The translations under genes were made by a program, and so were the position numbers. DNA of 64,000 nt from NCBI RefSeq assembly GCF_009827395.1, contig NZ_WTYX01000001.1:274001-338000 (forward strand). Direction: 5' to 3'. Source of the DNA: Pontixanthobacter aquaemixtae. GTDB lineage: Bacteria > Pseudomonadota > Alphaproteobacteria > Sphingomonadales > Sphingomonadaceae. The notes beneath the pieces were generated by a model. That model was not told the DNA's origin, made no database searches, and saw only the letters and a list, made by a program, of their open reading frames with translations. This document shows, piece after piece, positions 1-64,000 of this stretch; the stretch's first letter is position 1, and every line of letters begins with the position of its first letter.

Positions 1-1
1 T

Positions 2-535
2 GCGGTGCTGAGCCGCCTGGTGTTCGACTTTGCAATCTGGGGCCGCGACGAGAAGACGCGCCCGATCCTTCTCGTCTGCGAGGAGGCTCACCGCTATGTT
101 CCGAACGAGGCGAATGCTGATGGTTCGTCGGTCGGTAATATCCTTGGCCGGATTGCCAAAGAGGGCCGGAAATACGGAATCTCGTTGGGCCTGATTACCC
201 AGCGCCCGTCAGACCTTGCCGAAGGCGTGTTGTCGCAATGCGGCACGATCATTTCGATGCGCCTCAACAACGATCGCGACCAGGCCTTTGTGAAAGCCGC
301 CATGCCCGAAGGCGCGCGCGGCTTCCTCGATTCAATCCCCGCGCTCCGCAACCGCGAATGCATCATCTGCGGCGAGGGTGTGGCCATTCCGATCCGCGTC
401 AGCTTCGACAATCTCGAAGAGATCAAGCGCCCTGCTTCGGAAGATCCGAGCTTCGTCGATCTGTGGAACGGTACCGGCGGCGAGGAAGAAGCGGTTCATC
501 GCACTGTGCAGAGATGGCGTTCCCAAGGGGTTTGA
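2..535 (+). CDS. HerA-like ATP-binding protein, C-terminal part (truncated by window start)
   Basis: The reading frame is open at the left edge, so only the last 178 or so residues are present. They show a Walker-B-like strand ending in two acidic residues (LLVCEEAHRYVP, about residues 24-35) and a sensor-like ITQRPSDL motif. Both are typical of the DUF87/HerA-FtsK family of hexameric DNA-translocating ATPases. In archaea HerA works with the nuclease NurA in end resection; bacterial homologues are often stand-alone or linked to defence or repair. The Walker A region lies outside the window. The downstream neighbour queE is convergent, and a structured repeat fills the gap. Family assignment is firm; cellular role is unknown. 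Confidence 0.8.
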   Translation, partial: AVLSRLVFDFAIWGRDEKTRPILLVCEEAHRYVPNEANADGSSVGNILGRIAKEGRKYGISLGLITQRPSDLAEGVLSQCGTIISMRLNNDRDQAFVKAAMPEGARGFLDSIPALRNRECIICGEGVAIPIRVSFDNLEEIKRPASEDPSFVDLWNGTGGEEEAVHRTVQRWRSQGV

Positions 536-545
536 TTTGCTGAGT

Positions 546-783
546 CCCTCAGTCGCCGGGCGGAATGCCTCCGCATTCCTTGGCTACGCCTAACGGCGAC
601 GCGCGGTCGCGCTTGCGGTCCGTCCGTCGGCGGACCGGTCCATTCCCAGCCATCAACATCAGGTCTGAACCTTGGTCGCGGCAGCCATAGGGCCAAGCGG
701 CCCGCCCGCAGCGAAGCGACCGTCAGGGAGCGGAAGCGAGGAAAGCCAAGCGAGCCGGATGGCTCGCGCCCGGCGACTGAGGG
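546..783. repeat. Inverted-repeat element filling the HerA-like/queE gap
   Basis: A perfect 17-bp inverted repeat (CCCTCAGTCGCCGGGCG at 546-562, its complement at 767-783) brackets about 240 bp. Just inside each arm lies a 7-bp-stem, 4-nt-loop hairpin, with different sequences on the two sides: GGAATGC/GCATTCC at 562-579 and GCGAGCC/GGCTCGC at 750-767. A further hairpin (GGTCCG/CGGACC) lies inside the left half. The element ends 10-12 bp from the stop codons on both sides. It encodes no convincing protein and looks like a non-autonomous or REP/MITE-type repeat. No second copy is visible in this window. Confidence 0.6.
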
Positions 784-794
784 CTTCAAACAAT

Positions 795-1532
795 TCACGT
801 TCCGCGCGTATCACCGAACAGATGGATATGCAGCCGGTCTGACATGCGCAGACCATGTTCGAGACACACCTCTATCAGCCATTTTTCGCGAGTCCGCAGC
901 GTTTCGCTGTCGGTACCTTCCGGCATCAGGAACAGACGCTTTTTGGGCAAGCCATGCGCGCGGACTAGTTCGGCGGCCTCGGCCACGTCAGCCTGTGACG
1001 CGACGACAAATTTGAAAAAGGCCCGTTCGTCGAGCGAATAGCTGCGCAGCCGCTCTGCGATCAGCGCCAGTTCTGCCGGATTGCCGCTATGCGCCAGTTT
1101 GGGGCTGACATTATACTGGTCCACGCGGATATCGAGCCGCGGCGGGGCGGTGGTGGTGCCGTTGGTTTCGACCTCAACAAGCAAATCGGGCAGTGCTTCG
1201 AGCAGCTCGGCGAGCGGCCCCGCTTGCAACAATGGCTCTCCGCCGGTGATGATCAGCCGACCTTGGCCAAGCTGCATTATCCGCTCCGCCACATCGGCCA
1301 CATCAAGCGTGATCTGGTTGGCCTTGCGCTCGAACGTTTCACCGTCACGATGCGGGCGTTCGTCCCCTGCAAAGTGCCAAGTATAGGCCGTGTCGCACCA
1401 CACGCAGGCGAGGTTGCAGCGCGAAAGGCGTATGAAGGTGCAGGGCGTACCCGCGCTCGGCCCTTCGCCCTGAACCGAGGCGAAAATCTCCGGCTCACCG
1501 GGCGCTTGCGTGGCGAGGATTAGCTTGGCCAT
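795..1532 (-). CDS. queE: 7-carboxy-7-deazaguanine synthase QueE
   Basis: This radical-SAM enzyme converts 6-carboxy-5,6,7,8-tetrahydropterin to 7-carboxy-7-deazaguanine in the queuosine/preQ0 pathway. The protein is 245 aa. The cluster-binding cysteines are C39, C43 and C46 in CNLACVWC (CX3CX2C), preceded by the typical QGEGPSAGTPCTFIR substrate/N-terminal motif. The glycine-rich SAM motif TGGEPLL follows. The start was set at ATG 1532 (MAKLILATQ) because the longer frame adds residues unlike the family. queC, queD and queF are not in the window. Identification is secure. Confidence 0.95.
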   Translation of the reverse strand: MAKLILATQAPGEPEIFASVQGEGPSAGTPCTFIRLSRCNLACVWCDTAYTWHFAGDERPHRDGETFERKANQITLDVADVAERIMQLGQGRLIITGGEPLLQAGPLAELLEALPDLLVEVETNGTTTAPPRLDIRVDQYNVSPKLAHSGNPAELALIAERLRSYSLDERAFFKFVVASQADVAEAAELVRAHGLPKKRLFLMPEGTDSETLRTREKWLIEVCLEHGLRMSDRLHIHLFGDTRGT

Positions 1533-1730
1533 GACACACCGGCTCGGTTGGTCGCTGCTGAAGAACAGATGGACCGCATGGACCACTGTTCAAACGCTAA
1601 AATCGCTTCGATCACAGACGCACCTTTTGATCGGCTGAATCGATCAACGCGGTTGCGGCTCGTGAGTGAAATCTGGTTCATGCCGCCTCTTTGCCTCAAA
1701 ACTGATAAGTAGGACAATCCTATCATAGCG
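1533..1730. other. Non-coding stretch upstream of queE
   Basis: Together with the inverted repeat and the terminator that follow, this makes up a gap of almost 400 bases without a gene between mtfA and queE. The first 200 bases presumably carry the queE promoter and leader. I see no convincing promoter hexamers and no preQ1 riboswitch fold. An open frame running through it on the minus strand has no recognisable protein character. Confidence 0.4.
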
Positions 1731-1864
1731 CCCCTCTTCTTTAGAGGAGGGGCAGCGAGACTTGGCGAACCGCAGGTGAGCCTAGTCGCAGCGGGGTGGT
1801 ATCTGGGCGCGAACGACGCCGGCGCACCACCACCCCCAAACCCCCTCCTCTGAAGAAGAGGGGG
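1731..1864. repeat. Pyrimidine-rich inverted-repeat element (MITE-like)
   Basis: Arms of 22 bp at 1731-1752 and 1843-1864 are reverse complements with a single mismatch (left arm begins CCCCTCTTCTTTAGAGG). Each arm is itself a partial hairpin. Inner inverted pieces (GGGGTGGT near 1793, ACCACCCCC near 1828) extend the symmetry. Total length is about 134 bp. Similar C/G-rich paired elements are common between genes in sphingomonad genomes; that is from memory and a genome-wide copy count would settle it. Confidence 0.55.
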
Positions 1865-1907
1865 CTTTATAGTCTCTACGCAACGCTGCGCAGCAGCCCA
1901 ATCACAA

Positions 1908-1926
1908 CCTCCCCGTTTCGGGGAGG
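1908..1926 (-). terminator. Stem-loop just after mtfA stop codon
   Basis: An 8-bp perfect stem (CCTCCCCG/CGGGGAGG) with a 3-nt loop begins two bases after the mtfA stop codon on the minus strand. The run after the stem (TTGTGATT) is only weakly T-rich, so termination strength is uncertain. Confidence 0.5.
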
Positions 1927-1928
1927 AT

Positions 1929-2744
1929 TTAACCCCACGCCGCAGGGTCCAGTGCAAGCAGCTCTGCCAGTTGCGCATAAAGCGCGGGCTCTTCGCGGCG
2001 CAACGCAGCGGGTCGTTCAAAGAAAGTGACAATCGCTTCGGCGAAAAATTCTTCGTGATTGGTCGCGCCGTAGGGATCGATCAGCGTGTGCTCCCCGCGC
2101 TCGAGCCGTTCGACATGGTCGTGATAGGCATCGAGCATGGCCGTTTCCCACCCGGCATAGGCCTGTCCCTTGCGCAGGATCGGGATGCCATTGGTATGCC
2201 CCGAAAGGCCATCCAGCTGGTGCGCAAATTCGTGGATCACGACATTGTGCCCGTCCGTCGCATCAAGCCCTCCATGCAGCGCATCATCCCATGACAGGAT
2301 CACCGGCCCGCGCGCCCAGCTTTCGCCCAAAGTCGCGTGATTGTTTTCGTGGATCAAATGCCCGTCATGCGTGCCGCGATGGGTGAGGAAGGCAGAGGGA
2401 TAGATGAGCACATTGCGCAGCGTATCGTACCACACCGGACTGTTGACGATCAGCAGGCAGGCTTGGGCAGCGATCGACAGCCGCGTTTCCTCGCCAACTT
2501 CGAGCCCGTTTTGCCCGTGAAAGGTGACCTGGTCGAGAAAGCGGTTCATTTTTCCTTCCAGCGTCAACCGCAGGTTTTGCGGCAGTCGGCGCACAAGCGG
2601 CACCAGCCTCTCGACCACCACGCGCTGCTGAGGGGTAAGCGGCGTCGCAAGCAGGGCCTTGCGCTTCTGCGCGCGCGCGTACCAGCGATACAGCAGAAGT
2701 GCTGCGATCAGCAGGGCGGCGGCAAGAACGATCCAAGGCGACAT
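1929..2744 (-). CDS. mtfA: MtfA-type zinc-dependent peptidase (M90 family)
   Basis: The 271-aa protein begins with a hydrophobic segment (MSPWIVLAAALLIAALLLY) and contains the zincin motif HEFAHQLDG, with the surrounding VVIHEFAHQLDGLSGHTNG typical of MtfA. In E. coli MtfA is an aminopeptidase/carboxypeptidase that interacts with the repressor Mlc; here the N-terminal membrane anchor suggests a membrane-associated version. The start was placed at 2744. The longer open frame runs back into the adjacent repeat (2803-2887), which translates by chance. The gene stands between two repeats and is probably monocistronic. Physiological substrate unknown. Confidence 0.85.
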   Translation of the reverse strand: MSPWIVLAAALLIAALLLYRWYARAQKRKALLATPLTPQQRVVVERLVPLVRRLPQNLRLTLEGKMNRFLDQVTFHGQNGLEVGEETRLSIAAQACLLIVNSPVWYDTLRNVLIYPSAFLTHRGTHDGHLIHENNHATLGESWARGPVILSWDDALHGGLDATDGHNVVIHEFAHQLDGLSGHTNGIPILRKGQAYAGWETAMLDAYHDHVERLERGEHTLIDPYGATNHEEFFAEAIVTFFERPAALRREEPALYAQLAELLALDPAAWG

Positions 2745-2802
2745 ATTGTTCAGGTAGGGTCGCGTCGGATAGTTTGGTAGTGCCGAATACAGACAGGTAC
2801 TC

Positions 2803-2887
2803 GTCATTGCGAGTGCAGCGAAGCAATCCAGAGTGAATCGCAATACGTCCTGGATTGCCGCGCGACCTGTCGGTCGCTCGCAATGAC
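2803..2887. repeat. GTCATTGCGAG inverted repeat between mtfA and valS
   Basis: Terminal arms GTCATTGCGAG (2803-2813) and CTCGCAATGAC (2877-2887) are exact reverse complements. Inner arms GCAATCCAG (2823-2831) and CTGGATTGC (2850-2858) are also exact. The whole folds into an interrupted cruciform of about 85 bp. Elements of this GTCATTGCGAG...CTGGATTG type are widespread interspersed repeats in proteobacteria. It lies 8 bp after the valS stop codon and may act as its terminator. Confidence 0.65.
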
Positions 2888-2895
2888 AGAAATAC

Positions 2896-5739
2896 CTATC
2901 CCAACCGCTCCAACGCCGCCGTCAGCCGCTCGACTTCGGCGCCGTGATGCGCGTGGTCGGCTTTGGCTTTCTCCACCGCTTCGGGCTTGGCGCGTTCGAC
3001 GAAGTTTGCATTGCCGAGGCGGCCTTCGAGTGATTTCACTTCCTTGGTCGAGGCTTCGAGCGCTTTGGTCAGGCGTGCTTTTTCTGCGTCGATATCGATC
3101 AGGCCTTCGAGCGGTATGACCAGCGTATCGGTGCCGGCACCGATCTGCATTGCCGCGCCTTCGGGGGCAGTGGAGGTGTGGATCGTGCTGATCCGCGCGA
3201 GGCGTTCGATAGCAGCTGCATTGCGGGCAATCGCATCGGCGGCGAGCGCGCTGGGCGCTTCGCAATAGGCGTCCAGCTTTTGACCCGGAGGAATACCGAG
3301 CTCGTTCTTCGCGCCGCGAACCGCACCGGTCAGGCCGATCAGCCATTCGACTTCGGCTTTGGCATCCGCATCAACGCCCGCGTCGAAATCGGGCCATTTC
3401 GCGGTGATCAGCGGGTAGTTCGCCCGATCACCCTGTGCGCCCCAAAGTTCCTCGGTGACGAAGGGCATGAAGGGGTGCAGCATCACCAGAATCTGGTCGA
3501 GCACCCAGCCGGCGACGGCTTTGGTTTCCTCGTCAAAGTTGCCTTTGATGAGCTCGATATACCAGTCGCAGAATGTGTCCCATGTGAAGTGGTAGATGAT
3601 GTTGGCCGCCGCGTCGAAGCGCAGATCGGCCATCGCTGTATCGAGCTTGGCCAGCGTTTCCGTCACTTCGCCGATGATCCATTTGTTGACCGCGTGGCCC
3701 GCAGCGGGGGCTTCCAGAGTGGTCGATGCGGTGATGCCGTTGGCTTGGCAGAAACGGGTGGCGTTCCACAGCTTGGTCGCAAAATTGCGGTATCCTTTGA
3801 CCCGCTCATCATCCATTTTGATGTCGCGGCCCTGGCTTTCCATCGCGGCCATAAAGAAGCGCAGCGCATCGGCGCCATATTGGTCGATCAGGCCCAGCGG
3901 ATCGACGACATTGCCCTTTGATTTGGACATTTTGGAGCCATCCGCCGCGCGGACCAGGCCGTGCAGATAGAGCCGTTTCCACGGCGCCTTGCCGGTGAAA
4001 TGCATCCCCTGCATCGCCATCCGCGCATCCCAGAAAAACAGGATGTCGAACCCGCTGATCAGCAGATCATTGGGATAATGCTTCTGGTAAAGCGGCGCAT
4101 TCTCATCGGGCCAGCCGAGCGTCGCGAAGGGCCACAGGCCGGAGGAGAACCAGGTGTCGAGCACGTCGGAATCGCGACGAAGAATAACCGTGTTGGATGG
4201 CGAGGGAGTGTCGCTAGTGTCTCGAGCCTCCCCGACCCAACCGATTTCCTTGTTTCCGTGCTTAACTGAGGCAGCTTCCAACACTTCGACGGTGAGTGAC
4301 CGTCCAGCTTCGGCATTGTAGTGTTGGAGTGCAAGATCGATCGCTTGCTGCTCGGTTTCCGCAACAAACACCTCGCCGTCCGGACCAAACCACGCCGGAA
4401 TCCGGTGCCCCCACCAAAGCTGCCTTGAAATGCACCAAGGCTGGATATTCTCCATCCAGTGGAAGAAGGTTTTCTCCCAGCTTTGCGGGATGATCTCGAT
4501 ATCGCCGTCGCGGACCGCCTGCATCGGGGCCTGCGCCAGCTTTTCGGCATCGACATACCATTGATCGGTCAGCCATGGCTCGATCACCACCCCGCCGCGA
4601 TCGCCAAAAGGCGTCGCGATGGTGCGCGGTTCGGAATCGAGTTCGACTTCCTCACCCTTCTTGGTCTTGGTGACGTGCGGGATCAGGAAGCCCTGTTCCT
4701 TGAGCCGCTGGATCACCAGTTCGCGTGCGCCATCGACGCCATCGCGCTTGAAGCGGTGCAGTCCGAGATATTCCTCGGGCACCAGCCCGTCCGCCGTCTG
4801 GCAAACATTGGCTTCGGCATCGAGCATGTTGAGCATGTCACCCGCGGCGATGCCTGCGCGCTTGCCGACTTCGAAATCGTTGAAATCGTGGCCCGGGGTG
4901 ATTTTCACCGCGCCGCTGCCCAGCTCGGGATCGGCGTGTTCATCCGCGACAATCGGAACCTTGCGGCCGGTAATCGGCAGAATAACTTCCTTGCCGACAA
5001 CCGACTTGTAACGATCATCATCGGGATGCACCGCAACCGCCATATCGGCGAGCATGGTTTCGGGGCGGGTGGTCGCGACTTCGATATAATCGCGGCCATC
5101 ATCCAGTTTTATACCGTCGGCGAGCGGATATTTGAAATGCCAGAACTGGCCGGGAATATCCTGCGTCTCGACTTCCAGATCGCTAATCGCGGTTTTCAGC
5201 TTGGGGTCCCAATTGACCAGCCGCTTGTCGCGGTAAATCAGCTTGTCATTGTAGAGATCGACAAAGACCTTGAGCACCGCATCGCTGAAATGCGGGTCCA
5301 TTGTAAATTGCTCGCGGCTCCAATCCATTGAGCAGCCGAGGCGGCGCAGCTGGGTGGTGATCGTCCCGCCGCTTTCCTCTTTCCATTCCCAGACTTTCTT
5401 GACGAAGTCTTCGCGGCTGTAATTGGTGCGCTTGTCCTGCCGTTCTTCCAACTGGCGCTCGACAACCATTTGCGTCGCGATGCCCGCGTGATCGGTGCCG
5501 ACCACCCACAAGGCATCCTTGCCGCGCAGCCGTTCGTAACGGATCACAATATCCTGCAGCGTATTGTCCAGCGCGTGGCCGATATGCAGCGAACCGGTGA
5601 CATTTGGCGGCGGGTTCACGATGGTGAAGGGCTGCGCATCGGGGCGCTCGGGCCGGAACAGCCCGTTATCTTCCCAATGGCGGTACCAACGCGCTTCGAT
5701 GGAGGCGGGGTCGAAAGTCTTTGAAAGCTCGCTTGTCAT
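2896..5739 (-). CDS. valS: Valyl-tRNA synthetase
   Basis: This class I aminoacyl-tRNA synthetase charges tRNA-Val. The 947-aa length is normal. The HIGH motif appears as SLHIGHALD near residue 52, after PPNVTG, and the KMSKS loop as [10 protein letters not shown] in the middle of the protein. The editing (CP1) domain is between them. The C-terminus carries the anticodon-binding domain and the valine-specific coiled coil ([12 protein letters not shown] at the end). The gene is divergent from the Mla operon, with a 90-bp gap at 5740-5829 that must hold both promoters. Secure. Confidence 0.98.
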
Positions 5740-5829
5740 ATCAAAACGCCTTTGCCAGCGCCTTTCGCGGTAAGCAACTTACTCTTAGCGGCTTGTAGTA
5801 TCAGAGTTTTCACCGCATAGCTTGCGGCC

Positions 5830-6942
5830 ATGAGTGAAGGGGCAGATTTTTCCCTAGAGGAAGCAGAGGGCGGCGGCATCCGGTTGGCGCTGTCCGGGGC
5901 CTATCTCGTTTCAACCATTGGAGAAATCGAGCAGGAACTGCGCGAACTCGATGACGACATAACGCAGGTCGATTTGTCCGGTGTTGACGCAATAGACACC
6001 GTCGGGGCATGGATCGCATGCACGCTGGCGGCGGGGCATGAGGCAGAGATTGTCGGCGCCGGGTCGCGGGCAAAGCGGTTGCTCGACGCGGTCGAATCGT
6101 CGGGCAATGCGGCCGATATCGAACCCGAACGGCTGCCATTCTGGACGCGCGTTCCGGCGGGTATGGGCGAACTGGTCCGCGATTTCGCATTCGGGCTGGC
6201 CGGAGTGATCGGCTTCCTCGGGCAGATCATCACCGGCTTTGCTACATTGATCCGTCATCCCGGGCAATTCCGCGGAAAGGCGCTGATCCGCCAGCTGGAA
6301 CTTGTCGGGATCAGCGCGCTGCCGATTGTCGGCTTGATGAGCTTCCTGATAGGCATCGTGATTGCGCAGCAGGGCGCGGTGCAATTGCAGCAATTCGGCG
6401 CGGAGACGCTAACGGTCAATCTGGTCGGGCGCATTACCTTACGCGAATTGGGCGTGCTGATGACTGCGATCATGGTCGCGGGTCGCTCCGGCTCGGCCTT
6501 CGCCGCGCAGATCGGCACGATGAAACTGACCGAAGAAGTGGATGCCATGCGCACAATCGGTATTTCGCCGATAGGCGCGCTGGTGATCCCGCGCATTCTC
6601 GCCTCGGTCCTGATGATGCCGCTGCTGGGGTTCTATTCCGCTGTGGTCGCCATTATCGGCGGCGCGGTGATCGCCGATGTCGCTCTCGACATTCCCTTTC
6701 TGACATTCCTGTCGCGAATAAAGGACGTGGTTCCGCCGCATGATTTGTGGGTCGGCCTGATCAAGGCGCCGGTATTCGGCCTGATCATCGGCATGGCGGG
6801 CTGTTATCACGGGATGCAGGTGAAGGGCGATTCGGAGCAAGTCGGGCGGCGCACCACCATGGCGGTGGTCTCTGCGATCTTTGCAGTAATCGTGCTCGAT
6901 GCCTTCTTCGCCGTATTCTTCACATCGGTCGGGTGGGGCTGA
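5830..6942 (+). CDS. mlaE: MlaE-family lipid ABC transporter permease with N-terminal STAS domain
   Basis: The 370-aa inner-membrane permease belongs to the Mla/MCE lipid transport system. Residues 1-100 form a STAS domain (VDLSGVDAIDTVGAW is the characteristic central strand-helix). Residues 120-370 are the MlaE/YrbE permease with about five membrane segments and the GLMSFLIGIVIAQQGAVQ signature. In E. coli the STAS part is the separate subunit MlaB, so this is a natural fusion, as is usual in alphaproteobacteria. First gene of a four-gene operon; its TGA stop shares one base with the ATG of the ATPase gene, which implies translational coupling. Confidence 0.9.
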   Translation: MSEGADFSLEEAEGGGIRLALSGAYLVSTIGEIEQELRELDDDITQVDLSGVDAIDTVGAWIACTLAAGHEAEIVGAGSRAKRLLDAVESSGNAADIEPERLPFWTRVPAGMGELVRDFAFGLAGVIGFLGQIITGFATLIRHPGQFRGKALIRQLELVGISALPIVGLMSFLIGIVIAQQGAVQLQQFGAETLTVNLVGRITLRELGVLMTAIMVAGRSGSAFAAQIGTMKLTEEVDAMRTIGISPIGALVIPRILASVLMMPLLGFYSAVVAIIGGAVIADVALDIPFLTFLSRIKDVVPPHDLWVGLIKAPVFGLIIGMAGCYHGMQVKGDSEQVGRRTTMAVVSAIFAVIVLDAFFAVFFTSVGWG

Positions 6943-7811
6943 TGGCTGCGGACAATCACGAATTCACCCGTTTCGAAGACGAATACCCTATTGTGGTCGA
7001 GGGGCTGGTCAATCGCTTTGGCGACCAGACGGTGCATGAAGATCTCTCGCTCAAAGTCCGGCAGGGCGAAATTCTGGGCGTGGTCGGCGGGTCGGGCACC
7101 GGCAAATCGGTGCTGATGCGATCCATCATCGGGCTGCAACGGCCCAGCGAAGGCGAAATAGAGGTCTTCGGCAATTCGATAACCGATGCCGAACCTGACG
7201 AGGCAATCGGCGTGCGCAGCCGGTGGGGCGTGTTGTTCCAAGGCGGAGCGCTGTTTTCAACGCTTACCGTGGGCGAAAATGTTCAGGTTCCGCTGAAACA
7301 GTTCCATCCCGAAATCGGCCCCGATCTGCTCAAGGACATTGCGCGCTACAAAGTGATGCTGTCGGGGCTGCCCGAAGAAGCGGCGAACAAATATCCTTCA
7401 GAATTGTCGGGCGGGATGAAGAAACGCGCGGGGCTTGCGCGGGCGCTGGCGCTCGATCCGGAGCTGCTGTTTCTTGACGAGCCGACCGCGGGGCTCGACC
7501 CGATCGGCGCGGCCCGTTTTGACCAGCTGACTCTGGAACTGAAGGAAACGCTTGGCCTGACTGTATTCCTGATCACGCATGATCTCGATACTTTGTACGA
7601 AATTTGTGACCGTGTCGCGGTGCTGGCGGACAAGAAGGTTGTTGCCGTGGGGACAATTCCCGAACTGCTGGAAACCGGCCACCCGTGGATAGAGGAATAT
7701 TTCAACGGACCGCGCGGGCGCGCTGCGCAGGCCAGCCAGGCACGCGACGAACGCCGCAAGGCGCAGAGCCGGTCACGGTCGATGGACAAACCCACACAGG
7801 GCAAGGCATAA
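6942..7811 (+). CDS. mlaF: MlaF-family ABC transporter ATP-binding protein
   Basis: The 289-aa nucleotide-binding subunit powers the MlaE permease. Walker A is GGSGTGKSVL, the ABC signature LSGGMKKRAGLARAL (typical of Mla ATPases) and Walker B LLFLDEPTAGLDP. The H-loop histidine lies in FLITHDLDTLYEIC. The start was set at ATG 6942, overlapping the permease stop (TGATG). The longer frame upstream is an out-of-frame reading of mlaE. The C-terminal 40 residues are basic and low-complexity. Confidence 0.95.
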   Translation: MAADNHEFTRFEDEYPIVVEGLVNRFGDQTVHEDLSLKVRQGEILGVVGGSGTGKSVLMRSIIGLQRPSEGEIEVFGNSITDAEPDEAIGVRSRWGVLFQGGALFSTLTVGENVQVPLKQFHPEIGPDLLKDIARYKVMLSGLPEEAANKYPSELSGGMKKRAGLARALALDPELLFLDEPTAGLDPIGAARFDQLTLELKETLGLTVFLITHDLDTLYEICDRVAVLADKKVVAVGTIPELLETGHPWIEEYFNGPRGRAAQASQARDERRKAQSRSRSMDKPTQGKA

Positions 7812-7833
7812 GGCCCAAGACAAGAGGAAGCAT

Positions 7834-8784
7834 ATGGAAACGCGGGCAAATCATTTGTGGGTCGGGGCGATAACGCTCTTGCTGCTTGGCGCGCTTGCGG
7901 CGTTCATCATCTGGCTGGCGCAATTGGGTCAGGGCGAACAGAAAGAATATGACATTCTCTTCGGGCAGGATGTCTCGGGCCTTGCCATCGGTTCACAAGT
8001 TTCTTTTGCCGGCGTTCCGGTGGGGCAGGTCAGCGAGATCAAGCTCTATGAGAAAAATCTCGAGTTCGTGCGCGTGCGTATCCAGGTGGATAAGGAAGTG
8101 CCGATCCTGATCGGGACCACCGCAACAATCCAGGGCTCGTTTACCGGCCTTTCGACGATTTTGCTCGAAGGTGCGCGTCAGGGCGCACCCCCGATCACGT
8201 GCGAAACGACCGCGTGCTTTGCCGAAAATGTTCCGCAAATTCCGCCCAAAGCGGGCGGATTGGGTGCGCTGCTATCCAGTGCGCCGGTCTTGCTTGAAAG
8301 GCTGGCCACTCTGACCGAACGGCTGACTTTGGTCCTGTCCGACAGAAACCAGTCGGAAATCAGCGCGATTCTAGCCAATACCAATCGTATGACCGACGAG
8401 CTGGCCGATACCGGCCCGCAATTCCAGGCAACAATGGCAGAACTGGAAAACACGCTGAGCGAGGCGAGCCAGGCGCTGGACGCGTTTGAAAAGGCCACTC
8501 AGTCGACCGATGCGCTGATCAATCAGGAAGGCGCGCAGCTTGCGTCCCAATTGCGCGAAACGCTGGACGGTGCAGATGCGGCGGCCCGTTCGCTAAGCGC
8601 CACGCTGGAAGATGCGCGGCCCGCGGCGCGCCAACTGGCAACCGAAACGCTACCCGCGGCCGAGGCAACAATGGAAGATTTGCGCGCCACCAGCAAAGCG
8701 CTTCGCAATGTTACCGAACGGCTGGAAACCGAAGGGGCAAGCTCCTTGATCGGATCTCAGCCACTGCCGGATTATGAACCATGA
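7834..8784 (+). CDS. mlaD: MCE-domain substrate-binding protein (MlaD-like)
   Basis: The 316-aa protein has one N-terminal membrane helix (residues 10-30), then an MCE domain (about residues 38-118, with GLAIGSQVSFAGVPVGQV), then a long predicted coiled-coil tail rich in Ala, Glu, Thr and Leu. MCE proteins form periplasmic hexameric rings that carry lipids between inner and outer membrane. E. coli MlaD is shorter (about 180 aa); the long tail resembles the longer MCE proteins of alphaproteobacteria. It sits 22 bp after mlaF and precedes the lipoprotein gene. Confidence 0.9.
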   Translation: METRANHLWVGAITLLLLGALAAFIIWLAQLGQGEQKEYDILFGQDVSGLAIGSQVSFAGVPVGQVSEIKLYEKNLEFVRVRIQVDKEVPILIGTTATIQGSFTGLSTILLEGARQGAPPITCETTACFAENVPQIPPKAGGLGALLSSAPVLLERLATLTERLTLVLSDRNQSEISAILANTNRMTDELADTGPQFQATMAELENTLSEASQALDAFEKATQSTDALINQEGAQLASQLRETLDGADAAARSLSATLEDARPAARQLATETLPAAEATMEDLRATSKALRNVTERLETEGASSLIGSQPLPDYEP

Positions 8785-8816
8785 AGCTGGTGACACACAG
8801 ACAGAAGGATTTCTCG

Positions 8817-9407
8817 ATGACAGGGACAACTCGCGGCAGTCTGGCACTTGGCGCTGCGTTGCTGCTCGCGGGCTGCATCAGTTTCGGGGCAGAGCCGCCG
8901 CCAAGCCTGTTGACGCTGACCGCAACAACGCCGGTTCCCGCCGGGGCCGCCGCCAGCGGCACTGCGGACACCGCGATCAAGATTATCGAACCGGAAGCGC
9001 CGCAGCGTCTGGGTGTGCCGCGGGTGCCGGTACAGATCAACGATACCGAAATCGCTTACCTCAAGGATGCAACATGGGTGGAACGGCCAACCCGCCTGTT
9101 CCGCCGCTTGCTTGCCGAAACCATCCGTTCACGCGGCAACCGGCTGGTCATCGATGGTGATGATCCGGGCGTGGTTGCCAATGCGCAATTGCGCGGGACC
9201 CTGCGCGATTTTGGTTATGATGCGCGCACTTCTTCGGTGGTGGTCCGATTTGATGCCATCCGCGCTTCATCAGAAGGCGGTGTCGAAACGCGGCGTTTCG
9301 AAAGCATTCAGCCGGGTGTGATTGCAGAAGCTGGCGCTGTCGGGGATGCGCTCAATCGCGGGGCCAATGATGTTGCCGGCCAAGTTGCCGACTGGATCGG
9401 TTCCTGA
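8817..9407 (+). CDS. ABC-type transport auxiliary lipoprotein (PqiC/DUF330-like)
   Basis: This 196-aa lipoprotein has a clear lipobox (LLLAGCIS, Cys at about residue 19) after a short signal peptide. It resembles the ABC-transport auxiliary component family that pairs with MCE systems, as PqiC does with PqiAB. It would complete the lipid transport apparatus at the outer membrane; no mlaA or mlaC is in the window. ATG 8817 was chosen because an AGAAGGA ribosome site lies 8 bases upstream and the signal peptide starts correctly. ATG 8781, overlapping the mlaD stop, is an alternative. Confidence 0.8.
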   Translation: MTGTTRGSLALGAALLLAGCISFGAEPPPSLLTLTATTPVPAGAAASGTADTAIKIIEPEAPQRLGVPRVPVQINDTEIAYLKDATWVERPTRLFRRLLAETIRSRGNRLVIDGDDPGVVANAQLRGTLRDFGYDARTSSVVVRFDAIRASSEGGVETRRFESIQPGVIAEAGAVGDALNRGANDVAGQVADWIGS

Positions 9408-9413
9408 TCGGGA

Positions 9414-10127
9414 TCAGGCCCCGGCGAGCTTCGCGAAATTCCATGCGCTGAGGAAATCTGCGTGCCGATTCGCGCGGACGTCTGCTGCCTCCGCATCCTC
9501 GCCCCATAATTCGATCTGCCAATCTTCTTCTAGATTGGCTGCGCGCCACAGCGCATCAGGATCGGCGTCTTTTTCGAGCGCGGATAGTCCTACGGTCAGC
9601 GATGCGGCCAAGGATGTCATGGTCTGTAACGCGGCGAGAGAAAAACAGTCGAGCGAGGTTAGTCTTTCAGACAATTTCTCATGCGTTTCCGGCGCTTGCG
9701 GTTTGTGCATGATGCCGCTGATCCGCTCAATCGAAACGCTCTCCCGCTCTTCAAACGCCGTTAGAAGCGGGTCCCAGATTTCCTGCTGTTTGCGATAAAG
9801 GGGCTCTTCGGGATCGGCGCGATAGCACAGCGTATCGGTTTCGATGAAACCCAGCAGCTTTGTCACCGTGGCATCCGGATCAGGGGCCACCATATCGATC
9901 GCAAAATCGGCAAGATCGCGAAAGCGGAACCGGGCGGGATCAATTTTGTCGCCTTGTTCGCTCCATTCAGCGGCCATCGCTTCCGCCAAGCCTTGCGTTG
10001 GCAAAAACTGCGGCTTGCCAAGCTGCGTCTTTACCGCCCGCCCGTCGAGCAGGACACGGAATTGGTCATCCGCTGCATCGACAGTGACATCCTTGAAGAA
10101 GCGTTTCACTCGCCGCCGCTCCGCCAT
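9414..10127 (-). CDS. ATP12-family F1-ATPase assembly chaperone
   Basis: The 237-aa protein matches the ATP12 family: VKRFFKDV at the start, the FLPTQGLAEAMAAEW and DTLCYRADPE motifs, and the WDPLL segment. Mitochondrial Atp12 chaperones the F1 alpha subunit; alphaproteobacterial homologues are thought to act similarly. It is the last gene of a tight minus-strand operon starting at crcB. Its start codon lies 22 bases inside the preceding small membrane-protein gene, so translation is probably coupled. A TTG- or ATG-initiated longer frame exists, but family similarity begins at MAERRRVKRFF. Confidence 0.9.
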   Translation of the reverse strand: MAERRRVKRFFKDVTVDAADDQFRVLLDGRAVKTQLGKPQFLPTQGLAEAMAAEWSEQGDKIDPARFRFRDLADFAIDMVAPDPDATVTKLLGFIETDTLCYRADPEEPLYRKQQEIWDPLLTAFEERESVSIERISGIMHKPQAPETHEKLSERLTSLDCFSLAALQTMTSLAASLTVGLSALEKDADPDALWRAANLEEDWQIELWGEDAEAADVRANRHADFLSAWNFAKLAGA

Positions 10128-10330
10128 ACTTTGACCAACAGGCGCGGGATAATGATTGTTTCGGCAGCGCCAATGGCAATCAGGACATATCCGACAAATT
10201 GCGGCCACTCGATCCTGCCGGCCAAGATCAGAGAGCCGACAACAATCATCGCCAATCCGATCAGGCGAGTAAAGCTGATAAACAGCAGCCGGTTGCGCGC
10301 CGTGGTGACGTCATCGGCAGGGACGGTCAT
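10106..10330 (-). CDS. Small two-helix membrane protein
   Basis: This 74-aa protein has two hydrophobic segments (about residues 17-36 and 42-60) and a basic end. The start ATG overlaps the stop of the HAD gene by the ATGA arrangement, and its 3' end overlaps the atp12-like gene by 22 bases. The position next to an F1 assembly factor invites an F-ATPase-related role, but nothing in the sequence shows one. Conserved hypothetical proteins of this size are known at this position in related genomes, to my recollection. Confidence 0.75.
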   Translation of the reverse strand: MTVPADDVTTARNRLLFISFTRLIGLAMIVVGSLILAGRIEWPQFVGYVLIAIGAAETIIIPRLLVKVWRSGGE

Positions 10331-10980
10331 AGCAGCAAATCTCCGATAGCTTGCGGGGTGCTTGCGATGGCGCTTGCGCCTTCCGCGATCAGCTCGTCCG
10401 GCGTGTGATAGCCCCAATCGACCCCGATAGCGCGGACATTGGCGGCCCCGGCCATGGCGATGTCAAAAGTCGTATCGCCAATCATTGCGGTGTTTTCCGG
10501 CTCTGCCCCGGCATCCGCCATCGCGGCTTCGAGCATGGCCGGATGCGGCTTTGACGGGTGCCGATCCGCAGTCTGGAGCGAGACGAAATGTTCGCTCAAT
10601 CCGTGCATGGCGAGGCAGGAATAGAGCCCTCTGTCCGATTTTCCTGTGGCCACTGCCAACTGCCAACCGGTATCGCGCAGCCGGTCTAGCAGAGCTGAGA
10701 TGCCGTCAAAAAGCGGTTCCTGGATGCGGCCTTGCAGCCTGCTGGTGCGGAACGCTTCCTTATAAGCTTCAACCGCGTGAATGCGCTGGTCGTCGCTCGC
10801 ATCGGGGGCGAGGTGGCGCAGCGCCTGCGGCAGGCTGAGCCCGACAATCCGGCGGATCTGGTGCCGGTCAGGCGCGGGCAGGCCGGCTGCGGCGAAGGCA
10901 GTTTCCATCGCTTCGCAAATGCTCGCCTGACCATCGACCAGCGTGCCATCGCAATCGAACACGGCTAGCTTGACCGTCAT
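10327..10980 (-). CDS. HAD-family hydrolase (phosphoglycolate phosphatase-like)
   Basis: The 217-aa HAD phosphatase has motif I FDCDGTLVDG (nucleophile Asp in DxDGT), motif II around VATGKS, a conserved Lys in SKPHPAML (motif III) and motif IV IGDTTFDIAMA. The cap domain is the small helical C1 type, as in Gph. The substrate cannot be read from the sequence; phosphoglycolate or another small phosphomonoester is likely. It overlaps both neighbours by four bases in the minus-strand operon. Confidence 0.85.
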   Translation of the reverse strand: MTVKLAVFDCDGTLVDGQASICEAMETAFAAAGLPAPDRHQIRRIVGLSLPQALRHLAPDASDDQRIHAVEAYKEAFRTSRLQGRIQEPLFDGISALLDRLRDTGWQLAVATGKSDRGLYSCLAMHGLSEHFVSLQTADRHPSKPHPAMLEAAMADAGAEPENTAMIGDTTFDIAMAGAANVRAIGVDWGYHTPDELIAEGASAIASTPQAIGDLLL

Positions 10981-11576
10981 GGCACCAATGTCCGCATCAA
11001 ATGGGCAAGCGCGCTTGAGCCGGCTTCATCCAGACCACTGGCAATCCGCTCCCGGTCCTCAGACGATTTCTTTTGCGACATTTTCAGCGTCGGGCGCCAT
11101 GCCAGAATTTCCATTTCGAAACCGGCAATGCCCTTGAACAGGCTTTGCCAGACAGAATCGGGCGTTTCCTGCGCGGACCATTGCTCGCCGCCAATGCGCG
11201 TCTCGTGCTTTTCGATGAAGGAATGGAGCAAGGCTTCCAGCCCTTCATCATTCATGCGCCGGATTCTGCCTTCCAGCTCTACCGAAATATAATCCCATGT
11301 GGGCACCGTGCCGCGTTCTTCATACCAGCGCGGGCTGATATAGGCATCGGGTCCGTTGACGACGATCAGGCCGTTGGTGCCATCGAGCGTCTTGGTCAGC
11401 GCATTGCCGCGCGCCAGATGAAATTGCACTGCGCCATCGCCGGTCGACAGCAGCGGAGTGTGCGCCACGCGCGGGCCATCGGGCGTTTGGGCAAAGACCA
11501 TGCCGAAGCCGATCTGGTCGATCAGCGTTTCCAGCAAGGCGCGGTCTTCGCTGCGAAAAGTGGGGTTGGGATGCAT
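10977..11576 (-). CDS. PaiB-like FMN-binding protein
   Basis: The 199-aa protein matches the PaiB/FMN-binding split-barrel family, named after the Bacillus regulator of sporulation and protease genes. Features are MHPNPTFRSED at the N-terminus, a RVAHTPLL segment and AYISPRWYEERGTVPTW near the middle. Its regulatory role in Gram-negatives is unproven; related split-barrel proteins bind FMN or heme. It is coupled to the pseudouridine synthase gene upstream (TGATG) and to the HAD gene downstream (ATGA). Confidence 0.8.
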   Translation of the reverse strand: MHPNPTFRSEDRALLETLIDQIGFGMVFAQTPDGPRVAHTPLLSTGDGAVQFHLARGNALTKTLDGTNGLIVVNGPDAYISPRWYEERGTVPTWDYISVELEGRIRRMNDEGLEALLHSFIEKHETRIGGEQWSAQETPDSVWQSLFKGIAGFEMEILAWRPTLKMSQKKSSEDRERIASGLDEAGSSALAHLMRTLVP

Positions 11577-12796
11577 CAGCGCCTGCCCCTCTTATTGGGC
11601 TTGCCACCTTTGGGCGGCGGGCCGCCTTTGGCGAATTTTGCTTTGGATTTCTTGCCCAGCTTGCGTTTGCCGGTGCCGCGGCTCTGCCGTTCCTCGCGCT
11701 GGTCCTTGCGGATTTTCTTCGAATGCTGCTTCGCGACTTTCTTCTTCAGCGCCTTGCCCATCGGCTCGCGATCCGCTTCGGGCGCGGCGTCGCTGTCATT
11801 CTCGTCAAAGCCGAGCTGTTCCATGCTTTGCGCGAAATGTTCGGGCAGGCTGGCGGTGGCATCCAGAGGCGCGCCGCCGGGGTGCTCGATAATCAGGCGC
11901 CGCGCGTGCAGATGCATCTTGCGGCTGATGCTGCCGGTGAGAAACGCGTCAGGCCCGCCATATTTGCCGTCGCCGACAATCGGGTGGCCGATCGCCGCCA
12001 TGTGGACTCGCAATTGGTGCGTGCGGCCGGTGAAAGGCTGCAGTTCGACCCAGGCCGCACGATTGCCCGCGCGATCGACCACGCGGTACCGTGTCTTCGC
12101 GGTTTGCCCGCTTTGCTCGTCGACATGCATTTTCTCGCCGCCGGTGCCGGGCTGTTTGGAAAGCTTCGCGTCGATTATGCCGTCTTGCACTTCGGGTACG
12201 CCAACCACCAGCGCCCAATAGACTTTCTTCGCATCGCGGCCCGAGAACCGTTTGGAGAAAAACGCCGCGCTGCCCGGTGTCCGCGCGGTCAGCAAAACGC
12301 CGCTGGTGTCCTTGTCGAGCCGGTGTACCAGCCGCGGGCGCGGATCGTCGGGCCCGGCAAAAGCATCGAGCAAGCGGTCAACATGATCGCGCGTGCCGGT
12401 GCCGCCCTGTGTCGCCAGGCCGGGCGGCTTGTTGAGAACAATCGCCGCCTTGTCCTGCGTGATCAGCATTGCTTCGGCGCGGTCGATATCCTCGTCAGAC
12501 AGCTCTTCGCGTTTTCGCGGCCCGCGCTTCTGGCTCTCGCCCCCGGGCGGTACACGCAGAACTTGCCCCGCTTGCAGCCGCGTGTCGGGTTTGACGCGGC
12601 CACCATCGACCCGAACCTGCCCGGTGCGCGCCCAGCGGCTGACCGTTGCGAAACCGATTTGCGGGAGATTGCGCTTGAACCAGCGATCAAGGCGAATGTC
12701 GTTATCGTCCTGCCCGATCGTGTACTGCCGGACATTGGCAGAGGATTTTTCCGCATCCCACGGATTGGCCGATGATCCGGCTTCCTTGTCACTCAT
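11576..12796 (-). CDS. RluA-family 23S rRNA pseudouridine synthase (RluC/RluD-like)
   Basis: The 406-aa protein contains an S4 RNA-binding domain (about residues 28-85) and the RluA catalytic domain with the motif HRLDKDTSGVLL, whose Asp is the nucleophile. A second signature, GRTHQLRVHMA, follows. A Lys/Arg-rich tail of about 60 residues is extra compared with E. coli RluC and may bind rRNA. The start at 12796 overlaps the crcB stop by ATGA. The exact 23S rRNA target cannot be told from sequence. Confidence 0.92.
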   Translation of the reverse strand: MSDKEAGSSANPWDAEKSSANVRQYTIGQDDNDIRLDRWFKRNLPQIGFATVSRWARTGQVRVDGGRVKPDTRLQAGQVLRVPPGGESQKRGPRKREELSDEDIDRAEAMLITQDKAAIVLNKPPGLATQGGTGTRDHVDRLLDAFAGPDDPRPRLVHRLDKDTSGVLLTARTPGSAAFFSKRFSGRDAKKVYWALVVGVPEVQDGIIDAKLSKQPGTGGEKMHVDEQSGQTAKTRYRVVDRAGNRAAWVELQPFTGRTHQLRVHMAAIGHPIVGDGKYGGPDAFLTGSISRKMHLHARRLIIEHPGGAPLDATASLPEHFAQSMEQLGFDENDSDAAPEADREPMGKALKKKVAKQHSKKIRKDQREERQSRGTGKRKLGKKSKAKFAKGGPPPKGGKPNKRGRR

Positions 12797-13203
12797 GCTG
12801 CAAGCCTCATCACAATCAGACCGATATACAGCCCGACCAGCCCCGCCAGGACCGATACCAGGGCATAGGTCAGCGCCAGACCCGATTGGCCGCGTTCGAT
12901 CAGCAGCATCAGTTCCAGACTGAAGGCCGAAAATGTCGTAAATCCGCCAAGCAGACCCACACCGATCAGCAAGCGCCATTGTTCGTTCTGCAATCCGCCA
13001 TGGCGCGCGAGCCATCCGGCAAGCAGCCCCATTGCCATGCTGCCGATAACATTGACCGTCAGCGTCGCCCACGGAAATGCCATCACCGTTTTCGGGCCCA
13101 GCAAGGCGGTAATCCCGCGACCCGCCTGATACCGCAACACAGCGCCCACCGCGCCGCCAATGGCGACGTTGAGCGTGGCTGCGAGGGGAGAAAGCGTGGA
13201 CAT
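12793..13203 (-). CDS. crcB: Fluoride channel CrcB/FluC
   Basis: The 136-aa four-helix membrane protein exports fluoride. Family signatures are GGAVGAVLRY at residues 16-25, NVIGS in helix 2 and GFTTFSAFS in helix 3. The longer open frame is rejected because the family start is MSTLSPL at 13203. It heads the six-gene overlapping minus-strand operon. I looked for the fluoride riboswitch fold in the leader (13204-13344) and could not recognise one. Confidence 0.93.
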   Translation of the reverse strand: MSTLSPLAATLNVAIGGAVGAVLRYQAGRGITALLGPKTVMAFPWATLTVNVIGSMAMGLLAGWLARHGGLQNEQWRLLIGVGLLGGFTTFSAFSLELMLLIERGQSGLALTYALVSVLAGLVGLYIGLIVMRLAA

Positions 13204-13344
13204 GGCCGCCGCCTTAGCCGCCCCGGTTGCTGCTTGGAAGTAGCTTGGCTGCGGAGTTAACATCTGGCGGCACGCTTTATATTGCCGCCGCGCATCGAGC
13301 GACCTAGGCTGGGTTCCATAACAGAGGCGAAAACGGAGCGGAAC

Positions 13345-13887
13345 ATGGCGACACCCGAACAACAATTGGCGACAATGCTTGCCAACATCCCGGAAAAAAC
13401 GGGCAAGCCGCTGGAAGAATGGCTGGCGCTGATCGCCGCGCAAAATTTCGCCAAGCACGGGGAAATCATGGCGTTTCTCAAAGGCGAGCATGGCATTTCG
13501 CACGGCTTTGCCAATCTGATCGCGGCCAAAAGCAAGGAAACTGGGGAGGAAGTCGATCAGGTCGCCGAACAATATTCCGGTGCCAAAGCCGGACTGAAGC
13601 CGATCCATGATGCTATTGTCGAATTTGCCAAGTCACTGGGCAGCGATGTTGAAATTGCCCCGAAGAAAGCGAGTGTGAGCCTGCGCCGGAAGAAACAATT
13701 TGCGCTGATCACCCCCGCAACGAAGACGCGGATCGACCTCGGCCTTGCGCTCAAAGGCGATGATGCCACGGGCCGTCTGGAAAGTTACAACGCGATGTGC
13801 AGCCACCGGGTCCGGCTTGAAACAGCCGCCGATTTTGATTCCGAAGTTCAAACATGGATGCGCGAGGCCTATAACAGATCGGGCTAA
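13345..13887 (+). CDS. DUF4287/DUF5655 domain protein
   Basis: The 180-aa protein has an N-terminal DUF4287 helical domain (about residues 1-75, TGKPLEEWLALI and HGISHGFANLI) and a C-terminal DUF5655 domain (about residues 85-180, KPIHDAIV and KKQFALITPATKTRIDLGLAL). The function is unknown; DUF5655 relates to predicted transport or nucleic-acid-binding proteins. A ribosome site (CGGAGCGGA) precedes ATG 13345. Divergent from crcB, upstream of rpsU. Confidence 0.8.
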   Translation: MATPEQQLATMLANIPEKTGKPLEEWLALIAAQNFAKHGEIMAFLKGEHGISHGFANLIAAKSKETGEEVDQVAEQYSGAKAGLKPIHDAIVEFAKSLGSDVEIAPKKASVSLRRKKQFALITPATKTRIDLGLALKGDDATGRLESYNAMCSHRVRLETAADFDSEVQTWMREAYNRSG

Positions 13888-14040
13888 TTGCACCTTCGCA
13901 CTTGCCAAAACACCGATGATTCGCTAGTTGCGCCCTCGTTCGAGCCGATCCCTCGCGGATTCGGCCCATTTTCGTTGATTTTACGGGGTCTGACCGCGTT
14001 GTTGCGGCCCAAGACCTTTTGCACTGAGGTTTTTGAATTT

Positions 14041-14244
14041 ATGCAAATCATGGTTCGCGATAACAATGTCGACCAAGCTCTCCGCGCTCTCAAGAAGAAG
14101 CTGCAGCGGGAAGGCGTGTATCGCGAGATGAAACTGCGTCGTCATTACGAAAAGCCAAGCGAAAAGCGCGCGCGTGAAAAAGCCGCTGCCGTTCGCCGCG
14201 CTCGTAAGATGGACCGCAAGCGGATGGAACGCGACGGGGTATAA
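14041..14244 (+). CDS. rpsU: 30S ribosomal protein S21
   Basis: The 67-aa basic protein is a canonical alphaproteobacterial S21: [29 protein letters not shown] and a [11 protein letters not shown] tail. It helps 30S subunits start translation. A longer in-frame extension upstream from 13888 is not part of the family. The 150-base leader between the DUF5655 gene and rpsU shows no feature I can name. A repeat hairpin with a GAAA loop follows the stop and may end transcription. Confidence 0.97.
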
Positions 14245-14249
14245 GGGAC

Positions 14250-14276
14250 GTCATTCCCGCGAAAGCGGGAACCCAG
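14250..14276 (+). repeat. Interspersed GTCATTCCCGCGAAAGCGGGAA repeat hairpin
   Basis: This copy forms a 7-bp stem (TTCCCGC/GCGGGAA, 14254-14271) closed by a GAAA loop. A near-identical copy in the opposite orientation lies at 17203-17229 between gatC and gatA, with one mismatch. It sits five bases after the rpsU stop and probably serves as a transcript 3' end. Confidence 0.65.
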
Positions 14277-14401
14277 CTCTACAAGAAACGCAATACTCGC
14301 TTGAACACAGTTCTGTGATAAGCCATCAGGGCGCGGAGAAATCTGCGCCCTTTTGTTTTGGTGCGTAAGAATCCGCACAGAGACAGTATCAGGATACCTA
14401 C

Positions 14402-14992
14402 ATGACCGAAGTCACCCGCGTTCCTCTCCAACCCATAGCAAAGGGTTCGCTTACCAAATTGTGGCTGGGCGTCATTGTCGCCGCACTGATCGGCGCGGGC
14501 ATTGCGTGGGCTGCTGTACCGCCCAGCATCTCGGTCGAAACCGTGCAAGAAGGCACCGGAGAAACGCCAAATATCGGCGATATGGTGTTCGTCAAATATA
14601 CCGGCAAACTGGCTGACGGGACGGTTTTTGAAGAATCGCAAAGCCCGCCAATTCCGCCTGGCATCTTCCCCGAAGGCACACCGTTCCCGATTGAAGAAGG
14701 CGCAACCGTAGCGGGCTTTTTCGAAGGTCTGCAAAAGATGCGCAAGGGCGGCCGCTATGTTCTGCATATCCCGTCGAACAAGGGTTACGGAGACAGCGTT
14801 CCTCCCGGTTCGCCGATCCCCCCGGGTGCGGATTTGATTTTCGAGATCGAAGTGATCGACTTCATGGGCCGCGCCGATTTCGACACGCGTTTGCAGGCAT
14901 TGCAGCAGATGATGCAGATGCAGCAGCAGGGTGAAGAAGGCGGTGCCGGCGGGCCAGCGGGCGCTCCGCCACAGGCGCAACCGGGCAATTAA
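14402..14992 (+). CDS. Membrane-anchored FKBP-type peptidyl-prolyl isomerase
   Basis: The 196-aa protein has one N-terminal membrane helix (about residues 20-38) and an FKBP domain (about residues 42-155), with VKYTGKLADGTVF, the GLQKMRKGGRY turn and the Y-G-D and IPPGADLIFEIEV segments. The C-terminus is a Gln/Gly/Ala/Pro tail. It probably assists folding of exported proteins from the periplasmic face of the inner membrane. Confidence 0.9.
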   Translation: MTEVTRVPLQPIAKGSLTKLWLGVIVAALIGAGIAWAAVPPSISVETVQEGTGETPNIGDMVFVKYTGKLADGTVFEESQSPPIPPGIFPEGTPFPIEEGATVAGFFEGLQKMRKGGRYVLHIPSNKGYGDSVPPGSPIPPGADLIFEIEVIDFMGRADFDTRLQALQQMMQMQQQGEEGGAGGPAGAPPQAQPGN

Positions 14993-15031
14993 TCACCGCG
15001 CACATTACAACCGGCTTCGAGGAGAGACACG

Positions 15032-16762
15032 ATGAGTGACACAACCTTGGAGCCGGATGCACCCGATACAGGCTCCATGCCTGAGGATTGGTCGCTGCGG
15101 CCATGGGCGCTCGCGGTATTGCTCGGCATTGCTGCTCTGGGCGTGCATCTCGCCAGCGACAGCGCGGATGACGAGCCATGGCGCATGGCGCTCACCGCGT
15201 TTTTCTTTTTCGGCGGGGGCGTTTTGGCGTTCACGCTGGATCGCGATTACCTGATCCCGCCAGCGATTTTCGCGGGGCTGTCCGGGCTGGTTATGGCGGG
15301 GATCGCGTGGCGGGCAACCAGCGCGAGCGATTACTATTCGGATGAAGCATTCTGGGTTGCCGCCGGGGCGCTGGCGGTCACGCTTTCGCTGCCGCTGTTC
15401 CAGTCGGGATTCCACCACAAGCGTTTCAAAACATCCTATGCCGATACGCATTACTTCGTCTGGACCGACGCGATTTGCGGGGCCGGTGCGCTGGCCTTTA
15501 CCGGTTTGAGCTGGGCGGTCATTGCGATGCTCGCCGAATTGTTCGAACTGCTGCAGATTACTTTGCTCAGCGATCTGCTGAATCAGGAATGGTTCGGCTG
15601 GGTATTTTCGGGCGTCGCATTCGGTGCGGCGCTGGGCGTTTTGCGCAACCAGCTCAAGATACTTTCCACGCTCAAATCCGTGGTGCTTCTGGTCTTGTCT
15701 TTGCTCGCCATACCGCTTGCCATCGCCTTGGTTTTGTTCCTGCTGGCGATGATCGTTTCCGGGCCCGATGTGCTTTGGGAAGCGACCAGAAGCGCGACAC
15801 CCGTTCTGCTTGCCTGTGCGGTTGGGGCATTTGTGCTGACCAATGCGGTGATCCGCGATGATGATGCAGACATGTCCGGGTCCAAAATCCTCCGCTGGGC
15901 TGCGTTGGTGCTGGCGCTGTGCATTCTGCCGCTGACCGTATTTGCGGCGGTTTCTGTTGGCGCGCGTATTGCGCAGCACGGTCTCTCGCCCGAACGGATA
16001 TGGGCCTTGGTTTCGATTGGCGTCGCCACCGCATTTGGCATTGCCTATTTCGCGGCAGTTGTTCGCGGGCGCATGGCCGGGTGGCGCGATGCGCTGCGCC
16101 GGTCGAACCTGCATCTGGCGGTGATTGTAACGGGCATTGCGCTGCTGCTGGCGATGCCGGTTTTCGATTTTGCGGCGATCTCCACGCGCGATCAATTGTC
16201 GCGTCTGAAGAGCAATGTGGTCAGCGCGGAGGATTTCGATTTCTCTGCCCTGCGCTGGGATTTCGGGGAAGCGGGCCGGACTGCGCTCAACCAGCTGGCG
16301 AAATCGGAAGATGATGCGGTTGCCAAAGGCGCCAAGACCGCGCTTGCCGAAGAATACCGGCAATATCGCCATGTCAGCGAGGATAAGGACGAGAAGCAGG
16401 AACGGCTGGCAAATCTGCGGATCGATTTTGACAATCCCGCGCTGGCCGAGCGTCTTGAATATCACGTCGGTGGTAGCCGGTGGATGTGTTCCGATGCCTG
16501 TGTTGCGCTCGATACCGGCCGCGTAGAGCGGGGACACAGGATCGCCTTGATTCAGGGCCGCCATGTGTCTTTCGTCGTCCTCGACCCGGCGAAGCCGCTG
16601 CCGGGCGAAGAACAACAGGACGAAGTATTCATTGATGAGGTGGAAAGTGCGGAGGCCGAAGAAGCGGGCGAAGTGACAGCCACGTCACAAGTCGAAATCC
16701 GCGAATATCGCGGGCGGCAGATTTACGTCGATGGCAAACCGGTGGGCGATCCTTTCGATTAA
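15032..16762 (+). CDS. DUF4153-family polytopic membrane protein
   Basis: The 576-aa protein has about eleven hydrophobic segments over residues 27-390, followed by a soluble C-terminal domain of about 170 residues, acidic near its end. It resembles DUF4153 membrane proteins, whose function is not known. A GAGGAGAG ribosome site lies before ATG 15032. It follows the FKBP gene by 39 bases and precedes gatC by 58 bases. A long antisense open frame over it is a codon-composition artefact. Confidence 0.75.
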   Translation: MSDTTLEPDAPDTGSMPEDWSLRPWALAVLLGIAALGVHLASDSADDEPWRMALTAFFFFGGGVLAFTLDRDYLIPPAIFAGLSGLVMAGIAWRATSASDYYSDEAFWVAAGALAVTLSLPLFQSGFHHKRFKTSYADTHYFVWTDAICGAGALAFTGLSWAVIAMLAELFELLQITLLSDLLNQEWFGWVFSGVAFGAALGVLRNQLKILSTLKSVVLLVLSLLAIPLAIALVLFLLAMIVSGPDVLWEATRSATPVLLACAVGAFVLTNAVIRDDDADMSGSKILRWAALVLALCILPLTVFAAVSVGARIAQHGLSPERIWALVSIGVATAFGIAYFAAVVRGRMAGWRDALRRSNLHLAVIVTGIALLLAMPVFDFAAISTRDQLSRLKSNVVSAEDFDFSALRWDFGEAGRTALNQLAKSEDDAVAKGAKTALAEEYRQYRHVSEDKDEKQERLANLRIDFDNPALAERLEYHVGGSRWMCSDACVALDTGRVERGHRIALIQGRHVSFVVLDPAKPLPGEEQQDEVFIDEVESAEAEEAGEVTATSQVEIREYRGRQIYVDGKPVGDPFD

Positions 16763-16820
16763 TTTGTGCAGCGCACACGAGATGCTTGAAGCCGCCCGCG
16801 CGCGCGGCTAAGCGCTGCCT

Positions 16821-17123
16821 ATGTCTGTAAACAAAGAAAACGTGGCCAAGATCGCCTCTCTGGCCCGCATCAAAATGAGCGATGCAGAGCTTGAGCGCAT
16901 GGTGCCCGAACTCAACCAAATTCTCGGCTGGGTCGACCAGCTGGGCGAGGTTGATACGAGCAATGTCGAGCCTATGACCGCGGTCATTCCCAACACGCTT
17001 CGCCTGCGCGCGGACGAGGTAAACGCCGATCCCAAAACCGGCGGCGACCGGCGCGATGATGTGCTGGCCAATGCGCCTGCTGCCGAGCACGGGTTCTTTG
17101 GCGTTCCGAAAGTGATCGAATGA
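16821..17123 (+). CDS. gatC: Asp-tRNA(Asn)/Glu-tRNA(Gln) amidotransferase subunit C
   Basis: The 100-aa protein is a standard Gat[28 protein letters not shown] and LRADEV. With GatA and GatB it converts mischarged Glu-tRNA(Gln) and Asp-tRNA(Asn) to the correct amides. The last four codons and the stop are part of a long palindrome (17113-17147). Confidence 0.95.
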
Positions 17124-17147
17124 AAACCGTACGGTTTCATTCGATCA
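17113..17147. other. Near-perfect palindrome over the gatC stop codon
   Basis: Left half 17113-17130 and right half 17131-17147 are reverse complements over 17 bp with a single extra A on the left. The centre is CCGTACGG. The gatC stop codon (17121-17123) lies in the left arm. As RNA it forms a long hairpin with almost no loop; as DNA it could bind a dimeric protein or mark a recombination scar. Confidence 0.6.
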
Positions 17148-17229
17148 TCCCCGACAGCCGCGCAGCGGCGACCGATCGGGGATCCAGTAACAAAAGTTCT
17201 AGCTGGATTCCCGCTTTCGCGGGAATGAC
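17147..17229 (-). repeat. Composite interspersed repeat between gatC and gatA
   Basis: The left part has the stem ATCCCCGA (17147-17154) with TCGGGGAT (17176-17183). The right part (17203-17229, CTGGATTCCCGCTTTCGCGG...) is the reverse complement of the rpsU-distal repeat at 14250-14276. GATCCAG (17181-17187) and CTGGAT (17203-17208) pair the two parts. It lies inside the gatCAB operon, 13 bases ahead of the gatA start. Confidence 0.6.
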
Positions 17230-17242
17230 GGGGGAAGTTTAA

Positions 17243-18727
17243 GTGACCGAACTAACCAACCTAGGCGTCGCAGCCATCCGTGATGGCGTTGCTTCCGGCG
17301 AGTTCACCGCGCGCGAAGTGGCGGAGGCGTTTAACGCCAATGTCGCTGCAGCGGCGGACCTCAACGCCTTTATCGTGACCACTCCCGATGCCGCGCTGGA
17401 AGCTGCCGACAAAGTCGATGCTGACCGCGCTGCGGGCAAGGATTTGGGCAGCATGGCGGGCGTGCCTATCGGCATGAAGGATCTGTTCGCCACCAAAGGC
17501 GTGCAGACCACCGCCGCGAGCCATATCCTCGAAGGCTTCACGCCCCAATATGAAAGCACCGTCTCGCAGAACCTGTGGGATGCGGGCGCGGGGATGTTGG
17601 GCAAGCTCAATCTTGACCAGTTCGCGATGGGTTCGTCGAACGAGACCAGCTATTTCGGCAATGTCACATCGCCATGGCGCAAGCCCGATGGCTCGAATAC
17701 GCCGATGAGTCCGGGTGGTTCCTCGGGCGGTAGCTCTACCGCTGTCGCCGCGCGCTTGGCGCCTGCTGCAACGGGAACCGATACGGGCGGTTCGATCCGC
17801 CAGCCTGCGGCCTTCACCGGCATCACCGGCGTCAAACCGACCTATGGCCGCTGTTCGCGCTGGGGCGTGGTCGCCTTTGCCAGCTCGCTCGATCAGGCAG
17901 GCCCGATGGCGCATGATGTGCGCGATTGCGCGATTATGCTCGGCGCGATGGCGGGTTTTGATCCGAAGGATTCGACCAGCCTTGACCTGCCCGTTCCCGA
18001 TTGGGAGGCGAATCTCAATTCGGATATGAAGGGCAAGAAGGTCGGCATTCCCAAGGAATACCGGATGGACGGCACCGATGCCGAAATCCTCAAAAGCTGG
18101 GATGATGGCATTGCGTGGCTGAAAGATGCGGGCGCTGAAATCGTCGATATCAGCCTGCCACACACCAAATATGCGCTGCCTGCGTACTATATCATCGCAC
18201 CTGCCGAGGCATCGTCCAACCTCGCGCGCTATGACGGTGTGCGTTACGGTCTGCGCGATCTGCCCGATGGGGCTGGGCTGCAGGATATGTATGCCGAGAC
18301 TCGCGCCGCCGGTTTCGGTGACGAGGTCAAGCGCCGCGTGCTGATTGGGACCTATGTGCTAAGCGCGGGCTTCTACGATGCCTATTACAATCAGGCGCAA
18401 AAGGTTCGCGCACTGGTGGCGCAGGATTTCGAGAATGCATGGAACGAGTGCGACGTGATCCTCGCCCCGACCACGCCCACCGCCAGCTTCGGCCTTGGCT
18501 CGCTGTCGGACGATCCGCTGACGATGTATCTCAACGATGTGTTCGCCGTGCCTGCGTCGCTGGCAGGTCTGCCCGCGATGAGCGTACCGTGCGGCGTGAA
18601 CAGCGATGGTTTACCGCTGGGCCTGCAAGTGGTCGGCAAGGCTTTTGACGAGCAAGGCGTGATGAACGCTGGTTTGGCGATTGAAGAACGCGCCGGATTC
18701 ACCGCGAAGCCGGAGAAGTGGTGGTAG
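17243..18727 (+). CDS. gatA: Asp-tRNA(Asn)/Glu-tRNA(Gln) amidotransferase subunit A
   Basis: The 494-aa amidase subunit releases ammonia from glutamine. The amidase signature [17 protein letters not shown] and the catalytic Ser-cisSer-Lys triad context ([10 protein letters not shown] for Lys, [10 protein letters not shown] for the serines) are all present. The start codon is GTG 17243, with a GGGGGAAG ribosome site before it. The operon is interrupted by a small orphan gene before gatB. Confidence 0.97.
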
Positions 18728-18736
18728 TGATTTGAA

Positions 18737-19033
18737 ATGGTGAGAATTACACCGATAGATGGATGGGGTTACAGCGAGACCATTGATGGTCGACTGGCAC
18801 GTCCATTTGAGGCCGAAATTCTCGAAGAGGGTGTTGAGTTTGCCGCAGACGTCATAGGTTGGGAAGCCAGGGCAGTGAGCGGGAAATATGCCGGACGGCT
18901 TCTGAAGATGACGCCGCGCCATGTTGAGTGGAGGCAGGTCATCGTACTCGAAGTCTTTGCTTCGGACGATCGCAGTAAAATGATCTTCTCTGGAATGGCA
19001 AATACGACTGGTTTGGAGTGTAATTGGAAATGA
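18737..19033 (+). CDS. Orphan 98-aa protein between gatA and gatB
   Basis: I do not recognise this protein. It starts 9 bases after gatA and its TGA stop overlaps the gatB ATG (ATGA, 19030-19033), so it is co-transcribed and probably translationally coupled. Composition differs from its neighbours: lower G+C and codons rare elsewhere here (AGA, ATA, AGG, GGA early in the gene). No signal peptide or membrane segment is visible. The sequence is mixed alpha/beta with Trp residues ([20 protein letters not shown]) and ends in LECNWK. It is likely a recent insertion that preserved operon coupling. Confidence 0.7.
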
Positions 19034-20526
19034 GTAACTACCGCATCCAGGGCGCAACGGGCGAATGGGAGGTCGTGATCGGCCTTGAGGTCCATGCGCA
19101 GGTCACGTCGCAGTCCAAGCTGTTTAGCGGCGCGGATACAACTTTTGGCGCAGAGCCGAATACGCAGGTCAGCCTCGTTGATGCGGCGATGCCCGGAATG
19201 CTGCCTGTGCCCAACGCCGAGTGCATCCGTCAGGCGGTTCGCACCGGCATGGCGATCGAGGCGCAGATCAACAAATATTCGCGGTTTGACCGCAAGAACT
19301 ACTTCTACGCCGATTTGCCGCAGGGCTACCAGATTTCGCAGCTCTACCACCCCATCGTCGGCGAAGGGCAGATCCTGCTGGAGAAGGACGAGAAAGCGGG
19401 CATTCCCGAGGACAAGATCATCGGGATCGAGCGGATTCATGTCGAGCAGGATGCGGGCAAGCTGATGCATGACCAGCATCCGACGATGTCCTATGTCGAC
19501 CTCAATCGCTGCGGCGTCGCTCTGATGGAAATCGTTTCCAAGGCCGATATGCGCAGCCCTGCCGAAGCCGGTGCCTATGTGCGCAAGCTGCGCTCTATCC
19601 TGCGCTATGTCGGATCGTGCGACGGCAATATGGAGCAAGGCTCTATGCGCGCCGACGTGAACGTTTCGGTTCGCAAGCCGGGCGAGGAACTGGGCACGCG
19701 CACAGAGACCAAGAACGTCAATTCGGTCCGCTTTGTGATGGCGGTGATCGAGGGCGAGGCGCGCCGCCAGGTCGATCTGATTGAGGATGGCGGCACGGTG
19801 GTGCAGGAAACGCGCCTCTACGATCCTGACAAGCACGAAACGCGTTCGATGCGGTCCAAAGAGGACGCGCATGATTACCGCTACTTCCCCGATCCGGACT
19901 TGCTGCCGGTCAATCTTGAGGATGATTTCCTTGAAGAATGCCGCGCCAGCCTGCCCGAACTGCCCGATGCCAAGCGCACGCGCTATATCGAGGAGCTGGG
20001 TCTGAGCGAATACAATGCCGCGGTTCTAACCGCAGAGGTGGAAACCTTCGCGCGGTTTGAAACGCTGCTCGGCATCACTGCCAAGCATCTTGGCAAGCCC
20101 GAAAGCGAATTGGCGACCACGGTTGCGAACTGGTCAATGTCGACCGCGCCGGGCGTGGTGAAGTCGCTGGGTGACGAAGCCAATCTCGAATACGCCACTG
20201 CCGAAGCGCAGGCCGCGATCCTCGGTATGCAGGGTGCGGGCGATATTTCGGGCGGTCAGGCCAAGGAAATCTACGAGATTGTCCTCAAAACCGGCCGCGA
20301 TCCGGAAGAGATCGCCGACACCGAAGGCCTTAAGCAGGTCAGCGACACCGGCGCCATCGAAGCAGCAATCGACGAAATCCTCGCCAATAACGAGGACAAG
20401 GTCGAACAATATAAGGGCGGCAAGGATAAGCTGTTCGGCTTCTTCGTCGGCCAGACGATGAAAGCGATGAAGGGGCAGGCGAACCCGCAGGTTGTAAACC
20501 AGATCCTCAAGGACAAGCTGGGCTAA
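19030..20526 (+). CDS. gatB: Asp-tRNA(Asn)/Glu-tRNA(Gln) amidotransferase subunit B
   Basis: The 498-aa GatB subunit phosphorylates the misacylated tRNA and accepts ammonia from Gat[13 protein letters not shown] at the N-terminus, the [16 protein letters not shown] motif and the C-terminal YqeY-like tail domain identify it. ATG 19030 is preferred over the in-frame TTG 19024, because the family begins at [15 protein letters not shown] and the ATG overlaps the upstream stop. Confidence 0.97.
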
Positions 20527-20662
20527 GCAGAGAGTTGATTCCATCGATTTGGTTGCCAAGCAACAGGCAGCCAATTGCGCCCGAATGCGATTTTACATTT
20601 GGTGCATTTGCTATTCGCCGGACTCTCGGTAGTTTCCCGTCAACCAATGGGAAGGGGCCGCT

Positions 20663-21376
20663 ATGTCGAAATGGGTTAAGCTATTGATAGGTGGGGGAAT
20701 TACCTCACTTTTGGCGTGGGGAAGCCACGCCGCAACGGGCGAGCGATTCGTCGAAGGGCTGGGGTCCGACGCGAGTCAGGCGCTTGCTGCTACCGGCATC
20801 GAAGGCGCATCGGTTGAAATGAAAACCGCTGGTGCACTGACCAGAACCGCGATCCTGTTTGGCGATCTGAGCGACGCAGACCGGGCCAAGGCAGAGCAGG
20901 CGGTGCTCGCATCCAATCCGGCAATTTCATCGGTGGTCTGGGCCAGCGACAGGGAAGACGGCGAAGCCGGTGGAGAGGCATCGCAAGCTGCGGTTGCCGA
21001 TTGCCAGAAAAATGTCGACGAAGCGATTGCCGGCAAGACGATCAATTTCAAAAGCGGCAGCGCCTATATGCCCGATTCCTCGCTGGCGATTGTGACCGAA
21101 GTCGCTGACGTGTTGAAAGCCTGCGAAGGTTTGAGCGTCGCCGTTGGCGGGCATACCGATGCGACCGGCAGCGCCGAAGTGAACAACAATCTTAGCCAAG
21201 GCCGCGCGGATGCGGTTGCTGCGGCTTTGACCGAACGCGGTATTGCTGCGGACCGGATCAGCGCCAAGGGTTTCGGATCGAGCAATCTTAAAGTTCCGGG
21301 CGACGGCGCCAATGAGGCGAACCGCCGGATCGAGTTTACAGTGAGCGGTACAGCCGCCGCCAAAGAGGGGGAATAA
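20663..21376 (+). CDS. OmpA-family peptidoglycan-associated protein with BON-like domain
   Basis: The 237-aa exported protein has an N-terminal signal or anchor (LLIGGGITSLLAWGSHA), a BON-like region (about residues 38-100) and an OmpA C-terminal domain (about residues 115-225). The latter shows INFKSGSAYM, VGGHTDATG and GANEANRRIEF, and it binds peptidoglycan. It has no beta-barrel part. It is the first gene of a small operon with a 29-aa membrane peptide and a helix-hairpin-helix protein. A GGGAAGGGG ribosome site precedes the start. Confidence 0.85.
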   Translation: MSKWVKLLIGGGITSLLAWGSHAATGERFVEGLGSDASQALAATGIEGASVEMKTAGALTRTAILFGDLSDADRAKAEQAVLASNPAISSVVWASDREDGEAGGEASQAAVADCQKNVDEAIAGKTINFKSGSAYMPDSSLAIVTEVADVLKACEGLSVAVGGHTDATGSAEVNNNLSQGRADAVAAALTERGIAADRISAKGFGSSNLKVPGDGANEANRRIEFTVSGTAAAKEGE

Positions 21377-21380
21377 GGCG

Positions 21381-21470
21381 ATGCCATTGCTTATGGAATC
21401 ATGGATTTTGTTGATCCTCTTTTTCGCGATCGGAGTGGTCATCGGCCGCTTCATCTGGAAGCGCAGCTGA
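21381..21470 (+). CDS. 29-aa single-span membrane microprotein
   Basis: An ATG four bases after the OmpA stop opens a 29-codon frame. It encodes a short polar start, a hydrophobic span (WILLILFFAIGVVIG) and a basic end (RFIWKRS), the layout of a one-helix inner-membrane peptide with its C-terminus in the cytoplasm. GAATAAGGCG before the ATG can act as a weak ribosome site. The next gene begins 16 bases later. I assign no function. Confidence 0.6.
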   Translation: MPLLMESWILLILFFAIGVVIGRFIWKRS

Positions 21471-21486
21471 GGCCGGGGGAACAGAC

Positions 21487-21987
21487 ATGCTATCACTCAT
21501 AACATCCAATCCGATCCCGTTTATTCTGGCGGTAATCATTGGCCTTGCCACAGCGTGGTGGATTTGGGGCACTGTGCCCGATGCGGATGCTGAAACAGGC
21601 GATTACGATGCTGAACCTGCCCCCGAGGCAGAGCCTGCTCCGGCTCCAGCCCCGGCACCGGCTCCCGTCCCGGCACCAGAGCCTGCTCCGGCACCAACTC
21701 CAGCACCGGCTGCGGCGCCTGTCCCGCTAGCAGTTGCCGAAATTGACGGGGCCAAGCCGAACATCGCCGCCGCGGTTGGCGAACCTGATGATCTGACCCG
21801 AATCAAAGGTATCGGGCCCAAGCTCAGCGATTTGTGCAACTCGCTGGGCGTCAGCCGGTTTGACCAGATTGCCGATTGGGGCGCGCGCGAAATCGCCGAA
21901 GTCGACGCGCATCTGGGCAGCTTCAAAGGCCGCATCACGCGCGATGACTGGGTAGGGCAGGCGAAAGTTCTGGCCGCGCGCGGATAG
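21487..21987 (+). CDS. Membrane-anchored helix-hairpin-helix protein with Pro-Ala linker
   Basis: The 166-aa protein has a membrane helix (residues 9-27), a linker of about 45 residues made mostly of Pro-Ala and Pro-Glu repeats, and a C-terminal helix-hairpin-helix domain (about residues 100-166) with LTRIKGIGPKLSDLCNSLGV. The domain resembles the predicted flap-endonuclease-1-like fold found in many alphaproteobacterial membrane proteins. The known family binds DNA non-specifically, which makes the anchor intriguing. A strong bidirectional terminator follows. Confidence 0.8.
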   Translation: MLSLITSNPIPFILAVIIGLATAWWIWGTVPDADAETGDYDAEPAPEAEPAPAPAPAPAPVPAPEPAPAPTPAPAAAPVPLAVAEIDGAKPNIAAAVGEPDDLTRIKGIGPKLSDLCNSLGVSRFDQIADWGAREIAEVDAHLGSFKGRITRDDWVGQAKVLAARG

Positions 21988-22012
21988 CGCCGGCAATTAT
22001 ATCCAATATGCA

Positions 22013-22045
22013 AAAAGGCGGGCCGACAAATGCGGCCCGCCTTTT
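22013..22045. terminator. Bidirectional intrinsic terminator
   Basis: A 12-bp stem (AAAAGGCGGGCC/GGCCCGCCTTTT) with a 9-nt loop is flanked by A and T runs on both sides. It lies between the HhH gene and the convergent minus-strand gene ending at 22062, and can serve both. Confidence 0.85.
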
Positions 22046-22061
22046 CTGTTTCTGCTTTGGC

Positions 22062-23099
22062 TTAATTGCGGATGGTTTGCACCGTCACGAATGCTTTCAG
22101 ACGCTGGTCACCGTCACGGGCATAGAAAACCGGCCCCTTGGCGTCGCGCATCAGGACAGGGCCATGGAAGCCTGCAGATGTCGCGGTTTCACTGTCCTTC
22201 TTGCTGATCGCGTCCTTGTACCCGCCTTCATCTAGCGCGAGAATCGCGGGCAGAACTTCTCCTGCGCGGGCAAAAGCCATTTCCAAGGCACGCCGCGCCA
22301 GCGCGCCATCATTGGCCGCCCATAGCGCGACATTTTCCTCTTCGACGAATGAAGGTCGGCGAAGTTTCACAATGCTGATCAATTGCTGTTCATAGAGCCG
22401 TACGGACGAGTTTTGCCGCCTGATTGCGAGGTCGGCAATGACCTGCATATTGGTGAAATCGGCAGAGAGCTGATATCGCCAGGTGACGAGGGCCAGCTCC
22501 TTGGCATCGGGGTGCTGCGCCGCGAATTCTTCTTCGAGCTGCTGCCTTTCCTGCTCCCAAGTCAATGCGCCGACAGTATCATTTGCCTCGGTCGCAAAAG
22601 CGCCGATCCAATATGTCATGCTGACCGTGCTATCGGCGCGGCCGCTCTTTTCGTCATTCAGCGTGGCCGCCATGGACGTTCCGGCATGGAGCGCGGGCTC
22701 GCCTGCTCCAAACCATACGGTTTGCGCCACTGCTTGCGAGGTTGCCGAACTTGCCAGTGCGTTCGCATCAAAACCGTCAAGGGCATCACGCAAAGGGGCG
22801 AAAAAACCGTCAGCCTTTGCCGCTGCATTCTGGGCGAGTTTTTCAGGAGTGCGGTCGATCAGCGCACCGATCAGACCGCCTTCATTGGGAATGATCCTGC
22901 CGAGATCGATGCTGCTCGCGATTTGCTCTTGCGGAACAATCGATCCGACAGGGCGAGCCGGTTCAACTTGGCGGGCCGATTCAGCGACATATCGCTCGGT
23001 CTGCGCGTGAACCGGCTGCGCGCCGGATGCCAGCAAGATCGCAGGCGCCAGGATTGAACTGAGCGCCCGCATCTTAGCGAAAACGTTTTGAATATTCAT
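22062..23099 (-). CDS. Secreted protein of unknown function
   Basis: The roughly 345-aa protein has a signal peptide (ALSSILAPAILLASGAQPVHA, cleavage before Q). The rest is soluble and mixed alpha/beta, with a helical Gln/Glu-rich stretch near the middle (WEQERQQLEEEFAAQ). I do not recognise the family. It overlaps the 3' end of the upstream gene by 26 bases if it starts at ATG 23099; ATG 23072, one base after that stop, is an alternative start giving a tighter signal peptide. Neither has a good ribosome site, which suggests translational coupling. It likely works with the secreted protein encoded upstream. Confidence 0.7.
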   Translation of the reverse strand: MNIQNVFAKMRALSSILAPAILLASGAQPVHAQTERYVAESARQVEPARPVGSIVPQEQIASSIDLGRIIPNEGGLIGALIDRTPEKLAQNAAAKADGFFAPLRDALDGFDANALASSATSQAVAQTVWFGAGEPALHAGTSMAATLNDEKSGRADSTVSMTYWIGAFATEANDTVGALTWEQERQQLEEEFAAQHPDAKELALVTWRYQLSADFTNMQVIADLAIRRQNSSVRLYEQQLISIVKLRRPSFVEEENVALWAANDGALARRALEMAFARAGEVLPAILALDEGGYKDAISKKDSETATSAGFHGPVLMRDAKGPVFYARDGDQRLKAFVTVQTIRN

Positions 23100-23775
23100 C
23101 GAAATTAGCCAAAAATGCCTTGCGCAGATCCGCGTCTGCAGCTGGGCGATCTTCAACGGTATCAGGCGGGAAGTGCGAAAGCCCGTTACCACCACGCCCT
23201 TTGACCATATTCGCTTTCTCGATTCCGCCGCGGAAATCCTTGAAAATGAAACGGTTGTTCAGCGAGCGACCATAGATCATTTTCTTCTGGTACAGGTTCT
23301 GGGTCACGATCAGTTCGGCATAACATTCATGCTCGCTGTCGCTCAGCCGTGTTTTCACCTTGGTGGTGATATCGCGGTCGCTGATCGGTGTCTGGTAAAC
23401 GACCTCGGTCCCGTCGGGCATGCCTACCGAAGCCGCGACGTCGATTGATCGGAATGCTTCAACCTGGAATCGCGGGCTGAGAGCCTCGCGCATATATTCA
23501 GCATTGGAGACATTATTGTCGGCGTTAATTGCCGAATTTATGAGACCGGGGCCAAACAGACCAAAATTCTGCGCTTGGCCCTCTGTTGTAGGGAACACGT
23601 GAAGCTCGCAAGGCGCTTCGGCGGCTTCCTCAGCCACTTGCACAGCCTCGGTCGCGACCTCTTCTACTGCAGTTTCGACAGCCTCTTCCACCTGGGAAGC
23701 TGCGTCCTGCGCAAAAACCGGATAGGCCATCGCGCTTGCAGCCGCGCAACCCAAAAACACCGCCAGATTTTTCAT
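23074..23775 (-). CDS. Secreted protein of unknown function with acidic N-terminal helix
   Basis: The 233-aa protein has a signal peptide (residues 1-22, ending VFAQ), then an Ala/Glu/Val-rich segment of about 30 residues that should form a long amphipathic helix. A globular part with two cysteines (CELHVF, HECYAEL) follows and could form a disulfide. No known family is recognised. It heads a two-gene unit with the overlapping gene downstream; both products are exported and presumably act together in the periplasm. Confidence 0.7.
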   Translation of the reverse strand: MKNLAVFLGCAAASAMAYPVFAQDAASQVEEAVETAVEEVATEAVQVAEEAAEAPCELHVFPTTEGQAQNFGLFGPGLINSAINADNNVSNAEYMREALSPRFQVEAFRSIDVAASVGMPDGTEVVYQTPISDRDITTKVKTRLSDSEHECYAELIVTQNLYQKKMIYGRSLNNRFIFKDFRGGIEKANMVKGRGGNGLSHFPPDTVEDRPAADADLRKAFLANFDEYSKRFR

Positions 23776-23975
23776 AATTTATACGCCCCTGAGTAAAAGA
23801 TCCGCCCAAGATCGGACGGATCAAATTGAGAGCCGCAATGCGAAAAGCATTAACGGCAATGCATCCTCTGCCAGACGTGTTTAATCTAGTTGTTGCCGGG
23901 CGCAAGCCCCTGATTTCAATGGGTCTATGGCGGGGTAGGGCGCGGGCCAAAACAAGCGGTGGAAACGCAAAGAAA

Positions 23976-24010
23976 AAGGCCACCGGATCGCTCCGGCGGC
24001 CTTCTTTTTT
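23976..24010 (-). terminator. Intrinsic terminator (both directions)
   Basis: The stem AAGGCC-A-CCGGA pairs with TCCGG-C-GGCCTT around a TCGC loop (23976-24003), with an A run on the left and CTTTTTT on the right. It lies 18 bases after the stop of the minus-strand gene at 24028, which it would terminate. Confidence 0.8.
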
Positions 24011-24027
24011 GTTCCAGAGAACTGGGT

Positions 24028-24330
24028 TTAGCCGGTTTTGGTGCCGGTCATGGCCATTTTGCCGAATGCGCCGGCATTGACTTCACCGGTCAGCGTGTCG
24101 CCTTCTACGGTGGCTTCGCCCTCCAGCTTCATCGGCATCGGGACGGTCATATTCATCGTCCAGGTCAGCTTGTTCCCGTCGATCTTGCCGTCTTCCAGAT
24201 CCATGCTGCCCATTGCGCCGGCATTGGTGCCGGAGAATGTGCCGTCGCCATTGTCGACGATGGTGACGGTGCTCTTCTGGTCGCCCATCGGGCTTTTGGT
24301 TACGCAATCATAAGTGCCTGCTACGGACAT
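24028..24330 (-). CDS. Conserved small beta-rich protein
   Basis: The 100-aa protein lacks a signal peptide and consists of alternating short strands: AGTYDCVTKSPMGDQ, STVTIVDNGDGTFSG, LTWTMNMTVPMPMKLEG and ATVEGDTLTGEV. The pattern suggests a small beta-barrel or lipocalin-like fold that binds a small ligand, but this is inference from strand periodicity. Similar hypothetical proteins occur in sphingomonads. It is 32 bases downstream of the M16 protease gene and may share its transcript. Confidence 0.65.
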   Translation of the reverse strand: MSVAGTYDCVTKSPMGDQKSTVTIVDNGDGTFSGTNAGAMGSMDLEDGKIDGNKLTWTMNMTVPMPMKLEGEATVEGDTLTGEVNAGAFGKMAMTGTKTG

Positions 24331-24362
24331 GTGTCTTCTCCTCTCAAATGTTCAAGAACGGG

Positions 24363-27314
24363 TTATTCACCTGTTGCTTCGCGGACTTCCACAGGAAGCC
24401 CCAGCGCGTCAAGTTGCGGGCGGACGACTTCGGCATCGCCAACGATGACAAAAACAAGGTCATCGCCCTTGAAAGACTGCAATGCCGCAGCGTCAAGTTG
24501 CTCTGCAGACAGTGCGGAATATTTTTGCGCCAGCGTCTCATAATAATTGTCGGGACGGTCATAGGTGATGATATTGATCATCCCGCCCAGAACATCCCGG
24601 CTGGTTTCAAACTGCCCCGGCAATTCGCGCACATTGCCGTTGATGAGCCGGGTCAGCTCTTCTTCGGTAACGCCATTGCCGCCGGTATAGGAAGCCAGAT
24701 CCTTGCGCAGTTCGGCCAGCGAGTCCCCTGTCCGGTCCGCCTGCACAGGCGCGTAAAGAAGGAAACTCGACCGATCGAGCGGAGCCTGCAAAATGCTGCG
24801 CACGCCGTACGACCAACCCTTTGTCTCGCGCAGGTTCATATTGATCCGGCTCAGGAAACTGCCGCCGAACACTTCATTGGCTGCACGCAGGACGGTCAGA
24901 TCATCGGTACCCTTCTGGTCAAGCACATGCGCGCCGAAAATGATCGATTGCGGCGAATTGGGCCGGTTGATCAGGACGATTTTCTGCTGCGGCGCGGGAA
25001 TTTCCGCGTCATAGCTTTTGACCGGGGCGGGCACATTGGGCGCGTTCCAATCGCCAAAGCTCGCTTCCAGCAGCTTGACCGTTTCGTCGAGCGATGTGTC
25101 GCCAACCACAAACACCCGCGCCAGATCGGGCCGCAGCCATGCGCGGTGGAAATCGGAAATTTCCTCCCGCGTGACCGAGGAAACAACGTCTGCATTGCCG
25201 GTTCCGCTTGGCGGAATGCCATAGGGGTGATCGCCGAACAGGATCGGCGCCAAGGCGCGTTGTCCGATCTGTGCGGGGCTATTGAGCTCGCTGGTGATCC
25301 GGGTCAGCTGCTGCGCGCGGACACGCTCCAGCTCGCTCGCGTCGAATGCCGGGTTGCGGATGTAATCGGCAAGCAAGTTGAGCGACGCGAGTAAATTGGG
25401 CGAGACCGCGTCGAGACCGAACGAAGTGGTATCCGCGTCCGCCGAACCCCAGACCGATGCGCCCAGTTCTTCGCGGCGGACCGACAAAGCAGCCGAATCG
25501 AGGCTAGTGGTTCCTTCATCCATCAATTGCAGCATGAGCGACTGGAGGCCGAGGCGATCGCGCGGATCGGCGGCATAGCCGGCATTGAACTGCACGCGGA
25601 CGCTGACGACCGGTACCGCGTCCCGTTTGGCAAAATAGACTTCCATACCGTTCGACAGCGTGGCGCGTTCGATCGCCGGGAAATCCAGCGGTTTGAGCTC
25701 GCCGATATCGGGCAGTTTGGACCTGTCGGCCTCGACCGCAGCCATGGCCGAACGCTGCATCGTAAGCGGGTTGATATAGAACTGCGGCTGATTGCCTTCA
25801 CCCTCCGGCGAAACCACAAAGCCGCCGCGATCCTCGCCGCCTTCCTTGCGTTCGCCCGGCTCGACAGTCAGCTCGAAAACGGGCCGCGAAAGCCATTTCG
25901 CGGTGGTATCGCGCACTTGGGCAGGGGTTAGCGCTGCGGCGCGCTGCAGAGTGCTCTTATAGGCAGCTGGATCGCCTTGATAGAGCAGCCCTTCGGCCAA
26001 TGTCGGGGCTTTGCCGCTGAAACCGCCCACTTGCTCCAGACCGCGGATCTGGCCCGCGGCATAGACCGTGGTTGCGCGCTGGATTTCGGCAGGTGTTGGT
26101 CCTTCGGCGACAAATTTGGCGATTTCGGCATCAAGCGCAGCCGCAACAGTTTCCTGATCCACACCCGGCTTCACGTCGGCATAGACAACGAATTGGCCCG
26201 CCTGCGCAAAGATTTGCGCATTGGCGACGACGCGCACGGCAAGCTGCTGTTCGCGCACCAGGCTGTTGTCGAGCCGCGATGAGGCAAGGCCGCCAAGCAC
26301 GGTTGCGCCCATCGAAAGCGGCAGGAAGTCCGGATTATCGAGCCCGGGCACCGCCCACATCCGGTATAGCCGCGTTGTGGCCACCTGATCGTAAATGGTT
26401 TTCGCTTCGGGCGCGTCGAGCGTCGGCACCGGCGCGACGACCGGCTTGGTTTCGGGGCCGCGCGGGATGGCGCCGAACCACTTGTTCATCTTCGCTTTGG
26501 CGGTCGCGGTGTCGATATCACCCGCCAGCACGATCACCGCATTGTTGGGGCCGTAATTGTCACGGAACCACTGCTTTACATCTTCCAGCGTGGCGGAGGA
26601 AAGATCATCCATCGAACCAATAGTCGAGTGGTGATAGGGGTGGCCCGAGGGATAGAGGTTTTCCAACTGCTCATATTCGGTCAGGCCATATGGCTGGTTG
26701 TCTCCCTGACGTTTCTCGTTCTGGACGACGCCGATCTGGTTATCGAGTTTTTCCTGCGTAACTGCGCCGAGCAGATAGCCCATCCGGTCGCTTTCCAGCA
26801 TCAAAGCGCGGTCAAGCGCGCCCGTAGGAACCGTTTCAAAATAGTTTGTCCGGTCGAACCATGTGGTGCCGTTGAAATCGGTCGCGCCCACTTGCTGGAG
26901 CGGTTCGAAGAAATCGTTGGGCGCGTTCTCGCTGCCGTTGAACATCAGATGTTCGAACAAATGCGCGAAACCCGTTTTGCCTTCTGGCTCGTGCTTTGAG
27001 CCGACATTGTACCAAACCGAAACCGCAACGACCGGCGCTTTGCGGTCTTCGTGGACCAACACGGTCAGGCCATTGTCGAGCTGGAACTGGTCGTAGGGGA
27101 TCGAAACCGCTTCGATCAGTTCAGCGACCGATGCCGGCGCGACTTCGGCTGCTTCGTCTTGTGCGGGGGCCGCATCGTTCACGATGTCGCTGTCGCTGAC
27201 CGGCGGCGGGACTGTGGCTCCGGCGACAGGCTCTGTCCCAACGGTGGAACAGGCCGCCAGTGAAAGGGCGACCAGGCTGGCCGAAGCGAAACGGGTAAAA
27301 GGTGAAATGCGCAT
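24363..27314 (-). CDS. M16-family zinc metalloprotease, lipoprotein
   Basis: The 983-aa protein carries two tandem M16 (insulinase/PqqL-like) halves. The N-terminal half has the inverted zinc motif HLFEH (His118, Glu121, His122). The second half lacks it and plays the structural role usual in this family. The N-terminus is a lipoprotein signal (LSLAACS, Cys near residue 22), followed by an Ala/Pro/Asp-rich tether of about 40 residues. It should therefore be membrane-attached on the periplasmic side and degrade peptides. Length fits the single-chain M16 family. Confidence 0.92.
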   Translation of the reverse strand: MRISPFTRFASASLVALSLAACSTVGTEPVAGATVPPPVSDSDIVNDAAPAQDEAAEVAPASVAELIEAVSIPYDQFQLDNGLTVLVHEDRKAPVVAVSVWYNVGSKHEPEGKTGFAHLFEHLMFNGSENAPNDFFEPLQQVGATDFNGTTWFDRTNYFETVPTGALDRALMLESDRMGYLLGAVTQEKLDNQIGVVQNEKRQGDNQPYGLTEYEQLENLYPSGHPYHHSTIGSMDDLSSATLEDVKQWFRDNYGPNNAVIVLAGDIDTATAKAKMNKWFGAIPRGPETKPVVAPVPTLDAPEAKTIYDQVATTRLYRMWAVPGLDNPDFLPLSMGATVLGGLASSRLDNSLVREQQLAVRVVANAQIFAQAGQFVVYADVKPGVDQETVAAALDAEIAKFVAEGPTPAEIQRATTVYAAGQIRGLEQVGGFSGKAPTLAEGLLYQGDPAAYKSTLQRAAALTPAQVRDTTAKWLSRPVFELTVEPGERKEGGEDRGGFVVSPEGEGNQPQFYINPLTMQRSAMAAVEADRSKLPDIGELKPLDFPAIERATLSNGMEVYFAKRDAVPVVSVRVQFNAGYAADPRDRLGLQSLMLQLMDEGTTSLDSAALSVRREELGASVWGSADADTTSFGLDAVSPNLLASLNLLADYIRNPAFDASELERVRAQQLTRITSELNSPAQIGQRALAPILFGDHPYGIPPSGTGNADVVSSVTREEISDFHRAWLRPDLARVFVVGDTSLDETVKLLEASFGDWNAPNVPAPVKSYDAEIPAPQQKIVLINRPNSPQSIIFGAHVLDQKGTDDLTVLRAANEVFGGSFLSRINMNLRETKGWSYGVRSILQAPLDRSSFLLYAPVQADRTGDSLAELRKDLASYTGGNGVTEEELTRLINGNVRELPGQFETSRDVLGGMINIITYDRPDNYYETLAQKYSALSAEQLDAAALQSFKGDDLVFVIVGDAEVVRPQLDALGLPVEVREATGE

Positions 27315-27367
27315 AGTGAAGTTCCCTGTTGGTATTCGAATAGCTTGGCAGAATTTGGCTGGCTTGG

Positions 27368-29620
27368 CTAACTTGCCGGGCGGTTGGTCACCGTCTTGCG
27401 GCTGGTGGATTTTTTCAGTGCATCAACGCGCCAGAAATGAACCGGTTTCAATTCATGCCTGACGAACAGCGCTGCCTGATCGGTGAAATGCTTGCTTGCA
27501 GGCCGGGTGGTGGCGGCACCGAAGGGCTGGATGGACTGTGAACGGACGCGTTCACCCGGTTCCCATTCGACAAACATCAGGAAACTGTCGCCGTGACGCA
27601 CCGCCAACCGGCCGTCGGGTTCGACATCCCACAATGTCGATGCGCGCAAGGTGTCGCTCCCGCCATCGAGTGGAAGATCGACCGCATACTCACCGGGGCC
27701 CTGTCGCAAGCGCAGCAATTCGGACATTGGCGGATCAAGCCTGCCGAAATACGTTTTCAAATGCTCGACCGAACGTTCCAGTTCTTCCCTGGGATCGGGC
27801 AGCGGCTTGTTCTGATATTCCGCGCTCATCCATGGACGGATCATCAGCAGCGCGATGGAATCGCCCGAGCCGACGCTGTCGGCATTCATATCCCATTCGG
27901 CGAGCAGTTTCTGCGCTTTTGCAAGTTCCGGTTCGTCAGACAGGTCGAGCGCTTCCACCCCGTCCATCATCAGATCGACGTAGCTCTCGCGGACATAGCC
28001 GGTGTCATATTTGATTTTCTCCAGCGTCGCCCGATCGATGATGTCATATTGCGCCATCAGTTGTTCGGTCCGGCGCGAACGGTTGGTCATTTTCAGCTCT
28101 ACGCCCATTTCGGGCGGCACGCTGTCCGGATCGATATCATCCGCCGGTCCCGCCGCCGAATAGGGCATGTTGTTGGCGTTATAGACCCAGCCGCTAGAGG
28201 GGTTTTCCACTTTGGGTATCGCATCGAAATCGACAGTTCCCTGCCAGATCAGCGAACTGTCATTGCCGGGCAGAATGCCGCGCCAGTTCGGACCTTTGGG
28301 CCGGTCCGGGATCGCGGCGTTATAGACATAGGCGATATTGCCTTGATTATCGCCATAGATGAAATTGGTGGAGGGGATGTCCATCCGCGCAAGGATGCTC
28401 TTCCATTCATCAAAGGTGCTTGCCTTGTTGAGCCGGTAATAGGCGTCCAGCTGGCCGATATTGTCCATGCCGCCATAGCGGATCGCGAATGCGCCTTTGT
28501 CATTCTTGATCACCGGACCGTGGACGCTGCGATAGACAGTTTGCGGAACAGGAATAACCAGCGGTCCAAACCTGACCGGCAGGATCACCCGTTTGGATGC
28601 CAGCGGTTTCCACTCTCCATCCAGTCTGTAATTTTCGCCGTTATCGTCCAGTTCCAGCTGGTAAATATCGGTCATGTCAGGGCGGTTGACCGTGTTCGTC
28701 CAACCCAGATGTTCATTGTGACCCAGAAACGGAAACGGACTGCCGGGGAAGTTCGCGCCGGCATAGTGCCAGCCTTCATTGCTCTCCACCACCAGTTCGT
28801 ACCATGCGACGCCGCCGCGCCATGGCTGGTGGCTGTTGGAAACGAGCCGGGTCACCCCGTCGCCCGATTTGGCCGGGGCGATGGCCCATGCGTTTGAACC
28901 GGACAATGCGCCATCTTCGCCGAAATAAATCGGGTGGGCACGGGCGACATTGGCGGGTTCTTCTTTCTCAGGATCCTGCATGATTGCAGGTGCATTTTCG
29001 CTGGGTTCAACAGCTTCTCCTGCTTCGGGAATTGGTGGTCCGAATTCGGGATTCAGCGCCTCGCCCGCAACCAGTGGCCCGATAGTATTGCCAAGGCCGA
29101 AAAAGAACGGCTGCCGCAGGGCAAAACCGGTGGCGATATCTTCGCCATTGACCGGGAACAGATTGGCCAGCTTTACTTCGTCCGGATGTTCCTGCGCAAA
29201 CTGGTTGAGGCCTGTCGCATAAGCTTCGAAAAGTGCGCGAGTGTCTTGGGGAAGTTTGCCGTAATGCCGCTCAGCCGTGCCGCGCGCATCGAGCAGGTGA
29301 TAGGCATAATCGATCTGCGCGCCTTCTTCGCCTGCAATCGCGCCATAGCGACCCCGCGCCATCGCAACGACATCTTGCAATGTGAAGAAATCATCCTCTG
29401 CATGTGCGATGGCCACACCATAGGCAACATCGGCATCGGTCTCTCCGTAGATATGCGGAACGCCAAATTCGCTGCGGAGGATTTCTGCCTGATAGGTCCG
29501 GTCTTGTCCGGGGGCGGCGCCCTTTTGCGCAGCAAACGGCTCCCACACCATCAGCCCGATCAGGACCGTGAATGTAACACCAAGCAGCAACCACGCGCCG
29601 CGAACCAACCATCGCTTCAT
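27368..29620 (-). CDS. Penicillin acylase family amidohydrolase (Ntn-hydrolase)
   Basis: The 750-aa protein belongs to the self-cleaving N-terminal-nucleophile family that includes penicillin G acylase and acyl-homoserine lactone acylases. A signal anchor (residues 9-28) precedes the alpha part. Auto-cleavage is expected before Ser242 in GSNAWAIAP, which becomes the beta-subunit nucleophile. A Pro/Glu-rich spacer lies just before it. Substrate is not deducible: beta-lactam, N-acyl amino acid or AHL. The start at 29620 was chosen over upstream frames because it begins the signal segment. Confidence 0.9.
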   Translation of the reverse strand: MKRWLVRGAWLLLGVTFTVLIGLMVWEPFAAQKGAAPGQDRTYQAEILRSEFGVPHIYGETDADVAYGVAIAHAEDDFFTLQDVVAMARGRYGAIAGEEGAQIDYAYHLLDARGTAERHYGKLPQDTRALFEAYATGLNQFAQEHPDEVKLANLFPVNGEDIATGFALRQPFFFGLGNTIGPLVAGEALNPEFGPPIPEAGEAVEPSENAPAIMQDPEKEEPANVARAHPIYFGEDGALSGSNAWAIAPAKSGDGVTRLVSNSHQPWRGGVAWYELVVESNEGWHYAGANFPGSPFPFLGHNEHLGWTNTVNRPDMTDIYQLELDDNGENYRLDGEWKPLASKRVILPVRFGPLVIPVPQTVYRSVHGPVIKNDKGAFAIRYGGMDNIGQLDAYYRLNKASTFDEWKSILARMDIPSTNFIYGDNQGNIAYVYNAAIPDRPKGPNWRGILPGNDSSLIWQGTVDFDAIPKVENPSSGWVYNANNMPYSAAGPADDIDPDSVPPEMGVELKMTNRSRRTEQLMAQYDIIDRATLEKIKYDTGYVRESYVDLMMDGVEALDLSDEPELAKAQKLLAEWDMNADSVGSGDSIALLMIRPWMSAEYQNKPLPDPREELERSVEHLKTYFGRLDPPMSELLRLRQGPGEYAVDLPLDGGSDTLRASTLWDVEPDGRLAVRHGDSFLMFVEWEPGERVRSQSIQPFGAATTRPASKHFTDQAALFVRHELKPVHFWRVDALKKSTSRKTVTNRPAS

Positions 29621-29683
29621 ATATATTCTCTCCGGACGCGTGCGTAGCGGGAAATGCGGGCCTGGTGAAGTGCGAACAGACTG

Positions 29684-29715
29684 CCCCTTCAAACGCGCCG
29701 CACGGGTCCTATATG
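29684..29715 (+). promoter_or_regulatory. Candidate heat-shock (sigma-32) promoter of clpB
   Basis: CCCCTTCAAA (29684-29693) resembles the -35 consensus CTTGAAA with one mismatch. CCTATATG (29708-29715) resembles the -10 element CCCATATT/CCTATNT. The spacing is 14 bases, and the pair lies 40 bases before the clpB start, as expected of a heat-shock gene. Not verified. Confidence 0.45.
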
Positions 29716-29754
29716 TGAGTAACACACCTACGAGTAGGATTTGAGGACCAAAGG

Positions 29755-32334
29755 ATGAACCTGGAAAAATTCACCGACCGCGCCAAAGGATTTTTGCAAT
29801 CTGCTCAGACGGTTGCGATCCGCAACAGCCATCAGCGCATATCGCCCACGCATCTACTCAAGGCTCTGCTGGAAGATGATCAAGGCATGGCAGCGGGCCT
29901 GATCCAGCGCGCCGGCGGTCAGGTGGCGACAGCGCAGGACATGGTCGATGAAGCGCTCGCCAAGATTCCTGCTGTTTCGGGTGGCGGCGCGCAGCAAACG
30001 CCGGGCCTCGACAATGATGCGGTTCGGGTTCTCGATTCTGCTGAAACTATCGCGGAAAAGGCGGGCGATTCCTACGTCACCGTTGAAAGGCTGCTGGTGG
30101 CTTTGGCGCTCGCATCGACCACGCCTGCGGGGCAGATCCTGAAGGAAGCCAATGTCGATCCCAAAGCACTCAACGAAGCGATTGTGGAACTGACCGGCGG
30201 CCGCGCGGCAACCACCGCCAGCGCCGAAGACGCTTATGACGCGATGAAGAAATATGCCCGCGATCTGACGCAGGCAGCCAAGGACGGCAAACTTGATCCG
30301 GTTATCGGGCGCGACGAGGAAATCCGCCGCACAGTGCAAATTCTTGCGCGGCGGACGAAGAACAATCCCGCGCTGATTGGTGAACCCGGCACGGGTAAAA
30401 CCGCGATTGCCGAAGGCCTCGCGCTGCGTATTGCCAATGGCGATGTCCCCGACAGCCTTAAAGGGCGCACGTTGATGTCGCTCGATATGGGCGCGCTGAT
30501 TGCCGGCGCGAAGTATCGCGGCGAATTTGAAGAGCGGTTGAAAGCGGTGCTCGATGAAGTGAAGGGTGCCGATGGCCAGATCATCCTGTTTATCGACGAG
30601 ATGCACACGCTGATCGGGGCAGGGGCGAGCGAGGGCAGCATGGATGCTTCCAATCTGCTCAAGCCTGCTTTGTCGCGCGGTGAACTGCATTGCATCGGCG
30701 CGACCACGCTCGATGAATATCAGAAATATGTCGAGAAAGACCCAGCGCTGCAGCGGCGTTTCCAGTCGGTCTATATCGATGAGCCGACCGTCGAAGACAC
30801 GATTTCGATCCTGCGCGGGTTGAAAGAGAAATACGAACTGCATCACGGCGTCCGGATTACCGATGGTGCGCTGGTGGCCGCCGCGACGCTTTCCAATCGT
30901 TACATCCAGAACCGTTTCCTGCCCGACAAAGCCATCGATTTGATGGACGAAGCGGCGAGCCGCATCCGGATGGAAGTGGAAAGCAAGCCGGAAGAAATCG
31001 AAGGGTTGGACCGCCGGATTATCCAACTGAAGATCGAAGAATCCGCGCTTTCCAAAGAAACCGATAAGGCAGCAAAGGATCGTCTCAAAACGCTTCGCGA
31101 AGAGCTTGCCAATCTGGAGCAGCAATCGTCCGAACTGACCACGCGCTGGCAGAACGAGCGCGACAAGATCCAGGCCGAAAGCAAGCTGAAGGAAGATCTC
31201 GATCACGCGCGGCTGGAACTGGAACAGGCGCAGCGCGAAGGCGATCTCGCGAAAGCAGGCGAATTGTCTTACGGGAAAATTCCCGAGCTTGAAAAAGCGA
31301 TCGAGGCAGCGTCCGACAACAATGAGAACGCGTTGCTGCGCGAAGAAGTCACCGAAGATGATATCGCCGGTGTGGTGAGCCGTGCGACCGGCATTCCGAT
31401 TGATCGGATGATGGAAGGCGAGCGCAAGAAGCTTCTCCAGATGGAGGAAATGCTCAGCAAACGCGTGATCGGGCAGCGGCAGCCGATCGAGGCTGTGTCC
31501 AAGGCAGTACGCCGCGCGCGCGCCGGATTGCAGGACCCGAACCGGCCGCTCGGTTCATTCCTGTTCCTCGGCCCCACCGGCGTCGGCAAAACAGAGCTGA
31601 CCAAAGCGCTGGCCGAATTTATGTTCGACGATGACGATGCGATGGTTCGTATCGATATGTCTGAATTTATGGAGAAACACGCGGTTGCGCGGTTGATCGG
31701 CGCGCCTCCCGGCTATGTCGGCTATGACGAGGGCGGGGTGCTGACCGAAGCGGTCCGCCGCCGGCCCTATCAGGTGATCCTGTTTGACGAGGTTGAAAAA
31801 GCGCATAGCGACGTGTTCAACGTGCTGCTGCAAGTGCTCGACGATGGCCGCCTGACCGACGGGCAGGGCAGAGTGGTCGATTTCTCGAACACGCTGATTA
31901 TCCTGACGTCGAACCTCGGCAGCCAGTATCTCGCCAATATGGAGGACGACCAGAAGGTCGCCGATGTCGAGCCGCAAGTGATGGATGTGGTGCGCGGGCA
32001 TTTCCGCCCCGAATTCCTCAACCGGCTGGACGAGATCATCCTGTTCCACCGCCTGGCGATGGAACACATGGCTCCGATTGTCGAAATTCAGATCAAACGC
32101 GTGCAAAAGCTGCTGAAAGACCGCAAGATCGAACTCGATCTGACCGAAGCGGCGCTGCGCTGGCTCGGGCGCGTGGGCTATGATCCGGTTTACGGCGCGC
32201 GACCGCTCAAACGTGCGGTTCAACGTTACCTACAGGATCCGCTGGCAGACATGATTTTGCGCGGCGATGTGCCCGATGGTGCGACCCTGAAAATCGACGA
32301 GGGCGACGGCGAGTTGAAAATGGAGGTCGCGTAA
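29755..32334 (+). CDS. clpB: ATP-dependent disaggregase ClpB
   Basis: The 859-aa Hsp100 chaperone rescues aggregated proteins with DnaK/DnaJ. An N-domain (residues 1-150) precedes AAA domain 1 (Walker [10 protein letters not shown]), the ClpB-specific coiled-coil middle domain (about residues 405-525) and AAA domain 2 (Walker [10 protein letters not shown]). The start at 29755 has AGGACCAAAGG as ribosome site. The stop lies five bases from the convergent gene's stop, with no obvious terminator between them. Confidence 0.98.
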
Positions 32335-32339
32335 GCGAT

Positions 32340-32906
32340 TCAGCGTATCCGGCGGCCTTTCACGCCGATCTGCCCGTTGATCCTGATGAAGTAGCTGCCC
32401 AAGGATGCTTCCTTGAAGACGACTTTATCGCCCGGCTTCGCATTCATTGTCCGCTGTTTCGCACCGGGTATACGCCACACCGCATCGCCATCCTCGATGG
32501 TGATGAGAACGGTGTTGCGGCCGGAAATCGCGACACTGGTAATGGTCGATTCAAACAGTTCGTCGTCATCGTCACCGCCGAAAATGCCTAGATCGGGCAG
32601 CGAAAAGCCAAACAGGCTCCGGCGGGTCTTCTTTGCTTGCTCCCGGTCGACGATCTGGACCTCGCCCTCGTCGCTGGCTTCCACCACTTTTCCGACTGCC
32701 GCGTCATAGCAGGCAAGCCGCTCGGCTGCTTCGCTGATTGATTGGCATGCTTTCAAGCCGGCAATGTAGGCATCATCCTGTTTTTCATCGCTTTCCTGAG
32801 CAAAAACCGGGGTGGTTCCGAATGCCAATAGCGCGGCTGCGAAAGCTGCGGTGGTGGCTGCCTTGGGCAGCAAATTTGAAGCTTCTGGTGTGCCGTGGCC
32901 TGACAT
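32340..32906 (-). CDS. Exported hypothetical protein with C-x(n)-C pair
   Basis: The 188-aa protein has a hydrophobic signal (AAALLAFGTTPVFAQ, cleavage near residue 36). A helical region with CQSISEAAERLACYDAAVG follows, then an acidic segment (GGDDDDELFE) and a beta-rich C-terminal half that is basic at the end. The C...LACYD pattern matches exported sphingomonad proteins of unknown function. Divergent from the TonB receptor gene. Confidence 0.7.
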   Translation of the reverse strand: MSGHGTPEASNLLPKAATTAAFAAALLAFGTTPVFAQESDEKQDDAYIAGLKACQSISEAAERLACYDAAVGKVVEASDEGEVQIVDREQAKKTRRSLFGFSLPDLGIFGGDDDDELFESTITSVAISGRNTVLITIEDGDAVWRIPGAKQRTMNAKPGDKVVFKEASLGSYFIRINGQIGVKGRRIR

Positions 32907-33152
32907 ATGTATTTCTCCCGGCCTGCAATGGCCTAAAAATCGCGAAATTTCGCCCGCTGGTTGGCACAGGAATGGCCTTTCGCCAACTGTAACACGAATG
33001 CCACAGTTTACATCTTACCCGCGCATTAACCGATCACTGCGATTGCGAATGTGGTTTCCTATGGCTTAGAGGGCGTCCATTCGAGCTCTTTGCTCGTTGA
33101 ATTTACCTACTCACATGAACACCAAGGGGGTGTTCAGATTAAGGGGATTGGA
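32907..33152. other. Divergent intergenic region upstream of the TonB receptor
   Basis: This 246-bp region is more A/T-rich than the genes. It should hold the promoters of both neighbours. TGTAACAC (32988-32995) recurs at 63565-63572 upstream of another exported-protein gene. An AAGGGG ribosome site sits at 33141-33146 ahead of the receptor. No clear -35/-10 pair stands out. Confidence 0.35.
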
Positions 33153-36098
33153 ATGTCCAACCGTTTTAACAAAGCCGCACTATTGGCGGGTACGATTATG
33201 GCAGGCGCCATGGTCGCTACTCCGGCATATGCACAAGAGAATACCGATGGCGCTGACGCCGATGATGGTTTCATCGTCGTTACCGGTTCGCGTATTCAAC
33301 GTCGCAATGTTGATAGCCCTGCTCCTGTAGCAGTCGTCGACAGCGAAGAATTTGAACTTTCGGGTACAGTCAACGTTGAGAACGTGGTCAACACGCTTCC
33401 TCAAGTTGTTCCTGGCACCACATCGTTCTCGAACAACCCAGGTAACGGTACCGCTACACTGAACCTTCGTGGTCTCGGTTCGCAGCGTACTCTGGTTCTG
33501 GTTAACGGCCGTCGCTGGATGTCTTACGACACCGCGCAAATCGTCGACTTGAACACCATCCCATCGTTCCTGCTCGACTCGGTTGACGTTGTGACCGGTG
33601 GTGCTTCGGCTGTTTACGGTTCGGACGCTCTGGCTGGCGTTGTTAACTTCCGTCTGAAAGACGTTGATGGCATCGAAATGGGCGGCCAGTACTCGATCAC
33701 CGAACGTGGCGACGCAGCTCGTTACGAAGTTCACGGTGCAATCGGTACTTCGTTCGACGATGGCCGCGGTAGCGCGACTGTCTACGCCGAATACTACAAC
33801 CGTGACTCGCTGTTCCAAGGCGACCGTGCGTTCTCGAACTTCGCACTCGGTGGTGAAACCGATGGCGATCAGCAGTACCAGTTCGGTTCTTCGACTCTGC
33901 CAAACGGCGTTCTGCGTTATCTTGGTGGTGCGAACGGCAACACCGGCCTTCCAGCCGGCACCGAATTCGGCCCTGCAGGCGCTAGCGGCTTCGGCACAGG
34001 CGTAGTTTTCGACAACACACCTGGTGATTTCCGCCAGCGTGCAGGCGACCTGTACAACTATGCACCGGTTAACTACCTGCAGCTCCCGCAAGAGCGGTAT
34101 CTGATGGGCGGTTACGCTGATTACGAATTCAGCGACGGTCACGAGTTCTACACCGAAGTGTCGTTTGTGAATAACCGCGTTGCACAAGAACTTGCTGCTA
34201 CTCCGGTGACCGGCAACTTCAACATCGATCTGGCAACTCAGCTCCAGTTTCTTGTTCCTAGCGACCAGCAGCAGCTGCTCGACATCGACGCGGCTGAAAC
34301 CGCTCAGAACGCGCTTGACGGCGTGGCTGACGATCCAGGCGTAGTTAACTTCTTCGTACAACGTCGTACGATCGAAGCTAGCCGTCGTAACAGCCTTGAT
34401 GAGCGTAGCGCATTCCGCGTGCTCGGTGGTGTTCGTGGTGCGATCAACGACAATCTGAACTACGACGCGTACTACATGTTCGCCCGTACTCGGAACTCGA
34501 ACATCCAAGCTGGTAACATCTCGCGTTCGGCATTCCAGGCCGGCCTCGACGGTACTGCGACACCGATCAACATCTTCGGTCTGAACACGCTGACTCCAGC
34601 GATGTTCCAGCAAATTGCAATCCAGGCGCAGAACAGCGACATCTCCAGCATGCAAGTTGCTTCGGCTTCGATCAACGGTTTCCTCGGAAACCTTGGTATG
34701 GGCGGTGACGATGTTGGTTTCGCTGTAGGTGCTGAATACCGTAAGGTTGCATCGCAGTTCATTCCTGACACTGCACTGTCTTCGGGCGACGTGATCGGCT
34801 TTAACGCTGGTCTGCCGACCGAAGGTTCTTACGACGTACGTGAACTCTTCGCAGAGCTTAACATTCCGATCCTCGGCCCCGATGCTGGTGTTGAGAAATT
34901 GGATGTGACCGCTGCGGCGCGTTACTCTGACTACTCGCTGGACGCTGTTGGCGGTGTTTGGACTTATGCCGGTGGCATCGAGTTCGCTCCAGTCCCAGAC
35001 ATCACGCTCCGTGCTCAGTATCAGCGCGCTGTTCGTGCACCAAACGTTGGTGAACTGTTCGGTGGCCGCGCAATCGGCTTCCCGCCAGCAACCGACCCTT
35101 GTAACCTCGGCACCGGTGCGGCTTTGACTGCAACTTGTGTGGCTTCGGGCGTTCCTGCGAACGAAGTTGGTCAAGGCAACATCCAGCCAAACGGCCAAAT
35201 TCCAGCAACCTTTGGTGGTTTCGCTGGCTTGGGCGAAGAAACTTCGGACAGCTACACCTTCGGTGTTGTTCTTGAGCCGCAGTTTGTCCCTGGTCTCGTG
35301 ATCACGGCTGACTACTTCAATATCTCGATCGATGACTCGATCTCGGTATTTGGTGGCGGTCTGAACAATGCTCTGGATCTGTGCTTCAACCAGGTTCAGG
35401 ACATTAACGATCCGATCTGTGCTCCGTTTGCACCAGGCACCGGCGCTCGTTCGCCAGGTGGTGCGATCACCACTGCGAACAACCCGCTTATTCTGGCCGC
35501 AAACATTGCGAACCAGGAAGTTTCGGGCATCGACCTTCAGGTCAACTACGGAACAACCATTCCGTTCTCGCTCCTGACTGACAGCGGTGAGCAGCAGCTT
35601 AACCTTTCGTTCCTGGGTACTTGGACTGAAAAGTCCAACTTCACTCCGGTGCAAGGTTTTGCGACTGTCAACGAATGCGCTGGTCGTTTCGGCACAACCT
35701 GCGGTGAGCCAACTCCGAAGTACAAGTGGACCAGCCGTGCGACATTCGTCGACGGTCCTCTGACCACTTCGTTCCGCTGGCGTCACCTGAGCGGTGTTCG
35801 TGATGACAACGATGGTGTTGATTACAGCCAGTTCAACGGCGTTGAGCGTATCAATGCTTACGACCTGCTCGACATCTCGTTCTCGTTCGAAGTGAACGAA
35901 AACCTGACCATCGCGATGGGTGTAGACAACGTGTTCGACACGCTGCCACAAACACCTAGCTTCGATGCAGCGGGTAACGTTACGACCACAAGCAACGGCA
36001 CGCTCCTCGGTGACAACCAAGAGCAAGCCAACACATACCCAAGCACATACAACGTGCTCGGCCGTGACTTCTTCGTATCGGCGAACGTCAAGTTCTAA
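33153..36098 (+). CDS. TonB-dependent outer membrane receptor
   Basis: The 981-aa receptor has a signal peptide (residues 1-27, ending TPAYAQ), a plug domain starting FIVVTGSRIQRRNVDSPAP with GLGSQRTLVLVNGRRW, and a beta-barrel ending in the C-terminal Phe (SANVKF). It lacks an N-terminal STN signalling domain, so it is a plain importer powered by TonB/ExbBD. Codon use is strongly biased to CGT, GGT, GTT, TCG and AAC, unlike the GC-ending codons of neighbours, which signals very high expression. The ligand is unknown. ATG 33153 was chosen because the signal peptide and ribosome site fit. Confidence 0.93.
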   Translation: MSNRFNKAALLAGTIMAGAMVATPAYAQENTDGADADDGFIVVTGSRIQRRNVDSPAPVAVVDSEEFELSGTVNVENVVNTLPQVVPGTTSFSNNPGNGTATLNLRGLGSQRTLVLVNGRRWMSYDTAQIVDLNTIPSFLLDSVDVVTGGASAVYGSDALAGVVNFRLKDVDGIEMGGQYSITERGDAARYEVHGAIGTSFDDGRGSATVYAEYYNRDSLFQGDRAFSNFALGGETDGDQQYQFGSSTLPNGVLRYLGGANGNTGLPAGTEFGPAGASGFGTGVVFDNTPGDFRQRAGDLYNYAPVNYLQLPQERYLMGGYADYEFSDGHEFYTEVSFVNNRVAQELAATPVTGNFNIDLATQLQFLVPSDQQQLLDIDAAETAQNALDGVADDPGVVNFFVQRRTIEASRRNSLDERSAFRVLGGVRGAINDNLNYDAYYMFARTRNSNIQAGNISRSAFQAGLDGTATPINIFGLNTLTPAMFQQIAIQAQNSDISSMQVASASINGFLGNLGMGGDDVGFAVGAEYRKVASQFIPDTALSSGDVIGFNAGLPTEGSYDVRELFAELNIPILGPDAGVEKLDVTAAARYSDYSLDAVGGVWTYAGGIEFAPVPDITLRAQYQRAVRAPNVGELFGGRAIGFPPATDPCNLGTGAALTATCVASGVPANEVGQGNIQPNGQIPATFGGFAGLGEETSDSYTFGVVLEPQFVPGLVITADYFNISIDDSISVFGGGLNNALDLCFNQVQDINDPICAPFAPGTGARSPGGAITTANNPLILAANIANQEVSGIDLQVNYGTTIPFSLLTDSGEQQLNLSFLGTWTEKSNFTPVQGFATVNECAGRFGTTCGEPTPKYKWTSRATFVDGPLTTSFRWRHLSGVRDDNDGVDYSQFNGVERINAYDLLDISFSFEVNENLTIAMGVDNVFDTLPQTPSFDAAGNVTTTSNGTLLGDNQEQANTYPSTYNVLGRDFFVSANVKF

Positions 36099-36128
36099 GT
36101 TCGAAGAACAGCGAAAGCTAAAAAGAAG

Positions 36129-36158
36129 GGGCGGCGGACTTCGGTCCGCCGCCCTTTT
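36129..36158 (+). terminator. Strong intrinsic terminator after the TonB receptor
   Basis: An 11-bp perfect stem (GGGCGGCGGAC/GTCCGCCGCCC) is closed by a TTCG tetraloop and followed by TTTTCTTT. This is a textbook terminator, fitting a highly transcribed gene. Confidence 0.92.
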
Positions 36159-36212
36159 CTTTGCGCGACTAAGAAGTAGCTGGCGGCGGTAGAACCACCG
36201 CCGGCGGTCCGG

Positions 36213-37127
36213 TCAGGATTTCTTACGCAGCAACCTGAAATCGGCAAATGGCTTGGTCGATACATTGTCGATCAACGCATCGACGCTGACTTGCTCCAGC
36301 CCGCCTACGTCAATCGCTTCGGCAAAGCCCGCAGCATCGGCTGTCTGCTTACACGCCGCCTCAAGCGAATTGATCCGCCCGATCTCGTTAAGAGCATGAT
36401 CGCGGATTGTATCGAGCAGCCGCGAAACATTGTCTGGATGGTCGCGCGTGCTGAGCGCGAGCGTTTGCCGAACCGCTTCGGCAATTTCCCATGCTGCAGA
36501 CCCTTGGCCAAAGCGGGCCGCGCCGGCTGCAGGGGCCTGCATAATCTTGGAGGAAACGGTCTGTAAGCCGCTCGCCCGCAGCTTGAGATTGCCCTTGGCA
36601 ACGGCAACCAGATCATGTTCTTCGATTGCCCACAAAATCTGTTCGCGCCGCGCGACGTTGTGGGCCAGAATCGGCCCGTCAATGCGGTGTGTAATCAGAC
36701 CGATGCTGCCTTCCGGCCGCAGGACGCGCGCAATTTCCGTTGCGGCAGCGCTCAGATCGCCATATTCAAACCCGAATTGGCTGGTCACTGCGTCGAATTT
36801 GTCGTCGGGGAAGGGCAGTTCTTCCATCCTCACGCCGCCGCGGACTTTCGTTCCTTTGGGCGGGGCTGGTAATTCGGGCGCCATATCGACGCCGACCGGC
36901 TTCAGATCGGGTCGTTTTCCCAAGATCCAGCGCATCACGCGGCCATCGCCGGTGGCTATGTCGAGCAACGCGGCCTTGCGCGGAAGCGATTTTGCAAAGC
37001 CGTGCCAAACCGCGCGCTGCGCCGCATCAATCCCTTGATACTTTGCGGGCAGGCACCCACCATCTTGGCCCGATTGGGTGTTCTGTGCCCAGAAATCGCT
37101 CCAGGCTTTGTCATGTGAGGAGCTCAT
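36213..37127 (-). CDS. Class I SAM-dependent methyltransferase
   Basis: The 304-aa protein has the SAM-binding motif LLDIATGDGRVMRWIL (about residues 54-69), the acidic post-I strand PVGVDMAPE and the FDAVTSQFGFEYG motif of UbiE-like methyltransferases. The acceptor is unknown; the C-terminal 100 residues are helical and not typical of UbiE. Its ATG overlaps the stop of the TPR-oxygenase gene (ATGA). It is the last gene of a three-gene operon whose other products are both 2OG-Fe(II) oxygenases. Confidence 0.85.
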   Translation of the reverse strand: MSSSHDKAWSDFWAQNTQSGQDGGCLPAKYQGIDAAQRAVWHGFAKSLPRKAALLDIATGDGRVMRWILGKRPDLKPVGVDMAPELPAPPKGTKVRGGVRMEELPFPDDKFDAVTSQFGFEYGDLSAAATEIARVLRPEGSIGLITHRIDGPILAHNVARREQILWAIEEHDLVAVAKGNLKLRASGLQTVSSKIMQAPAAGAARFGQGSAAWEIAEAVRQTLALSTRDHPDNVSRLLDTIRDHALNEIGRINSLEAACKQTADAAGFAEAIDVGGLEQVSVDALIDNVSTKPFADFRLLRKKS

Positions 37128-38821
37128 CGCGGCGTTCCTTGGGTCAGTGTCACATCAAACGCGACTGTCATTCGCTGTCCTTCCGCGAAGGGGCGCGTTC
37201 CGTGATAGAGCGTGCTCGGGAACAGTGCCATATGGACGGGCTTCGGCTCAATTATGCGGATCGGTTCGAGATCGAGCGCGAGATCAGCCGCAGGGCGTCC
37301 AACTTCAAGCCATCCCGCTTTGTCCGTGTCCCCCGGCTTTGGTGCGGGCATTTCGAGGTACAGCGCGGAGGAAACAATCCCTTGCGGATGGATATGAGCC
37401 GTATGAAAGTCACCGCCGCCGCTCAAACGGACCGACCAAGAGCCTGCGAGCGACCAGGCATTGTCGCGGTGGCGCAGGAGCGGATGCGTAGGATCTGCGG
37501 GCGGCAGTTTGCTGCGGTAATCTTCAACACTCGCCGCAATGGCATCGTGCAGTTCGGCAAATTCGGGCTCTGTCCGGTCGAACAGAATTCCCCTCGTTTG
37601 CGATCCGCCGCGCAGCGACTGGCCGAGCGGCAGCGGTGATCCATCGTGCAGCCCGTGCAATAGCGGGATCACTTTCGGCAGGATCCTATCCGCATCGTGC
37701 AGCGGAACAAGGTCAACCAACTTGTCGCCGCCGTGGAGCCAATCGGAGCGTGCATCTCCGATCATTCGCCAGACGACTCCGCGCAAAGCCCAGGCTGAAA
37801 TGCTCCACGGATCCGCTTCAATAATTTGTCCGAGCAAAGTGTCCGCACGGTCAAATTCCCCGCGCCGGATCCGGTGGCGCGCCTCGTGCAGCCAGCGTTC
37901 GGGATCGTCGCGCTCCAGTTTTGCGAATAGCCGTTCGGCGCGATCATTGTCCCCCATTGCCCCCGCATTGATGGCTTCTTGCAATGTGAAATGATTGATA
38001 TGGGGGAATATCGCTTGCGCCCGCGAAGCCAAAGAAGCCGCGCGCTCGTTAAAGTCGAGACCTGCTAGGACCGATATCCATTCGGCAAAGATGTTCGGGT
38101 CCTGCGGGACCGCCTTGGCCGCGTCGCCATAATGCGAGGTGAAATCTTCCTCACCTTCCGCCAGGCGGAGCTGCGCGAGGAAGCGAAGGCCTTCGGTCCA
38201 ACCGGGCGCCTGCTTGACCAGTGCTTCGGCAATTTCCCTCGCGCCCGATTGATTGCCCTGTACATCAAGCGCCTGCGCCTTGCCGAGCCACAAATCCGCA
38301 TCGCCATTGTTGAGATTCAGCGCCCGGTCAAAGCGTTGCAGCGCGGTTTCTTCGCCGCGATCGAGCGCTACACGCGCCCGCCCGTGGAGCGCTTTGATCC
38401 GCCCCGGTTCCAGCGATATCGCAAGATCGTACCAGAATGCCGCCTCTTTGGGATTGCCCAGTCCGCGCTCTGCGGTTCCGCGTGTCGAACAATAAACTGC
38501 AGATGTCCGGCCCTGTTCGGCAAAGCGGTCAAGTTCTGCAATGGCATCCCTGTGCCGGTTTGCCGCCGACAGCGCTATCGCCCCGTTGATTGCGAATTCC
38601 ATATTGGCCGGCTGAAGTTCGGCCGCTTGCGCGAAATGTTCGACTGCCTCTGCGGCATCGCCCAGCCGAAGGAGCATTCCCCCCGCGCTGTTCCACAGCG
38701 GGGCCTCTTGCGGGTATTGGACCAGAGCGTCGCGCATCGCCTGTCGTGCCGCCTCGGTATTTCCGCTGCGTTCAGCGGATACTGCGCGATCACGCCATTG
38801 TTGCGGCGTCAGTTTGTTCAC
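37124..38821 (-). CDS. TPR protein with C-terminal 2OG-Fe(II) oxygenase domain
   Basis: The 565-aa protein has TPR-like repeats over about residues 5-370. Its C-terminal domain (about 400-560) resembles the putative 2OG-Fe(II) oxygenase family PF13759. Candidate iron ligands are the HTAHIHP histidines (473-478) and His540 in LYHGTRPF, and Arg550 in GQRMTVAFD would bind 2-oxoglutarate. The TPR array suggests a protein or peptide substrate or partner. No signal peptide, so cytoplasmic. It overlaps both neighbours by four bases. Confidence 0.8.
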   Translation of the reverse strand: MNKLTPQQWRDRAVSAERSGNTEAARQAMRDALVQYPQEAPLWNSAGGMLLRLGDAAEAVEHFAQAAELQPANMEFAINGAIALSAANRHRDAIAELDRFAEQGRTSAVYCSTRGTAERGLGNPKEAAFWYDLAISLEPGRIKALHGRARVALDRGEETALQRFDRALNLNNGDADLWLGKAQALDVQGNQSGAREIAEALVKQAPGWTEGLRFLAQLRLAEGEEDFTSHYGDAAKAVPQDPNIFAEWISVLAGLDFNERAASLASRAQAIFPHINHFTLQEAINAGAMGDNDRAERLFAKLERDDPERWLHEARHRIRRGEFDRADTLLGQIIEADPWSISAWALRGVVWRMIGDARSDWLHGGDKLVDLVPLHDADRILPKVIPLLHGLHDGSPLPLGQSLRGGSQTRGILFDRTEPEFAELHDAIAASVEDYRSKLPPADPTHPLLRHRDNAWSLAGSWSVRLSGGGDFHTAHIHPQGIVSSALYLEMPAPKPGDTDKAGWLEVGRPAADLALDLEPIRIIEPKPVHMALFPSTLYHGTRPFAEGQRMTVAFDVTLTQGTPR

Positions 38822-39561
38822 TGATCGCGCAGCCAGCCGGTTATTGCCAACCGTCCCAGCGGCGCGAATGGCGGGACATAGGATACGCCATGTGCCTGCG
38901 GTACGGCGAACAGGTTCAGCGCGTTAAACCGCGGCTTGAACCCTTGGATAATATCGCCATCCTCGTCGAAGAAGTTGAGGTAACCGCCCCAATCTGGCTT
39001 CCAGTCGTCGATTGCGAAGTTCATCACATAGGCCACGCGCCACCCTTCGCCGACATGGCTGTCTGTGTGCTGCGCAAGGAAATGCTGCGGCGCATATAGC
39101 GTGGCCTGGCCGTCGGCTTTGATCAGTTCGTTGATCCCGGTAACTTCGCGGACAAGCTGCAGAAAATCCTCTGCGTTGAGATATTCGAGGATCAAGTCGT
39201 GCGGGCCGCCTTCATTCCATTTTTCCAGATAGGCTTCGACCAGCGAATAATGCGCATAGCGGAAGGCGTAATCCCCTTTCGCCGCCGCTTCGTGAGAGGC
39301 TTGCGCCAATTGCTGTAACTGCTGCTGGCCCTCTTGTGTCTTAAGCGCCTCGGCGCGGACCTGATCTGCCCCGGTCGGATTGTCCGACCCTGCCTTCATC
39401 GCCATGCCCCATTGCGTCTGCTTCGACAGGATCATGCGGATTTCTTCGGCGGTCTCCCGCGTCAGGACATCGCGGATCTGTATCCGCTTGTTGACCGCAA
39501 ACTGCTTGGCCAATGCCTTGCGGTCCAGATCGGGATTAATCTCGAAGAGTTTCTGCGACAT
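38818..39561 (-). CDS. 2OG-Fe(II) oxygenase, prolyl-4-hydroxylase-like
   Basis: The 247-aa dioxygenase has the double-stranded beta-helix signature: HTD (His165, Asp167), distal His224 in HGVSYVPP and Arg237 for 2-oxoglutarate. The N-terminal 130 residues are mostly helical. The arrangement resembles the Tpa1/OGFOD-like prolyl hydroxylase group that modifies proteins. It heads the operon. Its start codon lies two bases after a 9-bp stem-loop that can hide the ribosome site. Confidence 0.85.
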   Translation of the reverse strand: MSQKLFEINPDLDRKALAKQFAVNKRIQIRDVLTRETAEEIRMILSKQTQWGMAMKAGSDNPTGADQVRAEALKTQEGQQQLQQLAQASHEAAAKGDYAFRYAHYSLVEAYLEKWNEGGPHDLILEYLNAEDFLQLVREVTGINELIKADGQATLYAPQHFLAQHTDSHVGEGWRVAYVMNFAIDDWKPDWGGYLNFFDEDGDIIQGFKPRFNALNLFAVPQAHGVSYVPPFAPLGRLAITGWLRDQ

Positions 39562-39613
39562 CGGCCTATTGGTTTTGCAATTCTGAGGAATGGAAGCTGT
39601 CCAGCCAATAGGC
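39559..39613 (-). promoter_or_regulatory. Leader stem-loop abutting the oxygenase start codon
   Basis: GCCTATTGG and CCAATAGGC are exact complements (9 bp), with a 32-base loop. On the minus strand the second arm ends two bases before the ATG. The only Shine-Dalgarno-like bases (ATAGG) lie in the stem. The structure could gate translation, or mean that initiation is nearly leaderless. Confidence 0.4.
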
Positions 39614-39689
39614 GGTTGAGGGCGCCTTGTGCAAGCTGTTGGGCGATGATTCGGGTCCGCTTGACGTGAACGTAAGCGGCAAGCTTTGC

Positions 39690-39729
39690 TTGACCCGCTC
39701 CGTGCCGCTGCTAACTGACATAGCTAACT
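39690..39729 (+). promoter_or_regulatory. Candidate promoter and direct repeat ahead of the thiolase
   Basis: TTGACC (39690-39695) and TAACTG (39712-39717) with 16-base spacing form a plausible but weak sigma-70 promoter. The direct repeat GCTAACT occurs at 39710-39716 and 39723-39729, overlapping the -10 region, and could bind a regulator. Confidence 0.35.
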
Positions 39730-39757
39730 AAGTGAACCACCTTCGGGAGAATTGATC

Positions 39758-40930
39758 ATGGCCACAGCCTATATTGTCGATGCAGTCAGAACAGCCGGGG
39801 GCAAGCGCGGCGGGCGTCTCGCGGGCGTCCACCCGGTGGACCTTGCGGCGAAATCGCTCGATGCCTTGATGGAACGTACCGGCGTTGACCCCAATGCCAT
39901 CGATGATGTGGTAATGGGCTGCGTGACACAGGCCGGCCAACAGGCAATGCAGGTGGGCCGCAATGCCGTGCTGGCGTCGAAGCATCTGCCGCAGTCAACC
40001 CCGGCGGTGACAATTGATCGCCAATGCGGTTCTTCTCAACAGGCGATCCAGTTTGCCGCGCAGGCGGTCATGTCGGGCACGCAGGATGCAGTCATTGCTG
40101 CCGGGATCGAGAGCATGACGCGCGTGCCTATGGGCACCAATGCCAAGTTTCACATGGCGGAAGGGCTTGGCCACTACAAATCACCCGATCTCGAAGAGAA
40201 ATATCCCGGCGTGATGTTTTCGCAATTTATGGGCGCGGAAATGATCGTGCAGAAGCACGGTTTTACTAAGGATGATCTCGACCGGTTTGCACTAGAAAGC
40301 CACAAGCGCGCGATCGCCGCGACCGAAGCGGGGGCGTTCAAGAATGAAGTCGTTCCCGTCACCGTCGAAACGCCCGACGGCGAAGAACAGCATATCGTCG
40401 ATGAAGGCATCCGCTTCGATGCGACTTTCGAAAGCATTGCTTCGGTGAAACTGCTCGACGAGAAAGGCACCATCACCGCTGCCAGCGCAAGCCAGATCTG
40501 CGACGGTTCAAGCGGCGCTCTGGTTGTATCGGAACAGTTCCTCAAAGATCATAATCTGACGCCTATGGCGCGCATTCACAATCTGACCGTGACCGCCGGC
40601 GATCCGGTTATCATGTTGGAAGAACCGCTTTTTGCGACGGACAAAGCGCTTGAACGCGCCGGTATGAAGATCGACGACATCGATCTGTATGAAGTAAACG
40701 AGGCGTTTGCGCCGGTTCCGCTGGCATGGCTCAAGCATACTGGCGCGGACCCGGACAAGCTCAATGTCAATGGCGGGGCGATTGCTCTGGGCCATCCGCT
40801 GGGTGCATCGGGCACCAAGCTGATGGCGACTTTGGTGCATGCACTGAAAGCGCGCGGCAAAAAATACGGACTGCAGACGATGTGCGAAGGCGGCGGTGTC
40901 GCCAACGTCACGATTGTCGAGGCGCTGTAA
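39758..40930 (+). CDS. Acetyl-CoA C-acyltransferase (thiolase)
   Basis: The 390-aa thiolase catalyses the last step of beta-oxidation or the reverse condensation. The active-site Cys is in DRQCGSSQQAIQ, with the second acid-base pair in NEAFA and GHPLGASG and the C-terminal CEGGGVANVTIVEAL. The start is ATG 39758 after a CGGGAGA ribosome site; an in-frame TTG six bases earlier is less likely. It opens a fatty-acid gene set (thiolase, SDR, enoyl-CoA hydratase) with a MarR regulator at its end. Confidence 0.93.
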   Translation: MATAYIVDAVRTAGGKRGGRLAGVHPVDLAAKSLDALMERTGVDPNAIDDVVMGCVTQAGQQAMQVGRNAVLASKHLPQSTPAVTIDRQCGSSQQAIQFAAQAVMSGTQDAVIAAGIESMTRVPMGTNAKFHMAEGLGHYKSPDLEEKYPGVMFSQFMGAEMIVQKHGFTKDDLDRFALESHKRAIAATEAGAFKNEVVPVTVETPDGEEQHIVDEGIRFDATFESIASVKLLDEKGTITAASASQICDGSSGALVVSEQFLKDHNLTPMARIHNLTVTAGDPVIMLEEPLFATDKALERAGMKIDDIDLYEVNEAFAPVPLAWLKHTGADPDKLNVNGGAIALGHPLGASGTKLMATLVHALKARGKKYGLQTMCEGGGVANVTIVEAL

Positions 40931-40963
40931 TCGCTCCCCGTATAGTTGGAAATTATTGAACAC

Positions 40964-40987
40964 GATCCCGGCCTTCGCCGGGATGAC
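40964..40987. repeat. Small repeat hairpin between thiolase and SDR genes
   Basis: ATCCCGGC (40965-40972) and GCCGGGAT (40977-40984) form an 8-bp stem with a CTTC loop, followed by GAC. It is related in layout to the copies near rpsU and gatA. It may attenuate transcription between the two genes. Confidence 0.55.
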
Positions 40988-41007
40988 CATAGAATGGAGA
41001 ATATCAC

Positions 41008-41793
41008 ATGGAAGTAGGCGCAAACACACCCGCAGTGGTCACCGGCGGTGCATCGGGGCTGGGCGAAGCAACGGCGCGGGCGCTGGCCGCCAAGGGCGCG
41101 AAAGTGGCGATTTTCGACCTTCAGGAAGAAAAGGGTCAAAAGGTTGCGGCCGATATTGGCGGCATCTTCTGCGAAGTGAACGTAACCGATGATGCATCTG
41201 TCGATGCCGGTTTTGAAAAAGCACGCGCGGCCCACGGGCAAGAGCGCATCCTGGTCAATTGTGCCGGCACCGGAAATGCGATCAAGACCGCAAAGCGCGA
41301 CAAGCAGACCGGCGAGATTTCGCATTTCCCGCTCGATGCGTTCAACTGGCTGATCCAGATCAACCTCGTCGGCACATTCCGCTGTATTGCAAAATCGGCC
41401 GCGGGTATGATGACTCTCGATCCGCTCAGCGATGATGGTGATCGCGGGGCGATTGTGAACACGGCATCGGTGGCTGGCGAAGATGGCCAGATCGGTCAGG
41501 CAGCGTACTCCGCATCGAAAGGCGGGGTTATTGGCATGACACTCCCGATCGCGCGCGACCTGATGAATGAAGGCATTCGCGTGAACACGATTCTGCCGGG
41601 CATTTTCAACACGCCGCTGATGGCAGCAGCTCCGCCGCAGGTGAAAGACGCGCTCGCAGCGTCCGTCCCGTTCCCCAAGCGGCTCGGCTATCCGGAAGAA
41701 TATGCGCATCTCGCCATGACCATGATCGAGAACGGCTATTTCAACGGGGAGGATGTCCGCCTCGACGGGTCGATCCGCATGGCGCCGCGTTAA
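41008..41793 (+). CDS. Short-chain dehydrogenase, 3-hydroxyacyl-CoA dehydrogenase type
   Basis: The 261-aa SDR has the NAD(P)-binding motif TGGASGLGEA near residue 13, NCAG, and the catalytic YSASK with a preceding Ser (TASVAG). Sequence and context (thiolase upstream, enoyl-CoA hydratase downstream) fit the HSD17B10-like 3-hydroxyacyl-CoA dehydrogenases. The start codon follows ATGGAGA. An intrinsic terminator lies 15 bases after the stop. Confidence 0.9.
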   Translation: MEVGANTPAVVTGGASGLGEATARALAAKGAKVAIFDLQEEKGQKVAADIGGIFCEVNVTDDASVDAGFEKARAAHGQERILVNCAGTGNAIKTAKRDKQTGEISHFPLDAFNWLIQINLVGTFRCIAKSAAGMMTLDPLSDDGDRGAIVNTASVAGEDGQIGQAAYSASKGGVIGMTLPIARDLMNEGIRVNTILPGIFNTPLMAAAPPQVKDALAASVPFPKRLGYPEEYAHLAMTMIENGYFNGEDVRLDGSIRMAPR

Positions 41794-41807
41794 GCCGAAC
41801 TGACCGA

Positions 41808-41836
41808 AGGGCTCCGCGATTGCGGGGCCCTTTTTC
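41808..41836 (+). terminator. Intrinsic terminator after the SDR gene
   Basis: AGGGCTCCGC pairs with GCGGGGCCCT (one G-T pair) around a GATT loop and is followed by TTTTCTT. It separates the SDR transcript from the enoyl-CoA hydratase gene. Confidence 0.85.
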
Positions 41837-41865
41837 TTACTACCATTGATACTCTGGAGAGAGTG

Positions 41866-42738
41866 ATGAGCGACTATACCCAAATCCTGCTTGAGAAAGA
41901 TGGCCCGGTCGCCACGATCACTCTCAATCGCCCGGAAAAGATGAACGCTTTTACCCGGGTGATGATGACAGAAATTATCGATGCGCTCGACAACACTGAT
42001 GCGGACGATGATGTGCGTGCTGTGATTGTCACCGGATCGGGCGACCGCGCCTTTTGCGCCGGGGCCGATCTGACGCCCGATGATGGTTCGCGGCCCTTTT
42101 CCAGCGAGACCGAAGTTGCCGATTTGTCGGACGAAATTGTGCGCGATGGCGGAGGGCGTTTGACGCTCAGGATGTTCCAATCGACCAAGCCGCTGATCGG
42201 TGCCTGTAATGGCGTGGCTGTGGGCGTTGGCGCGACAATGCAGCTGCCGATGGATATTCGCCTGGCGTCAGACAACGCCAAGTATGGTTTCGTGTTTGCC
42301 CGGCGCGGGATCGTGCCGGAAGCATGCTCGAGCTGGTTCCTGCCGCGGCTTGTGGGGCCGCAGCAAGCGCTCGAATGGTGCATGACAGGCCGGGTATTTG
42401 ACGCTGAAGAGGCACTTGGTGGTGGCCTGATCCGATCTATCCATCCGATCCCCGATCTTATGGATGTAGCGCGCGGGCTGGCGCATGAGATTGCCGACAA
42501 CACGTCAGCCATTTCAGTCGCGATGACCCGCGCGATGTTGTGGCGCCTGCCTTCGGGCGACCACCCGATGATGGCGCACCGCGTTGACAGCCGGTCAATC
42601 TATATGCTGTCGCGCGGCAAAGACGCGCGGGAAGGCGTTGCAAGTTTCCTCGAGAAGAGAGAGCCGAACTATCCGGGCAAAGTTTCGCAGGACATGCCGG
42701 AGTTTTACCCCTGGTGGAACGAGCCTGAATACGAATGA
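41866..42738 (+). CDS. Enoyl-CoA hydratase/isomerase family protein
   Basis: The 290-aa crotonase has the oxyanion-hole segments FCAGADL and GACNGVAVGVGA, and a Glu in the GIVPEACSSWFL loop where one catalytic acid sits in this family. The first catalytic Glu position (GVGATMQL) is not acidic, so it may be an isomerase or thioesterase-like member rather than a classical hydratase. ATG 41866 was preferred to GTG 41863. It is about 60 bases upstream of the MarR gene. Confidence 0.9.
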   Translation: MSDYTQILLEKDGPVATITLNRPEKMNAFTRVMMTEIIDALDNTDADDDVRAVIVTGSGDRAFCAGADLTPDDGSRPFSSETEVADLSDEIVRDGGGRLTLRMFQSTKPLIGACNGVAVGVGATMQLPMDIRLASDNAKYGFVFARRGIVPEACSSWFLPRLVGPQQALEWCMTGRVFDAEEALGGGLIRSIHPIPDLMDVARGLAHEIADNTSAISVAMTRAMLWRLPSGDHPMMAHRVDSRSIYMLSRGKDAREGVASFLEKREPNYPGKVSQDMPEFYPWWNEPEYE

Positions 42739-42777
42739 TCGGTTGGCCCAAGATGGCAACCACTTGCCAAGCGACGT

Positions 42778-42808
42778 AGTTGCATTAGTAACCAGTTGCA
42801 TGAGTAAC
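42778..42808 (+). promoter_or_regulatory. Tandem direct repeat over the marR start codon
   Basis: Two 15-base copies, AGTTGCATTAGTAAC (42778-42792) and AGTTGCATGAGTAAC (42794-42808), are separated by one base and differ at one position. The ATG of the MarR gene (42800) lies in the second copy. Each copy is weakly symmetric (GTTGC/GTAAC). A MarR dimer binding here would block its own translation start or transcription. Confidence 0.55.
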
Positions 42809-43237
42809 GCCCCGTTCCGCCTTGCCGAATTTCTGCCCTATCAATTGTCGGTCGCATCGAACGCGGTCAGCAACCGGATTGCGGCGGCTTATCACGATGC
42901 ATTCGGCCTCAAAGTCACCGAGTGGAGAGTGATGGCAATGCTGGGCGATGCAGGCGGCCTGACCCAGCGCGAGCTGACCGAGAAAACGCTGATGGACAAG
43001 GTTGCGGTCAACCGTGCGTGCAAGGTGCTGGAAAGCCGTGAACTGGCGGTGCGTTTGCCCAATTTGCAGGACGGCCGTTCGCACCATCTCGAACTGACCG
43101 AAACGGGGCGAGCGATGCATGACAAGATCGTCCCCATGGCGCGCGAGATTGAAAGCAGCCTGCTCGAATCGATGAGCGATGATGAACAGCAGATATTCCG
43201 CGATCTGCTCGAAAAGCTTCGCCTGCAAGCGGGATAA
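42800..43237 (+). CDS. MarR-family transcriptional regulator
   Basis: The 145-aa winged-helix protein matches MarR: helix 1 PYQLSVASNAVSNR, recognition helix region LTQRELTEKTLMDKVAVNRAC and wing LPNLQDGRSHHLELT. It probably controls the adjacent acyl-CoA genes and itself, since a tandem repeat overlaps its start. It has no clear ribosome site, and the longer in-frame extension has no family similarity. Ligand unknown; acyl-CoA or aromatic acids would fit the context. Confidence 0.88.
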   Translation: MSNAPFRLAEFLPYQLSVASNAVSNRIAAAYHDAFGLKVTEWRVMAMLGDAGGLTQRELTEKTLMDKVAVNRACKVLESRELAVRLPNLQDGRSHHLELTETGRAMHDKIVPMAREIESSLLESMSDDEQQIFRDLLEKLRLQAG

Positions 43238-43254
43238 GCTGCTTCACAACGAAA

Positions 43255-43286
43255 TCGGCCCCGAAGCGTTTAGACTTCGAGGCCGA
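43255..43286. terminator. Stem-loop between marR and tadC (convergent)
   Basis: TCGGCC-C-CGAAG pairs with CTTCG-A-GGCCGA around an 8-base loop. There is no strong T run, so this may be a transcript 3' stabiliser rather than a classical terminator. Confidence 0.5.
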
Positions 43287-43338
43287 ACTCGGTGGGTTGG
43301 TGGACCTTGCGGCCCGGGTTTTACGGCGAAACTTGGTC

Positions 43339-44343
43339 TTACCGACCGGGTTTCGCGGCAAAGGCGTCGCTGATCGAGCAAGCCGCTGGTCCCAAAATCA
43401 CGATGAACAGAACCGGTAGAATGAACATGATCAGCGGAACAGTCATAATGGCTGGCAAACGTGCGGCCTTTTCTTCGGCGCGCATCATCCGCTCGTTACG
43501 GAATTCGGCCGAGAGAACGCGCAGCGCAGAGGCCAGCGGCGTACCATAACGTTCGGTTTGGACCATGGTGGTCACCACGCCGCGAACCGATTCCAGATCG
43601 ACGCGGTAAGCAAGATTGTCGAATGCCTGCTTGCGTTCGGTAAGGAACGACAGCTCGATTGCGGTCAGCGCAAATTCGTCACCCAGTTCAGGGTAAGCGC
43701 GGCCCAATTCCTTGGCGACGCGATTGAACGATGCGTCAACGGTCAGACCGGCTTCAGCGCAAATAACCAGCAGGTCGAGCGCGTCTGGGAGACCCTTGCG
43801 GATCGCATCGGTACGCTTGTTGGCTTTGTTCTTGAGGAAAATCTCCGGCCCTTTGTACCCGGTGAAGATCGCGGCACCCATGGCCATCACTTTTTTCATT
43901 TCCCAATCGGGATAGATTTCAATGACATAGAGCGCGATGAAAGTGATCAGGCCGAGCACGATCGGCAGCACCAGACGTGCGGCAATGATCAGAACTGCAA
44001 GTTCCTTGTTGCGATAGCCCGCATGCGCCAGCTTTTGCTGGATTACTTCGATTTGGCTTTGCTGGAGGACTTTCATCCCCTGCAGCGTGTCCTTCATCTT
44101 TTCGGTCTGGTCGGTCTTGCGGACCAGACTTGCGCGTTTTTTTGCGCTCGATGTGACAATACCTGCTTTCAGCTCGTCGCGCCGCGCATTGAGCGCTTTG
44201 ACGCGTTTTGCCATCGGATCTTTAACCGTCACCGCCGCATAGATTGCGAGGATAACGGCCAGCGTAGCGACGCCCGCCAGAATGGACCCGATGAAGATAA
44301 CATCGAAGCCGAGGAGCGTTGGTCCGGAACCTTGATTTAACAT
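43339..44343 (-). CDS. tadC: Tad pilus inner-membrane platform protein TadC
   Basis: The 334-aa protein has a T2SF/GspF-type domain (about residues 185-310, LPDALDLLVICAEAGLTVDASF) and four membrane helices. With TadB it forms the platform on which the ATPase CpaF acts to assemble Flp pilins. It is the last gene of the cluster, 16 bases after tadB. The locus has no tadD or tadE/F/G on this side; a MarR gene follows instead. Confidence 0.93.
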   Translation of the reverse strand: MLNQGSGPTLLGFDVIFIGSILAGVATLAVILAIYAAVTVKDPMAKRVKALNARRDELKAGIVTSSAKKRASLVRKTDQTEKMKDTLQGMKVLQQSQIEVIQQKLAHAGYRNKELAVLIIAARLVLPIVLGLITFIALYVIEIYPDWEMKKVMAMGAAIFTGYKGPEIFLKNKANKRTDAIRKGLPDALDLLVICAEAGLTVDASFNRVAKELGRAYPELGDEFALTAIELSFLTERKQAFDNLAYRVDLESVRGVVTTMVQTERYGTPLASALRVLSAEFRNERMMRAEEKAARLPAIMTVPLIMFILPVLFIVILGPAACSISDAFAAKPGR

Positions 44344-44359
44344 ATCCGTCTGTCCCCGC

Positions 44360-45331
44360 TCAAATCTCGAAGCTGACCATTTTGGCCATAATGAATGCGC
44401 CGATGCTCATCCAAACCATGCCGCCAAGCCCGGTTGCGATCAGGCGATCATCTTCAAAAAAGCCGCCAATATAGCCCGGGTTGATCCAGTAAATCATGCC
44501 AAACACGATGAAGGGCAGGGCACCAACGATGTATGCCGATGCTTTGGACTCAGAGCTCATCGCGCGAATTTTCAGTTTCATCTGCATGCGTTTGCGAAGC
44601 ACTTCGGCGAGGTTCGACAGCGTCTCTGCCAGGTTACCACCGGTCTCACGCTGAATGGCGAGCGTGATGCAGAAGAAGTTGAATTCCGGAATGCCAAGGC
44701 GGTCGGCTGTTTCTTGGAGCGATTCTTCCATCGTTCGACCGATTTTGATCCGCTCGACGATGCCTTTGAACTCGATCCCGACGGGGCCGGGCAATTCCTG
44801 CGCAACAACCGAAAGCGTTTCGGTCACCGGAAGTCCCGAACGAAGGCCGCGAACCAGCAGCTCGATTGCGTCGGGAAACTTCGCGTTGAACTGCGCGGTC
44901 CGGCGTTTGATGAAGAAATTGACGACCAGATGGGGCAGGCCCAGTCCGATAAATCCGCCGATGCCCAGGGCCATGAATGCCGCGCCAGAGCGCAGATAGA
45001 TCAGCACCGCGATGGCCAGTGCCAAGCCCAATGAAGAGTAGAAATATTGCGACAGCGACCAGCCTTTGCCGGTGCGGTCGAGCCGGATCGCGAGCGCATC
45101 GATACGCGATGTCGAACCCGCAACTTTGTGCCGCATGGGTTTGCGGTTGGCGATCGCCTTCTTGAGCTGCGATTCCACTTTCGTATCGGTGCTTTCCGAG
45201 TGACGAAAACGGAGCGCTTCAAGACGGCGCTGGCTCTCTTTTCCGGCAGACGGACCAGCCATGAGCGTATATCCGATGACCATCAGGGCCATCAGTCCGC
45301 CAGCGATAAGCAGGAGCTGAAGTATGTCCAT
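44360..45331 (-). CDS. tadB: Tad pilus inner-membrane platform protein TadB
   Basis: The 323-aa TadB has the same platform fold as TadC: membrane helices near the N- and C-termini and a central T2SF domain (FPDAIELLVRGLRSGLPVTETL). Its start lies 99 bases downstream of cpaE; cpaF, which normally stands there, is absent. A GC-rich hairpin fills part of that gap. Confidence 0.92.
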   Translation of the reverse strand: MDILQLLLIAGGLMALMVIGYTLMAGPSAGKESQRRLEALRFRHSESTDTKVESQLKKAIANRKPMRHKVAGSTSRIDALAIRLDRTGKGWSLSQYFYSSLGLALAIAVLIYLRSGAAFMALGIGGFIGLGLPHLVVNFFIKRRTAQFNAKFPDAIELLVRGLRSGLPVTETLSVVAQELPGPVGIEFKGIVERIKIGRTMEESLQETADRLGIPEFNFFCITLAIQRETGGNLAETLSNLAEVLRKRMQMKLKIRAMSSESKASAYIVGALPFIVFGMIYWINPGYIGGFFEDDRLIATGLGGMVWMSIGAFIMAKMVSFEI

Positions 45332-45388
45332 GCTCTGGGTCTGCCTTTCCTATATCAGTGCGATTGGTCGCACGCAAAAGTTTGGTGG

Positions 45389-45427
45389 GGCCGCGCCCGA
45401 TCAAATGGGCGCGGCCGCACGGATTTT
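45389..45427. other. Long GC-rich hairpin at the position where cpaF is missing
   Basis: GGCCGCGCCC (45389-45398) and GGGCGCGGCC (45407-45416) form a perfect 10-bp stem with an 8-base loop. On the plus strand a TTTTTT run follows after a short GCACGGA spacer (45423-45429). On the operon strand it could attenuate transcription between cpaE and tadB. Confidence 0.6.
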
Positions 45428-45430
45428 TTG

Positions 45431-46714
45431 TTAAGCCTCTGCCGGTTCTTCAGCGGGCTTTTTCTTCTTGGCGAGCAGCGACTTCAGATCGAAACTGCCG
45501 AGCAAAGATTTCTTCGCTGGCTCTTCGCCATCGGCTTCTTCTTCGCTGGCGCCCAGAACACGATCGGCCAGTTGTTTGACAACCGAGGTGGCCTTGGCCG
45601 AACCGTTTGCATCGACAAATGTCTGGCCAAGCTTGGCAGCATTGGCAGCGGCTTTGCTGTCGAAAGGAACGGTGAAGTCGATCTTGCGTTCGATCGATGC
45701 TTCGAAATCAGACTTGCTGATTTCCTGCACGCCGCCCTGAACCTTGTTGGCAACAACGATAGGCTGCGCATGTCCGGCATTCGTTTTGAGCCAAGACAGG
45801 ATGCGGATCGTATCGCGTGCCGAAGCAAGCGTCATTTCGCACGCCAGAACCACCACATTCACGTCTGTCAGCAAATGCGGGAAGTTGATCAGCATGTTAC
45901 GCGGCAGATCGATCATCGTCATTTCGAAAGCCTGGCGGAATTCTTCCTCCAGCTGAACGAATGCCGATCCATCGGTCATAAGCGGCGAGTTGATCGGTGC
46001 CTCTGCCGACAGAATGGCCAGATTATCATTCGCCCGGATCATCGCGCGTTCAATAAACAGTCCATCAATCCGGCTGGGATTGTCGATTGCATCGGTCAGG
46101 CCGCGGCCCGGTTCCAGATCGAGCGCAAGAGCGCCGGTGCCGAAGTGGACATCAAGGTCCAGAAGGGCAGTAGGCAATTTGTGCTCGTCGCTGAAAATCC
46201 ATGCCAGCGAAGTTGCCAGCATTGAAGCACCCACACCGCCGCGTGTGCCGACAACTGCGGTCGAAACATGGCGCTTGGCTGCTTCCGGATCGCTTGTGCG
46301 CGGTGCAGAAAATACAGCCTGGGCCTGGTTGAGCGAATCGCGCAATTGACCGGCCGAAAGCGGTTTCAGCAGGTAATCGTGGATGCCGCTGGCGAGCAGA
46401 TCGCGATAGAGGCGGACATCGTTTACCTGTCCTACTGCGATCACGACTGTGCCAGGTTCGCAAACCTCTGCCAGTGCGTTGATGTCGTTCAGCGGATCTC
46501 CGCTTTCGGACAAATCGACCATCAGGATATTGGGGCTTGCGGCCACCGAAAGCGACTGGACGGCATTACGCAGGCCGCCTTTGGCGCATTTTTCGGGCTG
46601 CCAGCCCATTTCGATTACGACCGGGCGCAGAGCATCCAGAGCGGCTTCATCGCAGATGAAAGCGGCGAATGGATCGCGGTTACCCGCACCGCCTTGTTTC
46701 CATGGAGCATTCAT
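45431..46714 (-). CDS. cpaE: Pilus-assembly ATPase-like localisation protein CpaE/TadZ
   Basis: The 427-aa protein has an N-terminal receiver-like domain (residues 15-130) and a ParA/MinD-type ATPase domain with the deviant Walker A GTRGGVGAS (about residue 156). CpaE/TadZ places the Tad apparatus at the pole. The C-terminal 45 residues are Glu/Lys-rich and disordered. It lies four bases downstream of cpaD. Confidence 0.92.
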   Translation of the reverse strand: MNAPWKQGGAGNRDPFAAFICDEAALDALRPVVIEMGWQPEKCAKGGLRNAVQSLSVAASPNILMVDLSESGDPLNDINALAEVCEPGTVVIAVGQVNDVRLYRDLLASGIHDYLLKPLSAGQLRDSLNQAQAVFSAPRTSDPEAAKRHVSTAVVGTRGGVGASMLATSLAWIFSDEHKLPTALLDLDVHFGTGALALDLEPGRGLTDAIDNPSRIDGLFIERAMIRANDNLAILSAEAPINSPLMTDGSAFVQLEEEFRQAFEMTMIDLPRNMLINFPHLLTDVNVVVLACEMTLASARDTIRILSWLKTNAGHAQPIVVANKVQGGVQEISKSDFEASIERKIDFTVPFDSKAAANAAKLGQTFVDANGSAKATSVVKQLADRVLGASEEEADGEEPAKKSLLGSFDLKSLLAKKKKPAEEPAEA

Positions 46715-46717
46715 GAC

Positions 46718-47368
46718 TTATCCTCCTCCTCCGGTGTCGCCTTGGGCAAGACCGCCTTCTCCGGTCGGAGCTTGGTTACGGTAGCTGTCGATGGCTTTGT
46801 TGGATGTCGAAACAACTGTCTCGCCGGTGCCTTCCTGACCTTTGATCAGGTCTTCAGGATTGGCGACCATTGCGGCCAGATTGCTGTTGTTCGCGCAGCC
46901 ATAGCCGGGGCTTGCCGCGTTGTTGTAATTCATGTCGGATTTGGCCGACCAGTCCGGGCAACCGGGCACATAGGCTTCCGAACGCGTGATCACGATCCGG
47001 ACATTTCCGGGTTGGACATAACCAGCGGTTACCGGCGCACCGTTATTGATCAGGATGCCGTGGCGTCCTGCCAATTTGGAAATTGCTTCGCGGGTAGCGC
47101 CGCTTGCCATCGGATCGTCGATAGAGACGCGGTCTCCGTAACGCAGATCCATTGCTTCGAACCAGCCCGCTACGCGTTGCTGTTCGGGAATGGACAAGCC
47201 GCCGGCACCAGCACGCACATCGAGCGTGAAGTTGGTGCGTTCGACCACCGGCTGCTTGACGCTGTCAAGGCTGCGGTTGGTCGGCATTCCGCCGCAAGCA
47301 CCGAGCGTGAGCCCGATAGAAAGGGCGAGAACGCCGGCTAGTTTGCGAGTATTTGCAATAGGCATCAT
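46718..47368 (-). CDS. cpaD: Tad pilus lipoprotein CpaD
   Basis: The roughly 216-aa protein has a lipobox (GLTLGACGG, Cys near residue 25) and matches the CpaD pilus family (VQPGNVRIVITRSEAYVPGCPDWS, GCANNSNLAAMVANPEDLI). It helps the CpaC secretin function in the outer membrane. A GTG start at 47383 would overlap the cpaC stop, but ATG 47368 with AAGGTG upstream is preferred. The C-terminus is Gly-rich. Confidence 0.88.
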   Translation of the reverse strand: MMPIANTRKLAGVLALSIGLTLGACGGMPTNRSLDSVKQPVVERTNFTLDVRAGAGGLSIPEQQRVAGWFEAMDLRYGDRVSIDDPMASGATREAISKLAGRHGILINNGAPVTAGYVQPGNVRIVITRSEAYVPGCPDWSAKSDMNYNNAASPGYGCANNSNLAAMVANPEDLIKGQEGTGETVVSTSNKAIDSYRNQAPTGEGGLAQGDTGGGG

Positions 47369-47379
47369 CTTCACCTTTC

Positions 47380-48954
47380 TCACTTGAGGCTGAAACCGGG
47401 AACAGCAGCGGCATTTGCGGTGCGTTCATTGTTCCGGTTGGCATCGTTGTTTTGCGCGTTTTGAGGCGCTGATGGCTCGTCAGACGGGAGCACATCAGCC
47501 GGATCAATCCGCGAAACTTCAGGGGCCGAACCATCCTGATTGCGCGCGGTTGGACCGGGGCGCTGCTGGCCTGAGACACCATCATTTTCGCGATAACCGA
47601 TGAAGCTCTGCAATTCTGTTGCAGCGCGGAAACCGTCGGTCGGGAGCTTGATGTCCGATGCGTTGACCGGCTTGACCAGATACGGGGTCACCACGATGAC
47701 CAGCTCGGTCTCGCCCTTACGGAAAGAGCGCGAGCGGAACAGGTTGCCGAGGATCGGAATGTCACCAACACCCGGTGCCTTGTCGATCGTGTTTTGAGCA
47801 TTGTTGCTCATCAGACCGGCGATCATGAAGCTCTGGCCGGAGCCGAGTTCAATTGTCGTTTCTGCACGGCGGATGGTCAGTGCCGGGATTTGGAAGCCGT
47901 TGAGCGTAACCGCCCCCTGGCTCGACAATTCGGACACTTCAGGACGCACACGGAGCGAAATCCGTCCATTCGCGAGAACCGTTGGTGTATAGGCCAGGCT
48001 GACACCGAATTTGCGATATTCAACCGCGGTGGTGCCTAGACCCTGACTGATCGGGATCGGGAATTCACCGCCGGCCAGAAAGTCGGCTGTTTCGCCCGAA
48101 AGAGCAGTCAGATTGGGCTGCGACAATGTGGTGACAAGACCCAAAGTCTCGCCTGCATCAAGTGTGCCCAGAAGATCGAGGCCCAACAGGCGCCCCAGTC
48201 CAGCAACAGTCGCGCCAGTCCCGCTTCCGGTAACAACGGTGGTTCCGTCGGCTCCTGCGGTAACACCAACGCCGACAGCACCGCCAGGTGTCCATTGCGG
48301 ACCGCTGCTTCCGCGGCCGGTGGTTACACCAAACTGGAAACCGTCACTCGTGTCAGCAGTTGCCAAATTGGAACTGATGTTTCGCGCCAGCGAGCGGCTG
48401 ACTTCGGCAAAACGCACTTGCAAGTTCACTTGCAGCGGAGTTGCCATTTTCAGCCGGCTGATCACATTGGCGTTCTCGCCGACAAATGCCTGAACCAGAC
48501 GCTCGGCTTCGGCGGCGTCTTCAGGTGCTGCGACCGTGCCGGTCAAAAGCACCGTATCGGTACCCATTGTCGCGACAGAGATTTTCGCTTCTGGCATGGC
48601 CAGGGCGAGCATCTGATCGACGCTGTCAATGTTCGAACCAACGCGGATATTGGCAGACCAAACGATGTCGCCTGCAGCGTTGCTGGCGTAAATTGTGGTC
48701 TCGCCGCCTGCTTTGCCGAAGACGTAAAGCTGACGCTGCGATTTGATCTGCACGTCGGCGATGCCGTCATTGGCGATGAAAACATCAGCCATCGTGCCCG
48801 GCACGGTAATCAGCTGTCCGCGTCCGATCGACAGAACAATGTCCTGCGACGGGCGGGAAACCGATTGCGCGTTGGCCGTTCCGGCTGGAATTCCGGCCAG
48901 CGGTGCGACGGCCAGACCGGCCAGAAGCAGAGTTGCAGTAAGGCGGCGTTTCAT
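47380..48954 (-). CDS. cpaC: Tad pilus outer-membrane secretin CpaC
   Basis: The 524-aa secretin has a signal peptide (residues 1-30, ending TANAQ), a BON-like N-terminal domain (pilus-periplasmic) and the secretin core (VPGTMADVFIANDG, FLAGGEFPIPISQ, LRVRPEVSEL, VGDIPILGNLFRSR). It forms the gated pore for the Flp pilus. A Pro/Asn-rich C-terminal tail of about 75 residues follows the core. The ATG at 48954 was chosen because the signal peptide starts there. Confidence 0.94.
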   Translation of the reverse strand: MKRRLTATLLLAGLAVAPLAGIPAGTANAQSVSRPSQDIVLSIGRGQLITVPGTMADVFIANDGIADVQIKSQRQLYVFGKAGGETTIYASNAAGDIVWSANIRVGSNIDSVDQMLALAMPEAKISVATMGTDTVLLTGTVAAPEDAAEAERLVQAFVGENANVISRLKMATPLQVNLQVRFAEVSRSLARNISSNLATADTSDGFQFGVTTGRGSSGPQWTPGGAVGVGVTAGADGTTVVTGSGTGATVAGLGRLLGLDLLGTLDAGETLGLVTTLSQPNLTALSGETADFLAGGEFPIPISQGLGTTAVEYRKFGVSLAYTPTVLANGRISLRVRPEVSELSSQGAVTLNGFQIPALTIRRAETTIELGSGQSFMIAGLMSNNAQNTIDKAPGVGDIPILGNLFRSRSFRKGETELVIVVTPYLVKPVNASDIKLPTDGFRAATELQSFIGYRENDGVSGQQRPGPTARNQDGSAPEVSRIDPADVLPSDEPSAPQNAQNNDANRNNERTANAAAVPGFSLK

Positions 48955-49034
48955 TGGCTTGCCCCTAGGTTGAGTGAATGCGGATGTGTGGCCGCGCGGA
49001 TCGCTAGGCGATGTTTTGCTGTTCATGGATAACC

Positions 49035-50129
49035 TCACCGGACGAGCCCGCCTGCGACTGCAGGGGCCTTGCTACCGCCGTCTGGCAGAGCATCTTGTGT
49101 TTGGCCGACCATGGCTGCCACACCGCCGCCCACAGGAACTTCTGATGTGTTCTTGCCGCGGGTTACGCGAACAGTCGGGCCGCGACGTACCGGGGCGCCA
49201 TTTCCGCCCGATGGAACACCCAGACTAGGCGGAGCTGGCGGGGCTTTGGGCCCGGCTTGTGGTATACTCCGGCGCTGGAAGCGCGAGACATCACCGCCGG
49301 TTACAAAGGTTGTTGCCTTGTCAATCGGGCGCGACATTGCGGCCTTGAGCAAAGCTTCTTCTTCTTCAGGCGTTGCATCATCGGGAACTTTAATCTCGCC
49401 CGATGCGATTGCTTTCTCCAGCTCGCTCTGATTGTCTGCGATAGAGCGGAGCGACAGGCTGAGCGTACCGATCGTTTGCGATACGGCGACTTTCTCTGCA
49501 ATCCGCGGGGTCACTTCCAGAGTAACCGTGCGGAAAGCGCGCACAACGGTTTTTCCGTCGACGGTTTCTTGAGTCGTCGATTGGTCGGTTGCGAGAACGC
49601 GAATGTTGCGAAGAATGGTTTCCGACGCTTTTAGGGGTTCTCCCTCATCGCCTTTCACCGTCTGGGTCAGAACCAGGTCAACCCGGTCGCCCGGAAAGAC
49701 AAAGCCGCCGACGCCGGTTTTGGCCGACACCGGAACAGTGACTGCGCGCATGCCGGGGCCCAGCGCTGCTGCGAGGAAACCACGATCGCCCGGCTTGACC
49801 AGCGACCCTTGGGTTACCGGCTCGCCAGCAGTGATCTGGTGACGGACAACCGTACCAAGCAATTTCGTGACATCCGATTCACCATCGATGAAATAGGCGT
49901 CCTGGACGAGTTCTTCGGGCCACATCTGATAGCTGATCGCATCAGCGGTGATAATGGTACCCACTGGGAGACCGCGTTGTGCCACTAGAACCTTCGGTCC
50001 TTGGGGTACAGGTGCGGCAGCTTCCGCTTCTGGAGCAGATGCTCCTGCAAACATGCTTCGTGCTGCCAGTGCAGTACCGATCGCGATGACCAGTGCTCCG
50101 ATCAGCAGAGCCAGCTTCTTCCTATCCAT
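49035..50129 (-). CDS. cpaB: Flp pilus assembly protein CpaB (RcpC)
   Basis: The 364-aa protein has an N-terminal membrane helix and an SAF-type domain (VLVAQRGLPVGTIITADA), followed by the CpaB-specific GMRAVTVPVSAKTGVGGFVFPGDRVDLVL. The C-terminal third is Pro/Gly-rich and disordered. It links the secretin to the periplasm. Its gene is followed by cpaC. Confidence 0.92.
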   Translation of the reverse strand: MDRKKLALLIGALVIAIGTALAARSMFAGASAPEAEAAAPVPQGPKVLVAQRGLPVGTIITADAISYQMWPEELVQDAYFIDGESDVTKLLGTVVRHQITAGEPVTQGSLVKPGDRGFLAAALGPGMRAVTVPVSAKTGVGGFVFPGDRVDLVLTQTVKGDEGEPLKASETILRNIRVLATDQSTTQETVDGKTVVRAFRTVTLEVTPRIAEKVAVSQTIGTLSLSLRSIADNQSELEKAIASGEIKVPDDATPEEEEALLKAAMSRPIDKATTFVTGGDVSRFQRRSIPQAGPKAPPAPPSLGVPSGGNGAPVRRGPTVRVTRGKNTSEVPVGGGVAAMVGQTQDALPDGGSKAPAVAGGLVR

Positions 50130-50214
50130 GGCTAATCTAGCCCCCTATCTCGCCCTACGGTATTGTGGGCTTGGTTGAATTTCATGGTTACGACCCGAAT
50201 GGTTAAAATCAGGT

Positions 50215-50706
50215 TCACCCCGCGCCGAATGCCTGCGCAGCGGTCGGATAATGATGAATTGAAAGGACCCACAGGCCGCCGGCGGAGATCGCCACACCAT
50301 AGGGAATTGCGAGGCGTTCTTTCTGGCGGCGCATCACATGCCACGCGCCCATCAGGATGGTCAGAACGCCACCAACCAGCGCCATCACCACCAGCAGCTC
50401 GAAGAATTGGCCAAAGGGAACCCACAGCGCGAGCGCGGTCAGCAGCTTGACGTCACCGCCGCCCATCGCGCGAAGGGCGAACAGTCCGGCAAGAATGATG
50501 AAGGCGCCAAAGGCAACGGCAATCTGCAGCGCAACATCGGGCCACAGATCCAAACCGCTTGCCCACCAGAATAGTGGTGCAGCCAAGGCAATCGCGGCAT
50601 TGAGCCAATTGTCGATTTGCCGGTGCCGGATATCGGTAAACGCCGCAAAGAGCAGCGCGATTGCCAATGCAACCAGCAGTCCGTATTGGAAATATTCGCC
50701 CAGCAT
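50215..50706 (-). CDS. cpaA: Prepilin peptidase CpaA (A24 family)
   Basis: The 163-aa aspartic membrane peptidase trims Flp prepilins. The catalytic Asp residues are D25 (TDIRHRQIDNWLN) and D85 (GGGDVKLL). Six hydrophobic segments are visible. It lacks the N-methylase domain of type IV prepilin peptidases, as is normal for CpaA. It is upstream of cpaB with an 85-base gap; no Flp pilin gene is seen nearby. Confidence 0.93.
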   Translation of the reverse strand: MLGEYFQYGLLVALAIALLFAAFTDIRHRQIDNWLNAAIALAAPLFWWASGLDLWPDVALQIAVAFGAFIILAGLFALRAMGGGDVKLLTALALWVPFGQFFELLVVMALVGGVLTILMGAWHVMRRQKERLAIPYGVAISAGGLWVLSIHHYPTAAQAFGAG

Positions 50707-50776
50707 AATTGCCCCCAGAGGTCCCCGTGAACCACTGGTGCTACAGCCGAGTGCTTACCAAATAGTAACCAAACGC

Positions 50777-50790
50777 AGGAGGACGGTATT
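50777..50790 (+). promoter_or_regulatory. Strong ribosome site ahead of a possible ATT start codon
   Basis: AGGAGG (50777-50782) is followed after five bases by ATT (50788-50790), which opens an unbroken frame into the hydrolase gene. The assigned GTG start at 50830 has no comparable site. Confidence 0.4.
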
Positions 50791-50829
50791 AGCCAACCAC
50801 AACATACCAATGCCGACGGCGGCAGTGCG

Positions 50830-51777
50830 GTGCCTGAATTTGATCGGCGGGCGATACCGGCAGAGGCGGCAGAGAGCGTGTGGAACGCCCCGGATGGCCA
50901 TGCGATCCGCCGGATAGACTGGCCGTCAGATGATGCCGCACCGCGCGGTTCAATCCTGTTCTTTCCCGGCCGCGGCGACAATTATGAAAAATATCTGGAG
51001 GCGCTGCACCAATGGCATCAGGCTGGGTGGAACGTCACCGCCGCCGATTGGCGCGGACAGGCCGGATCGGGCCGGCTGGGCGATGATGCGGTAACCGGCC
51101 ATATCGATGATTATGGAACGTGGATCGACGATCTGGCCGCCTTTTGGGCCGATTGGTCGGCCACTACACCTGCCCCCCATGTGATCGCAGGCCATTCGAT
51201 GGGCGGGCACCTGGTGCTGCGCGGGATGGTGGAAAAGCGTATTGCACCCGATGCTGCATTCCTGATTGCACCGATGCTGGGCTTTTTCGGCAATTTTCTG
51301 CCACGCGGTTTGATGCATGGGGCCGCCAAGTTGCTCAAGCGTTTCCGCGGCGCGACAATGCGCGCGTGGAAATGGAGCGAAAAGCCCGGCGAAATCCCGG
51401 TTGGGCGTATCAATCTCCTGACTCACGACAAGGACCGGTACGAGGACGAACTCTGGTGGCGTGAAAAGCGCCCGGAACTGGTCATGGGGCCGGGCAGCTG
51501 GGGCTGGGTCGAACGGGGTTATGCATCGATGAATGTGATTTTCGCGCCGGGTGCGCTGGAGGCTGTGACAACGCCGATCCTGATGGTCGCAACTTCGAAT
51601 GACAAGCTGGTCGATATGAAGGCGATCACCAAGGCCGAAGCACGTCTCCCGAAAGCGGAATTGATCGCCTTTGGCAAAGAGGCCCATCACGAAATATTGC
51701 GCGAAGTTGACCCGGTGCGCGATCGGGCGATGGATGGCATCAGCGAATTTCTCGACAGGACTGCGCCGAAGACGTGA
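50830..51777 (+). CDS. Alpha/beta hydrolase (lysophospholipase-like)
   Basis: The roughly 315-aa serine hydrolase has the nucleophile elbow GHSMGG (about residue 124), the FFPGRGDNYEKY oxyanion region and a C-terminal catalytic His in GKEAHHEILRE. It resembles monoacylglycerol lipases/lysophospholipases. The GTG start at 50830 is conventional; an ATT start at 50788 would add 14 residues and would use a strong AGGAGG site. It overlaps the FAD oxidoreductase gene by GTGA. Confidence 0.9.
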   Translation: MPEFDRRAIPAEAAESVWNAPDGHAIRRIDWPSDDAAPRGSILFFPGRGDNYEKYLEALHQWHQAGWNVTAADWRGQAGSGRLGDDAVTGHIDDYGTWIDDLAAFWADWSATTPAPHVIAGHSMGGHLVLRGMVEKRIAPDAAFLIAPMLGFFGNFLPRGLMHGAAKLLKRFRGATMRAWKWSEKPGEIPVGRINLLTHDKDRYEDELWWREKRPELVMGPGSWGWVERGYASMNVIFAPGALEAVTTPILMVATSNDKLVDMKAITKAEARLPKAELIAFGKEAHHEILREVDPVRDRAMDGISEFLDRTAPKT

Positions 51778-52874
51778 ACGACACACGGTTTGACTTCGCA
51801 ATTGTTGGGGCTGGGATGGCAGGCGCAAGCCTGGCCGCCGAGCTGGCGCCGCATGCCAGCGTACTGCTGCTCGAAGCGGAAGATCAACCCGGCTACCATG
51901 CGACAGGCCGCTCGGCCGCATTCTGGGACGAATGCTATGGCGGGCCAGATGTCGTTCCGCTGACGCTGGCGTCGGGCGGGTTCCTGCGTGAACACGGCCT
52001 GTTGTCGCCGCGCGGTGCATTGCATCTTGCGCGGACGCAAGATCGGGCGAAAGTAGATGCGTTCCTTGATACATTTGGCCCCACGGGGGCTTCTATCGAG
52101 CGGCTCGATCGCGACCAGATCGATGCCAAACTTGGCGGATTGCGCGATCATTGGGTCGAAGCGATTTGGGAACCGGCCTGCGCCGATATCGATGTGGGCG
52201 GCCTTCATGCCCTGTATCTTTCCAAGGCAAAAGCGGCGGGCGTGGAGCTGGCTGTTCGCGCACGTGTCGAACAGGCAAAGTCTAGCGCAAAGGGGTGGCA
52301 CATCCGAACCGCCGATGGCCGCGAGTTCCGCGCGGACAAGCTGGTCAATGCAGCCGGCGCATGGGCTGATCCCGTCACTGAGATGGCGGGATGCCGGCCA
52401 TTGGGAATTACTCCTTATCGCCGCACCGTTGCGCAATTGCGGACAACCCCCGCACCGGCATCGGACCAGCCGCTGGTTCTCGACATATCGGGCCGGTTCT
52501 ATTTCAAGCCCGAGTCGGGCCGCATTTGGCTGAGCCCGCATGATGAAGAAGCCTCGCCGCCATGCGATGCGGCGCCGGAAGAGCTCGCTGTAGCGACCGC
52601 GATTGACCGCTTGCAGGATGTCGTTACCTGGCAAGTCGACCGCGTGGAAACAAAATGGGCTGGGCTGCGCAGCTTCGCGCCCGACCGGCTCCCCGTATAT
52701 GGGCCAGATCCGTCCAACTCTGATTTCTTCTGGTTTGCCGGGCAGGGCGGGTTCGGGATCCAGACTGCGCCCGCCGCAGCGCAAATCACCGCCTGCCAGC
52801 TTCTGGGCCATTCTGTTCCCGATCATCTCGCCGGGATAAATGTAAAAAAGTATGCAGCGACAAGGTTTGCATAA
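51774..52874 (+). CDS. FAD-dependent oxidoreductase (DAO/glycine oxidase family)
   Basis: The 366-aa flavoenzyme has the FAD-binding Rossmann motif FAIVGAGMAGASLAAELA and the ATG(R)SA region typical of D-amino-acid or glycine oxidases and related deaminating dehydrogenases. GTG 51774 overlaps the hydrolase stop, so the two form an operon. Substrate unknown; a small amine or amino acid would fit. The C-terminal GQGGFGIQTAPAAA is the FAD-contacting segment. Confidence 0.88.
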   Translation: MNDTRFDFAIVGAGMAGASLAAELAPHASVLLLEAEDQPGYHATGRSAAFWDECYGGPDVVPLTLASGGFLREHGLLSPRGALHLARTQDRAKVDAFLDTFGPTGASIERLDRDQIDAKLGGLRDHWVEAIWEPACADIDVGGLHALYLSKAKAAGVELAVRARVEQAKSSAKGWHIRTADGREFRADKLVNAAGAWADPVTEMAGCRPLGITPYRRTVAQLRTTPAPASDQPLVLDISGRFYFKPESGRIWLSPHDEEASPPCDAAPEELAVATAIDRLQDVVTWQVDRVETKWAGLRSFAPDRLPVYGPDPSNSDFFWFAGQGGFGIQTAPAAAQITACQLLGHSVPDHLAGINVKKYAATRFA

Positions 52875-52952
52875 CGCTTCGGCTAGATTTTCTCGGCCCA
52901 GCCTATAGTGTGCCTTCAACACCACCACCAATCGTCATGATAGGAGAGGCCG

Positions 52953-53132
52953 ATGGCACACCGTTTTGAAATCCGTAACAACAAGAAGGGCGAATTCGTC
53001 TCTTACTTCATCTACAATTCGGAAACGATTTGGTGGACCGAAGGCTACAGCTCCAAAGCCGCCGCAAAAAATGCGATCAAGTCGGTGTTGAAGAACGGTC
53101 CGAATGCAGAAGTGGTCGATACGACCAAGTAA
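52953..53132 (+). CDS. DUF1508/YegP-like small protein
   Basis: The 59-aa protein resembles the YegP family unit: FEIRNNKKGEFVSYFIYNSE, TEGYSSKAAAKNAIKSVLKN and a short C-terminal tail. Larger members repeat this unit twice. The function is unknown. It has an AGGAGAGG ribosome site, and a terminator follows that may serve rnhA as well. Confidence 0.85.
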   Translation: MAHRFEIRNNKKGEFVSYFIYNSETIWWTEGYSSKAAAKNAIKSVLKNGPNAEVVDTTK

Positions 53133-53148
53133 TCCAAAACAGATTTGC

Positions 53149-53180
53149 AAAGGGGCGTGGTCGATGACCGCGCCCTTTTT
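53149..53180. terminator. Intrinsic terminator between yegP-like gene and rnhA
   Basis: AAAGGG-G-CG-T-GGTC pairs with GACC-G-CG-CCCTTT (one bulge, one wobble) with a short loop and TTTTT tail on the plus side. It separates two convergent genes. Confidence 0.75.
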
Positions 53181-53194
53181 CTTTGCACGGCGTT

Positions 53195-53629
53195 TTAGCG
53201 AACAGAATCGGCCTGGTCGCTCGCCAGCTTGTCAGCGCGTTCGTTTTCGGGGTGGCCGTCATGGCCTTTGACCCAGTGCCAATGCATCGTGTGCCGTTCA
53301 GCAGCGGCGATCAGCTCGTGCCATAAATCGGCGTTTCGCACCGGCTTCTTGCTGGCATTCACCCAGCCGCGCTTTTTCCAGCCGTGCACCCACTTGGTGA
53401 TCCCGTCGAGCACATATTTGCTGTCAGAATAGAGATCGACTTCGCATGGTTCGATCAAGGCTTCTAATCCCTTGATCGCGGCCGTCAGCTCCATCCGGTT
53501 ATTGGTTGTATCTTCTGCCGATCCGGACAGTTCTTTCTCATGCTGTCCCATCCGCAGGATCGCGCCCCAACCGCCGGGGCCGGGATTGCCTTTGCAGGCA
53601 CCATCGGTGAAGATTTCTACGCGTTTCAT
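53195..53629 (-). CDS. rnhA: Ribonuclease HI
   Basis: The 144-aa protein has the complete RNase HI active site: D9, E47, D69 and D133, plus H123 in KGHDGH. It degrades RNA in RNA-DNA hybrids. It ends the ispH-thrB-rnhA minus-strand operon typical of alphaproteobacteria, 18 bases after thrB. Confidence 0.97.
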
Positions 53630-53647
53630 GAGCTCTATAATGCCCGA

Positions 53648-54640
53648 TCAGGCCAGCGGCGAAAAGGCGCTGCCGCCCAGTGCGTCATAATGGTGCAACC
53701 GTCTGACGTAATCCATCGGGTCTTTTCGCATAACCAGCGCGTCTGCGGGCGTGTTGATCCAGTCATAAGTCCGGGTGGCGATAAACCGCATTGCCGCCCC
53801 TTTGGCCAGAATTGGCAGCGCCGCGATCTCCGGCTCGCTCAATGCGCAAATCGAAGAATATGCCTCGATCAGCGCATTGGATATGTCACGATTGAACTCG
53901 CGTCCGTCGGGCGTGAAACACCATGCCGCATGCGTCACGGCCAGATCGTAGGCCACGAAATCGGTACACGCGAAGTAGAAATCGATCAAAGCGCTCACCT
54001 GATCACCCAGCACCAGCACATTGTCGGGAAACAAATCCGCATGGATTGTCCCAACCGGAAGATCGGTCGGCCATTCTAAGAGAAGCTGCGGCATGTGTTT
54101 GGAAACCGATTGAGCGAGGTCAGAATTGATCGCCGCAATCGCTCCATCGCCGCATTGATCGAACAGCTTCCGCCAATCTGCAGGGCGCAGATCATTCTTG
54201 CGCTGCATCGGGAAATCGGCGGACGCGACGTGAATTTGCGCAAGCGCCTCGCCAACCGCACGGGCTTGCTGCGGGGTCGGTCGGTCAACCGAAACCCCGG
54301 GCAGAAATTCGATCAGCGCAATGCATTTGCCGTCCAGTTCGCGATAGGCATTGCCTTCGCGGTCATGGATAGTGGCCGGAACGGGGCATCCCTTCGCGGC
54401 CAGATGGTCGAGCAAATTCAGAAAGAAGGGCAGCTGCTGCACATTGATCCGGTATTCGTACATCGTCAGGATGAACCGCGCGCCGGCATCCCCCGCACCA
54501 TTTTTTCCGGTCGTTTCGATCAGCCAGTTGCTGTTCGATATTCCCTCGGCAATGCCTTTTGCCGAGATCACCTCACCGACATCATATTCAGCGATCAGAT
54601 CGCCGAGTGTTTCTGCACTGAGATGGGTATATACGGCCAT
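53648..54640 (-). CDS. thrB: Homoserine kinase, APH-fold type (ThrB)
   Basis: The 330-aa enzyme phosphorylates homoserine in threonine synthesis and belongs to the choline-kinase-like fold, not the GHMP type. Catalytic loop HADLFPDNVLV and the metal-binding ALIDFYFACTDFVAYDLAV are both present, as is MAVYTHLSAETL at the start. It stands 13 bases after ispH. Secure. Confidence 0.95.
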   Translation of the reverse strand: MAVYTHLSAETLGDLIAEYDVGEVISAKGIAEGISNSNWLIETTGKNGAGDAGARFILTMYEYRINVQQLPFFLNLLDHLAAKGCPVPATIHDREGNAYRELDGKCIALIEFLPGVSVDRPTPQQARAVGEALAQIHVASADFPMQRKNDLRPADWRKLFDQCGDGAIAAINSDLAQSVSKHMPQLLLEWPTDLPVGTIHADLFPDNVLVLGDQVSALIDFYFACTDFVAYDLAVTHAAWCFTPDGREFNRDISNALIEAYSSICALSEPEIAALPILAKGAAMRFIATRTYDWINTPADALVMRKDPMDYVRRLHHYDALGGSAFSPLA

Positions 54641-54653
54641 CGCTGACGCTGGC

Positions 54654-55628
54654 TTATTCGGTTAGCTGACGCGGCAATTTGAAGACCATCTTTTCCTCGG
54701 CCGTCACCAAGGTATGCTCTTCGACATCGCGCCATTCGGATAATTTCTCGACGACTTCCCGCACCAATTGCTCGGGCGCAGATGCGCCTGCGGTCAGCCC
54801 GATTGTGCCCACACCATCGAGCCACGCCGGATTGATATCGCTCGCTCGTGAAATAAGCTTGGCCGAGGTCCCGCATCGTTCGGACACCTCGACCAATCGC
54901 AGAGAATTCGAACTGTTGCTTGCGCCAATTACCAGCACCAGATCGCTGCCCGGGGCAATCTCTTTGACCGCTGCCTGACGATTGGAAGTGGCATAGCAAA
55001 TGTCTTCGGCTTTCGGCCCGACGATCTGGGGAAATCTGGTCTTCAAAGCCGATACGATTTTTGCAGTGTCATCGACCGACAATGTGGTTTGCGTGAGGAA
55101 GGCGAGATCATCTTCCGGGGTGTATTCCAACGCTGCGACATCTGCCACCGTTTCCACCAAGGTCATCTGGCCCGCAGCAACCTGACCCATTGTGCCGATT
55201 ACTTCGGGATGTCCGCGATGGCCGACAAAAATGATGTGCCGGTTTGCTTCGATCTGTCGCTCAGCCTGACGGTGTACCTTGCTGACCAGCGGGCAGGTTG
55301 CATCGAGATAGTCGAGGCCGCGTTTCTCCGCTTCGGCGGGTACCGATTTGGGTACACCATGCGCGCTGAATACAACCGGCGCGCCATCGGGAACCTGATC
55401 CAGCTCCTCGACAAAGATCGCGCCTTTTTCTTTCAATCCGTCGACGACGAATTTGTTGTGGACGATCTCGTGACGGACATACACCGGCGCGCCATAGCGA
55501 TCGATTGCGCGTTCGACGATTTCGATTGCGCGATCTACACCCGCGCAAAAGCCCCGCGGGGCCGCGATTAGCAGGGTAAGCGCCAGTTTTGTTTCCGGCG
55601 AATTGGTTGGCTGCAAGGGGGCGTTCAT
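54654..55628 (-). CDS. ispH: 4-hydroxy-3-methylbut-2-enyl diphosphate reductase
   Basis: The 324-aa [4Fe-4S] enzyme makes IPP and DMAPP in the last step of the MEP pathway. Cluster cysteines are in [23 protein letters not shown] and the third near [11 protein letters not shown]. The acid-base Glu lies in the [12 protein letters not shown] region (here [14 protein letters not shown]). Start set at ATG 55628, because the longer frame adds 9 residues with no match. First gene of the operon. Confidence 0.96.
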
Positions 55629-55739
55629 ATCCGGCCCTCTAGCGCTTTGCTGCACGGGCCGCTAGGGCCGCAAAAAGTGAAATTGGCTGCTGGCCCGATT
55701 TGGGGGCTGCCAGAATGCGAATTTGAAGGACCAAGCTGC

Positions 55740-56390
55740 ATGAAACTCCGTCGTTCGATTGTATCTGCCATGGTGATGGCCGCTGCTTTGGCCGGTTGCT
55801 CGAATGAAGGGCAATTGGTTCTGGATCAAGGGGTTGGCGTGCAAGCGGTCCGTTCTGCTTGCCCTGCTGTGGGTGTGCCTGACTACACCGGAGATATCAC
55901 GACTTTCCGTTCGGCCAATTTGACCACAGCCGACCAGATCGATGTAGTTGCCGCGATCACGAATGTGCGCAGCGGTTGCAACGAAGCAGGCGAAAACGTC
56001 TATTCGGAAGCGACATTTGATGTGCTCGCCCGCAGAACCGATACGCGCGGCGCGCGCCAGGTGCAGCTGCCCTATTTCTCGACCGTCCTTCAAGGCGGAT
56101 CTGCGATTCAGGCCAAGCGGATTGGCACAGTGACGCTCAACTTTGCCGATGGTCAGGAACGCGCGCAGGCGACCGGACGCGCGGGTGCCTTTGTCAATCG
56201 CGCGGCAGCAACGCTTCCGCCTGATATCGTTGAGAAAATCACACGCCGTCGCAAAGCAGGTGATCCCGATGCCGCACTCGATCCCTTGGCGGATCCGGTG
56301 GTCCGCGCGGCGCTCAATCGCGCGACATTCGAATTGCTGGTCGGATTCCAGCTGAGCGAAGATCAATTGGCGTACAACGCGACTCGGTAA
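55740..56390 (+). CDS. Putative lipoprotein of unknown function
   Basis: The 216-aa protein has a lipoprotein signal with lipobox ALAGCSN (Cys at about residue 20). The remainder is soluble, with strand-rich stretches and Cys residues that may pair (RSACPAVGV, RSGCNEAG). No family recognised. Ribosome site AAGGACC before ATG 55740. It stands between ispH (divergent) and argS, separated from argS by 76 bases. Confidence 0.75.
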   Translation: MKLRRSIVSAMVMAAALAGCSNEGQLVLDQGVGVQAVRSACPAVGVPDYTGDITTFRSANLTTADQIDVVAAITNVRSGCNEAGENVYSEATFDVLARRTDTRGARQVQLPYFSTVLQGGSAIQAKRIGTVTLNFADGQERAQATGRAGAFVNRAAATLPPDIVEKITRRRKAGDPDAALDPLADPVVRAALNRATFELLVGFQLSEDQLAYNATR

Positions 56391-56466
56391 AAGGTCGCAG
56401 GCATCGATGCGGGCTGTGAACCGCGTCACCCCTTGCGATTTTGGCCAATTCGGCTAGGCGCGCGGC

Positions 56467-58227
56467 ATGTCTGATACCACGCCCGAAATGCTTACTTTGC
56501 ACGCTGCTTTTGCGGCGAAAATCGATGCTGTTCTTGCTGAGTTAGAAGCGGACGGCGCATTGCCGCCCGAAACACCGCGACACAATGTCACTGTCGAGCC
56601 GCCACGCGACTCTTCGCATGGCGATCTGGCAACCAATGCGGCAATGGTGCTGGCCAAGCTGGCCAAGACAAATCCGCGCGAGCTTGCGGGCAAAATTGTC
56701 GACCGGCTGAACGCCGATCCGGACATCATCGAAGCGACCATTGCTGGCCCCGGCTTCATCAATCTGCGCCTGTCTGACGAGGCGTGGCTTAACGAACTCG
56801 GCGCCATTGCCCAATCGGGATCAGATTACGGAAAATCCGCGATTGGTGGCGGATCGACCGTCAATGTCGAATATGTTTCTGCCAATCCGACCGGCCCGAT
56901 GCATATGGGCCATTGCCGCGGGGCGGTTGTGGGCGATGCGCTGGCGTCGCTGCTGGAATTTGCCGGGCACAAGGTCGTACGCGAATATTACGTCAATGAC
57001 GCGGGCGGGCAGGTCGATGTGTTGGCCCGGTCTGCGCATTTGCGATACCGCGAGGCGCTGGGCGATACTATCGGTGACATACCCGAGGGGCTCTATCCGG
57101 GCGATTATCTGGTGCCCGTTGGCGAACATCTGGCGCGGGAGCTGGGCGACCGGTTCAAAGACTCCGATGAAGCAGACTGGTTGCCGGTATTCCGCGCGGA
57201 ATCGGTCGAGAAGATGATGGATTTGATCAAGGCTGACCTGGCCTTGCTCGGCATTCATCATGATCTGTTTTCCTCCGAAGCTGCGCTGCAGGCAGCGGGC
57301 AAGCCTGAAGAGGCCGAGAAATGGCTGCGCGCGCATGATCTGGTCTATGATGGCGTACTCGAAGCACCGAAGGGCAAGGCCCCGCCGGATGATTGGGAAC
57401 CGGTTGAACTGCCGCTGTTCCGCTCGACAAAATTCGGTGATGACCAAGACCGGCCGATCAAGAAATCGGACGGAAAATGGACCTATTTCGGGGCCGATCT
57501 CGCCTATCATATGCAGAAAGCGGAAACCGCCGACGCGTTGATCGACATCTGGGGGGCAGATCACTCAGGCACGGTCAAACGCATCAAAGCGGCCGTATCT
57601 GCGCTCGCTGAAGGCGAAGGCAAAGCAATCCCGTTCGACGTCAAACTGGTCCAGATGGTCCAGCTGATGCGCGATGGAGAGCCGCTGAAAATGTCCAAAC
57701 GCTCGGGCAATTTCATTACGCTTGCGGAAATGGTCGAAGAAGTGGGCAAGGATGTGGTCCGCTTCACCATGCTCACGCGCAAACCCGAAGCGCAGATGGA
57801 ATTCGACTTTGCCAAAGTCGTCGAGGCGTCGAAGGATAATCCGGTGTTTTACGTGCAATATGCGCATGCCCGGATCAGTTCGACCATGCGTAAAGGGGCG
57901 GCAGAGGGGTTGGAGCCGTCTGCCGACGGAATTGCGCAATTGGGCGAGGCAGAGCTTTCGCTGGTCAAGCAAGCTGCCCAATTCCCGCGAATCGTCGAAG
58001 CCGCTGCAAAAGCGCGCGAGCCGCACCGGATTGCGTTCTTTCTCTACGATCTGGGCGGTGAATTCCATTCCTACTGGAATTTGGGGAATGACAAGCCTGA
58101 GAAACGGTTCATCGTGGCACAGAATCAGGAATTGAGCCGCGCAAGGCTTTTCCTGGCGGCGCAGATCGGGCAAGTTATCCGAAACGGGCTCTCCATATTA
58201 GGGGTGGAAGCCGTCGAGGAGATGTGA
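56467..58227 (+). CDS. argS: Arginyl-tRNA synthetase
   Basis: The 586-aa class I synthetase has the N-terminal Add1 domain, the HIGH variant NPTGPMHMGHCRGA, the KMSKS variant LKMSKRSGNF and an anticodon-binding helical C-terminus (DALR type). It charges tRNA-Arg. Its TGA stop overlaps the next gene's start (TGATG), beginning an operon through nagZ-scpAB-tatABC. Confidence 0.98.
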   Translation: MSDTTPEMLTLHAAFAAKIDAVLAELEADGALPPETPRHNVTVEPPRDSSHGDLATNAAMVLAKLAKTNPRELAGKIVDRLNADPDIIEATIAGPGFINLRLSDEAWLNELGAIAQSGSDYGKSAIGGGSTVNVEYVSANPTGPMHMGHCRGAVVGDALASLLEFAGHKVVREYYVNDAGGQVDVLARSAHLRYREALGDTIGDIPEGLYPGDYLVPVGEHLARELGDRFKDSDEADWLPVFRAESVEKMMDLIKADLALLGIHHDLFSSEAALQAAGKPEEAEKWLRAHDLVYDGVLEAPKGKAPPDDWEPVELPLFRSTKFGDDQDRPIKKSDGKWTYFGADLAYHMQKAETADALIDIWGADHSGTVKRIKAAVSALAEGEGKAIPFDVKLVQMVQLMRDGEPLKMSKRSGNFITLAEMVEEVGKDVVRFTMLTRKPEAQMEFDFAKVVEASKDNPVFYVQYAHARISSTMRKGAAEGLEPSADGIAQLGEAELSLVKQAAQFPRIVEAAAKAREPHRIAFFLYDLGGEFHSYWNLGNDKPEKRFIVAQNQELSRARLFLAAQIGQVIRNGLSILGVEAVEEM

Positions 58228-58955
58228 TGATGACTGTCCATGAAACCGGACGCGACGGTGAAGAACCGTTTGAAGATGGCGAAGGCTTCGCTGAAGATGG
58301 AGCCGTAGAGACCGAAGAACTCGCTCTGGTTGATGATGACGAGCCGCTGCCTTGGCTCGAATCCGACTATGGTGAAGAGGATGAGTCTTACAATCCGGGC
58401 AACATCGCAGGATTCATTTTCTTGGCGCTGCTCGCACTGGCGGCGATCATTGGCCTTGTCTGGTGGCTCAGCAATCCGGGTGCCGATCCCGAGCTGGTTG
58501 CCGATGGTAGCACGATCGAAGCGCCTGACGGACCGACCAAGGAGCGCCCGGAGGACCCGGGCGGCAAGGAGTTTGAAGGAACTGGCAACGTGGCGCCCGG
58601 TGTCGGGCAGGGTGAGACAACCGAGGGCCGGCTCGCCGGAGACGATTCGGCGCGTCCCAGCATCGATACCGCAACGCCCAATAATGCCGGTCAAGCTGGA
58701 GCGGGCAACGCATCTGGCGGCGCTGTCGGCGTGCAAGTCGGCGCCTACCGTTCGAAAGATAGCGCGACCAAGGCGTGGGGCACGCTGAACGGCCAGACGC
58801 AGGCGCTGAACGGTTTCAAATACCGCGTGGTTGAGGGCGAAGTCGATGGCGGCACTGTCTTCCGCTTGCAAGCTGTTGCAGGCGATACCGCTTCAGCAAA
58901 CCGGCTTTGCAACGCGCTGAAAGCCGACGGAATCGAGTGTCAGGTCAAGAATTGA
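58227..58955 (+). CDS. SPOR-domain membrane protein
   Basis: The 242-aa protein has an acidic cytoplasmic N-terminus, one membrane helix (about residues 56-80), an extended periplasmic linker and a C-terminal SPOR domain (about 165-242, GVQVGAYRSKDSATKAW and FRLQAVAGDT). SPOR domains bind denuded peptidoglycan at the septum. Of three in-frame starts (58224, 58227, 58230) the ATG at 58227 gives overlap with argS. The next gene, nagZ, is also cell-wall related. Confidence 0.88.
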   Translation: MMTVHETGRDGEEPFEDGEGFAEDGAVETEELALVDDDEPLPWLESDYGEEDESYNPGNIAGFIFLALLALAAIIGLVWWLSNPGADPELVADGSTIEAPDGPTKERPEDPGGKEFEGTGNVAPGVGQGETTEGRLAGDDSARPSIDTATPNNAGQAGAGNASGGAVGVQVGAYRSKDSATKAWGTLNGQTQALNGFKYRVVEGEVDGGTVFRLQAVAGDTASANRLCNALKADGIECQVKN

Positions 58956-58960
58956 GCCGA

Positions 58961-58995
58961 ACGGAGCCTTCCCTGCAAAGGTGGCTCCGTTTTCG
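58961..58995 (+). terminator. Possible terminator after the SPOR gene
   Basis: AACGGAGCC (58961-58969) pairs with GGCTCCGTT (58983-58991), with a 13-base loop and a short T-rich tail (TTTCG). It may partly separate the SPOR gene from nagZ. Confidence 0.55.
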
Positions 58996-59064
58996 CTCTG
59001 ATTTTCCACACCGCCGGGCGGCGTTGCGCTTGCCTATGCCGTGCCAGACTGCGACTTTCGCTCT

Positions 59065-60084
59065 ATGACACCCGCAATCTTCGGACTGGCCGGAGCCGAA
59101 TTGACAGCCGACGAGCGTGCCTTTTTCAAAGAGGCCGATCCGACGGGGTATATTCTGTTCGCGCGCAATTGCGAAAATCCCGAACAGATGCGGGCTCTTA
59201 CCGATTCGCTGCGCGAAATTCACGGGCGCGAACGCTTGCTGATCTCGATCGATCAGGAAGGCGGACGGGTCGCGCGGATGAAGCCGCCGCATTGGTCGGC
59301 CTTTCCGGCGGGTGAAGTGTTCGACAAGCTCTATCAGATCGCCCCGGCCAGCGCGATCGAAGCGGCGCGTGTGAATGCTCAAGCCATGGGGCTTGAACTC
59401 GCACAAATGGGCGTCACGGTGGACTATCACCCGCCGGTGGATGTCAGGCAGGCAGGCGCGAATGATGTGATCGGTGATCGCGCACTGGGTTCGGAGCCAA
59501 AGCAAGTAGCCGCGCTGGGACGGGCCATCCTCGACGGACTGGCCTCTGCCGGTGTGGCGGGCTGCATCAAGCATATGCCCGGCCATGGTCGCAGCCTGTG
59601 CGATACGCATAAGGAAATGCCCACGGTGACCGCCAGCGATGAAGAGCTGGAATGGGATATTGCGCCTTTCCGCGCGCTCTCCGATGCTCCGATCGGAATG
59701 ACCGGTCACTTGCTGTTCGCGGCGTGGGACAAGGCCAATCCGGCAACGCTTTCTTCCTTTATTATCAGCGAGATCATTCGCAAACGGATCGGCTTTGATG
59801 GCCTGCTGCTAACCGATGATATCGATATGGAAGCGCTTGATGGTACGGTCCCGGAACGCAGCAAACGCGCGATTGCCGCGGGATGTGACATCGTCCTCAA
59901 TTGCTGGGCAAAAATGGACGATATGATCGGCATTGTTGACCGGATCCCGACTATGTCTGCTGGGGCGGCAGAGCGTCTTGAGCGAGCGCTCAGCGTCGCG
60001 GATCAGGCGAAAGCCGGTGGCGACAAGGCGGAGCTTCTTGCCAAACGCGATGCACTGCTCGCGATAAAGGGAGCGGCCGCATGA
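59065..60084 (+). CDS. nagZ: Beta-N-acetylglucosaminidase NagZ
   Basis: The 339-aa GH3 enzyme releases GlcNAc from anhydromuropeptides in cell-wall recycling. The loop KHMPGHGRSLCDTHKEMP carries the Asp-His dyad, and LLTDDIDMEAL contains the catalytic nucleophile Asp. The ATG at 59065 is preferred over GTG 59041, which adds eight unmatched residues. It overlaps scpA by ATGA. Confidence 0.93.
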   Translation: MTPAIFGLAGAELTADERAFFKEADPTGYILFARNCENPEQMRALTDSLREIHGRERLLISIDQEGGRVARMKPPHWSAFPAGEVFDKLYQIAPASAIEAARVNAQAMGLELAQMGVTVDYHPPVDVRQAGANDVIGDRALGSEPKQVAALGRAILDGLASAGVAGCIKHMPGHGRSLCDTHKEMPTVTASDEELEWDIAPFRALSDAPIGMTGHLLFAAWDKANPATLSSFIISEIIRKRIGFDGLLLTDDIDMEALDGTVPERSKRAIAAGCDIVLNCWAKMDDMIGIVDRIPTMSAGAAERLERALSVADQAKAGGDKAELLAKRDALLAIKGAAA

Positions 60085-60899
60085 ATGTCTCCCAAAATGA
60101 AGGCGGGTTGATGTTCGAGCAGGAGGGCAATTCTGCCGATTCGGACTGGATTGCACCCGCAACCGCTGAAACTGACGATAGCGCGCTGTATCTTGAGCTA
60201 GAGGGGTGGGAAGGGCCGCTTGATCTGCTGCTCGATCTTGCCCGCCGGCAGAAGGTTGATCTGCGCGCGATTTCGATCCTTTCATTGGTCGATCAATATC
60301 TCGACTATATCGAGCGGGCGGAAGCGCTGAAGCTGGAACTTGCAGCGGATTATCTGGTGATGGCGGCGTGGCTGGCCTTCCTGAAATCCTCGATGCTGCT
60401 GCCCAAGGAAGAGCAGGAAGATCCAAGCCCCGAAGAACTCGCGCTCAAATTGCAATTGCGGCTCCAGCGATTGGGCGCGATGCGCGAATCTGCGGCACGC
60501 CTGATGGCGCGCGACAGGATCGGGCGCGACGTATTCTTGCGCGGAGCACCCGAAGGGCTACGGATCGATCGCAAGACGCAGTGGCAATGCGATATGTACG
60601 GGCTGATCCAGTCCTATGGTCAGGTGAAAGCGCGGACCGCACCGGCCATTCATATGGTCCGCGAACGCCCGGTTATGACGCTTGAGAGCGCGCTCGACCG
60701 GGTATCGAACATGCTGGGTGTTACGCTGGACTGGATGCGGATTGAAGAATTCCTGCCGCCGCACGCAGAGGCTGGCCTGCGCCGGTCCGCGCTGGCATCG
60801 AGCTTCGTCGCAGTGCTGGAACTGGCGCGGATGGGCAAAGCAGAGATTGCGCAGGACGAGGTCTTCGGACCGCTGAAATTGCGGAGAATCAGGGCATGA
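60081..60899 (+). CDS. scpA: Segregation and condensation protein A
   Basis: The 272-aa kleisin subunit ScpA bridges the SMC heads with ScpB. Typical motifs are WEGPLDLLLDLARRQKVDLR, QYLDYIERAEAL, YLVMAAWLAFLKSSMLLP and the C-terminal winged helix. Its ATG overlaps the nagZ stop; its stop overlaps scpB (ATGA). Confidence 0.95.
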   Translation: MNVSQNEGGLMFEQEGNSADSDWIAPATAETDDSALYLELEGWEGPLDLLLDLARRQKVDLRAISILSLVDQYLDYIERAEALKLELAADYLVMAAWLAFLKSSMLLPKEEQEDPSPEELALKLQLRLQRLGAMRESAARLMARDRIGRDVFLRGAPEGLRIDRKTQWQCDMYGLIQSYGQVKARTAPAIHMVRERPVMTLESALDRVSNMLGVTLDWMRIEEFLPPHAEAGLRRSALASSFVAVLELARMGKAEIAQDEVFGPLKLRRIRA

Positions 60900-61603
60900 G
60901 TGCTTCGGACATGGATGATCTGCAGCGCGCGGTAGAGGCAACGCTTTTCGCCAGCGAAGAACCGATGACGGTCGAAGCCTTGGCCGGACATCTGGGTGAC
61001 GCAGAGGTCCCTTTGGTGCGCGAAGCGGTCAAGAATCTGGCTGACCATTACGCAGAGCGCGGGGTTCATCTGGTCGAGCGCAACAAGCGATGGCATTTCC
61101 AGACCGCTGCGGATCTGGCGCATTTGTTGCGGCGCGAACGCGAACAAGTCCGCAAATTGTCGCGCGCGGCAACCGAAGTTCTGGCGATTGTTGCCTATCA
61201 TGAACCTGTCAGCCGCGCGGAGATCGAATCCATTCGGGGTGTGCAAACGGCGAAGGGTACGCTTGATGTGCTGATGGAAGCCAGCTGGATACGGATAGCG
61301 GGGCGGCGCGAAGTCCCGGGGCGCCCGGTGATTTACGCGACAACGCCCGATTTCCTGCAGCATTTCGGCCTGCAATCGCGGCGCGATTTGCCCGGGCTGG
61401 ATGAATTGCGCGCCGCCGGCCTGCTTGATCCGGTCGATGACGCCTATGAGGCGCTAACCGGCTCAGACGATGAGGAAAATGAAGAGAGCGCTGCTGACGA
61501 AGAAACCAGCGATGAAGCGGATGACCTAACCGAAGCGCCAGAGGACGTAGAAATTGAGATCGATGGTGATTTGTCCGGTCATGCTGGTGTAGAGCCATCT
61601 TAG
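60896..61603 (+). CDS. scpB: Segregation and condensation protein B
   Basis: The 235-aa ScpB dimeric winged-helix protein binds ScpA and MukF-like partners in chromosome condensation. Features are [21 protein letters not shown] and [21 protein letters not shown]. The C-terminal 50 residues are acidic and low-complexity. Followed by tatA after 40 bases. Confidence 0.94.
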
Positions 61604-61643
61604 TCACTATATTGGCGCTAATCGCAGCTTTGAGAGAATTTCC

Positions 61644-61886
61644 ATGGGTATTGGTTGGCCGCAGCTTCTGGTTATCGCACTTGTCATCCTCGTCCTGTTC
61701 GGACGCGGGCGCATTTCCGAAATGATGGGTGATTTTGGCAAAGGCATCAAAAGCTTCAAAAAGGGCATGAATGAGGACGAGTCGGCAGACACGCCCAAGC
61801 CCGGCGGAAAGATCGAAGGTCCGGCGGCGGCCGCCAGCGATGATCAATCCGCGAAGAACCCGGCCAAGACTTCTGACAATTCCTGA
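61644..61886 (+). CDS. tatA: Sec-independent translocase TatA
   Basis: The 80-aa protein has a membrane helix ([16 protein letters not shown]), the FG hinge, an amphipathic helix ([23 protein letters not shown]) and an acidic tail. It forms the Tat pore with TatB and TatC. First gene of the tatABC unit. Confidence 0.95.
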
Positions 61887-61911
61887 TCCTGCCTGAGGCA
61901 CTGCTCGAGAC

Positions 61912-62322
61912 ATGTTCGACATTGGTGCCCTTGAACTTTTGTTGATCGTAGTCGTGGCGGTGATCGTCATTGGCCCCAAAGACATGCCCGCTGCGCTGCG
62001 CGTTGCAGGGCGATGGGTGGGCAAGCTTCGCCGTGCTTCCGCGCAATTCCGCAGCGGCTTCGATTCGCTGGTTCGCGAGGCGGAGCTGGAGGAAATGGAG
62101 AAAAAGTGGAAAGAGCAAAACGCCAAGATCATGGCGGAAACGCCCGAGGGTGAAATGGGCCCGTTACCGTCAGCTGATTACGGGCAGGCTCCGGCAGGCG
62201 ACGGACAGCCTGATGATTTGCTTGCCGATGTGCAGGGGGCTTCTGCAGCAGACAAGGCCACTGATGAGCCCACACAGACGGATGAGCCGACACTCCCGCT
62301 AGAAAAGCCGGGGAAGCCCTGA
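61912..62322 (+). CDS. tatB: Sec-independent translocase TatB
   Basis: The 136-aa protein begins MFDIGALELLLIVVVAVIV, with a conserved GPKDMP hinge and amphipathic helix (GRWVGKLRRASAQFR), then an acidic Pro/Asp-rich tail. It joins substrate recognition by TatC. Followed by tatC after three bases. Confidence 0.94.
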   Translation: MFDIGALELLLIVVVAVIVIGPKDMPAALRVAGRWVGKLRRASAQFRSGFDSLVREAELEEMEKKWKEQNAKIMAETPEGEMGPLPSADYGQAPAGDGQPDDLLADVQGASAADKATDEPTQTDEPTLPLEKPGKP

Positions 62323-62325
62323 ACC

Positions 62326-63117
62326 ATGGCGCTGGGCATATCCGATATCGATGAAACGCAGGCCCCGCTGCTCGATCATCTGGTGGAGTTGCGCGCGCGC
62401 CTGGTCCGCTGCGTGTTGGCTCTGGTGGCGGCGTTCGGAATTTGCCTTTATTTCGCCGACCCGATTCTGGGCTTTCTGATCCAGCCGCTCAAAAGCGCCT
62501 TCCCCGATGGGGAGGGGCAGCTGATCTTCACCAAATTGTACGAAGTGTTCTTCGTGCAGCTCAAGGTCGCCTTGTTCGCCGGGTTCTGCATCAGCTTCCC
62601 CTATATTGCCAACCAGCTTTGGGCGTTTGTTGCCCCGGGGCTCTACGCCAAAGAGAAGCGCGCATTTCTGCCGTTTTTGCTGCTGACACCGCTGCTATTT
62701 ATCGCGGGGGCCAGTCTGGCCTATTATGTCGTCATGCCGACTGCATTCCGTTGGTTCATCGGCTTTGAAGGAACAGTAGGCGGTCTGGAAATAGAAGCTC
62801 TGCCCGCTGCCAATGAATATCTCGGCCTGGTGATGCAGTTCATTCTGGCTTTCGGAATATGCTTCCTGCTGCCGGTGCTGCTTCTGCTGCTGCATCGTGC
62901 GGGAATAGTGACGCGAACACAGCTTGCCAGCGCCCGCCGCTATATCATCGTAGGTGTGGTGGCGCTGGCTGCGATCGTTACGCCGCCGGACCCGGGATCG
63001 CAGCTGATTCTGGCTATCCCGCTCTTGTTGCTGTTTGAAGGATCATTGCTGATCATGCGGCTGACCGAACGCAAGGCCGCCAAGGACGCTACCGAGAAGC
63101 CGGTTGAAGAGGCTTAA
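62326..63117 (+). CDS. tatC: Sec-independent translocase TatC
   Basis: The 263-aa polytopic protein has six membrane helices and the N-terminal LLDHLVELRARLVRCV motif that binds twin-arginine signals. PPDPGSQLILAIPLLLLFEG near the end is the usual C-terminal signature. It completes the Tat system, which exports folded proteins. Confidence 0.97.
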   Translation: MALGISDIDETQAPLLDHLVELRARLVRCVLALVAAFGICLYFADPILGFLIQPLKSAFPDGEGQLIFTKLYEVFFVQLKVALFAGFCISFPYIANQLWAFVAPGLYAKEKRAFLPFLLLTPLLFIAGASLAYYVVMPTAFRWFIGFEGTVGGLEIEALPAANEYLGLVMQFILAFGICFLLPVLLLLLHRAGIVTRTQLASARRYIIVGVVALAAIVTPPDPGSQLILAIPLLLLFEGSLLIMRLTERKAAKDATEKPVEEA

Positions 63118-63168
63118 CAGGCCGGCGAATCGGCCTGGCGACAGCCAAACCACATTTGCAACACGCAC

Positions 63169-63198
63169 AAAAAAGGCGAGGCCCGCAGGCCTCGCCTT
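63169..63198 (-). terminator. Intrinsic terminator of the small exported protein gene
   Basis: An 11-bp perfect stem (AAGGCGAGGCC/GGCCTCGCCTT, 63173-63198) with a four-base loop is followed on the minus strand by a run of T (63169-63174). It lies 25 bases after the stop of the minus-strand gene at 63223 and could also serve tatC. Confidence 0.88.
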
Positions 63199-63222
63199 GA
63201 ATGTTTTCAACTCAGACCGTTG

Positions 63223-63450
63223 TTACGGGCTGGTTGGTGCGTCGTCTTCGTTACCACCGGCGATGATGATGCCAGCGATAATTGCCGCAGCAGCAAGAAT
63301 AGCGAGGATGATGCCAGCGCCGCCCGAATCTTCACCGAGATTGCTTTCTTCAGCAGTCGGTGCAGCAGCACGGTCAGCGTTCTGTGCGAGAGCTGGCGAT
63401 GCTGCCAGCGAAACTGCTGCAGTAGCAGCCAGTAGATTACGGAACTTCAT
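63223..63450 (-). CDS. Small exported single-span protein, Gly/Ala-rich
   Basis: The 75-aa protein has a signal peptide (residues 1-22, ending SPALAQ), an acidic segment (EESNLGEDSGG) and a second hydrophobic span (IILAILAAAAIIAGIIIAGG) before an acidic end. It should lie in the membrane with its N-terminus in the periplasm after cleavage. The function is unknown; comparable small proteins are common in sphingomonads. A GGAGAC ribosome site precedes the start. Confidence 0.72.
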   Translation of the reverse strand: MKFRNLLAATAAVSLAASPALAQNADRAAAPTAEESNLGEDSGGAGIILAILAAAAIIAGIIIAGGNEDDAPTSP

Positions 63451-63772
63451 TTCAAACGTCTCCTCAGAGCTCTAGTTTTGTTCAAACTCTCCGCTTCACT
63501 AGGGCAGTCAGCGTACCGAGGCAAGCCCAAAGTTCGTAACGGTTTGTCAAATATGTTACCGGATTGTAACACTTATCCTAGTTAATCGTCACCACAAATG
63601 TGGTCGGCGCGATGCTTCTATTCCCAAAAACTCAGGTGCCGAAGCGAACCTCGTCACCATCTCGGGCTGCTTTGCGTAGATATCGTTACGGTAGGGTTAA
63701 CGTCCCCATAAATTTGGGTTTTTAGGATAAGCCGTGGGATTCTGCGGATATTCCGAGTGATATTCGGGCGGA
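63451..63772. other. AT-rich intergenic region with GTAAC/GTTAC motifs
   Basis: This 322-bp stretch carries no gene. It should hold the promoter of the minus-strand gene at 63450. GTAAC (63536-63540), GTTAC (63555-63559) and GTAAC (63566-63570) occur at close spacing, and TGTAACAC (63565-63572) also occurs ahead of the TonB receptor. GGGTTAACGT near 63693 is a further similar motif. No clear -35/-10 pair was found. Confidence 0.4.
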
Positions 63773-64000
63773 TCAATCGGCCGCGAAGACCTCTTTCCCG
63801 CCGACCCAGGTCGACAGCACCTTCGTTTCGCGGATGGATTCGGGGGAAGCGAGCATCGGGTCGCGGTCGATCAGGACAAAATCGGCGCGTTCACCTGCCA
63901 CCAGCCTTCCGAATCGCCCTTCGGCGAATCCGGCAAATGCGCCCGAGGATGTGAATCCGGCCAATGCCTGCTCGCGGCTGACGGCTTCTTGCGGGCGCCA
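63773..64000 (-). CDS. Amidohydrolase family protein, C-terminal fragment (truncated by window end)
   Basis: The open frame runs off the right edge, leaving about 75 residues. They include WRPQEAVSREQALAGFTS at the edge, GRLVAGERADFVLIDRDP and VLSTWVGGKEVF. These match the C-terminus of metal-dependent amidohydrolases of the YtcJ-like (Amidohydro_3) group. The catalytic metal site lies outside the window. Substrate unknown. Confidence 0.8.
   Translation of the reverse strand, partial: WRPQEAVSREQALAGFTSSGAFAGFAEGRFGRLVAGERADFVLIDRDPMLASPESIRETKVLSTWVGGKEVFAAD

Follow-up and report, generated by a model that had tools for sequence, protein, structure and literature searches.

Two oxygenases and a methyltransferase form a conserved cassette with a TonB-dependent receptor whose plug-loop proline is a candidate hydroxylation site

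Three co-directional genes of Pontixanthobacter aquaemixtae, encoding two different oxygenases of 2-oxoglutarate (2OG)-Fe(II) families and a methyltransferase, form a conserved unit with a convergent gene for a TonB-dependent receptor (TBDR). Across related receptors, a proline in the SNNPG motif of the plug domain occurs together with the gene of the prolyl-hydroxylase-like enzyme. This co-occurrence suggests that the enzymes chemically modify the receptor, which we regard as the foremost candidate for their substrate; proline 130 is the candidate site.

The locus was analysed in a window of 64,000 nucleotides, the whole stretch under study. On the minus strand, the prolyl-hydroxylase-like oxygenase (38818..39561, 247 aa) is followed by a single protein with a TPR array and a C-terminal 2OG-FeII_Oxy_5 (PF13759) domain (37124..38821, 565 aa, GTG start), referred to below as the TPR-oxygenase, and by a class I SAM methyltransferase (36213..37127, 304 aa). 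The receptor is encoded on the plus strand (33153..36098, 981 aa counted from the likely ATG). Reading of the sequence between the convergent genes reveals a GC-rich hairpin followed by a T-run, a likely terminator (36128..36163). The genes, order and strands are those of the original prediction, which had described a three-gene operon convergent with a TonB receptor. It had also placed an ATGA overlap at both junctions. This is correct for the TPR-oxygenase stop and the methyltransferase start (37124..37127, minus strand), but the 4-bp overlap of the hydroxylase stop with the TPR-oxygenase start (38818..38821, minus strand) reads GTGA. Pfam matches over the cut-offs bear out the predicted products, namely two different 2OG-Fe(II) families, one of them TPR-fused, and a methyltransferase.

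The hydroxylase matches 2OG-FeII_Oxy_4 (PF13661, 64.2 bits, 1.7e-17) and 2OG-FeII_Oxy_3 (PF13640, 48 bits, 2.5e-12), both with a cut-off of 27. Profile searches retrieved 4nhx (OGFOD1, 7e-11), 4iw3 (2.5e-6), which we take to be Pseudomonas PPHD, and 3kt1 (TPA1, 1.8e-5); by these matches the enzyme is a remote relative of OGFOD1, Tpa1 and PPHD. Residues H165, D167, H224 and R237 (HxD...H...R), whose putative roles in iron and 2OG binding are taken from known families, are invariant across 19 aligned sequences. The iron ligands, whose absence from homologues had been proposed as a ground for rejecting the idea, are thus conserved, and both domain and motif are those of the 2OG prolyl hydroxylase group (PHD/OGFOD1/PPHD-like). 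The cassette enzyme shares with PPHD and OGFOD1/Tpa1 the 2OG-Fe(II) family, the HxD...H...R motif and a homology detectable in the catalytic half. It differs from them in its remoteness and in its usual location, in an operon with the TPR-oxygenase and beside a receptor. According to two reports (PMC4543633, PMC4396695), the substrates of these remote relatives are EF-Tu and uS12, which counts against a receptor substrate; EF-Tu is the target of PPHD and uS12 that of OGFOD1/Tpa1.

The TPR-oxygenase carries several TPR families and a PF13759 domain at residues 461-556 (59.6 bits, 4.3e-16, cut-off 27). Alignment with 11 stand-alone and 29 fused domains showed that H476, H478 and H540 are kept in 40/40 other PF13759 domains and R550 in 39/40. 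The motif is therefore HxH...H...R, not HxD, and the canonical HxD/E...H...R facial triad is absent from this protein, which is an oxygenase by family only and whose iron ligation is putative. It falls outside the TIGR02466 subfamily (29.9 bits against the NCBIfam curated cut-off of 62.5). A single-sequence structure prediction made without alignment was poor (mean pLDDT 47.2) and was left out of the analysis. TPR-bearing protein hydroxylases include the collagen prolyl hydroxylases and AspH, which likewise have a TPR domain beside the 2OG oxygenase domain, suited to extended polypeptides. Unlike them, the cassette enzyme is a bacterial PF13759 protein with HxH...H...R, no visible signal peptide and a linked TBDR. 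The methyltransferase matches Methyltransf_11 (PF08241, 44.6 bits, 2.3e-11, cut-off 21.2); every listed NCBIfam model for UbiE/BioC and other named methyltransferases scored under its cut-off (best 35.9 against 158.35 bits).

The receptor is a TBDR by its plug (PF07715, 7.1e-23) and β-barrel (PF00593, 3.8e-30) domains, both over the Pfam cut-offs, and by its predicted fold. Translation probably begins downstream of the listed GTG at 33051, as judged by eye from the signal-peptide-like sequence that opens at ATG 33153. The predicted model (mean pLDDT 74.7) scores Z 33.8 against PirA and Z 33.4 against BtuB, and nearly all of it has a fold in common with BtuB, FepA, PfeA and PirA (Z about 30-34); the VIA-align comparison comprised known transporter folds and is read for the listed families only. 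Identity to these four proteins is 17-23%, and the receptor differs from them in its SNNPG plug motif, which goes with the presence of a hydroxylase gene. Its effective number of codons is 39.4, compared with 41.1-50.5 for nine other genes of the window. The codon use described earlier as that of a very highly expressed gene is thus the most biased of the ten compared, on a codon basis only.

The linkage between enzymes and receptor was followed in the 70 named hydroxylase loci that could be evaluated, those whose downstream sequence extends for 6 kb or more. A TBDR lies within 5 kb in 68 of them, and the full arrangement of hydroxylase, TPR-oxygenase and convergent TBDR is kept in 63. Because the host genome contains only 26 PF00593 matches (24 above cut-off) in 2.98 Mb, this neighbourhood exceeds what chance would give. 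The operon and the receptor behave as one conserved unit. An operon common without any TBDR nearby was to count against the idea: for the hydroxylase such loci are rare (2/70, L180 and L215), and for the TPR-oxygenase the linkage is weaker, the receptor profile having found no TBDR in 18/79 family loci within fetched stretches of about +/-9 kb. Four of these 18 (L041, L044, L050, L066) are cut by contig ends. In another, L092, the neighbour clusters with TBDRs; the profile misses some receptors of this kind, so the adjacency counts are minima.

The wider phylum was sampled with 29 long-frame PF13759 places (at least 414 aa, treated as TPR-fused on the basis of length), chosen with at least one other long frame (G322) left aside, and with 11 of the listed short-frame places. 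A TBDR was present in the fetched stretch in 17/29 loci of the fused proteins and in 0/11 of the stand-alone ones (Fisher 8e-4, kinship ignored). Two genomes outside the class combine a receptor of the same group with these enzymes, a TPR sulfotransferase and an Asp/Asn β-hydroxylase. Partner enzymes thus vary between receptors of the same group, inside and outside the class. The Asp/Asn β-hydroxylase and TPR sulfotransferase families include protein- and peptide-modifying enzymes. The enzyme association covers part of the receptor group, not all of it: among 20 loci collected by receptor similarity, 18 main receptors have no tested enzyme within 2.6 kb, and in 15 loci the entire fetched stretch is free of them.

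The SNNPG motif (33429..33443, plus strand) spans S127-G131 of the 33051 frame. Its proline is P130 in this numbering and P96 from the likely start ATG 33153, and S93-N94-N95-P96-G97 is invariant in 30 cassette receptors. By sequence the motif aligns with STSGQRGNN of FepA; in the model the loop has low confidence (pLDDT <50 at 90-97). Receptors were compared in a set of 235 sequences. The first sets, from which frames shorter than 650 aa or with 550 matched residues or fewer had been removed, supplied 212 of them, and thinning at 88% identity left 182; with 23 more this gave 205. Of these, 140 fall in a clade picked after inspection of the tree (FastTree support 0.963, midpoint root). In this clade, enriched for the cassette by its mixed baits (TPR-oxygenase, hydroxylase, PF13759, receptor), 75 receptors have both the SNNPG proline and the hydroxylase gene, 58 have neither, three have the motif only and four the gene only. 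Receptors outside the clade but in hydroxylase loci are without the motif and were left out of this tally. When loci were picked by TPR-oxygenase or receptors only, and not by the hydroxylase gene, 71 genomes gave 26 with both, 42 with neither, none with the motif only and three with the gene only. Fisher values ignore kinship. The three motif-bearing receptors without a linked hydroxylase come from genomes that encode one elsewhere. The gene without the motif is exemplified by L208 (NNSG, adjoining hydroxylase 56% identical) and L228 (NNG).

Association with the hydroxylase was then scored residue by residue, gaps counting as residue absent and L065, L079 and L088 as hydroxylase-positive in the phi, likelihood and parsimony analyses on account of an unlinked genomic copy. 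P130 has the highest phi (0.91) and the top likelihood ratio (30.8) of a tree-aware scan in which 60 residues, five of them prolines, were fitted out of 1085 candidates; its significance is about 0.004 after multiplication by 1085. By parsimony, P130 and the hydroxylase change together on three branches only, as do F677 and S127. Since F677 (29.4), Q992 (24.6) and S127 (23.7) follow closely, what is detected here may be a kind of ligand site and not a substrate site. The hydroxylase-tracking residues P130, F677, Q992 and F584/N585 map to the plug loop or, for the most part, to regions of the model outside strands. Exploratory scans, each with 36 residues fitted, were made for the other enzymes. 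With the TPR-oxygenase, another plug proline, P121, came first at a ratio (33.2) above that of P130; as its phi is only 0.42 and few receptors lack a TPR-oxygenase, no site is claimed for this enzyme. The top residues were T391 (18.8) for the Asp hydroxylase and T636 (20.7) for the sulfotransferase.

It is quite possible, although we stop short of calling it probable, that the enzymes modify the adjacent receptor before its export and that P130 is the most likely site of the hydroxylase. The four genes would constitute one cassette, whose three enzymes, without visible signal peptides, would be produced together and act in the cytosol on side chains of the still-unfolded receptor en route to the Sec pathway. 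The hydroxylase would most likely target proline 130 in the SNNPG loop of the plug. In the second oxygenase, the TPR array would grip the chain in its extended state so that the oxygenase domain can oxidise another residue; a further group would come from the methyltransferase. The modified loop would face the ligand and thereby determine receptor binding. The earlier proposal of a modification or uptake system agrees with the conserved unit, which is most sensibly read as modifying a protein or peptide; the chemistry itself we infer.

A different substrate, which we consider rather unlikely, would be a metallophore or a small ribosomal peptide whose genes lie elsewhere, tailored by the enzymes, secreted and retaken by the receptor, the hydroxylase-tracking plug residues then being the binding site for the hydroxylated ligand. 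P130, F677, Q992 and F584/N585 are placed as such a site would be, on what is predicted to be the extracellular side, and a zinc carboxypeptidase (PF00246) that recurs in five loci with the TPR-oxygenase fits a peptide ligand. Parts of PMC9266682 describe Asp hydroxylation of lasso peptides and lasso clusters with a TBDR and an isopeptidase, and part of a Pontixanthobacter/Allopontixanthobacter comparison (PMC10040529) lists a lasso-peptide B2 protein, sulfotransferases and an aspartyl β-hydroxylase at nearly consecutive cluster numbers. Against a peptide, the three gaps of the cassette yielded no short ORF that is conserved (29 frames of at least 15 aa, searched in 80 loci): frames that precede the receptor or the hydroxylase had matches in at most two loci, and in the receptor-methyltransferase gap several frames, from either strand, had matches, as expected of a terminator. 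A linked precursor, as in a methanobactin/RiPP-type TBDR cluster, therefore has no support at the gaps, the search covering linked frames only. Nor was an exporter or peptide-maturation gene noticed in clusters of at least three loci, a weak point as most clusters are unannotated.

Processing of an imported compound in the cytosol during its breakdown seems improbable to us. Nine of ten neighbours of related cassette-free receptors look hydrolytic or catabolic (an S9 peptidase, DUF885 twice, an amidohydrolase, three GH28-type proteins, a galactarate dehydratase and a phytase-like protein; the tenth is ClpB), and linkage of receptor and pathway is therefore common in this group. But the neighbours that recur in the close cassette loci are clpB, thiolase, SDR-like and enoyl-CoA-hydratase-like genes (named by eye) and others that are found elsewhere too, and no hydrolase common to these loci was noticed; breakdown pathways do not usually involve sulfation or methylation, and TPRs suggest macromolecular substrates. 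We give still less credence to a hydroxylase acting on the translation machinery (EF-Tu or uS12), with the receptor as a stable neighbour inherited vertically near clpB and thiolase. Homology to OGFOD1 and Tpa1 and the presence of clpB at the locus in many genomes would fit this. However, gene order is kept where the flanks differ (L047, L053, L054, L056), enzymes and receptor are linked outside the class too, other loci pair receptors of the same group with an Asp hydroxylase or a sulfotransferase, and three genomes whose hydroxylase is unlinked retain the motif.

In methanobactin operons, side-chain-modifying enzymes likewise cluster with a TBDR, as they do in the lasso-peptide clusters described in part of PMC9266682; the present cassette differs from both in that its gaps yielded no precursor ORF. 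A literature search on hydroxylation of TonB-dependent receptors found none, the nearest match concerning methanobactins. We know of no enzymatic side-chain hydroxylation of such a receptor. TonB-dependent receptors are among the main uptake proteins of Gram-negative bacteria. More tentatively still than for this locus, we can envisage a widespread system that hydroxylates, and elsewhere β-hydroxylates, sulfates or methylates, TBDRs before export. Enzymes encoded by adjoining genes would edit each receptor, and editing of plug loops would set ligand specificity or make uptake oxygen- and iron-dependent; the SNNPG hydroxyproline would be the first candidate mark, and the nearby P121, which follows the TPR-oxygenase on the tree, a possible second. 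A single peptide, that of SNNPG, makes modification of the receptor testable by mass spectrometry. If the proposal is true, modification of the receptor would make uptake dependent on oxygen, iron and 2-oxoglutarate, and a function could be assigned to the orphan 2OG oxygenases, TPR sulfotransferases and Asp hydroxylases encoded next to receptors.

The three enzyme genes occupy 39561 to 36213 on the minus strand and encode, in order, a 2OG-Fe(II) oxygenase resembling prolyl hydroxylases (the hydroxylase, 247 aa, 38818-39561), a TPR protein with a C-terminal PF13759 domain (the TPR-oxygenase, 565 aa, 37124-38821) and a methyltransferase (304 aa, 36213-37127). The original prediction of overlapping genes holds at both junctions (4 bp each), but ATGA is found only at the second, the first reading GTGA. 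As had also been proposed, a TonB-dependent receptor (TBDR) gene on the plus strand (33153..36098) converges on this set; a GC-rich hairpin with a T-run separates them. The effective number of codons of the receptor gene, 39.4, is the lowest among ten genes of the window. The minus strand at 32340-32906 encodes a 188-aa protein that matches VasI weakly (19.1 bits, under the cut-off) and whose cluster was found in 32 TPR-oxygenase loci. The clpB gene (29755-32334, plus strand) shares a stretch with the cassette in many genomes, and is directly followed by a methyltransferase-like gene in L070, L072, L076 and L087.

Searches of 149 genomes of the family found the TPR-oxygenase in 73 of them at E <= 1e-20 and the hydroxylase in 43 at 1e-10; the methyltransferase was found in 22 (at 1e-25), and receptors like that of the window in 68 (at 1e-100). 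The best 80 of 125 named hydroxylase loci were fetched, and the 70 that extend 6 kb or more downstream were evaluated. The neighbourhood is conserved in this selection: in 63 of the 70 loci the TPR-oxygenase is adjacent and a TBDR converges from no more than 5 kb away, and 46 of these 63 have the methyltransferase as well. Two loci have both partners in another layout (L211 and L214), three lack an adjacent TPR-oxygenase but do have a TBDR (L208, L210 and L187, in which the place beside the hydroxylase is filled by an Asp/Asn hydroxylase), and two have neither (L180 and L215). In the family set, the genes flanking the cassette differ in L047, L053, L054 and L056. A TBDR lies within 3 kb in 58 of 79 family TPR-oxygenase loci and within the fetched stretch in 61; the 18 loci scored without one include four ended by contig ends (L041, L044, L050, L066) and L092, one neighbour of which clusters with TBDRs. 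The receptor-linked enzyme cassette is real and conserved. It is apparently undescribed so far: no report of it or of TBDR hydroxylation was found in the papers searched, which include few from subscription journals and make absence weak evidence.

The partners change in distant family loci, and include a TPR-Asp/Asn beta-hydroxylase, a TPR sulfotransferase, a tryptophan-halogenase-like enzyme and, in five loci (L107, L109, L111, L112, L113), a zinc carboxypeptidase (PF00246) beside the TBDR and TPR-oxygenase, whose recurrence may point to peptides as the ligands of these receptors. Tryptophan-halogenase-like proteins accompany the TPR-oxygenase in L092, L096, L100, L103 and L218; the first four loci share clusters that by eye look LacI-type and, in three, ROK-type. 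The host genome encodes such a protein beside another TBDR (gene 10203-11759 of L133, C1:1806000-1823000). In five Porphyrobacter/Erythrobacter loci (L170, L173, L176, L191, L205) a TPR-oxygenase, a TPR sulfotransferase, a hydroxylase and a second TPR-oxygenase stand in a row, flanked at both ends by a TBDR in four and at one end only in L191, a short contig.

Across the phylum, PF13759 was found in 69 of 299 genomes. In 40 loci chosen from this set, a TBDR shares the stretch with 17 of 29 long-frame PF13759 forms compared to none of 11 stand-alone forms (12 and none, respectively, within 1.5 kb). The host has a stand-alone PF13759 protein (L254, C1:966457-966789) in a stretch without a TBDR. 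Two loci from genomes outside the class, L231 and L235, unite in one stretch the receptor, TPR-oxygenase, methyltransferase, Asp/Asn hydroxylase, two hydroxylases and, on the opposite strand, a TPR sulfotransferase; the domains of L231 were confirmed. Their receptors fall inside the clade of 140 receptors that holds the window receptor, and the other host receptors in the tree fall outside it.

When receptors with and without modifying enzymes were compared, the plug-loop prolines P121 and P130 (numbered from GTG 33051) stood out among other residues. P130, within the motif SNNPG (33429..33443, S127-G131), tracks the hydroxylase gene: in the 140-receptor clade, 75 receptors have the motif and a hydroxylase in their locus, 58 have neither, three have the motif only and four the hydroxylase only. 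The three motif-only receptors have a hydroxylase elsewhere in the genome (best matches 37, 49 and 52% identical). Two of the four hydroxylase-only receptors are second receptors in the double-type loci L170 and L205; in L170, SNNPG is present only in the receptor by the second TPR-oxygenase. The true exceptions are L208 (NNSG) and L228 (NNG). Counted by genome (n=71, loci chosen by TPR-oxygenase or receptors only), both are present in 26, neither in 42, the motif only in none and the gene only in three (G005, G089, G110), just part of whose receptors are covered.

P130 ranks top by weighted phi (0.91; F677 0.86) and in a Pagel-type test fitted to 60 residues (30.8; F677 29.4, Q992 24.6, S127 23.7), with a nominal p of 3.4e-6, or 0.004 when multiplied by 1085. 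Parsimony places three of four P130 changes on the same branch and in the same direction as a hydroxylase change, with joint gains in L275 and on the basal branch of a group of 83 receptors, and a joint loss in a group of five including L108, L274, L256 and L263. F677 and S127 likewise share three branch changes with the hydroxylase; thus a small residue set is marked out, with P130 heading it but not alone. In a separate scan P121 showed the strongest tree-based link of any residue to the TPR-oxygenase (33.2, phi 0.42).

In a sequence alignment, SNNPGNG lines up with STSGQRGNN of the FepA plug, a site we take to be a ligand-facing apical loop. The predicted structure of the receptor adopts the TBDR fold (Z of 33.8 to PirA and 33.4 to BtuB), with pLDDT below 50 at model residues 90-97, motif included. 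F677, Q992 and F584/N585 are mostly off the strands of the model, and their stretches look like outer loops, judged by the strand pattern. The hydroxylase residues H165, D167, H224 and R237 are invariant among 19 aligned hydroxylases, and its profile matches OGFOD1 (7e-11), 4iw3 (2.5e-6), presumably a Pseudomonas enzyme, and TPA1 (1.8e-5) in the PDB. H476, H478 and H540 of the TPR-oxygenase are matched in all 40 other PF13759 domains compared (29 long-frame and 11 stand-alone) and R550 in 39, an HxH...H...R pattern of putative ligands where HxH replaces HxD; the third position of this motif is an acid in most relatives.

In 18 of 20 loci chosen by receptor similarity alone, none of the tested enzymes lies within 2.6 kb of the main receptor, so the cassette is confined to part of the receptor group. 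The neighbours of related cassette-free receptors look hydrolytic or catabolic in nine of ten cases and are ClpB in one. Galactarate dehydratase, GH28-type, S9 peptidase or DUF885 genes adjoin the receptors of L256, L257, L261, L263, L265, L267 and L274, hinting at pectin-derived and peptide ligands for the receptor group.

The same data allow that the cassette enzymes make or alter a ligand and that the receptor's site fits this product. No precursor ORF was found in the three cassette gaps, which lowers the probability of a tailored ligand but does not remove it. The receptor itself is favoured as the substrate, because oxygenases and sulfotransferases that carry TPR domains are suited to extended chains, the window enzymes show no signal peptide by eye, receptors cross the cytosol unfolded ahead of Sec export, and the proline is linked to the hydroxylase. 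Editing of the receptor by the cassette enzymes is a testable hypothesis with moderate support.
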